IMG/VR virus record: IMGVR_UViG_3300034683_000362
Span: 1-40,333 of that record
Reading direction: 5' to 3' (one strand)
Length of the DNA stretch: 40,333 nucleotides
Source of the DNA: a virus
The position numbers were made by a program, and so were the translations under genes. A model generated the notes under the pieces. The model was not told where the DNA came from, searched no databases, and worked only from the letters and a program-made list of their open reading frames with translations. Positions 1 through 40,333 of the stretch are shown in pieces (position 1 is the first letter of the stretch; each line of letters opens with the position of its first letter).

Positions 1-43
1 AAAACTCTTTTTTTTTGATAGAATAGAATCCGGAAATGGAGAT

Positions 44-120
44 GGGGACGTGGTGAAGTTGGTTATCATGCCGGTCTGTCACACCGGTGGCCGCGAGTTC
101 GAATCTCGTCGTCCCCGCCA
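44..120 (+). tRNA. tRNA-Asp (GTC)
   Basis: A full cloverleaf can be drawn. The acceptor stem starts GGGGACG and pairs with CGTCCCC before G and the encoded CCA. The anticodon arm CCGGT/ACCGG encloses the loop CTGTCAC with anticodon GTC at 78-80, and the T arm contains GTTCGAATC. It is host DNA outside the prophage. Confidence 0.97.
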
Positions 121-128
121 ACTCTTAG

Positions 129-150
129 CTCCTCATAAAGAGGAGTTTTT
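129..150 (+). terminator. Rho-independent terminator after tRNA-Asp
   Basis: A 6-bp stem CTCCTC/GAGGAG with loop ATAAA is followed by five T residues. It lies in the short gap between the two tRNA genes, so expression of tRNA-Cys from the upstream promoter would need read-through. Confidence 0.7.
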
Positions 151-157
151 ACTATGG

Positions 158-234
158 GGCAACGTAGCCAAGTGGCCTAAGGCGGCGGTCTGCAAAATCG
201 TTATTCGGGGGTTCAAATCCCTTCGTTGCCTCCA
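158..234 (+). tRNA. tRNA-Cys (GCA), prophage integration target
   Basis: The acceptor stem GGCAACG pairs with CGTTGCC, followed by T and an encoded CCA. The anticodon loop CTGCAAA carries GCA at 192-194, and the T arm contains GGTTCAAATCC. The 3' part from the T loop onward (212-234) is also present at the right end of the prophage, so integration happened here and restored a complete tRNA on the left side. Confidence 0.95.
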
Positions 235-236
235 TT
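212..236 (+). repeat. attL: attL core (25-bp direct repeat)
   Basis: These 25 bases, from the T loop of tRNA-Cys to two bases past its CCA, are identical to 40207-40231. The flanking bases differ on both sides (211 is G against T; 237 is C against A). This sets the boundary between host tRNA DNA on the left and phage DNA on the right. Confidence 0.93.
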
Positions 237-271
237 CTGAGCCAACTAAAACTGTTGGTAATTTTTAAGAG

Positions 272-303
272 ATAACCACTCTGCATAAGAGTGGTTATTT
301 TTT
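272..303. terminator. Strong hairpin at the phage left end, probably bidirectional
   Basis: An 11-bp perfect stem ATAACCACTCT/AGAGTGGTTAT with loop GCATA is followed by T7 on the plus strand. It can terminate the tRNA transcript that now runs into the phage. Read from the other strand it ends the leftward lysis operon, whose last gene stops at 303. Confidence 0.8.
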
Positions 304-695
304 TATTTAGTTATATATATAAATAATTGACTTGCTCCAACACCTATAGTTATATAAAATAATTTTTCTATTATAGATAATGAATTATAAGACTCTATCT
401 TTTTATAATTATTGATTTGATCTTCTAAGTTAGATATCAATTTATTCTTCTCTTCTATTATTTCTTTTGTTTTTTCTCTTTCAGAATTTAGAGAATTTTC
501 TAACATCTTTACCTGGTTAGCTAAATTACTATTTTCTTCTTGAAGATCTTTTATGTAGTTGGCCAAAATTATTAAATCTGAATTAGTAATGAGATAACCA
601 TTACCTGTCTTTTTTAGATTTTGAAGATTTAGATCTTTTGAGAATATCATCAATGAAAGAAGAAGCAGCAGAACTATTATCAATTTTTTCTTCAT
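303..695 (-). CDS. Spanin-like coiled-coil membrane protein, outer partner or unimolecular
   Basis: A 130-aa protein. An N-terminal export signal (MKKK, then a Leu/Ile-rich core to about residue 19) precedes a long polar coiled coil at about 45-100 rich in Glu, Lys and Asn. A C-terminal hydrophobic segment lies at about 110-127. There is no lipobox cysteine. The start is chosen from a strong AAGGAGG about 6 bases upstream of the ATG. Its first 95 bases lie inside the end of the preceding gene in another frame, like the nested Rz/Rz1 pair of Gram-negative phages. Membrane segments at both ends recall unimolecular spanins. It is the last gene of the lysis operon. The spanin role is inferred from layout and topology, not from recognised homology. 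Confidence 0.6.
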   Translation of the reverse strand: MKKKLIIVLLLLLSLMIFSKDLNLQNLKKTGNGYLITNSDLIILANYIKDLQEENSNLANQVKMLENSLNSEREKTKEIIEEKNKLISNLEDQINNYKKIESYNSLSIIEKLFYITIGVGASQLFIYITK

Positions 696-915
696 CTTTT
701 TCCTCCTTAGATTCTTTAATTTTATTATTGTTTTCTTCTACAAGTTTTTCATATTCTTTCTCTTTACTCTCCGATTTTTCTTTTTGAAAGTAAATGTTCT
801 CTTCTTGTTCTTTTATATCTTTCTTAGTCTTTTTGCTTCTGAAAAATAAAAAAACTAAAACTGAAATTACTCCAGAAAGAAAAATATAAAAATACTTTTT
901 AATTTTTGCCCACAT
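601..915 (-). CDS. Rz-like inner-membrane spanin candidate
   Basis: A 104-aa protein with one N-terminal transmembrane segment (about 8-26). A highly charged Lys/Glu coiled coil runs to about residue 80, and the tail is Ser/Lys-rich. This is the layout of an i-spanin: membrane anchor in, helical rod in the periplasm. AAAGGTG lies nine bases before its ATG, and it overlaps the end of the upstream holin-like gene by 17 bases. The following gene starts within its last 95 bases in another frame. No sequence family was recognised; the call rests on topology and position after the endolysin. Confidence 0.6.
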   Translation of the reverse strand: MWAKIKKYFYIFLSGVISVLVFLFFRSKKTKKDIKEQEENIYFQKEKSESKEKEYEKLVEENNNKIKESKEEKDEEKIDNSSAASSFIDDILKRSKSSKSKKDR

Positions 916-1084
916 TTGAAATCACACCTTTTTGTGCAACATTTCCTGCTGTATAAATTCCTGCTGCTACTGCTATAATAGGTAAACCTATAGAATCACT
1001 AATTTTTTCAAACCATATAAATACAAAAATAGTAATTATTATTGCAAAATTTAGCCAAAATTTTCTAGATTTTAGCTTTCCCAT
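899..1084 (-). CDS. Small holin-like membrane protein
   Basis: A 61-aa protein with a short positively charged N-terminus (GKLKSRKFW) and two hydrophobic segments, about 10-24 and 33-48, joined by a short turn. The ATG at 1084 is preferred because AAAGGA lies ten bases upstream. An in-frame GTG at 1093 touches that ribosome-binding site and would add three residues. It lies between the endolysin and the spanin-like genes, the usual place for a holin, which makes holes in the inner membrane. Small size and lack of a clear family keep this tentative. Confidence 0.55.
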   Translation of the reverse strand: MGKLKSRKFWLNFAIIITIFVFIWFEKISDSIGLPIIAVAAGIYTAGNVAQKGVISNVGKN

Positions 1085-1215
1085 AAAAAACACGTCCTTT
1101 CATTATTAGACCTCTTTATGAGGCCTTTATTTTCGCATTTTTAAAACTTTTTCGATTAATCATATTCAGAGTATCAAAAAACTCTATATGGCCAATTATG
1201 AAGCAAATAAGAGGT

Positions 1216-1635
1216 TTAAGAAATAATCTCAAAAAATGTATGTTTAAAACCCTTGATATTTACTTTTTTGACTGGATAAACCGTTTTTGGATCTCTACCG
1301 GATAAATTAAAAAAGAAAATATTTCTAAATTCAGGATGTTGATGATACATTTTTTCAGCAATGTTTATTGCTTCAATACTTTCTTCAAGAGCTACTTTTT
1401 CTAAAGAATTTGAAACTTTAAAATCTCTTTTCCAACCGTGGTAATCTTTGAAAATAGAATTAAATCTAATTTCTTTTTGTTTTATTCTGTTTATTAAAGT
1501 AAGAGCAATTAACACTTTTTCTTCAAAAGAACAACTTTCTCCTTCTCCCATTACTATAATGGCCATTTTTTCTTTGTCAAGAGTTTCTATCTGTTTGAAT
1601 TCTTTTATTCCTTGTTTTATGAATTCTAATAACAT
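1216..1635 (-). CDS. SleB/CwlJ-like cell-wall hydrolase (endolysin)
   Basis: A 139-aa protein resembling the Hydrolase_2 (SleB/CwlJ) family of peptidoglycan hydrolases. Residues 25-50 show the family pattern: hydrophobic run, MGEGES with the likely catalytic Glu31, then VLIALTLINR. Later helical segments (EAINIAEKMY, then FFFNL) also match. It has no signal peptide, so release would depend on the holin. GGAGG lies seven bases before the ATG. About 30 residues precede the family motif, and the protein is short for a phage lysin. It sits in the lysis operon between two membrane-protein genes. Confidence 0.75.
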   Translation of the reverse strand: MLLEFIKQGIKEFKQIETLDKEKMAIIVMGEGESCSFEEKVLIALTLINRIKQKEIRFNSIFKDYHGWKRDFKVSNSLEKVALEESIEAINIAEKMYHQHPEFRNIFFFNLSGRDPKTVYPVKKVNIKGFKHTFFEIIS

Positions 1636-1638
1636 GTT

Positions 1639-1968
1639 TTAACCTCCAAAAATTGTATAAAGAAAAGCAATAAGAGTTATTATATTTGTACTTATTAAAG
1701 CTATAACCCACCTTCCTACTTTTTTGTAAATAATATCTCCCACGATTTTTTCCATAAGCTCATTTTCTTGTTTGAGCGTTTCTATAGTTCTTTTTGGAAT
1801 GTAACCGTTTTTCATTTCTGATATAAAATCATCTAATTTACCGTCTATTTTGTCTAACTTTTCGTCTAATTTATCTAATCTTTCATTTTGATGTTGTTGA
1901 ATAATGCGTTGTTCTGTATCTTTCATTTGTAGATCTTTTATAGTTTCTTCGTACTTACATTCCTGCAT
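1639..1968 (-). CDS. XhlA-like coiled-coil protein with C-terminal membrane segment
   Basis: A 109-aa protein. Residues 5-50 form a heptad-rich helix (repeated LDKLDEKLDKIDGKLD-type pattern), and a hydrophobic segment spans about 87-106. This matches the layout of XhlA-type proteins, which sit at the membrane and act with holin and endolysin in some phages. It is immediately upstream of the endolysin, whose ATG follows three bases after its stop codon. It could instead be the main holin, or an accessory membrane protein. Confidence 0.55.
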   Translation of the reverse strand: MQECKYEETIKDLQMKDTEQRIIQQHQNERLDKLDEKLDKIDGKLDDFISEMKNGYIPKRTIETLKQENELMEKIVGDIIYKKVGRWVIALISTNIITLIAFLYTIFGG

Positions 1969-1998
1969 CTATATCCCACCTTTTTTTGCAAATTTCTA

Positions 1999-2026
1999 TA
2001 AAAAAAGAAGCCCGTTAAGGCTTCTT
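1999..2026 (-). terminator. Terminator after the lipoprotein gene
   Basis: The inverted repeat AAGAAGCC/GGCTTCTT with a short loop is followed, on the minus strand, by a run of T. It lies 12 bases beyond the stop of the lipoprotein gene and separates it from the lysis operon. Confidence 0.8.
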
Positions 2027-2037
2027 GATTGTTTTGT

Positions 2038-2742
2038 TTATTTTATATGAGTTAAAGTACCGATATCGGTTATTGTTGTATTTCCAGAATTGTCAATTAT
2101 TTTTATATAGTAGTTCCATGTGCTTGGTGGAGTTGGATCAGTTAAAAAATAACTCATAGGTTTATTTGTACTCCAATCAAATGTCATTAATTCATTTTCA
2201 AGATATATTGTTCTTGGTTCTTCAAATTTTCCGTATTCATCTATTCTTGTAAGTTTTATCAATGCTTCTTTTACCCCTGACGGCTTTTCATCTATTTCAA
2301 GAGTTAGAGGTGATGCCATATCTCCTGTTTCTTCTAAACTATAATTATTCTTAACTATTATTGGATCTGCCGTATCACTTATAGATTTAGTTTTAAATTC
2401 ACCTAAGCTATCACCATAAATAATTTTATCTTCTATAAATATTTTTCTATTAAATTGTGTTCCAGGATTAATGTTAGTAGCCTCGAAAGTATATTTTGTA
2501 TTATCAGAGTTTGGATTACCTATAAACGTTTTGTTCCAATCGTTTTTTCTTATAAGCATCTTTACATTATCATTTGGAACAGGATAATCAGAATCAAAGA
2601 TAACTTTAAGCAAGACTCCTGTATTTTCTTCAATTGTTTCAATGCTTTTTATTTTCGAATTCTCTAAATTTTGCTGATTTGTACAACTTAATAATAACAA
2701 TAATAAAAAAACAATTAACCCGATAAAAATAAATTTTTTCAA
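2038..2742 (-). CDS. Exported lipoprotein, possible lysogeny cargo
   Basis: A 234-aa protein with a clear lipoprotein signal peptide: MKK, a long Leu/Ile core and LLLSC, so Cys20 would be lipidated and the protein anchored in a membrane facing the periplasm or surface. The rest is beta-rich, with two segments that look like Ig or fibronectin-type strands (WNKTFIG...; STWNYYIKIIDNSGN). It starts at TTG with AAGGGG upstream. It has its own promoter-like site and its own terminator, unlike the tail genes around it. Phage lipoproteins of this kind often block superinfection or alter the host surface; that role is inferred. Confidence 0.65.
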   Translation of the reverse strand: MKKFIFIGLIVFLLLLLLSCTNQQNLENSKIKSIETIEENTGVLLKVIFDSDYPVPNDNVKMLIRKNDWNKTFIGNPNSDNTKYTFEATNINPGTQFNRKIFIEDKIIYGDSLGEFKTKSISDTADPIIVKNNYSLEETGDMASPLTLEIDEKPSGVKEALIKLTRIDEYGKFEEPRTIYLENELMTFDWSTNKPMSYFLTDPTPPSTWNYYIKIIDNSGNTTITDIGTLTHIK

Positions 2743-2777
2743 ATTGATCGCCCCTTATTTGTATTTTATGCATGCAT

Positions 2778-2806
2778 ATTGTACCATATTTTAATTTTAA
2801 TATTAA
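2778..2806 (-). promoter_or_regulatory. Probable promoter of the lipoprotein gene
   Basis: On the minus strand TACAAT, preceded by TGG (extended -10), lies 17 bases downstream of TTAATA, a four-out-of-six match to the -35 consensus. It is 36 bases from the TTG start, in the gap after the tail fibre gene. Confidence 0.5.
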
Positions 2807-5800
2807 CTAATATCCTACAACTACATATTCAATGTCTGCTTCTGCTGATTGTTTAACATCTCCCGTCCATACATTTGTTAAATATGCCGTATAAGATGGG
2901 TTTTGAGCAGTTTTTGTTTCTTTTTCATAAGAAATAGAATTTGATTTAAAAGCGCCATAAACTATTACATTAGGGGTAAAATCAACTCTTTTCAGTAATA
3001 TCGATTTTACCAATGATGAATTTTTATAAACATAAGCATATAATTCTGATGAATAACCATCACTATTTTCCTCTTTTATTCTAACCTCAATTGTTCCTTG
3101 TAAATATGGACTGAAAGATATAGTGTAATTATCTGTAGCATAGTTAGGCTCATTATGTACAGTTAGATATTCAAAGTAAATTTTAATTTCTCTTATTGAA
3201 TAAGCTCCAGTAAAATTACCTAAATTTATTTTTCCAATATCAACTGGAGTTCTTGAACTAGTAGCGTCTTTAGAATGCCAAGAAGTTGATATTGAAGGGT
3301 TGATATTTTTTAGCTTTGTCATTGAGCCACCACTCTCAAAATTTACAGTAATGTTTTGAGTGGTAACTAATGTTGATGAATCTACACTTGATGATTTATT
3401 AACGGTAATTGTAGCTGTTTGCGAAGCCCCATAATCATATATAAATTCCAAATCTGAATAAGTTACTCTGGCTTTTACTACATTTAACATGTTAGAGACT
3501 AAAGTAAAAGTGCTATCTGATGAAATATAAACTGAGTCACTTTTTTCTACGTTAGTATTAGATACTACTGTGTAAGCATTAATAACAAAGCCAGAAGCAT
3601 TTTTATTAGTTACATTTTGAGTTAGATATCTTTTCTGTTGTGCTTGAAAATTTTCATCCCAATATTTAAATTTCACTGCATTTAAAATAACATTATACGA
3701 CTCTCCTGAAGTAGCATTAGGATTTAGAGTGATAGCTTTTTGTGTTTCGTTAGAATTAAAACTAACTATACCTCTTTGTAAAATAGAAGGTATTTTTTTC
3801 ACTTCTCCGCCTATTAGTCTACTTAGTCCAGTACTTCCATCTAATCTATATCCGTCAGTAGTCGTACCAACTTGTATATATTTATTAGCTTCTAAAATAA
3901 GAGAAGATAGTTTATCTGCTGTTATAGTGCCGTTGACTAAAGCATCACCTAATACCTCGAACATTGAAGCAATTACTTGTATTTTCCCATCACTTATAAG
4001 TAATTCAGTATTTCTAAGCACTTCGCCTGTATCCATATCTTTTGCAACTACTCTTTGAGATATTTCATCTGAATGCTGTGTAATCGTAGATAAAACTTTT
4101 TCGTAAGGCTGCCAAGTTTCTGTATAACCCTCTGGAGCTAATCCATTTACTTTATCAAAGATGGAATCACTCCAATAAGCTATTGCTCCTTCTGGGACAC
4201 TTAAAGCATACTTATGCTTTATTCCTTCTACTGTGCTTGATATCTCATCTGCGTTTTGAACAATAGCAGAGATACTATTTTCTACACTTGTACCATTGCC
4301 ATCTACGTCATCTAATCTTTGAACTGTAGAACTAATTGAAGTAGCGTTTTGTGTAATTAATGATGAATTAGAAGATATGTTTCCTTCATTTGTATCTATT
4401 CTTGAAACAGCTGCGGTTATACTGTCTGCGTTTTGAGTTATTTGCGTTGAATTACTTGATATGTTAGTGGAATTACTTGATATATCCGTCTCTGCTGTGT
4501 CTAACCTTGTTCCATGACTTGAAACAGTTGTTTGAATAGAATTTGCTGTTTGTTCTAAAGTAGAAATATCTGTTTCGGTTGTATCAACTCTGGCTACAAC
4601 ATTTGTAATACTATCAGAGTTTTGTTTTATTGCTGTATATTGATTTGTTGCTCCTGGAGCTGAATTTAATATTCCAACCATAGAAGTTATATTATCAGCA
4701 TTTTGAGTTATTTCTGAAATCAAAGTTTCTGTTTCACCAAGGTTATTAATTCCAGTCTTAGTTACTAATTGGGTGATACTATCAGCATTTTGAGTTATCT
4801 GAGTTGCATTAGTTGAAACGCTTGTATTTAAACTTGTAATATCTGAATTAATTGTATCTATATCTGTGTTTATATTTGTTATATTTCCGTTTATGTTATC
4901 AATAGCTTCTTCCGAAGCAGCTTTTTTTTCTGTAGTAAAACTTCCAGTTGTACTAGTAGATTCATTATCAGAATAGTCAATTGAAAGAATTGAATAATTA
5001 TAAGTTGTTTCTGGTTGTAGTTTATCTATATAAATATAATTATTAGAAAATGTATAAGTTTCTGTTCCAATTGTCAATCTATATTCTTTGAAATCTTGTT
5101 CCGTGTTTTGAGTGAGTTTAAAAACTACCCCTGCATAATTTGGTGAAATTTCTAGAATTTTTGGTTTAGCTGGAGCTGTAGAGTCCTTTGCTGTTGTTAC
5201 GTTCAAAATATTAGCAAACAACGAAGCATTCCCTTCTGCATCTAAAGCTCTAACCCTTGCATACACAGTTATATTCCCTTGTACTTCTGCTTGAGCAAGA
5301 TTGTCTTTAGATTGTATAGAATTCCAATTTATTTGGTCGTAGCTCCATTGAAATTCATAACCAATAAGGTCTGTTTCTGTGTTTTCATCACAACTCATTT
5401 TTATAACTGACCTTTTGTTTAAATACTGTGTTTGTAGAGAAAAATTAGTCGGTTTTGCTGGTGCATTAGAGTCGAGAAAATCTGTCTTTTGTTTCTGATC
5501 TTCTACATCACTTTTTAGTTCTTCCACTTCGCCTTGAATAAAATCAATTTGATCTCCTGTTCCAGGAGCTGCTCCTGTATTTATTTTTTCATATTCTTTG
5601 TCGTTTATATTGAATACTACGTCTTTATATTCTGTTATTGTGATGTTTGTTTTATATGTAGATCCTTCGACTTTATGATTAACTGAATTGACTATAAAAG
5701 TACCGTTTGATATCCCTTTTTCTGGTAAAGTAAGATTAATCAAATTCCCAGCATAAAGTTCTGGGTAGAACTCATTAAGCGATAATTCAAATACAATATC

Positions 5801-7081
5801 TTTTGATATCAAGTTTTCTGCTACATCTGCTATGTTAGAAAGCATTGCTTTAGTTCCATAGAAAGATTTGATTGAATATTCTTTGTCTGGAAAATCTGTA
5901 TTGTTTACTTTTATAAGATTTTCTAAAGATACTTTGTTTATTTGTCTACCATCTAATTTAAGAGCATCTATAAGAATATCTATACTTGTATTTAAGTTTT
6001 CTATTTCTAAGATTAATTTGTCTGGTCTTATATCAAATTTGTTGATCTTTATATTACTGTCTGAATCATTTAAGCTGAATGCACTGTCATAAGCTATACC
6101 TTGAGTGTTTGGTGATGAATAACTAATAAAAACTGTATCAGCTACATCTTTGGCGAAATCTGATTTATACTCAAATTCAAATGTTTGTACTTGTCCTGGA
6201 CTTATTGTTCTGTTTTCATCATCTTGTAGTTCAACGCTTATTATTTTAGAGATATCTGTGTCTATCTTATAGCCCTCTGATTCTACTTTTATCTTGTTGT
6301 ATTTCTGTTCTCCAAGAAGCTCGTATCCTTGAATTTGGTTAGAATCAATCGAAAGAGCTATATCTGGATCATAAAAGTTTTCTATTTTAGTTCTGTATAT
6401 GACTTTTCCTTCTGGAGTGACAGAAAACCTTGCTTGAGTAGCTTTAATAATCTTTAAAATATTTCTCCATACAGTTGCATTTTCTTCTGTTATATACACT
6501 TCAAAAGGAGTTGTAAGAGATTGAAAGTCTTGATTTTCTACTGCTATTCCTGCTCTTATTAGCAAGTCTGAAACTATACTTTCTGGTGTGTAGTTTGGAT
6601 ATAATAAAGGATATGTAAGCTCTTTATTAATCGCATAATGCAGAATATCTTTAACGACTATCTCTGCTTTTTTATGCTTTTCTGTTATTCCATTCTCGGG
6701 CTTTATCCCAGTAAAAAGAGGTATCTCGATTTTGTCTGTTGTTGTTTTATACACTTCTAATATTATTTTTATTTCCCATTCTTTTGATAAATAAGCTTGT
6801 TCTATAGTTCCGTTTAATTTACCAACACTTGTATCAAAAACGTAGTTATATTGAGTTTTAGTGAAAGCATTATTTTCATTTTTTACTGTTATTTTTGCAT
6901 TGTCAATAGCAGGGTCTTCAAGCAGTTCTATTTTGTTGTTAGTAGTTATCTTTTGTACGTATTCACTTATATCATAAAAGTTTGTGCCATCTATCTTTGC
7001 TAAAACTATTATCTTTTTATTCCGTGTTGGTTTTCTTATATATTCTAAAAAACTATTGTCATAGCTTATAGGAGGAAACAT
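2807..7081 (-). CDS. Large tail tip / fibre protein
   Basis: A 1424-aa protein. The first ~480 residues look like a tail-tip or baseplate hub region (FYDISEYVQKI, then mixed beta structure). Fibronectin type III-like domains follow (about 540-720), each opening with PAKP. Next is a stretch of about 230 residues with recurring ITQNADSIT-like units, predicted to form a trimeric fibre shaft. The C-terminal third is beta-rich and may hold the host-contact region. This is the usual plan of siphovirus central fibre/host-specificity proteins of Gram-positive-type phages. It is the last morphogenesis gene, after the LamG-like tail protein. Exact domain borders are approximate. Confidence 0.75.
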   Translation of the reverse strand: MFPPISYDNSFLEYIRKPTRNKKIIVLAKIDGTNFYDISEYVQKITTNNKIELLEDPAIDNAKITVKNENNAFTKTQYNYVFDTSVGKLNGTIEQAYLSKEWEIKIILEVYKTTTDKIEIPLFTGIKPENGITEKHKKAEIVVKDILHYAINKELTYPLLYPNYTPESIVSDLLIRAGIAVENQDFQSLTTPFEVYITEENATVWRNILKIIKATQARFSVTPEGKVIYRTKIENFYDPDIALSIDSNQIQGYELLGEQKYNKIKVESEGYKIDTDISKIISVELQDDENRTISPGQVQTFEFEYKSDFAKDVADTVFISYSSPNTQGIAYDSAFSLNDSDSNIKINKFDIRPDKLILEIENLNTSIDILIDALKLDGRQINKVSLENLIKVNNTDFPDKEYSIKSFYGTKAMLSNIADVAENLISKDIVFELSLNEFYPELYAGNLINLTLPEKGISNGTFIVNSVNHKVEGSTYKTNITITEYKDVVFNINDKEYEKINTGAAPGTGDQIDFIQGEVEELKSDVEDQKQKTDFLDSNAPAKPTNFSLQTQYLNKRSVIKMSCDENTETDLIGYEFQWSYDQINWNSIQSKDNLAQAEVQGNITVYARVRALDAEGNASLFANILNVTTAKDSTAPAKPKILEISPNYAGVVFKLTQNTEQDFKEYRLTIGTETYTFSNNYIYIDKLQPETTYNYSILSIDYSDNESTSTTGSFTTEKKAASEEAIDNINGNITNINTDIDTINSDITSLNTSVSTNATQITQNADSITQLVTKTGINNLGETETLISEITQNADNITSMVGILNSAPGATNQYTAIKQNSDSITNVVARVDTTETDISTLEQTANSIQTTVSSHGTRLDTAETDISSNSTNISSNSTQITQNADSITAAVSRIDTNEGNISSNSSLITQNATSISSTVQRLDDVDGNGTSVENSISAIVQNADEISSTVEGIKHKYALSVPEGAIAYWSDSIFDKVNGLAPEGYTETWQPYEKVLSTITQHSDEISQRVVAKDMDTGEVLRNTELLISDGKIQVIASMFEVLGDALVNGTITADKLSSLILEANKYIQVGTTTDGYRLDGSTGLSRLIGGEVKKIPSILQRGIVSFNSNETQKAITLNPNATSGESYNVILNAVKFKYWDENFQAQQKRYLTQNVTNKNASGFVINAYTVVSNTNVEKSDSVYISSDSTFTLVSNMLNVVKARVTYSDLEFIYDYGASQTATITVNKSSSVDSSTLVTTQNITVNFESGGSMTKLKNINPSISTSWHSKDATSSRTPVDIGKINLGNFTGAYSIREIKIYFEYLTVHNEPNYATDNYTISFSPYLQGTIEVRIKEENSDGYSSELYAYVYKNSSLVKSILLKRVDFTPNVIVYGAFKSNSISYEKETKTAQNPSYTAYLTNVWTGDVKQSAEADIEYVVVGY
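4240..4860 (-). repeat. Repeated coding units (ITQNADSIT type) in the tail fibre gene
   Basis: The encoded protein repeats variants of ITQNADSITxxV and SxNSTxI six or more times. At DNA level the matching stretch (about TCTGCGTTTTGAGTTAT and variants) recurs. Such repeats form coiled or helical shaft segments in tail fibres and can change copy number by recombination. Confidence 0.7.
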
Positions 7082-7124
7082 ATTATCACCTCAGTTCTAT
7101 GCGTATAATCAGTCTTATACGCAC

Positions 7125-8372
7125 TCATAAGTTTGTATTAAATGGTTTCTTCGCTTCGTACACTTCTTGTATATATTCATCTGTCCATATAACACTACCT
7201 GCATCATCTTTGTATTTGCCTATGAATAAGTTGGAAAATAATTGAGAGCGATTTTCATAAACTTCATTAAACCATATATCATCGTTTATTGATGGGCTAC
7301 CAGAAACATATAAATTAGCAAATACATCTCTTTTTAAAATTCCGTCATAATAAACTTTGTGTTCTCTATATATTTCATTTGAACTTTCATTTATTACATT
7401 AAATACAAATACTATATTATGCCATTTTTCTTCAAAATTGCCTTTAGTATCTAAAACATTTATATTATGCCCAAACCCAAGGAAGGGAGCAGAGATTCCT
7501 AAATGACCATCTTGTTTTGAAATTAGAATAGCCCATTGCCTTGGTCTGTGTGAACTCATAAGTACGTCATGGTTGTTTCCTATTATTTGTTGAATAAAAT
7601 TCCAGAAAAAACTTTCTGGGTCTATTTCTTCATCTTGAATTTTTGGAGCTTTAAACCAAAGTGATACAACATGATTATTAAATAAATTAACCTTTGAGCC
7701 ATCATCCAATACATATCTTTTTGTGTATAATTTTTCTGATGGGAAATATAATTTTCCCTTTGCTCTACTCCCATCAACAAAAGATGTGGCGAAGGGTTTT
7801 ATTTCTACTTGAAAATCACAAAATAAAATTGTACTGTTTGCTGGTGACTCTGCAATCCCAACTGCCCCTGTAATATTTGAAGTATCCGTCCATTGTATAC
7901 TACTAGTCCCATACATCAGCATCCAACCATTTCCAAGTTCTTTATAATTTCTAGGATAACTCTCACCAAATCCCCATGTTCTAAAATTAAAAATACCACC
8001 AGACCCAGGATCTATTATTTTATACTTAATTTGATAAGAAATTCTATCTCCAACTTGTATATTATTTTTAATATTACTTGCAATATTTGTACCGTAAATT
8101 TGAAAATCCATTCGAGTATTATTTTTTACAATTTTTACAGCATTTCTACCATTGTATCCTCCACCTTCTATAATTTCCCTGGATATTATATTTATAGAAT
8201 ACCAATTCAAATCTTCAAAATTTGCCAAATTAGAAGACACTAAATTCTCTGTTGCTTCTTCAACAGCAAAAGACTTTACTCCTTGAAAAGGTACGTCATC
8301 ATCTCTAACAGTTACACATAAACTACCATCATCATTGTATATAAGACCATAATCGGTTTCTATTAAAGACAT
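7125..8372 (-). CDS. Tail protein with LamG/concanavalin-like domain
   Basis: A 415-aa protein. The N-terminal ~50 residues are short and charged. Residues 50-200 resemble a beta-sandwich carbohydrate-binding module (NAVKIVKNN..., ISYQIKYKI). Residues 215-400 look like a LamG/concanavalin A-like fold (VVSLWFKAP; WHNIVFVFN; VYYDGILK; LFIGKYKDDAG). It lies between a small unknown gene and the tail-tip protein, where distal tail or receptor-binding proteins sit. A role in contacting surface glycans is plausible but inferred. Confidence 0.65.
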   Translation of the reverse strand: MSLIETDYGLIYNDDGSLCVTVRDDDVPFQGVKSFAVEEATENLVSSNLANFEDLNWYSINIISREIIEGGGYNGRNAVKIVKNNTRMDFQIYGTNIASNIKNNIQVGDRISYQIKYKIIDPGSGGIFNFRTWGFGESYPRNYKELGNGWMLMYGTSSIQWTDTSNITGAVGIAESPANSTILFCDFQVEIKPFATSFVDGSRAKGKLYFPSEKLYTKRYVLDDGSKVNLFNNHVVSLWFKAPKIQDEEIDPESFFWNFIQQIIGNNHDVLMSSHRPRQWAILISKQDGHLGISAPFLGFGHNINVLDTKGNFEEKWHNIVFVFNVINESSNEIYREHKVYYDGILKRDVFANLYVSGSPSINDDIWFNEVYENRSQLFSNLFIGKYKDDAGSVIWTDEYIQEVYEAKKPFNTNL

Positions 8373-8392
8373 TTTATCACTCCTTCGCTTCG

Positions 8393-8716
8393 CTATATAT
8401 CAAATTCTCTTGGTAATTCAACGTCTGCATAATTACCTAAACTTTCAAGTTTTGGGCTTATTTCTGTGTAAAGTGATTTGAGAATGTCTGGAATTGATGG
8501 CTTTAAAAATAAGTCAAATTCCTGTTCTGATTGGTATTCTTTATATTCCCATGCTTGCACTTGATTAATTATTTCTTCATTTAAGCTTGGTTGATCTATT
8601 GTTGTTTCTATAATTGAATATCTAAAAGCAAATCTTACTTTTACTTTCCCATTTTTTATGTCATCTTTTATGCTTAAAATTATTATTTGATTGGGTTTTT
8701 CTGTGCTTGTTGTCAT
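8393..8716 (-). CDS. Hypothetical phage tail-region protein
   Basis: A 107-aa protein of unrecognised family. It starts at an ATG with an AGGTGT-like ribosome-binding site, 42 bases downstream of the tape measure stop and just past a terminator. The sequence is soluble and mixed alpha/beta (QIIILSIKDD; KVRFAFRYSI), without membrane segments or cysteines. Its place between tape measure and distal tail genes suggests a small tail or assembly component. No function can be assigned. Confidence 0.6.
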   Translation of the reverse strand: MTTSTEKPNQIIILSIKDDIKNGKVKVRFAFRYSIIETTIDQPSLNEEIINQVQAWEYKEYQSEQEFDLFLKPSIPDILKSLYTEISPKLESLGNYADVELPREFDI

Positions 8717-8732
8717 ATAAACACCTCCATAA

Positions 8733-8760
8733 TAAAAAAAGAAGCCCCGAAGGACTTCTT
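8733..8760 (-). terminator. Terminator after the tape measure gene
   Basis: The stem AAGAAG.CC/GG.CTTCTT with a small loop is followed on the minus strand by T7. It overlaps the tape measure stop codon, so distal tail genes must be read through it or have their own promoter. Confidence 0.75.
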
Positions 8761-11700
8761 ATGTTGCAAACTTTAAACCGCTTTCTTTCTCATATTCTTT
8801 TATTAACTTAAATATATATGTCTTAAACTTTTCTGTACTATCTTGAATAAAACTATCATTTGCATTTATAATAAAAGTATTATTAACTGTTTCTGGTCCT
8901 GAACGAGTAACAGAACTTTTATATTCTGTATTATATTCATCTTGCTTTTTGATATCTATTTCCTGAAACTTTTCTCCTGCTTCTTTTACTAATTGATCCA
9001 TGGATTTAACTGCTCTTTTTCCCATATCTATAACTCCAAATGTAATTTTATTTACAAACCAAGATATGGAGTTATACAGAATATTAAACCCGTTTGCTAA
9101 AAATCCAAAAGAAACATATAATCCTTTTGCAATTGGATTCAAAATATTATTATATATCCAGGTCAATACAATTCCTAAAGCCTGGAATCCTCCTAAAATA
9201 GGTTCTAATATAGGTAATAATAATGTTCCAAACATTTTACCAAGGTTAGTAAGTATATTTACAAAAGGCATAAGAGCATTGTTTATTAATGGACCAACAA
9301 CAGAGAAAAAACCATCAAATATTGTACCTATAAAATCTATTATTTTCATAACATTTTGTAATTTCATTAATTGGTTTACTAACTCACCTATGAAATCAAA
9401 ATTCATTTCCAAGCCGACAGTTTTAGTTTCATATTGTTGAGTTTCTGGATTATAAACATCTCTTTGTTTTTCTTTCCATGTTCTTCCAGCAATTTCTAAT
9501 ATCTTTGGGCCAATACCTTTTTGAAAATCATCAGCTTTTTTAGAAATTAGATCATATTCTTTCTCATAATGTTTAACCATTGCATTATAATAATTAACCA
9601 AAGGTGATTGATCTTTAAAATCAATTCCTTTTAATGATCCTATTAATTCGTTTATTTTGTCTGCCTGATCTTTAGTGTTTTTCTCTAAATCTTTTATAGG
9701 ATTTATAAGATCATTTATAGCTTTTACTAAATTAGCAAATGATTCTGTATCTTGAGACTTTCCTGCTGCAACCACTAATATGTTTTTGTAGTTTTTTGGA
9801 ATATCTGAATATTTTTCTAATTCTTTTAAATTTATATCTTTAAAATTTGTTCCGGTATTAAATTGAGGTAGTTTCAAAGTACCTTCATTAATCATCTTTA
9901 ATAAACTTCTATATCTTTTAGTACTTTTAGCATTAATTATAGCTTCTCCAGCACTTACTCGAGCTAATATACTATCTGAAGTTCCAGTACCAGGGCCATG
10001 AATCAAACCTTGTCTATCTAATATAGCTCCAGTACTAAATTTTGGTATACTTCCATTTTTGTGTCCACCATAAAGATCTTCTGCAGCTTTTTTCAAATCT
10101 TCTTGAGAGATATTCCCTCCAAATAAAAAAGCACCTATGTTTTCTTTTGTAGGTTTATATTTAGAAGCTAATTTATCAAAAGTCTCTGAGAAAAAATCTT
10201 TTATATCATTAATAGCATCAACAAAGACAAGTTGTAATTCTTTGGCCAATAATTTGAATGAAGATAAAATACCATCATCTTTGCTTAATTCTATTAGTTC
10301 ATTTGCTATTTCTTTCTGAGTTTCTCTGAGATCACCTTTATCAAAACTTTCTTTCAATAACCTCTGTATAGGAGATCCCTCTTCCATTAAGTTTAATCCA
10401 TTAGGAGTTAATCTCATTTCATTAAATTCATTTATTTTTTCTTTTGCATCTTCAATACCTTTTAACAAGAAAACACTTAAAATAGTTAATGGTAATAAAG
10501 CTCCATTAGCTGAAAAAGCAACTCCCATACCAGTAAAAATACCTTTTAATGCTGTTGATAACTTAGCTAAAGTTCCTACAGCCCATTTTGCTGCAAAGAA
10601 TAAAGGTATAGCTTTTGCAATTGTCTCTCCAGCTCCTCCTAATCCTTCTGAACCAGTTAATTTAGTTATAGCCACATTAATTGCTTCTGATATAAGATCA
10701 ACTAAATTAAACGCTAATAAGAAGGCATCTCCAATTGTTTTTGCCAAAGTTTTCCCAAATCTCTTAGCAGATTCCAGGAATGCTTTTTGTTCTTCTGTAA
10801 GATCAACTTGATCTAAATTCACAGCAGATAACAAATCTTTTAATTCACTGACTTTATCATTAGCCTTATTTATAAGATCATCTATAGATGATAAAACAGA
10901 AGTACCAAAATCAAAGAATATAGTACCAACAGATATTGTAAATCCTGCGACTTTAGCAAGTCCAGATATATTATATTTATCCCCATCACTGCTGAAATAT
11001 TCACTCCATTTTGTAGATAATTTACTGAACAGATTCTTTACATTTTCTATAGTTGAATATGCAAAATCAAAAGATACCTTTATTACATCAACAACAAAAT
11101 CATCTATTTTTGTATTTGATTTACTTGCTAATTCTTCAAGGTTTTTAAAACCTGTAGACATTTTACTATAATCTAAAGATATTAATCCCTCTATTGTATC
11201 TTTTAATGGATTGAGCCATTGTTTCATACTTTCCCACGTGTTTTTAACTGTATCTCTTATTCCATTCCAATTTAAGGCCCATGCTGCAGCTAAAAGAGTA
11301 ATTCCAATCATTAACCAGGTAACTGGATTCATAATTAAAGCTATAGCTTTTGGTATCATTAGAATCCCAAGTGTTGCAGAGAGAATTTTTGCAATACCAG
11401 ATACAAAACTCCTGACAAAAACTTCATTTTGTTTTATCCATTCACCAATTTTTTGAACTCCTTCAGTAAGATAATCAAGTATTTTTGTGAAATTACCTGC
11501 AAAAACTCCGCCTAATCTTCTAAAAGAGTTAATAGCACTTTGAAAAAATCTGTTCCAAGCTTCATGTAGAGTGCTCATCTTTTGTTTTAATTTTTCTTCA
11601 AAACTCGAGTTACCAATTTCTTCTATAGTTTCTTTATATTCATCAAAGTTATTGACTAAACCTATTAAAAGAGCATTTGCTCTATCTGTTAGCCCTAATG

Positions 11701-12526
11701 AATTCATATAAGTATTGATCTCTTTAACACTTTTACTTTCAGTAACTTTGTTTATTTGAGTTAATATATCTAATAATCCTTTAAAATTACCCTGACTATC
11801 GTATATTTTTATTCCTGCTTTTTCTACAAGATCACTTTTTTCTCTTAAATCTTCATATACACTTTCAAGCATTGTAGATACTTCTGCACTCTTACCACCA
11901 AAAATTTGAGTACCCATTGCATAAGTCATCATAACAGTATTTAATTCTTCTCCAAAAGCTTTAGCTGCATTAAGAGGCCCACCTATATCAGTAGCTAATT
12001 CTTTAAGAGTTACACGACCTTTTTCAACACCTGCAAACATAACTTTTTGAACATCATCAACATTTTCAATTTCATCTCTATAATGCCTTAATATTGTCAG
12101 TGTCGCTGATGTAGTAGTAGCAACATCTGCATTACCTACAATACTACCTTTCGTAGAAGCTTCTAAAATATCAAAAGCTTTTTTAGCATCATATCCAGCA
12201 GATACGATATCATAAGTCGCACTTGCTAAATCTGTAGCAGCTCTTCCATATTTATTAGATAGATTAACAACGTTTTTTTCTATTGTTTTAAAAGACATAT
12301 CTGACATAGTTTGAACGTTTGATATAGCCTCTTCTAATTTCATGAATGATTTAGCAGCAGAACCTACAGTTGAAACAATAGTAGCTAAAGAAACTGTTAC
12401 TGCTTTTCTTGCTAATTCTGCTGTTTGTTTTATTTTTGATATATTATTTCTAACTTTATTTATTTCTCCTGAAGCTTGGTCTTTGGCTTTAAGAATTATA
12501 TTTAATTGATCTTGGGTTAATGTCAT
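8759..12526 (-). CDS. Tail tape measure protein
   Basis: A 1255-aa protein, the second longest in the phage and the right size and place for a tape measure, which sets tail length and is ejected during DNA entry. The N-terminal ~330 residues match the TP901-type tail-tape domain (AISNVQTMSDMSF; NKYGRAATDLASATYDIVSAGYD; tail pore-like helices). Hydrophobic segments follow at about 370-415 and elsewhere, and the C-terminal ~250 residues have several more. It directly follows the gene at 12529-13056, as tape measures follow tail chaperones. By the usual ratio of about 1.5 A per residue it predicts a tail near 190 nm; that number is inference only. Confidence 0.9.
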   Translation of the reverse strand: MTLTQDQLNIILKAKDQASGEINKVRNNISKIKQTAELARKAVTVSLATIVSTVGSAAKSFMKLEEAISNVQTMSDMSFKTIEKNVVNLSNKYGRAATDLASATYDIVSAGYDAKKAFDILEASTKGSIVGNADVATTTSATLTILRHYRDEIENVDDVQKVMFAGVEKGRVTLKELATDIGGPLNAAKAFGEELNTVMMTYAMGTQIFGGKSAEVSTMLESVYEDLREKSDLVEKAGIKIYDSQGNFKGLLDILTQINKVTESKSVKEINTYMNSLGLTDRANALLIGLVNNFDEYKETIEEIGNSSFEEKLKQKMSTLHEAWNRFFQSAINSFRRLGGVFAGNFTKILDYLTEGVQKIGEWIKQNEVFVRSFVSGIAKILSATLGILMIPKAIALIMNPVTWLMIGITLLAAAWALNWNGIRDTVKNTWESMKQWLNPLKDTIEGLISLDYSKMSTGFKNLEELASKSNTKIDDFVVDVIKVSFDFAYSTIENVKNLFSKLSTKWSEYFSSDGDKYNISGLAKVAGFTISVGTIFFDFGTSVLSSIDDLINKANDKVSELKDLLSAVNLDQVDLTEEQKAFLESAKRFGKTLAKTIGDAFLLAFNLVDLISEAINVAITKLTGSEGLGGAGETIAKAIPLFFAAKWAVGTLAKLSTALKGIFTGMGVAFSANGALLPLTILSVFLLKGIEDAKEKINEFNEMRLTPNGLNLMEEGSPIQRLLKESFDKGDLRETQKEIANELIELSKDDGILSSFKLLAKELQLVFVDAINDIKDFFSETFDKLASKYKPTKENIGAFLFGGNISQEDLKKAAEDLYGGHKNGSIPKFSTGAILDRQGLIHGPGTGTSDSILARVSAGEAIINAKSTKRYRSLLKMINEGTLKLPQFNTGTNFKDINLKELEKYSDIPKNYKNILVVAAGKSQDTESFANLVKAINDLINPIKDLEKNTKDQADKINELIGSLKGIDFKDQSPLVNYYNAMVKHYEKEYDLISKKADDFQKGIGPKILEIAGRTWKEKQRDVYNPETQQYETKTVGLEMNFDFIGELVNQLMKLQNVMKIIDFIGTIFDGFFSVVGPLINNALMPFVNILTNLGKMFGTLLLPILEPILGGFQALGIVLTWIYNNILNPIAKGLYVSFGFLANGFNILYNSISWFVNKITFGVIDMGKRAVKSMDQLVKEAGEKFQEIDIKKQDEYNTEYKSSVTRSGPETVNNTFIINANDSFIQDSTEKFKTYIFKLIKEYEKESGLKFAT

Positions 12527-12528
12527 AA

Positions 12529-13056
12529 TTATCCCCCTTCTCGTTCTTTTAGTTTGAGCCTTGCTTGTTTTATTCTTTTTATTATTTCTATTTCATAGTA
12601 AGGTTGATCTTCTATAGCTCCTTTAACTGGAAAATGTATAATATTTCCATTATGATCTAAATAAAGATCAATTTTTCCTTGGTATTTCTTTATGTACTCA
12701 AATATTTCTTTTTCATTATCTAAAAGTTGAACATCTTCCATATCTCCAGATTGCATTGCAAACATAAGCATATTTATTACTGCATCATTGTTTTTTATGA
12801 TTAAATTTTGAAAGAATCTAAACTCTTTCAATGCATCTTCAATAATTCCTTTGACTATTTCATACTTTAATTGAGAGACAACTTTCCTTTTTTTATAATC
12901 TATTATTTTAAGATCATTAATATATTCAATATATGAGGTAAGAAAATTAACAATATTAGATTTATTTATAAGTTGATTGAATTCATAGATTGTTATATTT
13001 CTTGGGCTTTTTGTTATCATAGTATCTTTTTCATGCTTATATACTTTAAAATCCAT
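12529..13056 (-). CDS. Hypothetical tail assembly protein
   Basis: A 175-aa mostly helical, charged protein of unrecognised family (IYEFNQLINKS; IKRIKQARLKLKEREGG at the end). It starts at an ATG with GAGGAG upstream, and its stop is two bases before the tape measure start. This is the position of the second tail chaperone (GT or gp14-like) in many siphoviruses. Here it is a separate gene with its own ribosome-binding site, and I could not join it to the preceding gene by frameshift. The chaperone role is inferred from place. Confidence 0.6.
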   Translation of the reverse strand: MDFKVYKHEKDTMITKSPRNITIYEFNQLINKSNIVNFLTSYIEYINDLKIIDYKKRKVVSQLKYEIVKGIIEDALKEFRFFQNLIIKNNDAVINMLMFAMQSGDMEDVQLLDNEKEIFEYIKKYQGKIDLYLDHNGNIIHFPVKGAIEDQPYYEIEIIKRIKQARLKLKEREGG

Positions 13057-13143
13057 AATTATCTCCTCATTTTTGTTATTATTTTTGATATTCTGTTATT
13101 ATTTTGTCTTATTTGTTATTGAATTTTATCTCACTATTAAAAT

Positions 13144-13169
13144 AAAAAAGGCCTGATTTCTCAGACCTT
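13144..13169 (-). terminator. Terminator between the two putative tail chaperone genes
   Basis: On the minus strand AAGGTCTGA/TCAGGCCTT (one G-U pair) with loop GAAA is followed by T6. It starts seven bases after the stop of the 141-aa gene. It may lower expression of the tape measure relative to the head and tube genes. Confidence 0.75.
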
Positions 13170-13175
13170 TTAAGA

Positions 13176-13601
13176 TTACTTTTTATCTTTTTTTAATTTT
13201 TTCTTTATTCCATATATTTCTTCTATCTTAGTAACTATTTTGTCTCTGATCTCTGATTTCATTGAAGCTAACATTTTAGGGTCAAACGCTTCAGGATTTC
13301 CAGAGATTTTTGGTTTCCATGAAGTAATAGATAACTGAAGTAAACTGTTAGAAGCTTTTATTGCATCTTTTGTGTTTATAAAAGCCTCTCCAGATTCTGT
13401 ATCTACTCTCATATCTGAACTTGTTGCTGATTGATATTCGTCTAATTGTTTGGCTGAGAAATCTCTCTTAACTTCTATCCATATTCCATTTTTTTCATTT
13501 TCTTCGATTTCATCTTCAGGTATAACCTTTATTTCTGAATCTCTCTCAACTAAAAACAATTTTATTTTTGCATTTTCATCTACAAATAGTGAATTAATCA
13601 T
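13176..13601 (-). CDS. Putative tail assembly chaperone
   Basis: A 141-aa protein of unrecognised family with a lysine-rich end (KKKLKKDKK). It follows the tail tube gene and precedes the tape measure block, the place of the first tail assembly chaperone (lambda G-like). The central part is polar (SATSSDMRVDTESGEAFI) and the C-terminal half is helical (EIRDKIVTKIEEIYG). An A7 run near its end looks slippery, but the -1 frame closes almost at once. The name is based on gene order. Confidence 0.55.
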   Translation of the reverse strand: MINSLFVDENAKIKLFLVERDSEIKVIPEDEIEENEKNGIWIEVKRDFSAKQLDEYQSATSSDMRVDTESGEAFINTKDAIKASNSLLQLSITSWKPKISGNPEAFDPKMLASMKSEIRDKIVTKIEEIYGIKKKLKKDKK

Positions 13602-13621
13602 TTAAATTCCTCCTGTTTATT

Positions 13622-14578
13622 TTAATATGTTCCTGTTGTGTTCATGTAGTCTGTAATTTTTATAAGATCAGTTCCATCATCTGGAAGAATAGCTTCCCAT
13701 TCACCAGAGAGATTTATCTTTTCTTTTCCTCCGGTATCATGTTTTATAGATGTGAACTTACATTTTGGAATATATATTTCTATTTTTTCACCAGTTCCGT
13801 TTTCTAAAAGAACACCTATAGAAAAATCTTGGTCATTTTTAAATGATGTATATTCTCCAGATACTGAAGTAGCATCAAAAATGAGATCAAGTGAACCAGT
13901 AATCTCTAAATCTTGAGGATCTATAGCTGATCTTTCATTAGTTCCATCAGGTCTATAATCATCACCATCAAGGTTATTGTTTAAACTGATTTTCATATTA
14001 CTCCATCTTGAGGCGCTGGTAACGAACTCGTCTTTATAAAATCTTAAATCTTTAAAAACAAATTTATTTCCAAAAGATTCTACAGTTGCAGCATCAGTAC
14101 CAGAAGCAATTTCTTCTTTTTTAGATTCAACACTTATAGATAATTTTGGTCTTTGGCCAACAGTGAGATCAATATCAAGAGTGTTTATTTTTGAACCAGG
14201 ATATAAAAATGTCTGGCCACCTTGATTCTTTTCTATAGTAAAACTTGGTAAATCATCTGTAGGATTTGCTATCTGATCTATTGGAGTGAGTATCGTTTTA
14301 TCTGTATCTAATGTTGCTTTACCTAAAGCACCAAAGAGAATTAATCCTATAGATTTACTCCATACTTCTAAATCTATGTTTCCTCCTGCTGCTTCTTTAT
14401 TTCTGTTTAAATCTTTTTTACCTCTTTTTCCAAAAAGCGCATCTGATGACTCCATTTCAACATTATCTGATAATGCTTCAGAAGTTATTGGAAGTAAGTT
14501 AGTCAAATCTGCTGGAGTACCAAAATCACTCTCTTTCCCTATTTTTACTTTTGTTGAAGCTCCTGTAATTTTAGGCAT
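13622..14578 (-). CDS. Major tail tube protein
   Basis: A 318-aa protein. The opening residues (MPKITGASTKVKIGKESDFGTPAD) follow the pattern of siphovirus tail tube proteins, where an early beta strand leads to a conserved FGTPAD-like motif. The body is beta-rich and acidic, with no cysteines or membrane segments. It lies after the connector/terminator genes and before the chaperones and tape measure. It overlaps the preceding gene by eight bases. It would polymerise in rings around the tape measure. Confidence 0.75.
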   Translation of the reverse strand: MPKITGASTKVKIGKESDFGTPADLTNLLPITSEALSDNVEMESSDALFGKRGKKDLNRNKEAAGGNIDLEVWSKSIGLILFGALGKATLDTDKTILTPIDQIANPTDDLPSFTIEKNQGGQTFLYPGSKINTLDIDLTVGQRPKLSISVESKKEEIASGTDAATVESFGNKFVFKDLRFYKDEFVTSASRWSNMKISLNNNLDGDDYRPDGTNERSAIDPQDLEITGSLDLIFDATSVSGEYTSFKNDQDFSIGVLLENGTGEKIEIYIPKCKFTSIKHDTGGKEKINLSGEWEAILPDDGTDLIKITDYMNTTGTY

Positions 14579-14915
14579 TACTTGTTACCTCCTTTCGATA
14601 TTTAAAAACTATTTCTGATTGAACGTTACTATCAGTATGTATTATTTGATATTCTGGAAAATCAACATCGTTTGTTGTTAAATTATAGAAATCATTCATT
14701 ATTTGATCTGATAATTCTTCAAGATCATTTTCATTTCTACCTTTTATAATTAAAACTATTTCTTTTTCAATTTCATTCATTCCAGGTGTTAAAGGATTTA
14801 ATTGTCCTTTTAAGGGTAAAAGAACATTCCCGACTGCTTGATCTTTAAGAAGTGAGCTTGATATACTAACATTTAAAAAAGATAAAACACTTTTAATTTC
14901 TTCTTTTACTGTCAT
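14571..14915 (-). CDS. Tail terminator-like protein
   Basis: A 114-aa protein. The order before the tail tube gene, the size, and the alpha/beta pattern (EIVLIIKGRNENDLEELSDQ, then IVFKYRKE) fit the tail terminator/completion proteins that cap the tube and join it to the head. It overlaps both neighbours by a few bases (14912-14915 and 14571-14578), which suggests coupled translation. The family could not be confirmed by eye. Confidence 0.6.
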   Translation of the reverse strand: MTVKEEIKSVLSFLNVSISSSLLKDQAVGNVLLPLKGQLNPLTPGMNEIEKEIVLIIKGRNENDLEELSDQIMNDFYNLTTNDVDFPEYQIIHTDSNVQSEIVFKYRKEVTSNA

Positions 14916-15346
14916 TTTGAAGCCTCCTTTAAAGCTTCTCTAATTCTTTTAATAATCATAGACTTATAGTCCTTATGTATAACCATAAAAGATCTTGCAG
15001 GAATATTTTTCTTTTTACTTCCTAATTGATGTACAATTCCATATTTAACTCCTGTATAAACTTGAGCAAAATGTTTACCGTGTCTTGTATTTATACTTTG
15101 TTTGAGCCTATTATGGAATACAAGTATTGGATAGGCAGTACCTTTTTTCTTTTTCTTATATTTTTTATATTCAGGACTTAAATCTTTCCATTTTCTTTTA
15201 CCATCACTTTGAGTATCAAAAGAATGAAGAACAGAATTTTTCATTAAAATACTGCTATCTCTCATAACGGATATCATATTAGATGTTCTATTTTGTAATT
15301 TAGATAATTTTCTTATTATTTGTTCATCTTCAACTCTGATTTCCAT
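14912..15346 (-). CDS. HK97 gp10 / Mu G-like virion morphogenesis protein
   Basis: A 144-aa basic protein resembling the phage virion morphogenesis family (Mu gpG, HK97 gp10-like). Telling features are the early helix, then SFDTQSDGKRKWKDLSPEYK, a basic patch, LVFHNRLKQSI, and the end GIVHQLGSKKKNIPARSFM, where HQ.G....PARSF is characteristic. Such proteins act at the head-tail joint or in tail completion. It follows the gp36-like connector gene by one base and overlaps the next gene by four bases. Confidence 0.8.
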   Translation of the reverse strand: MEIRVEDEQIIRKLSKLQNRTSNMISVMRDSSILMKNSVLHSFDTQSDGKRKWKDLSPEYKKYKKKKKGTAYPILVFHNRLKQSINTRHGKHFAQVYTGVKYGIVHQLGSKKKNIPARSFMVIHKDYKSMIIKRIREALKEASK

Positions 15347-15347
15347 A

Positions 15348-15689
15348 CTAATAACCCCATCTCTCTAACTCTTCTGTAGATATAGGAGCAGGAGAGGAAA
15401 CTTCTACATTAGAATTGGTTTCTTCAATATTTGTTGTTAAAGTTCTATACATTGAAATATAAGGCTCTGCTGCTTCAACATTTCCTATTCCTAACCACAG
15501 ATTATAGAAGATATAGTTAATTACTGCTTCTTTTTGAATTTGTTCTGATTTTGTGGGTATTAGAGAAACTACAATACTTATCCCGTCATTTATGAGTTGT
15601 TGTAAATCTTGATCTCCGTCTGAAAGTGATTGAATCAAAGTATCTGGAGCTCTATTTTTAATTTGTGTAGGTGTTAATTCAATTGCCAT
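15348..15689 (-). CDS. Head-tail connector (Mu gp36 / DUF1320-like)
   Basis: A 113-aa protein in the connector position after the major capsid gene. It has the LTPTQIKNRAPDTLIQSLSDGDQD-like start and a helical bundle pattern (INYIFYNLWLG) seen in DUF1320/gp36 adaptor proteins, which extend the portal. The ATG at 15689 is preferred because TTGGAG lies nine bases upstream; a GTG at 15698 overlaps that site. It is preceded by a terminator after the capsid gene's stop on the other side. Confidence 0.65.
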   Translation of the reverse strand: MAIELTPTQIKNRAPDTLIQSLSDGDQDLQQLINDGISIVVSLIPTKSEQIQKEAVINYIFYNLWLGIGNVEAAEPYISMYRTLTTNIEETNSNVEVSSPAPISTEELERWGY

Positions 15690-15705
15690 AGAAATCACTC
15701 CAAAA

Positions 15706-15735
15706 AATAAAAGCTCAGATTTTATGATCTGGGCT
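15706..15735 (-). terminator. Terminator after the major capsid gene
   Basis: The inverted repeat AGCTCAGAT/GATCTGGGCT with loop TTTAT is followed on the minus strand by a T-rich run. It begins just beyond the capsid stop codon at 15748 and would allow capsid protein to be made in excess over connector and tail proteins. Confidence 0.75.
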
Positions 15736-15747
15736 TTTTATTATTGA

Positions 15748-16770
15748 TTATCCTAATGTAACGCTAACTGAAGCTATAGCTTTACCATTTCTTATATAGT
15801 GTCCTGGTCTTGAATAAAGATTTAGTTCTTTATACATTCCACTTTCTGGAATAGTTTCCCAGCTAAATGCTTCCCCCATAACAGGATATCCATTTTGATT
15901 AACTTTGAAATTGACAAAAGCTCCATAAGCAACTTGAATAGCTGAAGCAGATATAACAGAAATTCTTTCTTTTCCAGATTCTGTTGGGAAATAAGGCTTA
16001 GTTGTTCCGTTTTCATCTGTATATTCCCCAAAATAAACATAGATGGGTGGTAATCCTTTAAGTCTTATTACTTCTCTAACATTAGGAGCTGTATGCATTT
16101 GTAGAGTTCCTATATTAGCTTCATTTTTCTTAATCATATCTTTGATTTGAGTATTGTTTAAAATTGCTGTTTCCATTCCTGGACTTATCACTATTTCTGT
16201 AGGAGCATGACCTGATTTTCTTATGTCATCTGTTAAACTTATTAAATATTCGTATAATTTAGTAGATGTAGATATAGTTTGAGTATCTTTAGTGATACCA
16301 AAATCAAGACTTGTATATGATCTTTTAGAATCTTTGTATTCAATTTTTCCAGTAGCAATAAGATCAGCCAACATCTTTTCTTCTCTTCTGTTTTTTCTTT
16401 CTTTAAGAGCTCTTAATTTCAATGCTCTTATATAATCTGCATTTGTTTTAATATCTTTAGATGATTTGGCCATAATATTTGCTGGATTTTGATTAGTGTA
16501 TATAGTTTGTTCATCTATCATATCTGTTTCCCAGATTTGTGCTGGATCAATGATTTTTTCAGTTACATTTTTTTGAGTGTTTATTGTGGTATTAGGATCT
16601 CCTCTTTTACCAAGAGTAGAGATACTCATTCCTTTATCTTCAGTAACTACTCTTATTTCTGGCATATGAGAAAACTTTTTGTTTTTTCCATATTTTTCAG
16701 TAAAGAATAACTTCTCTATCTTTTGTGTTTTATATAACTCAGTTAAAAATTGAAAATCGAAATTAGGCAT
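15748..16770 (-). CDS. Major capsid protein (lambda gpE-like)
   Basis: A 340-aa protein resembling the phage capsid E family. Seen features are FFTEKYGKNKKFSHMPEIRV at the start, IIDPAQIWETDMI, a helical stretch with RREEKMLADLIATGKIEYKD, VISPGMETAIL, and a beta-rich end (ETIPESGMYKELNLYSRPGHYI). Length matches lambda gpE (341 aa). It follows the decoration protein gene, the standard order. It would form the T-number shell with the portal and scaffold products of the genes upstream. Capsid E with Mu-like portal and F/I proteins is a mosaic arrangement. Confidence 0.85.
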   Translation of the reverse strand: MPNFDFQFLTELYKTQKIEKLFFTEKYGKNKKFSHMPEIRVVTEDKGMSISTLGKRGDPNTTINTQKNVTEKIIDPAQIWETDMIDEQTIYTNQNPANIMAKSSKDIKTNADYIRALKLRALKERKNRREEKMLADLIATGKIEYKDSKRSYTSLDFGITKDTQTISTSTKLYEYLISLTDDIRKSGHAPTEIVISPGMETAILNNTQIKDMIKKNEANIGTLQMHTAPNVREVIRLKGLPPIYVYFGEYTDENGTTKPYFPTESGKERISVISASAIQVAYGAFVNFKVNQNGYPVMGEAFSWETIPESGMYKELNLYSRPGHYIRNGKAIASVSVTLG

Positions 16771-16788
16771 TTTTATCCCTCCATTTTA

Positions 16789-17091
16789 TTAGTAATTAGT
16801 TACTGGAATTCTATCTTCTACAAATATACCTATTGATCTAAGCTCAGCTTTTATATCTTCAGTAAGAGTAACTGAATCATCAAATTGATCTGAATAGAAC
16901 ACTCCGTGGAACATTACTTTTGCTGTTTCTGGATCTTGATTAGCAACAACATTTTCCATTAAAATTCCTTTGATTGAACCAGATGAATATTTTGTATATT
17001 TGTGAGCTGTTGAGTCATATTCAACTAATGTGAAAGCACTTACATCTGAAGTTACATCAAAAGGTACTACAGCTTCTTTTTTCTCTAACAT
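16789..17091 (-). CDS. Head decoration protein
   Basis: A 100-aa protein like the lambda gpD/Hdp family of capsid decoration proteins. It is small, beta-rich and lacks cysteines, with a conserved-looking centre (GILMENVVANQDPETAKVMF) and GVFY. AGGAGGCGATAAATAATG places a good ribosome-binding site, and the ATG overlaps the stop of the protease/scaffold gene by one base. Its position between protease/scaffold and major capsid is the classic one. It would bind capsid trimer points and stabilise the filled head. Confidence 0.8.
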   Translation of the reverse strand: MLEKKEAVVPFDVTSDVSAFTLVEYDSTAHKYTKYSSGSIKGILMENVVANQDPETAKVMFHGVFYSDQFDDSVTLTEDIKAELRSIGIFVEDRIPVTNY

Positions 17092-17465
17092 TATTTATCG
17101 CCTCCTTGAAATTTTTTAACTCTATTAAGTCTTTCCTCCAAATCTTTTTGATCATTAGGATATGGATCAGAATCATCATTGCTCAATTGATTAGTTAAAT
17201 TACTTTTTTTACCAAGATTAAGTACTTCATCAAATTTTTTCATCATTTCTGGATTTTCTGTTTCTAATACTATCTTTTTAAGTCCTTCAACTTGAGAAGG
17301 TAAAGCACCTTTGTTTATATGATCTTTGGCCCATTCTTCAACTGTTGATTCAAATTTCTTTTTGTTAGATTCTTTTTCACTTTTTTTAGCCTCTTCCAAT
17401 TCTTTTTTTAAATTTTTGTTTTCCTCTTCTAATTTCTTGTAAAAATCTTCTAATTTTTTATCCAT
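17091..17465 (-). CDS. Nested in-frame scaffold protein (internal start)
   Basis: An ATG at codon 174 of the protease gene follows GAGGAGG by 11 bases. Translation from here gives a 124-aa, mainly helical protein with the same C-terminus. Mu (I and Z) and lambda (C and Nu3) make their scaffolds exactly this way. Free scaffold would then outnumber protease in the prohead. Product not proven; the evidence is the ribosome-binding site, position at the domain border, and precedent. Confidence 0.6.
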   Translation of the reverse strand: MDKKLEDFYKKLEEENKNLKKELEEAKKSEKESNKKKFESTVEEWAKDHINKGALPSQVEGLKKIVLETENPEMMKKFDEVLNLGKKSNLTNQLSNDDSDPYPNDQKDLEERLNRVKKFQGGDK

Positions 17466-17984
17466 AGTTTCATATTCCTCCTCTTCTTTGTTGAATAAAA
17501 ATAGATTTTGAAAAAATTGTTTAAAATCTTCTTTGAAATCTTCGAACAATATTTTAGATACACCAGGATGAGCTGGTCTATTTGTCAAAGCTGCTCCTAA
17601 GAAAACTGGACCTACATCTTCACCTGTGTTTTTATCTGAATAGCTATCTGCATATTCAGCAGACATATATTCAAAATGATCTTCATTGATTTTTTTAACT
17701 CCGTTATCAAAGAATTCCCATAAAACAAAAAGTCCTTCTTTTCTCGCTTCTAACTTCAAAGCTCTTCCATATTTACCAGAATCATCATTGTGTCTTAGAT
17801 TTAAAGGTGGCTCATATGTTGGAATACCTTTTTTGAAATTCTCTTCCATTTTCTTGATAAGATCAAAATTAATATCTACAGTTCCATACCTCTTGTCTGA
17901 AAACTTTCGAATTGGTAAAACGTTATACCAGACTGTATTTTTACTTTCATCTGGCTTAGTTTCAAGCTTGATAGTATTAAGCAT
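17091..17984 (-). CDS. Prohead protease with C-terminal scaffold region (Mu gpI-like)
   Basis: A 297-aa protein with two regions. Residues 1-145 resemble the Mu I-type prohead protease (GTVDINFDLIKKM; YEPPLNLRHNDDSGKYGR with a likely catalytic His; MSAEYADSYSDKNTGEDVGPVFLGAALTNRPAHPG). Residues 174-297 are a Lys/Glu coiled coil ending in a charged tail, typical of scaffolds. Catalytic Ser cannot be fixed by eye. It lies between the Mu F-like gene and the decoration gene. A strong internal start allows the scaffold part to be made alone. Confidence 0.8.
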   Translation of the reverse strand: MLNTIKLETKPDESKNTVWYNVLPIRKFSDKRYGTVDINFDLIKKMEENFKKGIPTYEPPLNLRHNDDSGKYGRALKLEARKEGLFVLWEFFDNGVKKINEDHFEYMSAEYADSYSDKNTGEDVGPVFLGAALTNRPAHPGVSKILFEDFKEDFKQFFQNLFLFNKEEEEYETMDKKLEDFYKKLEEENKNLKKELEEAKKSEKESNKKKFESTVEEWAKDHINKGALPSQVEGLKKIVLETENPEMMKKFDEVLNLGKKSNLTNQLSNDDSDPYPNDQKDLEERLNRVKKFQGGDK

Positions 17985-18012
17985 TAGATCACCTCTCTTT
18001 ATAAATTGACAT

Positions 18013-18040
18013 AAAAAAAGAGCCTTTATATAAAAGGCTC
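18013..18040 (-). terminator. Terminator after the Mu F-like head gene
   Basis: The perfect stem GAGCCTTT/AAAGGCTC with loop ATATA is followed, on the minus strand, by T7. It lies 11 bases past the stop of the F-like gene and before the protease gene. Confidence 0.8.
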
Positions 18041-18050
18041 AGCTTACATC

Positions 18051-19076
18051 TTATTCATTTTTCCATTTATTGAGTAATTTTTCTAAAATATCTATATCTT
18101 TTTGTCTTTGTATTGCTTGAGGTATTTTCTTAGAATCCCATAAGTATGGTTCAAGATTTTTATTAAGATTTTCTTTGTTTAAAGGCATACCGCTTTTCTC
18201 ATATTTTGTTACTACTCTTAAAACTGATCTACAGTTTATATGTAATGGTGGAGTATTTCTAGCTAAAGCTTTTGTATCATCTTTTTTTATAAACTTTCCC
18301 CACCTACTTCTACATATGTTAGTAGTATTTTTATCCAGAACTGCATCAAATTGATAACCTACAACAATATCTGATTTATATGATTCATTTAGAGTGCCAA
18401 CATTAAAACTTCTTGTAGCTTCTGTTTTTGCTACCATTCTCATTCTATTTTTAGTGAATTTTTTTAGATCACCGGATAATACTCCTAACTGTTTTTTTAT
18501 ATAATCATAACTTTGTTTGTCACTTAATCCTTTTTCTATTGTCTTTGATACTAAATTAGTAACTTTTTCTTTGAAGTTTCTACTCTGTATTCCTGCAAGA
18601 TCAACTGTATAGTTATTTAAAAATTCTAATGCAGATTTTGAAGGTTTAAAGTATGTATCTATAGCTTCATCGACAGTTAGATTTTTAATTAAAGATAATC
18701 TCATTAACAACCTTTTATTTGCTAAAAGCATGATCTTAAATATCTCTTTATCTCCATAATAAGGCTCTTCATATTTTTTTATTTTTCTGATTTTTCTTTT
18801 TGTTTGGCCAATACTGTTGAAATATCCAAATAGATAAGAGATCAATATGCCTTTTATGAGATATTTATATAGTTTTTCAGTATCTATCTTTATTTCATTC
18901 TCTATATACTTTTTAAACTCTTCTTTATCTGACTTTTTGTATTTATAAATAATTTTATCTACATTTTTAGTTATATTATCTATAGTATCTTTTATGATCT
19001 CATCAAAAAAATTTAAAGATTCAAGAATATAACTTTCTGATTTATCAAAAGATTCTGCTGCAGCTTTTATATTCAT
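18051..19076 (-). CDS. Minor head protein (Mu F / SPP1 gp7 family)
   Basis: A 341-aa protein of the phage head morphogenesis (SPP1 gp7, Mu F) family. The diagnostic C-terminal block is present: RMVAKTEATRSFNVG, then TNICRSRWGK and PPLHINCRSVLR at about residues 275-287. The N-terminal two-thirds are helical and Lys-rich. It starts four bases after the portal stop, the usual neighbour. Such proteins bind the portal, are packed in few copies, and may be injected with DNA. Confidence 0.85.
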   Translation of the reverse strand: MNIKAAAESFDKSESYILESLNFFDEIIKDTIDNITKNVDKIIYKYKKSDKEEFKKYIENEIKIDTEKLYKYLIKGILISYLFGYFNSIGQTKRKIRKIKKYEEPYYGDKEIFKIMLLANKRLLMRLSLIKNLTVDEAIDTYFKPSKSALEFLNNYTVDLAGIQSRNFKEKVTNLVSKTIEKGLSDKQSYDYIKKQLGVLSGDLKKFTKNRMRMVAKTEATRSFNVGTLNESYKSDIVVGYQFDAVLDKNTTNICRSRWGKFIKKDDTKALARNTPPLHINCRSVLRVVTKYEKSGMPLNKENLNKNLEPYLWDSKKIPQAIQRQKDIDILEKLLNKWKNE

Positions 19077-19080
19077 ACTA

Positions 19081-20175
19081 TCACTTACTTGATTTGTTGA
19101 GATCCATGTGTTCTCTTACTATATCATTATCTTCAATAGGGTCTATAATACCAGCATTTGTAAGATTTTGAAATACTCTTGAATATTTTTCAAGATCATC
19201 TACAGTTAATTGTTTTTTGATTATAAAAGAGCCATAACTTTTTACATTGTTGAAGTTATAATCAATTATTTTAGTTACTATTTTATCTATTAACTTATTT
19301 GCAGTAAATATAGCAGTTTTCTTTGCTATTTCCAAGAACATTTCAAAATGAATCTTACCTAACTCATATGCTCCACTCTGACCAACTGAAACAAGTAATT
19401 GAGGTAATAACAATGATCTGTATATAGATGTGTTAGCAAAATCAATAGCATTTTGGAAATTGAATGAATCTTTAAATTCTAATGCTTTTACTTCATCATC
19501 TATTCCAGTTGCCATAGCTCCATTACTATATAAAGCAGCTAACTTATTCAAAAATGTACTTACATTATCCTTAGTTTTCCCTATTAGTGGAGGTACTCCA
19601 TATCTTTGACCTCCAAGCATCCAATATCTCATCATATATTTTTTAAATAAAAACCATTTCTTTGCAGCTTCTAATTCTGAATGTCCATAATATCCAGAAC
19701 CATTTTTTATATAAAATATTTTCTCTTCCGGTATATCTACTTTACCTTGCGGAGTTGTTTGAACAAATTGATCTATTTTACTATTTTTTATTTTTATAGT
19801 AATATCCCGAGGATCTAATTTGTTTATTTTTTTGAGATATAATTTTGATTCTTTGATTTCCCATACTAACTCAGATACAGAAAAGCCTATTCCTAAATAA
19901 TCTTTTAGAATATCATCTATAGTAATTGACAGTGTATCTTGAAGATTTTCAAAATTATCTCTGACAAATTGCTCTATTTTCTTATCTTCGTTCTTGTATT
20001 CTCCTAAAAAATTAAGAGATATAGAATTTCTGAAAGTTAATGCACTTTTTACTGCGTCATCATGAAGCATTTCATTTATATCTTCATAAGTCAACTCAGA
20101 AAAATTGAATATCTCTCCATCAAATTGCCAATTATTTATATTAGCTATTTCTGTAGTTAGATTTTTTTTACTCAT
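19081..20175 (-). CDS. Portal protein (DUF935, Mu gp29-like)
   Basis: A 364-aa protein of the DUF935 portal family. It shows a short start, then DAVKSALTFRNSISL, a helical segment, GIGFSVSELVWEIK, LYLKKINKLDPRDITIK and HSELEAAKKWFLFKKYMMRYWMLG, all in the family order, with the later YELGKIHFEMFLEIAKKTA. It is shorter than Mu gp29 (about 512 aa), so its C-terminal part is reduced. It lies between the large terminase and the F-like gene and would form the dodecameric DNA gate of the head. Confidence 0.85.
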   Translation of the reverse strand: MSKKNLTTEIANINNWQFDGEIFNFSELTYEDINEMLHDDAVKSALTFRNSISLNFLGEYKNEDKKIEQFVRDNFENLQDTLSITIDDILKDYLGIGFSVSELVWEIKESKLYLKKINKLDPRDITIKIKNSKIDQFVQTTPQGKVDIPEEKIFYIKNGSGYYGHSELEAAKKWFLFKKYMMRYWMLGGQRYGVPPLIGKTKDNVSTFLNKLAALYSNGAMATGIDDEVKALEFKDSFNFQNAIDFANTSIYRSLLLPQLLVSVGQSGAYELGKIHFEMFLEIAKKTAIFTANKLIDKIVTKIIDYNFNNVKSYGSFIIKKQLTVDDLEKYSRVFQNLTNAGIIDPIEDNDIVREHMDLNKSSK

Positions 20176-20187
20176 AAGATCATCTCC

Positions 20188-21495
20188 TTAAAAGCCAAAA
20201 AATGTATTACTTTGTATCTTTGCAACTTCAACCTCAGTATTCTTTTGTGAATCTAACAGAGATAAAGCTACAGCCATAACTGTATCATCATGATATCCTT
20301 GTTGTGCTTCAAGTTTAAATCCACTTCCAGACTTAAACCTCTTAAAATATCTCATTTCATCTCTAAGATCTATCCAGGATGAAGGCAATAATATATATTC
20401 TTTCTCTGCCAACAATAAAAAATTGTGCAACAATTCTGATTTACTCTTTTGAGAGAAAACAAAACTATTACACGAATTAATTTTTTCTGATACAGGGTCT
20501 CCAACACCAGTGGCATCAAGATTAACCTGACAATTATATTTACTTTGAAGATCATTTATTATAGATATCACTTCATCATACAATCTTTGATTAAATCTAT
20601 ATTTTTCAACTATTTTATATGGTTTTTCAGTTATATCCATTACCACAATAACTGTATAGTCATTATACTTAGCAATATCTGCTCCAATTTTATATTTTCT
20701 GTGTCTATCGTATATCTTAGTGACCTTATAATCTTCAAATATTTTTAAAATCAGATCATATTTAAAGAAATTACTATCATCATCTACAAATTCTCCAAGA
20801 TATTCTTGTTTCCATACATAACCTGGTACTTCTTTTCTAAGTTTTTCAATCATCATTTTTGATATTATAGGATTATCATATACAGTACCATGAAATGATT
20901 TATTGAAACCCGTCTTATCTCGTAACCCTTTCTGATATTCTTTATAAAAGTAATTCATACCAAAAGGAGTTGATTCTAATACTATTTTTGCATTTGTATC
21001 TAATTGCATAGGTTTAACTACTTCATCATAGATTTTATCTTTAATAAATGCAGCTTCAGTAAGATATATATAATGTTTTTTTCTACCTCTCATATATTTA
21101 CCGTTATATGCAGTTGATCTAAAAGTTATTTCAGATCCATTTTTCAAATATATAGTTGGGAAAGGACTAATTTTTACTGATTTTAGAAATCCTCTTAAAG
21201 CACTTTCTTCTAATGCTTCTGTTAGAACATCATAATATATGGTAGCCTGATCTAAAGAAGGCCCAGCTATAAGAGTTTTTGTTTTAGGATTCATAACAGC
21301 TCTTCTTAAAGCTTTTGCAGAATTTAATTCAGATTTACCAAATCTTCTACCAGCAACATCTACCTCAATCATTGCATCATTTCTCAATAATTCTTCTTGT
21401 TTAGGAGAAAGATTATCATATCCATATAGTAGTTTGGTAAAATAAATAGGATCTTTTAATTTTTCAGCTTGTTTCTTCATCCTCTTCAAGTCCAT
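20188..21495 (-). CDS. Terminase large subunit
   Basis: A 435-aa packaging motor. ATPase signs are Walker A AGRRFGKS (48-55) and Walker B YIYLTEAA (142-149), followed by STPFG as the coupling motif. The RNase H-like nuclease has Asp273 (GADIAKYND), Asp327 (NLDATG) and Asp403/404 (YHDDTVMA). The start at 21495 is preferred because AGAGG lies nine bases upstream; in-frame ATGs at 21480, 21504 and 21516 exist. It overlaps the small subunit gene by 32 bases, which suggests coupled translation. Confidence 0.92.
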   Translation of the reverse strand: MDLKRMKKQAEKLKDPIYFTKLLYGYDNLSPKQEELLRNDAMIEVDVAGRRFGKSELNSAKALRRAVMNPKTKTLIAGPSLDQATIYYDVLTEALEESALRGFLKSVKISPFPTIYLKNGSEITFRSTAYNGKYMRGRKKHYIYLTEAAFIKDKIYDEVVKPMQLDTNAKIVLESTPFGMNYFYKEYQKGLRDKTGFNKSFHGTVYDNPIISKMMIEKLRKEVPGYVWKQEYLGEFVDDDSNFFKYDLILKIFEDYKVTKIYDRHRKYKIGADIAKYNDYTVIVVMDITEKPYKIVEKYRFNQRLYDEVISIINDLQSKYNCQVNLDATGVGDPVSEKINSCNSFVFSQKSKSELLHNFLLLAEKEYILLPSSWIDLRDEMRYFKRFKSGSGFKLEAQQGYHDDTVMAVALSLLDSQKNTEVEVAKIQSNTFFGF

Positions 21496-22042
21496 CTTTA
21501 TCATCCTCTGCAGCACTCATAAGGTCCATTAATATTTTGAAAGGATCATCTTCATTGCCTCCCTCAAGTTGTTTATATTCTTCTGAAGCAGAATACCTTA
21601 CTCCATTAGTGGCTGTGTTGTATAGAGCTTGTATTCCTTTTATAACTTCTGGATTTATTTTGAGTTTTTTTGTTTTCCCTTCTAAAAAATCAGTCAATTG
21701 ATCTATTATTTTGTCTATTAATAATCTTAATTTATTTGCTAAACTCAAATTTTCTGATCTTTCATGTTTTAAAGAATCTAATCTAGTCAATCCTTCTTTT
21801 ACTTTTTCCTGGAATAGTTCTTTACTCTCTTCTTGAATTTTTACTCTTTGAACTTCTTTATTCACATTCCAGTGTTTTTTCTTATGAGTGTTTATAGAAT
21901 TATGAGAAATGTTTTCTCCATATTCATCATTTATATAATCTGATATTTTTCTTGCACTCATTCCTTCAGAGAGTAATTTTTCTATCTTATTTCTATATTC
22001 AGAATTACATACCTTACATCTCTTATCGTTTATAATAGCCAT
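21464..22042 (-). CDS. Terminase small subunit
   Basis: A 192-aa protein directly before the large terminase. The N-terminal part has CKVCNSEYRNKIEKLLSEGMSARKISDYI, a Cys pair followed by a helix-turn-helix (SARKISDYINDEYGENISHNS). The middle is a helical bundle and the end is very acidic (EDDKDGLEEDEE). This fits a pac- or cos-recognition protein with a C-terminal tail that contacts the large subunit. The 40-bp repeat region just upstream of its start may be its target or that of the late regulator. Confidence 0.8.
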   Translation of the reverse strand: MAIINDKRCKVCNSEYRNKIEKLLSEGMSARKISDYINDEYGENISHNSINTHKKKHWNVNKEVQRVKIQEESKELFQEKVKEGLTRLDSLKHERSENLSLANKLRLLIDKIIDQLTDFLEGKTKKLKINPEVIKGIQALYNTATNGVRYSASEEYKQLEGGNEDDPFKILMDLMSAAEDDKDGLEEDEETS

Positions 22043-22074
22043 TTTAGATCACCACACATTAATTTGTCAGTGTT

Positions 22075-22114
22075 TTGTAAGACTTGTAAGACTTTTGTCA
22101 GGGTTGTAAGACTT
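22075..22114 (-). promoter_or_regulatory. Three TTGTAAGACTT repeats upstream of the terminase genes
   Basis: The 11-bp unit occurs exactly at 22075-22085, 22084-22094 and 22104-22114, spaced 9 and 20 bases apart. The last copy runs into ACAA, making the near-palindrome TTGTAAGACTTACAA. It lies between a terminator and the small terminase start. It may bind the ArpU-like late regulator or the small terminase; no clear -35/-10 pair is seen. Confidence 0.55.
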
Positions 22115-22128
22115 ACAATGTATAACAT

Positions 22129-22160
22129 TAAAAAAAGCACCTTGCTAAAAGCAAGATGCT
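22129..22160 (-). terminator. Terminator after the DUF2971 gene
   Basis: On the minus strand the stem AGCATCTTGC/GCAAGGTGCT (one G-U pair) with loop TTTTA is followed by T7. It starts 10 bases past the stop of the DUF2971 gene and insulates it from the late operon. Confidence 0.85.
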
Positions 22161-22170
22161 AATTGATTTT

Positions 22171-23214
22171 CTATTTGTTTTTAAAAACCTTATCAAAATA
22201 AGAATCAATATCTAAAATATCAGATTTTTTAACTTTTATATTCAATTTATTATTTTTAATATATTTATTTAAATCTTTAACTTCATTATCTTCTTCGCAT
22301 TTATATGGTGATACAACTATTTCTTCAATGAAATCTAAATTAGTTAAATCTCTTTTAATATTATCTTCTTTAAAATTATCATACCCTTTATATATAATTA
22401 TTCTAAACTCTTTCTCATGTTCATAACTTGGTTTTTTTTGTAAAAAAAATGAATATTTATGTAATAAATCTTCATAATCTTTATCTATTGGACTTGCTGT
22501 GCCTTTTCGCTTTTTATTTGATAAAAAACCTATATTAAATTGATGATCATCTATATTTTCTCCATAAAAAACATTTTCAAAAAATGCATATTCTTGTTCA
22601 TATTGAATATTCTGTAGTAATTTCATCTTGTTAACTTTAATAGCAAAACCATCTTTAGCATATAATTCCCACATTGCTAATGATTCATTTTCAGATTCAT
22701 ACCAACAGTTTATGAATACATCTTTTTTCATAATTTCATTAAAATTTCTAATACTTTCTTTAAAAGGAATTTTTATTTCTTCATTATAAAATTTTTCTCC
22801 AAAATAATCTATCAATTTATTTTTTATATCTTTTGAATTTATTTTTAGATTATCCACTTTATCATTATTTGATATTTTTTTAATATTTTCTTTAATTTTT
22901 CTGTAAATATGTTTAGCTTGTTTAAATCCAGAATAGTTTATTAAATATTTTAATTCATTTTTTATAAGATTCTCCCCTTTAAGTACTTTTTCAAAAATAT
23001 ATTTTAAATCATCTGAATATAAATCATAATTTTCATGCATTATTCTTTTTGATATTATGCCTTCAAATTTATCTCTAAATTTATCTGCTCTTGAAAAATA
23101 AATGTTATTTTCTTTTATAATGCTTTCTAACTTCCAATAAGGCATATACCTCCACAATGTAACCTTATCATCAGTTTTTTCCTTTTTGTATATATTTTTA
23201 GTTTCATCTACCAT
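22171..23214 (-). CDS. DUF2971 family protein, independent cargo gene
   Basis: A 347-aa protein with the DUF2971 pattern: LWRYMPYWKLESIIKENNIYFS (18-39), RDKFEG, then FINCWYESENESLAMWELY and GFAIKVN at about 180-210, and EHEKEFRIIIY near 275. The biochemical role of this family is not settled; members are frequent in phages, plasmids and defence-rich regions. The gene has its own consensus promoter and is bracketed by terminators, so it can be expressed in the lysogen. It separates the late regulator from the terminase genes. An immunity or conversion role is inference. Confidence 0.75.
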   Translation of the reverse strand: MVDETKNIYKKEKTDDKVTLWRYMPYWKLESIIKENNIYFSRADKFRDKFEGIISKRIMHENYDLYSDDLKYIFEKVLKGENLIKNELKYLINYSGFKQAKHIYRKIKENIKKISNNDKVDNLKINSKDIKNKLIDYFGEKFYNEEIKIPFKESIRNFNEIMKKDVFINCWYESENESLAMWELYAKDGFAIKVNKMKLLQNIQYEQEYAFFENVFYGENIDDHQFNIGFLSNKKRKGTASPIDKDYEDLLHKYSFFLQKKPSYEHEKEFRIIIYKGYDNFKEDNIKRDLTNLDFIEEIVVSPYKCEEDNEVKDLNKYIKNNKLNIKVKKSDILDIDSYFDKVFKNK

Positions 23215-23242
23215 AAAATCACCTCTTTTTTGTGTTTATTAA

Positions 23243-23271
23243 ATTATAATACATGTAATTTTAAAGTACAA
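23243..23271 (-). promoter_or_regulatory. Consensus-like promoter of the DUF2971 gene
   Basis: On the minus strand TTGTAC and TATAAT are separated by exactly 17 bases. The -10 lies 29 bases from the ATG. This is one of the best sigma-70-type promoters in the phage. Confidence 0.75.
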
Positions 23272-23293
23272 TAAAGAGTGATCTTAATGATAA

Positions 23294-23320
23294 ATAAAAA
23301 AAGAGCCTATTTAGGCCCTT
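23294..23320 (-). terminator. Terminator after the ArpU-like gene
   Basis: On the minus strand AAGGGCCTA/TAGGCTCTT (one G-U pair) is followed by a run of T. It lies between the late-regulator stop at 23372 and the DUF2971 promoter. Confidence 0.7.
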
Positions 23321-23371
23321 TATACATGAAATACATTCTATCACAATAATACCATATCAGTGACATATATG

Positions 23372-23854
23372 TCAATTGAGGTTTAAAATCTTAGAAATTG
23401 CTTTATTTTCTATAGTTCTTACTTCTCTTTCTGAGACATTTAATCTTTGAGAAATTTGTTTCCTGGTTTCTCCAATTTCTTTAAAAATTCCTTCATCCAA
23501 TTCTAAATCAATAAACCTATAAAAAATAACCACTCTTTCCTGGAATCTCAAAACTTTCCACCATTTATTTACCAGGGTAATAATATATTTTGCTATAAGA
23601 AGTTTTTCTGAAATTCCTTTTTCAAGATAACTATAAAAATCATTAATCATAATATTTTTTGATTCACCAATTTTCTTTTCATATCTAACAGACTTATAAC
23701 TATATTCTTCTTTTATATTAAAAAAGTTATCTAAATAAAGATGGATATAATTATTTTCTGCTAACACAGCAATTGAATGTTTGTATCTTTTAAAAATTTC
23801 TATGATATCATTTTTAACGAAATGACTTTTTAAAATTGCTTTTTTCAAATTCAT
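23372..23854 (-). CDS. ArpU/sigma-region-4-like late transcription regulator
   Basis: A 160-aa protein. The last ~55 residues form a sigma-70 region 4-like helix-turn-helix (FKEIGETRKQISQRLNVSEREVRTIENKAISKIL). The N-terminal part is mixed and basic. The size, domain order and position before the terminase genes match ArpU/RinA/LtrC-type activators, which switch on late operons of Firmicutes-type phages. AGGAGGATTAAT precedes the ATG. A hairpin in its leader may control it. Its target may be the repeat block at 22075-22114. Confidence 0.75.
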   Translation of the reverse strand: MNLKKAILKSHFVKNDIIEIFKRYKHSIAVLAENNYIHLYLDNFFNIKEEYSYKSVRYEKKIGESKNIMINDFYSYLEKGISEKLLIAKYIITLVNKWWKVLRFQERVVIFYRFIDLELDEGIFKEIGETRKQISQRLNVSEREVRTIENKAISKILNLN

Positions 23855-23893
23855 ATTAATCCTCCTATGGTATAATTTTATTATTAGAGGACT

Positions 23894-23921
23894 GGTCTAA
23901 GATATGGGGGTATCTTAGACC
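23894..23921 (-). promoter_or_regulatory. 11-bp perfect inverted repeat in the late-regulator leader
   Basis: GGTCTAAGATA and TATCTTAGACC are separated by TGGGGG. A partial third copy, ATCTTAGG, lies about 10 bases to the right. No T-run follows on either strand, so it is not a plain terminator. It sits 40 bases before the ArpU-like ATG and may be an operator or an RNA element controlling late-gene timing. Confidence 0.55.
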
Positions 23922-23990
23922 CTTGAATTTTATCTTAGGTAATGTAATAGAATAATTAAATTGTTTTCTACTAAAAATAATCGCCTGTTT

Positions 23991-24380
23991 CTAAAAATCT
24001 CCCGATCTAATAATTTTTAAATGAAGATCGGAATATTTATCTTCAAACATTTTTCTTTTTATTTTGAACTGTTGAGTTTCAAAACCTTTAGCATCTACAA
24101 CTTCAATATGTTTATCAGCATAAAAAACTAAAAAATCAGCTTTATAAGTAATAGGTCTTATATATCTACCGTCTTTATAAAATCCTTTTTGCAAAATATA
24201 TTTTGGTTGAAGATGGAAATGTAAAACATCTCCCAATTTTTTTAGTAATTTCAAATAATTATAATAATCAGCTTCCAACATTGAATCAAAAGTAAAACCA
24301 TCTATTTGAATTTTCTTATTATTTAGTTTATTAGGCTTAAAATATTTATTCTTAAATTCTTTTGCTGAAATATGTTTCAT
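23991..24380 (-). CDS. DUF1064 nuclease-like protein
   Basis: A 129-aa protein with the DUF1064 pattern: GFTFDSMLEADYYNYLK (28-44), LQPKYILQKGF, ITYKADFLVFY (77-87) and EVVDAKGFETQQFKIKRKMF. Glu36, Asp82, and Asp96-Ala-Lys98 form the E/D-D-xK core of restriction-endonuclease-fold enzymes. In phages such proteins stand where Holliday junction resolvases are found, so branch-cutting during recombination or packaging is likely. It lies at the end of the early operon. Confidence 0.8.
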   Translation of the reverse strand: MKHISAKEFKNKYFKPNKLNNKKIQIDGFTFDSMLEADYYNYLKLLKKLGDVLHFHLQPKYILQKGFYKDGRYIRPITYKADFLVFYADKHIEVVDAKGFETQQFKIKRKMFEDKYSDLHLKIIRSGDF

Positions 24381-24400
24381 AAAACAGATCTCCTTTCTTT

Positions 24401-24643
24401 TTATTTATATTTTTCACTGTTGCCAAAAATTTCAAATAATTTTTTTTGACCATATTTTTTAAAATTTATTAGCAAATATATTGAATCCTCAAATTCTTTT
24501 ATTCTTTCAATAATATAATTAGCTTCATTGTCTTCTTCAGACATATCAAGTTTCATATACATATATTTAAGCCATATTTCTTTTCTTTCAATTTCTTTTT
24601 CAAATAATTCTAAAGACTTCTTTAAAAATTTATCTTCTTCCAT
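24401..24643 (-). CDS. Hypothetical small helical protein
   Basis: An 80-aa, strongly charged, all-helical protein (FLKKSLELFEKEIERKE, then EANYIIERIKEFEDSI). No family recognised. The ATG at 24643 is favoured; a GTG at 24652 would add three residues and overlaps the weak ribosome-binding site. It overlaps the preceding small gene by 14 bases and lies between the antirepressor and the DUF1064 gene. An early accessory role is all that can be said. Confidence 0.6.
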   Translation of the reverse strand: MEEDKFLKKSLELFEKEIERKEIWLKYMYMKLDMSEEDNEANYIIERIKEFEDSIYLLINFKKYGQKKLFEIFGNSEKYK

Positions 24644-24824
24644 ATAATTCACTTCTTTCTAAATTCTCTTTTTTTATATTCACTCTTATTAGTTTATATT
24701 TATCAAAATAATTTCTATTTTTTATAACTGCTTTTGCAAATTCTTTTGCATATGTTTTTTTATCAAACTCATTAGAAAATATTTTCAAATCATTTTTATA
24801 AAAAACAACTATATATTTAGACAT
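24630..24824 (-). CDS. Hypothetical small early protein
   Basis: A 64-aa basic protein (YIVVFYKNDLKIFSNEFDKK start; ends ELYGRR) of unknown family. A beta strand pair appears to lead into a helix. AGGAGGT lies before its ATG. It starts 9 bases after the antirepressor stop and its stop is inside the next gene, so the three are co-translated. Function unknown. Confidence 0.6.
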   Translation of the reverse strand: MSKYIVVFYKNDLKIFSNEFDKKTYAKEFAKAVIKNRNYFDKYKLIRVNIKKENLERSELYGRR

Positions 24825-24833
24825 TTTTACCTC

Positions 24834-25580
24834 CTATATGATTAATTTATTTATTTCTTGAGCAATTCTTCCAAACCCTTTAGAAGTTATAAAAATTCTA
24901 GTATATGCTTTTTCTTTTCCCATTTTTTTAAAAGATCTGGTTTTTATGGAGAAAAGTTTTTGATCAATATAATCCTGTTTTGGAATCCATCTTCCGTTAT
25001 CTCTAAAAAAATAACCATTATCTCCAAGCCATTTAAACAATCTATTTTGTCCTGTTCCTAAGACTTGAGCAGTTTCTCTAATAGTCATAAGGCCTTTTGA
25101 ATTAATAGTTTTATCATAAATAAAAGCCTTAGGCTCTAACTGTTTGTTTTTATTTTCGAGTTTCAATTTTTCTTCTTTTTCTTTTTTCAATTGAGTAGCT
25201 AATTTTATAATAAAATCTGGATCATTGATTGTTTTTTCTATCGTTTCAGAAGTCATATAAGACCCAGTTTTTCTAATTGAAGGTATTACTTCACTTGTAA
25301 TCCACCTTTTGAATTGCTTTGCCTTAGGTAGTTTAGAATTCAAGATCAAACTATATAGACCAGATTCATTAATAACTATCATTTGTCTTCTTTGAATACC
25401 ATCATGAACAAATATAGTTTCTCTATCTTCTGTTTCAACGTGTCTTCTAATATCTCGACTACCGTTTTGGTACTCCAGGATATCAACAATATCCTTGCCA
25501 ATCCACCAATTTTCATTGTTTCTTACCATCATTCTTACTTTTCCAAAATCATCATTATTGAATATTTTTAAATCATTCAT
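24834..25580 (-). CDS. Phage antirepressor (Bro-N + KilAC)
   Basis: A 248-aa protein with two domains. Residues 1-115 are Bro-N (FNNDDFGKVRMMVRNNENWWIGKDIVDILEYQNGSRDI; SGLYSLILNSKLPKAKQFKRWITSEVIPSIRKTG). After a coiled linker (about 120-155), residues 160-248 match the KilAC/ANT domain (LMTIRETAQVLGTGQNRLFKWLGDNGYFFRDNGRWIPKQDY). Such proteins bind and inactivate phage repressors. This matters here because the CI-like repressor seems unable to cleave itself. It is encoded after the helicase loader in the early operon. Confidence 0.88.
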   Translation of the reverse strand: MNDLKIFNNDDFGKVRMMVRNNENWWIGKDIVDILEYQNGSRDIRRHVETEDRETIFVHDGIQRRQMIVINESGLYSLILNSKLPKAKQFKRWITSEVIPSIRKTGSYMTSETIEKTINDPDFIIKLATQLKKEKEEKLKLENKNKQLEPKAFIYDKTINSKGLMTIRETAQVLGTGQNRLFKWLGDNGYFFRDNGRWIPKQDYIDQKLFSIKTRSFKKMGKEKAYTRIFITSKGFGRIAQEINKLII

Positions 25581-25592
25581 ATTTTTATCCTC

Positions 25593-26384
25593 CTAATCCC
25601 ATAAAGAATTTAATTTATTAGCTTTTATTATTCGATAGTCTTTCCCTTGAACTCTTTGAAAAGATTTCGCAGGAAGCATTTTTAAAAGTCTTGAACTACT
25701 TCTTTTATCAAGATATGATTCTTCTTTTCCCATACTTAAAATTTGTTCCGGTGCAAAATTTGATGTAATAATTATTCCCTTATAACCAGAATCGTGAACA
25801 TTAATAATAATTCTTCTGTAAGTTTCAAGAACCCAATCATAATTTTGTTTTGAACCAAGATCATCAATAAAAATAACATCAGCCTTTGAAAGTTTATAAG
25901 CTTTCTCCTGTGCTACATTGATAGTTTGAAAATCTTTAAAACTATCAAAAATACCAATTTTATAACCTCTTTGAGCTATTTCCTTGATTACTGTATAAGC
26001 CAATCTTGTTTTTCCAGTTCCATAATTGCCATAAAAAAATAATCCTATATTATTTTTAAATAATTGTTTATTTACATATAATTTGGATTTTCTAATAGCA
26101 TTTTTTATATCCTCACTTACTAGATCAAAAGATTCAAAAGAAACATTATGAAATTCTGATGGTACAAGAGATAAAAATTCATTCATTCCTTGATTATATT
26201 TAATCCATTTTGAACACATAACAACATTTTTATTTACTATTTTCATTCCTTGATAAGGACATTTTGAAGGCATAGAACAATCACAATCTTGTTTCAAGTT
26301 ATTGTATGTTTGCTTTGGTTGGGTCAAATTCTTTCTGATAGTAGTCTTCTGTCGGTCCTTTAAAGAATTTATTTGATTTTTCAT
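25593..26384 (-). CDS. DnaC-like helicase loader ATPase
   Basis: A 263-aa AAA+ protein. Walker A GNYGTGKT is at 119-126, Walker B ADVIFIDDLG at about 168-177, and sensor 1 appears as IIITSN near 213. An N-terminal Cys cluster (Cys34, 36, 42, 57) may bind zinc. This is the DnaC/IstB-like loader type that brings the replicative helicase to the phage origin. GGGGGT lies before the ATG. Its first 86 bases overlap the end of the DnaD-like gene in another frame. Confidence 0.87.
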   Translation of the reverse strand: MKNQINSLKDRQKTTIRKNLTQPKQTYNNLKQDCDCSMPSKCPYQGMKIVNKNVVMCSKWIKYNQGMNEFLSLVPSEFHNVSFESFDLVSEDIKNAIRKSKLYVNKQLFKNNIGLFFYGNYGTGKTRLAYTVIKEIAQRGYKIGIFDSFKDFQTINVAQEKAYKLSKADVIFIDDLGSKQNYDWVLETYRRIIINVHDSGYKGIIITSNFAPEQILSMGKEESYLDKRSSSRLLKMLPAKSFQRVQGKDYRIIKANKLNSLWD

Positions 26385-27168
26385 TTTTACCCCCTTTTGA
26401 AACTAATTCATTTAAATAATTTTCAAAATTAGAAGCTCTAAAAAGAGTAATAGGTCTCAAATATTTTTGCATATTTGTATTCAACCATTGGTCAGTTTTT
26501 TTGTCGATAACTTTTTTAAAATCTTCAATTCCATAACCATCATCTATCAATTTTTTTATCAAATATTTTGTATTACTTGTAGAAGATCTAAAATTAGATC
26601 CAACTTTTTCATTCAAATAACAAATTATTTCATTTATAATTTCAGAATTTTTTTTGATTTTTTGTTTGCCTAAATCAAATAACTCAACAATATTATTATT
26701 ATTTTGTTTATTATTATTTTGTTTATTATTATTACTTTGTAGTCTTCGATTTTCAACATGTTGATTTTCAACATCTGGATAATCGCATTCTGGTTGACCC
26801 TCATTCTGATTTTCGCATTCTGGTTTATTGCTTCTAACTTCTTTTTCAGAGGTTATTTCTTCTGATTCATCTTCAATAGGAATTTCATCAAAAATATATT
26901 CCCATTTGATAATTTTCCCTTTTTCATTTCTTATAGAAATTTTTTGAAAATACTTCTTTTCTTCGAGTTCTTTAATACCTGTTCTTAAAGCAGCTGCTCC
27001 ATCCGTAGATCTATTTTTTAAATCCTCCATAGACAATTTCCAATTTTCAGGTAAACTCATCAAATAAAGCAAAATTCCTTTAGCTTTCCAGGATAAATCT
27101 GTTCTATTTACAAAATTCTTATCGACAATTACAAAAGGAGAAGATCTCTTTCTTTTTTTAAAATACAT
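26299..27168 (-). CDS. DnaD-like replication initiation protein
   Basis: A 289-aa protein. The N-terminal ~100 residues form a winged helix-turn-helix (RTDLSWKAKGILLYLMSLPENWKLSMEDLKNRSTDGAAALRTGIKELEEK). A low-complexity Asn/Gln linker follows. The C-terminal ~80 residues match the conserved phage replisome domain of the phg_2220_C type (EIICYLNEKVGSNFRSSTSNTKYLIKKL; KYLRPITLFRASNFENYLNE). It would bind the origin and work with the DnaC-like ATPase encoded next. The ATG at 27168 follows GGGGTGA; an upstream in-frame ATG at 27186 overlaps the ribosome-binding site. Confidence 0.85.
   Translation of the reverse strand: MYFKKRKRSSPFVIVDKNFVNRTDLSWKAKGILLYLMSLPENWKLSMEDLKNRSTDGAAALRTGIKELEEKKYFQKISIRNEKGKIIKWEYIFDEIPIEDESEEITSEKEVRSNKPECENQNEGQPECDYPDVENQHVENRRLQSNNNKQNNNKQNNNNIVELFDLGKQKIKKNSEIINEIICYLNEKVGSNFRSSTSNTKYLIKKLIDDGYGIEDFKKVIDKKTDQWLNTNMQKYLRPITLFRASNFENYLNELVSKGGKNEKSNKFFKGPTEDYYQKEFDPTKANIQ
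26695..26734 (-). repeat. 15-bp tandem repeat encoding the Asn/Gln linker
   Basis: The unit ATTATTATTTTGTTT occurs twice in full and once in part. It encodes KQNNN-type repeats on the minus strand. Copy-number change would keep the reading frame and only alter linker length between the two domains of the initiator. Confidence 0.75.
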
Positions 27169-27172
27169 AGTC

Positions 27173-27373
27173 TCACCCCACCTCATTAAAGAATTTTTTA
27201 TCTAAAAATTTTACAAATCTTTGAGACAATTCGTCTATTGTGTTATAATTTAAATGAAGATTTAGATTTATTGATTCTAATTGAAGAAATAACTTAAATT
27301 CTTCTTCGATGAAGTTGAGAGTATTTTGAGAGGTACAGTCAACTTCATCTTTTTTATTTTTAATATCTTTCAT
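27173..27373 (-). CDS. Hypothetical small early protein
   Basis: A 66-aa protein of unrecognised family: polar start (KDIKNKKDEVDCTSQN), helical middle, hydrophobic-basic end (FVKFLDKKFFNEVG). It has a good AAGGAG site, starts directly at the end of the preceding gene, and ends five bases before the DnaD-like start. A role near replication is suggested only by position. Confidence 0.6.
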   Translation of the reverse strand: MKDIKNKKDEVDCTSQNTLNFIEEEFKLFLQLESINLNLHLNYNTIDELSQRFVKFLDKKFFNEVG

Positions 27374-28114
27374 TTAATTCATCTCCTTTAAATCATTAAA
27401 AAGTGAAATCTTTAAATCTATATCTTCTTTATTTTTTTTAGATCTTAAAATTTTTAATTTTCTATAGTTTCCCTTAACATCAAAAAACTTCAAAATTTTA
27501 TTACTATTCCTATTTTCAGAGAAAATTTGAAGAAGTAAGGCTTGTATTTGAATAAAATATTTATCTTGTGCATTATCTATATAATCTATTTCTTTCTTTA
27601 TATATTTAAAAATTGACTTATGTACTTTATTTTCTTCATAATCTATTTTTCTTTTTAAATATTCTTTTAAATCATCTTCTATTTCTTCAGCCATTAAATG
27701 TAAATTCATCATTTTTGAAATAAGAAAAGAATTGGCAATAGTATCACAATTTTCTTCAACTAATTTAAAAATTTTTATTTTTTCTTTAGAATTATCTAAA
27801 TATTTAAAAGTTTCAAAATTATCTTCACTTATTTTCATAAAATTATTTTTTATTATTTTAATTGCATTGTCTTGTAATTCATCTATTCTATTTATCTCAT
27901 TTTCAATATATTGAATATTATCAATAATTGCTGGATAATATTCTTTTGCTACTAAAATATATTCTTTTAGATTATCTTCTATTTCTTCCATTTCTTGATA
28001 TTTTTGAATTAATTCTAAAGAAAAGTTTGCTTTTAAATAACTTGTTTTGTTTTCATTTATAATTTTATTTTTTAAATTTAAATTCAAATTTACTTCTTTA
28101 GCTCTTTTAAGCAT
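27374..28114 (-). CDS. Helical protein with an internal ~100-residue duplication
   Basis: A 246-aa, highly helical protein of unknown family. Two copies of a similar unit can be seen: EMEEIEDNLKEY at 41-52 and MAEEIEDDLKEY at 141-152, each followed after ~20-30 residues by an I..YI..EI..ID..QD pattern. So the protein arose by duplication of about 100 residues. It overlaps the HEAT-repeat gene by eight bases and is probably translated with it. A structural or partner-binding role is likely; nothing catalytic is visible. Confidence 0.65.
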   Translation of the reverse strand: MLKRAKEVNLNLNLKNKIINENKTSYLKANFSLELIQKYQEMEEIEDNLKEYILVAKEYYPAIIDNIQYIENEINRIDELQDNAIKIIKNNFMKISEDNFETFKYLDNSKEKIKIFKLVEENCDTIANSFLISKMMNLHLMAEEIEDDLKEYLKRKIDYEENKVHKSIFKYIKKEIDYIDNAQDKYFIQIQALLLQIFSENRNSNKILKFFDVKGNYRKLKILRSKKNKEDIDLKISLFNDLKEMN

Positions 28115-29408
28115 TCACAAATTCCTCCTTTTCTTCTTTTTCTTCATATATTTCTTTTAATCGTTGATTTGATATTTTTTCAATAACTTTTAAAGCTTCT
28201 ATTCTTAAACTTGCTTTTTCAGATGAATCTTTAAGTATATCTTCTACAGCAAATATATATGTAATCGCTTTAAATTTTTTTATTACCGTTAAAGCATTTT
28301 TTCTAAGTGTAGACGGATATATTTTATTATTAGATATAATTGCTAATTCAGGTAAATAAATTTCTAAATTTAATTTTTTTATTATTTTTATTGCCAAAGA
28401 TATCCTTTTACTATTTTTTGATTCTAATAATTTTTTAACATGCTTTTCGAGTTTATAATCTGAATAATATAAAAGATATTCTCCAGCTGAATTAATAATT
28501 TCATCATCATTAGTATTTAAAAAAGATCTTGCATTTTCAACATAATTCATATTATCTTTTTTCTTTTGTACAAAAAAGAAAAGTTTAATAAGTTTTGAAT
28601 CTTTTGATTCGAGATAGTCATCAAGTGAATTATCTAAAGCATTGATATCGTATTTAATTAAAATTCTTACAGTTCTGTCTATTATTTCAGAATCATTTTC
28701 ATTTTTAATTATTTTTATAGCAATATTTTTAATTCTTTCTTTTCCTAAAATAGGCAAAAAACTAAGCATTATATTTTTTGTAGTTTTATTAAATTTAAAA
28801 AATAAATCGTATAACTTATAAAGATCTTCTACAGTATTTTCTTCATTAAATGCTCTTAATGCATCTTTTTTAATTTTTGTTGTTGCTGAACTTAATAAAA
28901 TTGACTTTATATCTTTTAAACCCTCTAAAAATTTTTGAATGTATGAATAAGGATCATCTTTAAATATAGAAGCTATTACTTTTTTTTGAGAAGGATTATA
29001 TTCTATATATGTTTTTAAAAATTCATATCTAACACTTCCATTTGCATCATTTATAGCTTTATTTTTTATGTCTTCATTCAAATATTCTTTTTCTATTATT
29101 TGTCTTATTGCATCTTTTCGGAGATGATGTGAAAAATCATTAAATTGTGTAAAAAGAATTTCTTTTCTTTTTTCTTCTGGAAGTTCTTCTATTCTTTTTC
29201 TTATATACCTATATGCTTCTTTTCTAACTCTTAGATCATTATTCTTAATTAATTCAAATATTTTATGATTCAATGGATATTTTAATTTGTCAAGTTCTCT
29301 TAAAGAAGCTGCTATAAGAACTGGATAAGGACTTTCAAGATATATTAAATGTTTTTTTATTTCTTCATTTATTATTTCTTCTTGAAATATTATTCCTATA
29401 TCTGTCAT
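28107..29408 (-). CDS. HEAT-repeat protein
   Basis: A 433-aa protein made almost wholly of paired helices of HEAT type. Examples are ESPYPVLIAASLRELDKL, NDLRVRKEAYRYIRKRI, HHLRKDAIRQIIEK, ANGSVRYEFLKTYI, SEIIDRTVRILIKYD, SKRISLAIKIIKKL and KASLRIEALKVIEKI. HEAT solenoids bind proteins or DNA; no enzyme motif is seen. It is near the start of the early operon and overlaps the next gene. Large HEAT proteins are unusual in phages of this size. It may act on a host or replication target. Confidence 0.75.
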   Translation of the reverse strand: MTDIGIIFQEEIINEEIKKHLIYLESPYPVLIAASLRELDKLKYPLNHKIFELIKNNDLRVRKEAYRYIRKRIEELPEEKRKEILFTQFNDFSHHLRKDAIRQIIEKEYLNEDIKNKAINDANGSVRYEFLKTYIEYNPSQKKVIASIFKDDPYSYIQKFLEGLKDIKSILLSSATTKIKKDALRAFNEENTVEDLYKLYDLFFKFNKTTKNIMLSFLPILGKERIKNIAIKIIKNENDSEIIDRTVRILIKYDINALDNSLDDYLESKDSKLIKLFFFVQKKKDNMNYVENARSFLNTNDDEIINSAGEYLLYYSDYKLEKHVKKLLESKNSKRISLAIKIIKKLNLEIYLPELAIISNNKIYPSTLRKNALTVIKKFKAITYIFAVEDILKDSSEKASLRIEALKVIEKISNQRLKEIYEEKEEKEEFVNA

Positions 29409-29424
29409 TTTAAAGCCTCCTTTT

Positions 29425-29574
29425 TTAAGTTATATTTTCTTCAGGTACATTCTTTTCTTTCTTTTTTTCTTCTTTCTTTTTAAAAGTTTGAAGTTCTTTT
29501 ACTTTTTTTTCTAATTTTCCAGATCTAATAAAATATCCAACAATAGCTTCTTCATAAGTAACTTTTTTCATCAT
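29425..29574 (-). CDS. Short Lys/Glu-rich early protein
   Basis: A 49-aa ORF with a strong AAGGAGGG just before two adjacent ATGs (29574 and 29571). It opens MMKKVTYEEAIVGYFIRSG and continues with a Lys/Glu helix. It lies between the Cro-like and HEAT-repeat genes in the same operon. No family recognised; the first 20 residues look like an ordered helix and the rest like a charged tail. Confidence 0.6.
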   Translation of the reverse strand: MMKKVTYEEAIVGYFIRSGKLEKKVKELQTFKKKEEKKKEKNVPEENIT

Positions 29575-29590
29575 TTCCCTCCTTTTTGTT

Positions 29591-29842
29591 CTAAATGCTT
29601 TTATCTAATTTATAATTATTCAATAATGGGGATTTTCTTTCTAAAAAATCTGGAAAAATTTTTTCTAATGGAACATTCAAAACAAAAGCAATTCTGTCAG
29701 CTAAAAAATATGAAACTCCTCTGTTTCCTTTTTCTAGGTAATAAAGCATAGTTGTTGAAATACCAGTTGCTGCAGAAAGCTCGTTTCTTGTCATATGCAC
29801 TTTTTTTCTATATTCTTTTAAATTATTTTCAAAATCTTTCAT
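29591..29842 (-). CDS. Cro-like HTH regulator
   Basis: An 83-aa Xre-family protein: KEYRKKVHMTRNELSAATGISTTMLYYLEKGNRGVS spans the helix-turn-helix (about 9-44), followed by the usual small helical cap. The start at 29842 is chosen because GGAGGTGA lies seven bases upstream; the reading frame stays open another 12 codons. It is the first gene of the leftward early operon and is divergent from a second HTH gene at 29999, the classic Cro-versus-repressor layout. Confidence 0.8.
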   Translation of the reverse strand: MKDFENNLKEYRKKVHMTRNELSAATGISTTMLYYLEKGNRGVSYFLADRIAFVLNVPLEKIFPDFLERKSPLLNNYKLDKSI

Positions 29843-29942
29843 ATAATCACCTCCGTTATATTCAATTTGTAAATTCACTATAATTATATCACTATCGTTA
29901 ATTATATAAATTACAAAACTATAAACTTACAATTAAGTTATA

Positions 29943-29971
29943 TTGACAATAATTGATAATTTGTATTATAA
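29943..29971 (+). promoter_or_regulatory. Promoter of the rightward HTH gene
   Basis: TTGACA and TTATAA are separated by 17 bases, 28 bases upstream of the ATG at 29999. TATCACTAT at 29887-29895 and its imperfect inverse ATTGTGATA at 29974-29982 may be operator half-sites for the two divergent regulators. Confidence 0.65.
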
Positions 29972-29998
29972 CTATTGTGATAGCAAAGGGGGAAAATA

Positions 29999-30352
29999 AT
30001 GAGTAAAACTTTCGGTGAAACTCTTAGAACTCTTAGAGAAAATAAACATATAACTCGAGATCAACTTTCTAAAGATACGGGAGTTTCTATAACAGCCTTA
30101 TATTACTATGAAAAAGACCAAAAAACTCCCAGTATAGATATATTAAGAAGTCTTGCAAAAAGTTTAAATGTATCGGCTGACTACTTATTGGGACTAACAG
30201 ACAATCCGTTGAATGAAAACAACGAAATGCCTGATTTCATAAAAAACAAACTGAATAAATTAGAAAACTTAGAAACACAAAATCTACCAGATAAATTAGA
30301 ACAAATAGCAAAAGAGCTTCTAAATATATCAAAAAAACTTAAAAATATTTGA
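29999..30352 (+). CDS. Xre/SinR-like HTH repressor
   Basis: A 117-aa protein. Residues 4-65 form a standard Xre helix-turn-helix (LRTLRENKHITRDQLSKDTGVSITALYYYEKDQKTPSID) with the YLLGLTD end. The C-terminal ~40 residues form a coiled helix that may dimerise. It has AAAGGGGG before its ATG and is divergent from the Cro-like gene. It likely governs the early leftward operon, while the CI-like repressor at 31321 may act on the neighbouring intergenic region. Confidence 0.8.
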   Translation: MSKTFGETLRTLRENKHITRDQLSKDTGVSITALYYYEKDQKTPSIDILRSLAKSLNVSADYLLGLTDNPLNENNEMPDFIKNKLNKLENLETQNLPDKLEQIAKELLNISKKLKNI

Positions 30353-30371
30353 ATTATTAAGGAGGCAAAGT

Positions 30372-30713
30372 ATGCATATAGCTGATAGAGTATTTGATAT
30401 AGCTTTTAAACAAATAGAAAATGAACATACATGTAGTAATTGTCAAAATAAAGTTAATTATAATTACTCAGATATCTACTATAAAAAAGTTATTTCATGT
30501 CCTTCTTGTGGTAAAGAATATTATTTTAACGACACAAATTTCAATAATAATTTAAGCTATTTGGAAACAAGAAAGAATTGGTTTATCGAAGCTATAAGCG
30601 ATATTCAAGAAAAACAAAATATAAATTTAAACCATTTATCCGATAGCCAATTAGAAAAAATGTTTAAAGAAATAATTGATGACATAAAACAAATATTAAA
30701 AAAAGAAAATTAG
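30372..30713 (+). CDS. Zinc-ribbon protein of unknown function
   Basis: A 113-aa protein with two CxxC pairs (Cys21/Cys24 and Cys43/Cys46) spaced like a zinc ribbon, followed by a helical C-terminal half. It is co-transcribed with the HTH repressor (AAGGAGG, 19-base gap). It could modulate the repressor or bind nucleic acid. The end of the gene overlaps by four bases the end of a small minus-strand gene. No family name can be given. Confidence 0.65.
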   Translation: MHIADRVFDIAFKQIENEHTCSNCQNKVNYNYSDIYYKKVISCPSCGKEYYFNDTNFNNNLSYLETRKNWFIEAISDIQEKQNINLNHLSDSQLEKMFKEIIDDIKQILKKEN

Positions 30714-30838
30714 AGATTTTTATAGTATTCATTTATTGCTTTTCTAACCATTTCTTTAAATTCTTTTTCAGTTGATTTTATAAATGAATTTTCCACGTTA
30801 TAATGATTTACTTGAACTATTTCTGGTTTATTTTTCAT
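30710..30838 (-). CDS. Small basic hypothetical protein
   Basis: A 42-aa ORF with a good AAAGGAGCT ribosome-binding site before its ATG. Polar start (NKPEIVQVNHYN), then a helix (EKEFKEMVRKAINEYYK). It lies tail-to-tail with the zinc-ribbon gene, and follows the HTH-like gene at 30896-31081 in the same direction. Too short for family assignment. Confidence 0.5.
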   Translation of the reverse strand: MKNKPEIVQVNHYNVENSFIKSTEKEFKEMVRKAINEYYKNL

Positions 30839-30895
30839 AAAATCAGCTCCTTTTATATAACTTTTACTTTGTGAGAACTTTTATTTTGTTATTGT

Positions 30896-31081
30896 TTAAG
30901 CAATTAGTTGCTTATACTTACTAAGAAGTTCTTTAAGATCCACCACTCTGTATAATTTCAAAGTTGCTTTTTCGTATATTGGTTTATATTTAGAAGAGTG
31001 ATTTACTATAGATAAAAAACTTTTATAATCTACTTTGTTTTTATCTGAGAATTCTCTAACAGACATTATTTTTTCACTCAT
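30896..31081 (-). CDS. Small winged-helix-like DNA-binding protein, possible excisionase
   Basis: A 61-aa protein. The first half, MSVREFSDKNKVDYKSFLSIV, resembles a MerR/AlpA-type helix-turn-helix, and LYRVVDLKELLSKY resembles the following strand and helix. AAAGGAGGT precedes the ATG. It is divergent from the CI-like repressor gene. Such proteins can be excisionases, recombination directionality factors or a Cro counterpart. Which of these applies cannot be told from sequence. Confidence 0.55.
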   Translation of the reverse strand: MSEKIMSVREFSDKNKVDYKSFLSIVNHSSKYKPIYEKATLKLYRVVDLKELLSKYKQLIA

Positions 31082-31320
31082 TTTCTTTACCTCCTTTATG
31101 CGTTATCGAATATTATATTTTAATAATATCACTTTACGTATATTATTTAAAGTTTATTTATAACTATATATTATTATTTATAAATTATTATTAGTGATTA
31201 TTATAATATTTCTTTTTTATTCGCAATTATCCGTATAGTTATATTACTGTGAAAATAATATGAGTTTTAAGCACTATTTTTGTGTTAAATTATGATAAAA
31301 AGAATATTTGAGGTGAAGCT
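31082..31320. other. Divergent intergenic region before the CI-like gene
   Basis: This 239-bp A+T-rich gap separates the divergent genes at 31081 and 31321. It contains several -10-like sites (TATAAT read leftward near 31112; TATGAT read rightward near 31293). It also holds AT-rich inverted repeats such as ATATTATATTTTAATAATAT (about 31110-31129) and ACTTTA/TAAAGT. Operators of the CI-like repressor are expected here, but no confident -35/-10 pair is seen. Confidence 0.4.
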
Positions 31321-31950
31321 ATGTTTAGAGGCGATAGACTCAAAAGATTAAGAGAGCTAAAAGGTTTTACCCAGGCTCAATTAGTTGAAAAATTAGGAAA
31401 GTATAATTCTGGAGAATATAAAATTAAACAGAGTGTATTATCTAGATATGAAAGAAATGAAATCGCACCTAAAGCTAATAAATTATTGCTATTAGCTGAG
31501 TTTTTTAATGTAGATCCAGATTATTTATTGGGAAATATTGATACATATCAGAAAAAAGACAAGCCAAAAGCTAAAGTTGGTAAGGTGAGTTTTTATGATA
31601 AACCGTTAATCAAAGATGCTTATATAGAAAATGGAATAGTTTATTTTGATGAAATAAAAAAGATAACTCTTCCAGATATTAAAAATTGTGATTTTTTAGT
31701 TCTATCTGAAGATGACGATATGAATCCAAAAATAATTAAAAATGATTTAGTTATTTTTCAGAGAAAAGAATCTTTTGATACAGGCGATATTGTTTATGTG
31801 ATTATAAATAATAAGGCAAAAATACGGAAAGCTATTTGGATAGATAAGCCTATGGCTTTATTCCAGGATATGTATGGAGAAAAACAGGAAATAACAAAAG
31901 ATTTCAAAATAGTAGGAAAATATACAGGAGTAATACGAATGGAGCCCTAA
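31321..31950 (+). CDS. CI/S24-like repressor with substituted catalytic residues
   Basis: A 209-aa protein with an N-terminal Xre helix-turn-helix (LRELKGFTQAQLVEKL, then QSVLSRYERNEIAP) and a C-terminal LexA/CI S24-type fold (MNPKIIKNDLVIFQ; FDTGDIVYVII; VGKYTGVIRM). In self-cleaving members the motif is GDSMxP and a later VKR. Here the serine position reads Asp133 (DDDM) and the lysine position reads Arg169. No Ala-Gly hinge is obvious. It therefore probably cannot cleave itself after DNA damage. GAGGTGA precedes the ATG. A terminator follows directly. Confidence 0.82.
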   Translation: MFRGDRLKRLRELKGFTQAQLVEKLGKYNSGEYKIKQSVLSRYERNEIAPKANKLLLLAEFFNVDPDYLLGNIDTYQKKDKPKAKVGKVSFYDKPLIKDAYIENGIVYFDEIKKITLPDIKNCDFLVLSEDDDMNPKIIKNDLVIFQRKESFDTGDIVYVIINNKAKIRKAIWIDKPMALFQDMYGEKQEITKDFKIVGKYTGVIRMEP

Positions 31951-31970
31951 AATAGGACTCCATTTTTATT
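31939..31970 (+). terminator. Terminator of the CI-like gene
   Basis: The stem ATGGAG.CCT/AGG.CTCCAT overlaps the last codons and stop of the repressor gene and is followed by a run of T. Confidence 0.8.
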
Positions 31971-32076
31971 TGCTTATCAAGAGTTAGATTAATAGCTGTA
32001 AAAATGTACATTTTTGATTAATTAATTTAGTGGGGATCGAATAATAAGAAATTGAAAATTTTAAAAATGAAAGGAG

Positions 32077-32823
32077 ATGATCAAAATTCAAAATAATAAT
32101 AATAAACATAATGAAAAAATTAACACATTAATTAATAATATTAATTCTGCATTATCTGAATTAGAAGAATATATAAGAAATGATTTAAATAAGAATACTC
32201 CAAAAGATAATTTGTATTTACCTAAAATTGAACTTCCAAGAGGATATATTAGAAAAAAAATATATTTTGAAAAGTCCTATAAATTAAATAAAATTTTTGA
32301 TTCGTTTCAAGAAAATAAACTTATTGATAATTTAGCCTATTCTCTTCAATATACTGATTTTCTAAATTACTTATTTAATAGATTTAAAATAGGTGAAGAT
32401 GGTTTATCAGTAGGCTTGATATTTAGGAAAACGTCAATTATATATATAGTAATAATAATTGAAACTATTACTATAGGTATATTAAAAAAAGCTATTAAAG
32501 AATGTAATAATTGTGAATATAAAAAATGCTTAATAACAAAAAAACAAGTATTATTTGGAAACAATCGTGGTAAAACTTTTAAAGATGCTTTAGATAAATT
32601 ATATGATGTCAAAATAATTAATAAAGAGGAACATGATTTATATAAATATCATATAGATATCAGAAATCAAGTGCATCTTTTTTTAGCAAAAGAAAATGCT
32701 TTTAGAGAAAATCTTAATGTAAAAGATTATTCTAAAACTATAAAACTTTTAAAATTAACCAATCAATTATATGATAGATTTCAAAATATACAATGCAATA
32801 AAATCAAAGAATCTTTTGTTTAG
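32077..32823 (+). CDS. HEPN-like protein of unknown function
   Basis: An up to 248-aa, mostly helical, Lys/Asn-rich protein. Near the C-terminus it has HIDIRNQVHLFLAKE, with Arg196-Asn197 and His200. This resembles the RN...H active-site motif of HEPN RNases, though the spacing (R-x3-H) is one shorter than the common R-x4-6-H. A short Cys-rich stretch (CNNCEYKKC) precedes it. The ATG at 32077 abuts AAGGAG with no spacer; an ATT at 32086 has a nine-base spacer and may be the true start. It precedes the HicB/HicA-like pair and may belong to the same conflict locus. Confidence 0.55.
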   Translation: MIKIQNNNNKHNEKINTLINNINSALSELEEYIRNDLNKNTPKDNLYLPKIELPRGYIRKKIYFEKSYKLNKIFDSFQENKLIDNLAYSLQYTDFLNYLFNRFKIGEDGLSVGLIFRKTSIIYIVIIIETITIGILKKAIKECNNCEYKKCLITKKQVLFGNNRGKTFKDALDKLYDVKIINKEEHDLYKYHIDIRNQVHLFLAKENAFRENLNVKDYSKTIKLLKLTNQLYDRFQNIQCNKIKESFV

Positions 32824-32834
32824 TTATAGTAATA

Positions 32835-32878
32835 TTAAAATAAACATTATTTTAACCATAAAATGATATTATTATGGA
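32835..32878 (+). promoter_or_regulatory. Inverted repeats before the HicB-like gene
   Basis: TTAAAATAA/TTATTTTAA with a 3-base loop is a perfect 9-bp inverted repeat (32835-32855). It is followed by CCATAA (32856-32861) and TTATGG (32872-32877), which can pair and border the GGAGG ribosome-binding site. HicA/HicB operons often control themselves, so these are candidate operator and translation-control elements. Confidence 0.45.
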
Positions 32879-32887
32879 GGAATAAGT

Positions 32888-33919
32888 ATGAATACTTTTA
32901 AAATTCGGTATGAAGGTCAAAATATATCTCCAGAAAACATAAGAATCGATTTCCTTATTGAAACATTACCTAAAATACAGAAAATACTAGCATTACTTTC
33001 GGAAAGCTATCTACATAAAAAAGATATTAAAAAAATTAATAAAAATACTATAAAAGAATATAATTTAAGCATTAAAAATATTGAAACAGGTAGCGTAGTA
33101 CTTGAAATAGGTGAATTTATAGAAAACAAAAAATTAATTAATAATGAAAATAAAATTCAAAAAGCAATTGAACTTTTAAATGAAACAAATAGTATTTTTA
33201 AAAGTGGAGAAATAGATAGTTTTGATGAAAAATATCCCTATAACACCAAAAAACTAGTTCTAAAAGAATTTAAAAAGATTTCAGAATATACTAAAAATAA
33301 CCATATTGATTTTTCTTATTATTATAATCAAAACCATATTTTATATAAAGAAGAATTTTTTGAAAATCTAGAAGAAAAAATTTTTAAAGACGATATAATA
33401 ATTAGTAAAGAAATAAAAATTGGCATGGTTTCTTTAAATGACGTTTATAAAAATAATACTGAAGTAAGAGCAGGAGAAAAAGATAAAATTAAAATACCTA
33501 AAAAATATTATAAAGATTTTATTAAATTCTTTAAAAAACCTGTATTAATAAATGGAAAATTTAGGATCGAGAAAAATAACCCAGAAATATCTCTTAAAGA
33601 ATTAGAGAAGGTGGAAGAATTGCCTAAGAATTTTAATGTAAATAAAATAAATTATGAAAATAGAAGTTTTATGTTTAAGAACCCTTTAAACCTTAAATAT
33701 GAGGTACAAGAAGATGGATATACAGAAATCCATATACCTTTATTTAATACTTTAGAATATGGAGATAATTTTGCTGAAGCATGGTTTTATTTAAAACAAG
33801 AAATAGCAGATACATATGATCTATTATTTGAGTCAAAGTATAAAAACAAACTTTCTAAATTCTCTAAAGAATTAAAGGATTATCTATCAAAGAATTTGGA
33901 GGTGAAGAAAAATTTCTAA
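32888..33919 (+). CDS. Large HicB-like putative antitoxin
   Basis: A 343-aa protein. It opens FKIRYEGQNISPENIRIDFLI and the middle is mixed and Lys-rich. The C-terminal ~80 residues contain TEIHIPLFNTLEYGDNFAEAWFYLKQEI, which resembles the GdtleEAl motif and helix of HicB antitoxins. The gene after it encodes a HicA-like protein and overlaps it by eight bases. HicB proteins are normally 80-150 aa, so this is a much larger version. TATGGAGG precedes the ATG. Antitoxin role is inferred from the motif and gene pair. Confidence 0.6.
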   Translation: MNTFKIRYEGQNISPENIRIDFLIETLPKIQKILALLSESYLHKKDIKKINKNTIKEYNLSIKNIETGSVVLEIGEFIENKKLINNENKIQKAIELLNETNSIFKSGEIDSFDEKYPYNTKKLVLKEFKKISEYTKNNHIDFSYYYNQNHILYKEEFFENLEEKIFKDDIIISKEIKIGMVSLNDVYKNNTEVRAGEKDKIKIPKKYYKDFIKFFKKPVLINGKFRIEKNNPEISLKELEKVEELPKNFNVNKINYENRSFMFKNPLNLKYEVQEDGYTEIHIPLFNTLEYGDNFAEAWFYLKQEIADTYDLLFESKYKNKLSKFSKELKDYLSKNLEVKKNF

Positions 33920-34211
33920 CTTTAAACCAAAAGAAATAGAAAGAGCTTTGAAGAAAAAAGGGTTTGAAATGTATAACACACATCATAAAAGATTTATTTT
34001 TACTGATAAAAATGGAAATATTTGTAAGGAGTTAAGCACTAGACTAAGTCATAGTAACAAAAAAGATTACAATGATAAACTATTAAATTCAATAAAGAAA
34101 CAACTAAAATTAGATAATAAAAATCAAGTAGAAGATTTAATTAACTGTCCATTATCTGAAGATGAATATAGAAAAATAGTAAATCCCAAAGTAAATAGTA
34201 ATTTAATATAA
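33912..34211 (+). CDS. HicA-like toxin starting at ATT
   Basis: A 99-aa protein. Residues 2-17 (SNFKPKEIERALKKKGF) match the first helix of HicA, and NTHHKRFIF carries the His equivalent to the catalytic His of the HicA GSHh motif. The rest includes STRLSHS and INCPLSEDEY, a pattern seen in extended HicA-like proteins. GGAGGTGA (33898-33905) is about nine bases from the ATT at 33912. The only standard start in frame is a TTG at 33948, which would cut off the conserved helix, so ATT is the likely start. HicA proteins cleave mRNA; activity here is inferred. Confidence 0.65.
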   Translation: MSNFKPKEIERALKKKGFEMYNTHHKRFIFTDKNGNICKELSTRLSHSNKKDYNDKLLNSIKKQLKLDNKNQVEDLINCPLSEDEYRKIVNPKVNSNLI

Positions 34212-34212
34212 G

Positions 34213-34240
34213 CCTCTGATTAATCAGAGGTTTTATTTTT
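34213..34240 (+). terminator. Terminator of the HicB/HicA-like operon
   Basis: The 18-bp perfect palindrome CCTCTGATTAATCAGAGG is followed by TTTTATTTTT, one base after the HicA-like stop codon. Confidence 0.85.
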
Positions 34241-34258
34241 AGGTATTTTGCTATAAAA

Positions 34259-34429
34259 TCATAAGCCTTCTTTTTCTTCTTTTGGACAATCAAGTATTTC
34301 AAAAAGATCTTCTGAGCTAAATTGAAGCTTCATATATTCTTCTTCATATATAACTGGTAATAAAGATAAAGAATCTTCTAATAATGTATATTCACTCTCT
34401 TTATATATTATTTGTATTTCTCTTAGCAT
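34259..34429 (-). CDS. Small acidic hypothetical protein
   Basis: A 56-aa ORF with a strong CAGGAGGGG before the ATG. It is acidic (about 14 Glu/Asp; ends CPKEEKEGL) and starts LREIQIIYKESEYTLLEDS. It is the only minus-strand gene between 31.1 kb and the right end. A 26-bp palindrome lies between it and the divergent gene at 34648. Small acidic phage proteins are sometimes inhibitors of defence or DNA-binding proteins, but no function is shown. Confidence 0.6.
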   Translation of the reverse strand: MLREIQIIYKESEYTLLEDSLSLLPVIYEEEYMKLQFSSEDLFEILDCPKEEKEGL

Positions 34430-34527
34430 TATATCCCCTCCTGAGGATATTTTATAAATTGCATTTTGGAGTAAAGAAAATTAAAGGAAATCTGATATTT
34501 ATAATCAAATAAATTATTTTAATGATA

Positions 34528-34553
34528 ATTATGACTATAATTATAGTCATAAT
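34528..34553. promoter_or_regulatory. 26-bp perfect palindrome, likely operator
   Basis: Each half reads ATTATGACTATAA outward from the centre. It lies between two divergent genes and ends five bases before the -35 of the rightward promoter. This is the best operator candidate in the right arm; no T-run follows, so it is not a terminator. Confidence 0.6.
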
Positions 34554-34558
34554 CTTTC

Positions 34559-34587
34559 TTGATTTTAAATTTTAGTGAGAGTATAAT
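34559..34587 (+). promoter_or_regulatory. Promoter of the small-ORF pair
   Basis: TTGATT and TATAAT are separated by 17 bases, just right of the palindrome. It would drive the two small ORFs at 34648 and 34811. A second TATAAT at 34601-34606 lacks a good -35. Confidence 0.6.
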
Positions 34588-34647
34588 TGTAATACGTTTG
34601 TATAATAAATATATTATTTTATATTTAAGGGGGGAGATATTATCAAG

Positions 34648-34791
34648 ATTATTGATTATGTTGAAGAAAAAAATAGAGAAGAATTTTCTACTCTCCAATT
34701 AAAAATAATTGAACAAATTATTGAAAAAGATTTACTCAGAGCAGAATTGATTCTTGAAAATCTACAAAATAGTGATAATGAATTAAAATAG
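34648..34791 (+). CDS. Small helical protein, probably starting at ATT or ATC
   Basis: A roughly 47-aa ORF, strongly helical (IDYVEEKNREEFSTLQLKI, then IEKDLLRAELILENLQN). AGGGGGGAG is at 34628-34636. The in-frame codons after it are ATT 34639, ATC 34642, ATT 34648 and ATT 34651, with no ATG, GTG or TTG. Spacing allows ATC 34642 or ATT 34648. It has codon use like its neighbours and a promoter upstream. Its length and helicity recall Spo0E-like or antitoxin-type peptides, but no family is claimed. Confidence 0.5.
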   Translation: MIDYVEEKNREEFSTLQLKIIEQIIEKDLLRAELILENLQNSDNELK

Positions 34792-34810
34792 TACTGAATG
34801 AGGTGATAAG

Positions 34811-34969
34811 ATGAAATTTGCTGCAGCTTATGTTAATAAACAACATGATGTTTATTTAAGTGTAAGCCAAAATAAAATAAAAAGATTTACAGATAAAGAT
34901 TATGAAGAAATGGCTGAATTATATAAGTATCTTAGAAAAATAAAAGATAAATCAAAAAGATGTAATTGA
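34811..34969 (+). CDS. Small basic hypothetical protein
   Basis: A 52-aa ORF with GAGGTGATAAG before its ATG. It is basic (ends KIKDKSKRCN) and starts MKFAAAYVNKQHDVYLSVS. It follows the helical ORF by 19 bases, so the two form a small operon. Its stop overlaps the -35 of the cassette promoter that follows. Function unknown. Confidence 0.55.
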   Translation: MKFAAAYVNKQHDVYLSVSQNKIKRFTDKDYEEMAELYKYLRKIKDKSKRCN

Positions 34970-34993
34970 TAAGATAAGATAATATATTATAAT
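34966..34993 (+). promoter_or_regulatory. Promoter of the DUF262-HEPN-methyltransferase unit
   Basis: TTGATA and TATAAT are separated by 16 bases and lie about 50 bases before the DUF262 start. A small hairpin, TAGAGA/TCTCTA, stands between the promoter and the GGAGGG ribosome-binding site. The unit would therefore be expressed independently of phage lytic genes. Confidence 0.65.
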
Positions 34994-35043
34994 GTTTATG
35001 AATAGAGAGGAAATCTCTAAAAATATATTTTGGAGGGATACTT

Positions 35044-36141
35044 ATGGAAGAAAATTTATTTGAATATTTAGCTTCAAAAAGAAGTGATTATAGTTCGGAA
35101 AATGTAAAATATTCTGTTGGTGAAATAATAAGAATGTATGAAAAAGAAAGATTATTTATACAACCAAATTATCAAAGATATTTTAGATGGGATATAGAGC
35201 AAAAAACAGATTTCATAGAATCTTTATTATTAAGATTGCCTATTCCACCTATATTTATTTATAAAAAAGAACAAAAAAAATTAACTTATGAAGTACTAGA
35301 TGGACTTCAAAGGATTGCAACAATTTTAGAATTTACAAATTCATTAAAAGAAAATATTAAATCAACTTCTTCTAACGGCCCATTAAAATTAGGTAATTTT
35401 AAAATATTGACAAAATATAATAATATGAATTGGAAAGACTTTAAAGAGAATGATTTAGATTTTGCATTTGAACAATCAAGCTTATTATTTACAATAATAA
35501 GTACTTCTGCTAATGAAAAATTTGAAACTAATTTTGGAAATATGAATATTAAATATGAAATTTTTAGAAGGTTAAACACAAATATTTCTCCTTTATCTAA
35601 TCAAGAAATTAGAAATGCTATTTTACAAGGTTTAATGAGTAATATTTTTAATAAAATTGATGAAAAATTACCTAAAATTTTAGAAAGTTATTTACCAAAT
35701 TCTTATTTAGAACAAAGAAAAGATGTCGAAATATTTATAGAATTTTCTTTAATTAAAAATTTTAATAAAAATAGAAATTTAATTGAAAAAAGTAATGATT
35801 TATCTGAAATATTAAATTATTATATTTATGAATTAACAAAAGAACAATTAGAAACAGAATTTAATGAGTTTATAGATTTTATTAAATTAAGTGAAGAGCA
35901 CAAATTTAAAAGATTTTATTCTAATGAAGGAACTTATAGAAATACTTTTATTCAATTTTTCTTTGAAACTTGTGCAAATATATATTTTATGGATAAAAAT
36001 AAGTTAAAAAATTACAATAATTATTTTAATAGATCTTATGCAGACATTATTCAAGAAAGAAAAACTAATAATCCAAATGCAAAAATTAGATTTTTAGAAG
36101 CTAAAAGGTATGCAGAAGATATTATAAAAGACTCTATTTAA
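35044..36141 (+). CDS. DUF262 domain protein (GmrS-like nucleotidase domain)
   Basis: A 365-aa protein. The N-terminal DUF262/ParB-like domain has IQPNYQRYFRWD (39-50), LPIPPIFIYKK (65-75) and the signature LDGLQR at 85-90, normally DGQQR, followed by a conserved hydrophobic helix. The C-terminal half is helical. It lacks the DUF1524 HNH nuclease found at the end of GmrSD type IV enzymes, so the effector may be encoded by the next gene. DUF262 proteins use nucleotides to power or sense; this member's substrate is unknown. First gene of the cassette, with GGAGGG upstream. Confidence 0.82.
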   Translation: MEENLFEYLASKRSDYSSENVKYSVGEIIRMYEKERLFIQPNYQRYFRWDIEQKTDFIESLLLRLPIPPIFIYKKEQKKLTYEVLDGLQRIATILEFTNSLKENIKSTSSNGPLKLGNFKILTKYNNMNWKDFKENDLDFAFEQSSLLFTIISTSANEKFETNFGNMNIKYEIFRRLNTNISPLSNQEIRNAILQGLMSNIFNKIDEKLPKILESYLPNSYLEQRKDVEIFIEFSLIKNFNKNRNLIEKSNDLSEILNYYIYELTKEQLETEFNEFIDFIKLSEEHKFKRFYSNEGTYRNTFIQFFFETCANIYFMDKNKLKNYNNYFNRSYADIIQERKTNNPNAKIRFLEAKRYAEDIIKDSI

Positions 36142-36152
36142 GGTGAAACATT

Positions 36153-36833
36153 ATGAATAAAAAAATTAAAAAAAATACGAAAAAAATAAACGACTTGTTA
36201 TCAAATGCTATAAGTAATTTATCAGATTTAAAAAATTTTTTAAATCAGTCAAAAAACGAAGATAATTATAAATACCTTATTTTTTCTGGTATTTCTTATT
36301 CAAATGCTATTTATGAATATATAATAGTTGAAATAACTAATATTTTTTTAAAAATAAAAAAAAAGAATTCTTATGATAATTTATACATATATATGTCAAA
36401 ATTTAACTATTCTAAATTAAAATCTGATTTCCTTGAAAATTCTATTAAAAACACTCTTTCTATTGAAGATGAAAGATCACAAGTAGATTCTAAAATTATG
36501 GATACATGTATACAAAATAAAAATATTTCAAGAATAGAATATATTATTAAATTATTAGAAATAGAAATAAGTGATACTGAATACATTGATTATACTAATA
36601 TATTTGATTTTAATTCATCTGAAATTAATAATTTCGATAATCTATTAAATTCTATTATCAGTAAATACAAAGAAAGAAACGATCTTTTACATGGTTCTGT
36701 TTTTTATGAAGAACAATTGGATTCATCTAAATTTGATGAAACACTTGATTTTATAAATAATTTAATATTTTTATTTAAAATAATTAAAGAAGAATTAATA
36801 AAAAAACCTATAGACATTTATAGTGAACTATAG
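36153..36833 (+). CDS. HEPN-domain protein, probable RNase effector
   Basis: A 226-aa, all-helical protein. Near the C-terminus it has KERNDLLHGSVFY with Arg175-Asn176 and His180, the exact R-x4-H active-site pattern of HEPN RNases. The helical layout before it resembles the MAE_28990/MAE_18760-like group, which I recall as often found beside DUF262 genes. It starts 12 bases after the DUF262 stop with AAGGTGA, and is followed by a methyltransferase. It is a good candidate for the toxic effector of a defence system. Confidence 0.72.
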   Translation: MNKKIKKNTKKINDLLSNAISNLSDLKNFLNQSKNEDNYKYLIFSGISYSNAIYEYIIVEITNIFLKIKKKNSYDNLYIYMSKFNYSKLKSDFLENSIKNTLSIEDERSQVDSKIMDTCIQNKNISRIEYIIKLLEIEISDTEYIDYTNIFDFNSSEINNFDNLLNSIISKYKERNDLLHGSVFYEEQLDSSKFDETLDFINNLIFLFKIIKEELIKKPIDIYSEL

Positions 36834-36858
36834 TATAATCATCATAGGAGGTTATACT

Positions 36859-38319
36859 ATGAATGATATTGAATTATACTTTTATGAAAATGAATTAAAT
36901 TACTTAAAAAAACATAGTATAAATTATAGAAAAGAATATTCTCAATATTTTACAAGCTTTGAATATTCAGAAAAAATTATAAATCATATTAATCTTGATG
37001 AATACAAAAATTATGATTCTTTAAATATTTTAGAGCCTTCAGCGGGTACTGGAAATTTAATACTAAAAATAGTGGAAAAACTATCTAAATTTAACAATAT
37101 TAAAAATGTTCATATAGATATTTTTGAGTTAGATGAAGAAATTATACCTATATTAGAAGATAATTTAAAATATTTATTTTTGAAATATAATTTTTTTACA
37201 TACAAAATTCATAATCGTGATTTTATAAATTATAATATAGAAAAAAAATATGATATTATAGTTTCCAATCCTCCTTATAAAAAATTAAATCTTAATAAGA
37301 TTGGTAAGTGGAATAAATATTTCTTAGGACAACCAAACATATATCAATTATTCATTTTAAAGTGTTTATCTTTATTGAATGAAAACGGTAATTATTGCCT
37401 TATTTCTCCAAAAAGTTTTTATTCAGGAAAGTATTCTGAATTAATTAGAAAATTTATTTTTGAAAATTTTTCTATTTATTCAATTCATTCTTTTAATGCA
37501 AGAAATCACATTTTTGGTAATTCAGTAATTCAAGAAGTTATAATTACTAGTATAATAAAAAAAGACATTGAAAAAACTAAAATTTTCTATAATGGTAATA
37601 CAAACTACGAAATATCAAATAAAAGCAATTTTATAAATAAAGAAAAAAATATTATTCTTGTTCCTAATAATATAGATATTTTTAATACAATAAATACAAT
37701 AAATAAAAAATTTACTAAATCACTTGATGACTTAGGATATAAACTCAAAATAGGTGAAGTTGTACCCTTTAGATCTAAAAAAATAGTTGAATTGTCTAAT
37801 GAACACTATAAAAAAAATAAAAATTTTATTCCTCTATTAAGAGTAAGACATATAGAAAATAATACTATTAATTATAAAGAATTAAAAACTAGAAATACAA
37901 AATATGTTTCAATTAAGTTTGATAAAGGAAGAAACATTTTCATTAAAAATGATAATTATTTAATTTTAAAAAGAGCTATTGATAAAGAAAATGAATTTTT
38001 ATTTCAACCTATTATATATAAAAAAAATATTTTTGATTCAGATTATATTTCTTTTGAAAATAATCTAATTTATTTTTATAAAGAAAAAGAAACTTTTAAA
38101 CTGGAAGAATTATATGGCTTATTCTGTATATTTAATAGCAAGATATATGATAATTACTATAGGTCACTAAATAGTTCTCATGGAATAATAAAATATGAAT
38201 TAGAAGAAATGAATTTCCCTAATAAAAATCAAATTATAGCCCTAGGTAATAGACTAATTAAATTAAAATCACTTGATAAAGAAACTTGTAATGAATTAGT
38301 ATTAAATTTATTAATATAA
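36859..38319 (+). CDS. N6-adenine DNA methyltransferase
   Basis: A 486-aa protein. Motif X is YSQYFTSFE (28-36), motif I LEPSAGTGN (58-66), an acidic residue after a strand (DIFELDEE), and the catalytic motif IV NPPY at 137-140 (IVSNPPYKK), diagnostic for adenine-N6 or cytosine-N4 activity. The 200-residue C-terminal part should be the target recognition region (LLRVRHIENNTINY; HGIIKYELEEMNFP). Order X-I-IV-TRD resembles Eco57I/BsuBI-type enzymes. The ATG at 36859 follows AGGAGG by 7 bases; a GTG at 36823 overlapping the HEPN gene is less likely. It would mark host DNA as self. Confidence 0.85.
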   Translation: MNDIELYFYENELNYLKKHSINYRKEYSQYFTSFEYSEKIINHINLDEYKNYDSLNILEPSAGTGNLILKIVEKLSKFNNIKNVHIDIFELDEEIIPILEDNLKYLFLKYNFFTYKIHNRDFINYNIEKKYDIIVSNPPYKKLNLNKIGKWNKYFLGQPNIYQLFILKCLSLLNENGNYCLISPKSFYSGKYSELIRKFIFENFSIYSIHSFNARNHIFGNSVIQEVIITSIIKKDIEKTKIFYNGNTNYEISNKSNFINKEKNIILVPNNIDIFNTINTINKKFTKSLDDLGYKLKIGEVVPFRSKKIVELSNEHYKKNKNFIPLLRVRHIENNTINYKELKTRNTKYVSIKFDKGRNIFIKNDNYLILKRAIDKENEFLFQPIIYKKNIFDSDYISFENNLIYFYKEKETFKLEELYGLFCIFNSKIYDNYYRSLNSSHGIIKYELEEMNFPNKNQIIALGNRLIKLKSLDKETCNELVLNLLI

Positions 38320-38320
38320 A

Positions 38321-38358
38321 AAATAGATTTGGTTAAATATCAAATCTATTTTTTTATA
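38321..38358 (+). terminator. Terminator after the methyltransferase gene
   Basis: An 11-bp perfect stem AAATAGATTTG/CAAATCTATTT with a 9-base loop is followed by T-rich sequence. It begins two bases after the stop codon and closes the DUF262-HEPN-methyltransferase unit. Confidence 0.85.
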
Positions 38359-38360
38359 AC

Positions 38361-38389
38361 TTGATTTAATTCTTATACAATAGTATAAT
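38361..38389 (+). promoter_or_regulatory. Promoter of the integrase operon
   Basis: TTGATT and TATAAT are separated by 17 bases, 66 bases before the small ORF's ATG. A run of alternating TA (about 38428-38439) lies in the leader. Confidence 0.65.
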
Positions 38390-38454
38390 ATTTTTAATGT
38401 TCTAAAACCTCTAAATTCAATTAAAATATATATATATATTTGGAGGTGAATTTA

Positions 38455-38622
38455 ATGATAAAATTAACTCTTTTTGTAAATGAAGATGAATTAGATTTTT
38501 TATATGAAATGAAATTTGAGCTAACTGGAACTTTTAATTTAAGTCAAAAAGAATACTTTAAATATTATAAATTTCTGTGCAGATTAGATCAAATTGATAT
38601 TAAAGGGGATGATATAAAGTGA
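38455..38622 (+). CDS. Small protein coupled to the integrase
   Basis: A 55-aa protein with TGGAGGTGAAT before the ATG at 38455. It is acidic, mixed beta-helix (IKLTLFVNEDELDFLYEMKFELTG) and of unknown family. Its TGA overlaps the GTG of the integrase gene in GTGA, so the two are translated together. Small ORFs next to serine integrases can be directionality factors or regulators; that is a guess based on place. Confidence 0.65.
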   Translation: MIKLTLFVNEDELDFLYEMKFELTGTFNLSQKEYFKYYKFLCRLDQIDIKGDDIK

Positions 38623-40157
38623 AAAAAGCTGTAGCTTATACAAGATTCTCTTCTGAAAATCAAAATGATGTATCAATAGAAGCTCAAATGAGGGCAATTA
38701 AAGAATATGCAGTTAAAAATGATTATGAAATAGTAAAACAATATATTGATAGAGCTAAGAGTGCTTCTTCTGATAAAAGACCAGAATTTCAAAAAATGAT
38801 AAAGGATTCTAAATCCGGAAATTTTGATGCTGTTATTATACATAAGATCGATAGATTTGCAAGAAATATGAAAGATGCAGCTTGGTATAAAGCAGAGTTA
38901 AATCAGTTTAATGTTGACTTACTATCTGTAAATGAAGATTTAACTGGAGAATCTGGAGATTTAGTTTTTAATATCATGGCCAGTGTAGCTGATTGGTATC
39001 TAAAAAATCTAAAAAATGAAATCGATACTAAGGTTAGAATTACTGCTGAAAAAGGTTATTTTTTAGGTGGAATTCCTCCTTTTGGTTTTTCAACAGAAGA
39101 TACTTATGAAGAAATGAAATATGGAGATCGTATAAAGAAAATCAAAAGAAAAAAATATATAATTAATGAGGAAGAAGCTAAAATAGTTAGATATATGTTT
39201 GATTTAGCAGAAAAAGGATTTTCTACTATAAATATACAAAATAAATTAAATGATGAAGGCTATAAAACAAGAAAAGGCAAAAAATGGCATTATTCATCAA
39301 TTTATGATATGTTACACAACCCAAAATATTCTGGAACTTATGTTTATGCAAGAGGAAATCACAGAACATCACATATAAAAAGAGATGATGCAGTAGTTAT
39401 TCCAAATGCTATTCCTGAAATAATTTCTCAAGAAAAGTGGGAATCTGTTCAAAAAGAAATGAAAAAACGTAGAAGAATCAAATCAAACACAAAACAATAT
39501 TTGTTAAAAAGATTAATTTATTGTGGTGAGTGTAAAAATCATATGATTCCATACGGTGGAAATTATTCACGATATGTATGTTCAAAATGGGAAAGTGAGA
39601 GAAAAAAGGGGATTAAACCAGACCACTTTATGTCGATAGCTAAAGACAAAGTAGAAAACTATGTTATTGACTTTATGATAAATGAAGTATTTAAAAACAC
39701 TGATACAAAAATTATTGCAGATAATATTAATAAGTTATCAAAAATTAAATTGGAAAGATCCAAAGAAAATATTAATAAATTAAATGAAAATATTGAAAAA
39801 TTAAAACTAAAGAAAGAAAGATTAGAAAAGAATTATTTAAACGCTGTTGAATCTGGATTAGAATCTTCTGTATTTTTAAATAGAATAAAAGAAATAAAAA
39901 ATAATTTAAAAGAACTAAAGAATGAATTTGATCAGAAAGATTTTAGATTACCTGATATAGATGAAAAGATTATTCAAGATATGCTAAATGATTCATTAAA
40001 AAAATTATTATCTGGGAGTTTTGAAGAAAAAAGAAAATTACTATCTGAAATCATAGAAAGAGTTGAAATAAGAAACTCTAATAATAGTAAAAGAAAATAT
40101 ATAAACATTAAATTGAAAGGGGTAAGTCTTTATATCAGTAAATTACAAGATATATGA
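38619..40157 (+). CDS. int: Large serine integrase
   Basis: A 512-aa large serine recombinase. The N-terminal resolvase domain (1-140) has YTRFS with catalytic Ser11, and a conserved HKIDRFAR at 75-82. The recombinase domain (about 150-290) is followed by a zinc ribbon starting Cys302-Cys305 and Cys321; the fourth ligand is not a clear Cys and may be His336. A coiled coil (about 370-460) with Leu/Lys/Glu heptads, used for synapsis, precedes the basic end. It starts at GTG overlapping the small upstream ORF. It lies 49 bases from attR, as expected. It would integrate the phage without host factors. Confidence 0.93.
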   Translation: MKKAVAYTRFSSENQNDVSIEAQMRAIKEYAVKNDYEIVKQYIDRAKSASSDKRPEFQKMIKDSKSGNFDAVIIHKIDRFARNMKDAAWYKAELNQFNVDLLSVNEDLTGESGDLVFNIMASVADWYLKNLKNEIDTKVRITAEKGYFLGGIPPFGFSTEDTYEEMKYGDRIKKIKRKKYIINEEEAKIVRYMFDLAEKGFSTINIQNKLNDEGYKTRKGKKWHYSSIYDMLHNPKYSGTYVYARGNHRTSHIKRDDAVVIPNAIPEIISQEKWESVQKEMKKRRRIKSNTKQYLLKRLIYCGECKNHMIPYGGNYSRYVCSKWESERKKGIKPDHFMSIAKDKVENYVIDFMINEVFKNTDTKIIADNINKLSKIKLERSKENINKLNENIEKLKLKKERLEKNYLNAVESGLESSVFLNRIKEIKNNLKELKNEFDQKDFRLPDIDEKIIQDMLNDSLKKLLSGSFEEKRKLLSEIIERVEIRNSNNSKRKYINIKLKGVSLYISKLQDI

Positions 40158-40206
40158 GATTGTTATCTAAGGTAACCGCTCCCTAAAATCTTATTATGTT
40201 GGTATT

Positions 40207-40231
40207 TTCAAATCCCTTCGTTGCCTCCATT
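40207..40231 (+). repeat. attR: attR core (25-bp direct repeat)
   Basis: Exact copy of 212-236, carrying the 3' end of tRNA-Cys without the rest of the tRNA. It lies just after the integrase gene. Sequence left of it (40158-40206) is phage and includes GTTATCTAAGGTAAC, a possible arm of the attachment site; sequence right of it is host. Confidence 0.93.
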
Positions 40232-40254
40232 ATTCATTCACTAGTACATAAGAT

Positions 40255-40290
40255 GCAAAAAAAGAAGCTTATTAGCTTCTTTTTTTATTT
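40255..40290. terminator. Host terminator downstream of the integration site
   Basis: The stem AAAGAAGCT/AGCTTCTTT with loop TATT is flanked by A-run and T-run, so it can act in both directions. Before integration it probably ended the tRNA-Cys transcript; now it ends the integrase transcript. No gene is seen in the remaining bases. Confidence 0.8.
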
Positions 40291-40333
40291 TATTCTATAA
40301 TTTTTATATCCTTTATAATCAATTTTTATTATT

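Follow-up and report, generated by a model that had tools for sequence, protein, structure and literature searches.

A divergent, prophage-borne hicBA module assigned to Class 8

Organization of the locus

The window (the whole stretch of DNA analysed, 40,333 bases) is a virus record, which in fact represents a prophage whose ends belong to the host. A direct repeat of 25 bp, TTCAAATCCCTTCGTTGCCTCCATT, occurs at positions 212-236 and 40207-40231 and matches the 3' end of a tRNA-Cys gene (158-234). The two copies are the attachment sites of the prophage, which sits in tRNA-Cys. The one integrase seen, a large serine recombinase, is unusually paired with a tRNA target. The structural genes of the prophage are encoded on the minus strand, and the predicted hicBA pair is located between the repressor and the integrase, in the zone where temperate phages usually keep their cargo genes. 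The features discussed below are as follows:

31321-31950: CI/LexA-like repressor
32077..32823, plus strand: upstream orphan gene, 248 aa
32888..33919, plus strand: predicted hicB antitoxin gene, 343 aa, ATG start with the ribosome-binding site GGAGG just upstream; domains of the product: N-terminal (residues ~1-165), middle (~166-250) and HicB-fold C-terminal (~250-340)
33912..34211, plus strand: predicted hicA toxin gene, 99 aa, likely ATT start
33984..33986, plus strand: codon of HicA His25, the His at the catalytic position
34210..34233, plus strand: Rho-independent terminator with stem AAGCCTCTGATT/AATCAGAGGTTT and a T-rich tail behind it
38619-40157: large serine integrase

The organization of the unit agrees with the original prediction: both reading frames are present where it had placed them, the antitoxin and toxin genes overlap by eight bases (33912-33919), and a strong terminator closes the unit. 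The terminator scan detected a sole hairpin, at 34210-34233 (2 terminator-like sites, corresponding to both strands of it, versus 0.4 expected), which was also detected by the inverted-repeat search.

An in-frame TGA codon at 33903, upstream of the hicA frame, leaves ATT at 33912, ATA at 33936 and TTG at 33948 as the only possible starts of the toxin gene. The ATT codon has GGAGG 9 bases upstream and is aligned with the Met of two relatives (loci L007 and L010), while initiation at this position retains helix 1 of HicA, hence ATT 33912 is the likely start. Since this weak start lies within the end of hicB, translation of the toxin is probably coupled to that of the antitoxin, with the antitoxin being produced in excess.

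A second defence-like cluster (35044-38319) adjoins the hicBA pair and encodes a GmrSD_N/DUF262 protein (PADLOC NsnA, 2.5e-44; PD-T4-2_A, 1.3e-26), a 226-aa protein with a HEPN-like motif RNDLLH and an Eco57I-type methyltransferase. In addition, a 347-aa protein encoded near the packaging genes (22171-23214, minus strand) matches the PADLOC candidate family PDC-S31 (3.2e-16). Meanwhile, a 433-aa protein (28107-29408, minus strand) reads like alpha-helical (HEAT-type) repeats and has no PHROG match.

The predicted toxin and antitoxin

By sequence and modelled fold, the 99-aa protein is a HicA toxin, for which toxic and RNase activity is predicted. A search with the Pfam model HicA_toxin (PF07927), one of the checks proposed for the original prediction, gave 27.2 bits for this protein (P0001), a margin of only 0.2 bits above the curated cut-off of 27, and 27.7 bits in the six-frame search; the same profile is matched by 12 of the 15 members of the extended-HicA family. 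A further match was obtained in PHROGs (phrog_353, "toxin", 2.1e-7). His25, which had been expected in a strand, is located in the second strand region, is invariant in all 15 relatives and occupies the position of the GSH-motif histidine in the alignment with ordinary HicA proteins.

The AlphaFold2 model of the toxin alone (pLDDT 80.6) displays a HicA-type fold, consisting of a helix (residues 6-15), three strands (18-22, 27-31 and 37-44) and a second helix (55-64). This core is followed by a C-terminal extension of two helices (70-78 and 83-96), which carries the motif DLINCPLSEDEY. In the PDB, the three best Foldseek matches were all to HicA, namely to 1whz (probability 0.99), 6hpb_A and 6g26_E; 1whz bears the title of a hypothetical protein in the library and is taken by us to be HicA. 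Neither the HicA nor the HicB model reaches E < 0.001 in Foldseek. In the HicA tree, the toxin of the window forms the longest branch (2.65).

The partner encoded upstream is, on the grounds of family profiles and modelling, a HicB-type antitoxin predicted to neutralise HicA. With 343 aa, it is well above the usual HicB size, as had been noted before. As a single sequence it gave nothing significant in Pfam (including the HicB models), NCBIfam, PHROGs or PADLOC, and its use as a direct query retrieved nothing from viral contigs, genome contigs, phages or plasmids. A leave-one-out profile was built from 17 large partners from other genomes (one of them cut by a contig end), with the protein of the window excluded. 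This profile matched the 343-aa protein over nearly its full length (E 2.2e-14) and had no other match among the 244 frames of the window. The identity of this HicB to its relatives is only 11-20%.

A division into three domains is visible in the family profiles. The resemblance of the C-terminus to HicB, claimed originally from a sequence signature, was borne out by the structure predicted for the antitoxin alone: the C-terminal domain (last ~95 residues), modelled mostly at pLDDT 77-92, has the HicB fold and matches 2yzt with a Foldseek probability of 0.99 (rmsd 1.0 A over 42 columns). The C-terminal family profile likewise retrieved 2yzt first (E 0.003). We take this protein (TTHA1756), which the PDB title calls uncharacterized, to be HicB-like. 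The C-terminal profile also reaches Phd/YefM-HicB antitoxins encoded beside ordinary hicA genes, and 5 of 19 family members match the Pfam PHD_like model (PF12910) weakly, the best value being 0.003.

When the fold of the complete antitoxin was searched, neither the N-terminal nor the middle region gave a relative, and the matches listed besides 2yzt had low probability. The N-terminal region (~1-165) was modelled at moderate confidence; a link to DUF7946 is a mere possibility, for which the bait gave only 12.9 bits and the family was matched in 0 of 120 genomes, with the controls being silent too. The middle domain, modelled at a pLDDT of about 22-47, is conserved across the long family and is the part of the window HicB that departs most from the family pattern. 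Its family profile retrieved no solved structure as a relative.

Relatives of the pair and the large part of the antitoxin

All relatives were reached through the toxin and not via the antitoxin query, the first lead being a weak HicA match in the Geminocystis plasmid NZ_AP014827.1 (L001, L003). The toxin of this plasmid is annotated as hypothetical, and the 356-aa antitoxin frame directly upstream of it crosses the record origin and is absent from the gene table. A search of 84,980 species genomes for DNA encoding the toxin tail DLI[DN]CPL[ST]xxxY yielded 18 loci, including 12 true relatives; the other 6 were discarded as encoding an unrelated protein, apparently TrmFO. Searches with the toxin profile in 398 Bacillota and 244 Cyanobacteriota genomes identified relatives in 12 (E 2e-18 or better) and 5 of them, respectively; from 249 Pseudomonadota genomes the seed alone was retrieved. 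Ordinary HicA proteins rank below the extended relatives, with E values of 1e-7 to 1e-3, which is what related families should show.

Wherever the sequence was readable, a HicB-domain gene was found directly upstream of the extended toxin, and this arrangement occurs in Cyanobacteriota, Bacillota, Planctomycetota, Verrucomicrobiota, Chlorobiota, Pseudomonadota and archaea. The recurrence of the pair at these loci lends indirect support to the predicted neutralisation of HicA by HicB. The partners outside the window comprise 16 full-length large proteins (310-363 aa) as well as shorter ones. Overlap of the two genes is frequent at the related loci and amounts to exactly 8 bases in two of them (L012, L021). 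The related pairs form isolated chromosomal cassettes among housekeeping genes, as exemplified by the pair between a trpB-like gene and trpA (L017) and that beside pyruvate kinase (L005). No relative of the pair was found among the viruses searched, so its carriage by a phage appears to be unusual. Two of the loci have a composition of their own: a Candidatus Symbiobacter contig (L013, 1794-3725, minus strand) carries two HicA and three short HicB-domain genes in tandem, and at another locus (L045, 610-1440, minus strand) the large antitoxin is found in two frames adjoining a damaged toxin, apparently a decaying module.

At five loci (L004, L013, L017, L020, L066) the extended toxin type is accompanied by a short partner of 127-170 aa, in which the profiles of the N-terminal and middle domains found nothing. 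Since the same toxin type occurs there with a short HicB, these two domains, both conserved in the long family, look accessory and probably have a regulatory role; by the same comparison, the HicB domain alone probably neutralises the toxin and the large part adds control. The toxin of one short-partner locus (L017) is nested in a well-supported group of long-partner toxins in the HicA tree, and hence the large antitoxin part was probably lost or exchanged at least once. The suggestion that the large N-terminal part of the antitoxin may be a sensor is a reasonable one.

Interpretation and comparison with known systems

The genetic contexts of HicA have been sorted into 14 classes (Gerdes 2024, mBio, PMC10865869). 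In Class 8, hicB lies upstream of hicA, to which it is closely linked or which it overlaps, and encodes a protein of 331-356 codons with three domains, an N-terminal domain of unknown function, a middle lysyl-tRNA-synthetase-like domain and a C-terminal HicB domain, whereas HicA has about 95 aa and two additional helices at its C-terminus; a DNA-binding domain is not recognisable (PMC10865869). As far as we found, Class 8 is known in the literature only from sequence and models, with no laboratory test. By its gene order and overlap, the length and domain division of HicB and the two extra helices of HicA, the predicted pair of the window is a Class 8 hicBA in the sense of PMC10865869. As it matches a class described in 2024, it is to be regarded as a divergent new member and not as a new kind of system. 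The family, the fold, the gene order, the overlap and the association of such toxins with HicB proteins devoid of the N-terminal part are all computed results.

The best explanation as a whole, to which we assign a probability of about 0.87, is that of a prophage-borne type II HicBA module of Class 8 with the following mode of action. HicA would be an RNase with a double-stranded-RNA-binding fold, whose C-terminal extension of two helices is conserved. The first gene is that of the antitoxin, and the toxin would be read weakly from the ATT codon inside the end of hicB, probably in a coupled manner. The three-domain HicB would neutralise HicA via its C-terminal partial-RNase-H (HicB) domain, while the N-terminal and middle add-on would most likely control the release or production of the toxin, either by sensing a ligand, a nucleic acid or a phage product, or by autoregulation. 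Once released, HicA would cleave RNA and thereby arrest growth. On a prophage, such a module would most likely protect against other phages by abortive defence and/or help to retain the prophage. Toxicity, neutralisation, coupling, sensing and defence are what we infer. The GmrSD_N, HEPN-motif and Eco57I-type neighbours at 35044-38319 make a defence role of hicBA more plausible, yet do not prove it. The more specific proposal that the N-terminal and middle region of Class 8 HicB senses infection (through a phage product, nucleic acid or nucleotide) and thereby releases HicA seems rather doubtful to us. If it were true, Class 8 hicBA would be a sensor-gated defence and not an ordinary toxin-antitoxin pair, and the prophage would use it against competing phages.

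A plain addiction module, in which the pair would only stabilise the prophage, with the N-terminal and middle domains of HicB serving translational or transcriptional autoregulation (e.g. as OB-like, RNA- or DNA-binding domains) instead of sensing, is an alternative with a substantial, albeit less than even, chance of being correct. Such a role would be consistent with the cargo position between the repressor and the integrase, with the description of the middle domain as lysyl-tRNA-synthetase-like, and with the lack of a recognisable DNA-binding domain, which implies regulation from elsewhere (Gerdes 2024, PMC10865869). However, nothing was found that links these domains to nucleic-acid binding, the profile of the middle domain has no solved relative, and the occurrence of the relatives as isolated chromosomal cassettes argues against pure prophage addiction as the role of the family. 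The original prediction had also seen a possible operator in an inverted repeat that precedes the antitoxin gene. Among perfect repeats, the best one found there (9 bp, 32835-32843/32847-32855) lies in a very AT-rich stretch and was equalled in 70 of 1000 dinucleotide shuffles; since it is not significant and Class 8 has no recognised DNA-binding domain, the operator is unproven.

Decay is another way to account for some peculiarities of the locus. A formerly active module whose function is lost or weak could explain the longest branch in the HicA tree, the ATT start of hicA and the deviating middle domain of HicB. Both frames are nevertheless fully open, the similarity of HicB to its family still extends over nearly the full length, and His25, the CPLSxDEY tail, the ribosome-binding sites, the 8-base overlap and the terminator are all retained, so that a remnant seems unlikely. 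A three-gene arrangement, in which the upstream 248-aa protein would be a divergent member of the HEPN type and act jointly with HicBA, has to be considered as well. Its gene ends 64 bp before hicB with no terminator in the gap and is therefore possibly co-transcribed with it, and the protein contains an RNQVH stretch near its C-terminal end. The HEPN motif is, however, Rx4-6H, whereas only three residues separate R and H in this stretch (Rx3H). No HEPN match was obtained in any library, and nothing significant was found for the protein in Pfam, PADLOC, NCBIfam, PHROGs, the PDB, phages, plasmids, viral contigs or 299 Bacillota genomes. The HEPN identity proposed for this protein is consequently not supported. 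Because no similar ORF accompanies the other hicBA loci, the 248-aa gene is not conserved as part of the module, and a three-gene system appears very unlikely.

When the predicted HicBA module is compared with the published Class 8, the two share the position of hicB as the first gene and the overlap of the genes (8 bases in the window), a three-domain HicB (343 aa) which falls within the 331-356 codons of the class and matches the family profile over nearly its full length, a HicA (99 aa) with two extra C-terminal helices, and the lack of a recognisable DNA-binding domain. The pair of the window differs in the low identity of its antitoxin (11-20%), the ATT start of its toxin and its location on a prophage. 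With the classical hicAB systems (E. coli K-12 and others; Classes 3-4) it has in common the HicA fold, the His at the catalytic position and the partial RNase H domain of HicB. The gene order, however, is reversed, HicA has a C-terminal extension, and in HicB the HicB domain is preceded by ~250 extra residues and is not followed by an HTH/RHH domain. Class 5 hicBA (Phd/YefM-HicB; PHD_like, PF12910) also has hicB first and a related C-terminal HicB domain, but in its antitoxin the ~250-aa N-terminal and middle region is replaced by a DNA-binding N-terminus of the Phd/YefM type, and its HicA is short. Finally, the five short-partner relatives share the extended HicA type and the homologous C-terminal HicB domain, in contrast to which their antitoxins of 127-170 aa lack the N-terminal and middle domains.

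What is added to Class 8 is thus a very divergent, prophage-borne member with an ATT toxin start, which is far from the other members and is placed where superinfection-defence cargo usually sits, together with relatives of the same toxin type that have short antitoxins and the isolated chromosomal cassettes. The comparison with the short antitoxins provides a clean test of whether the HicB domain alone is neutralising, and of what the ~250 extra residues respond to.
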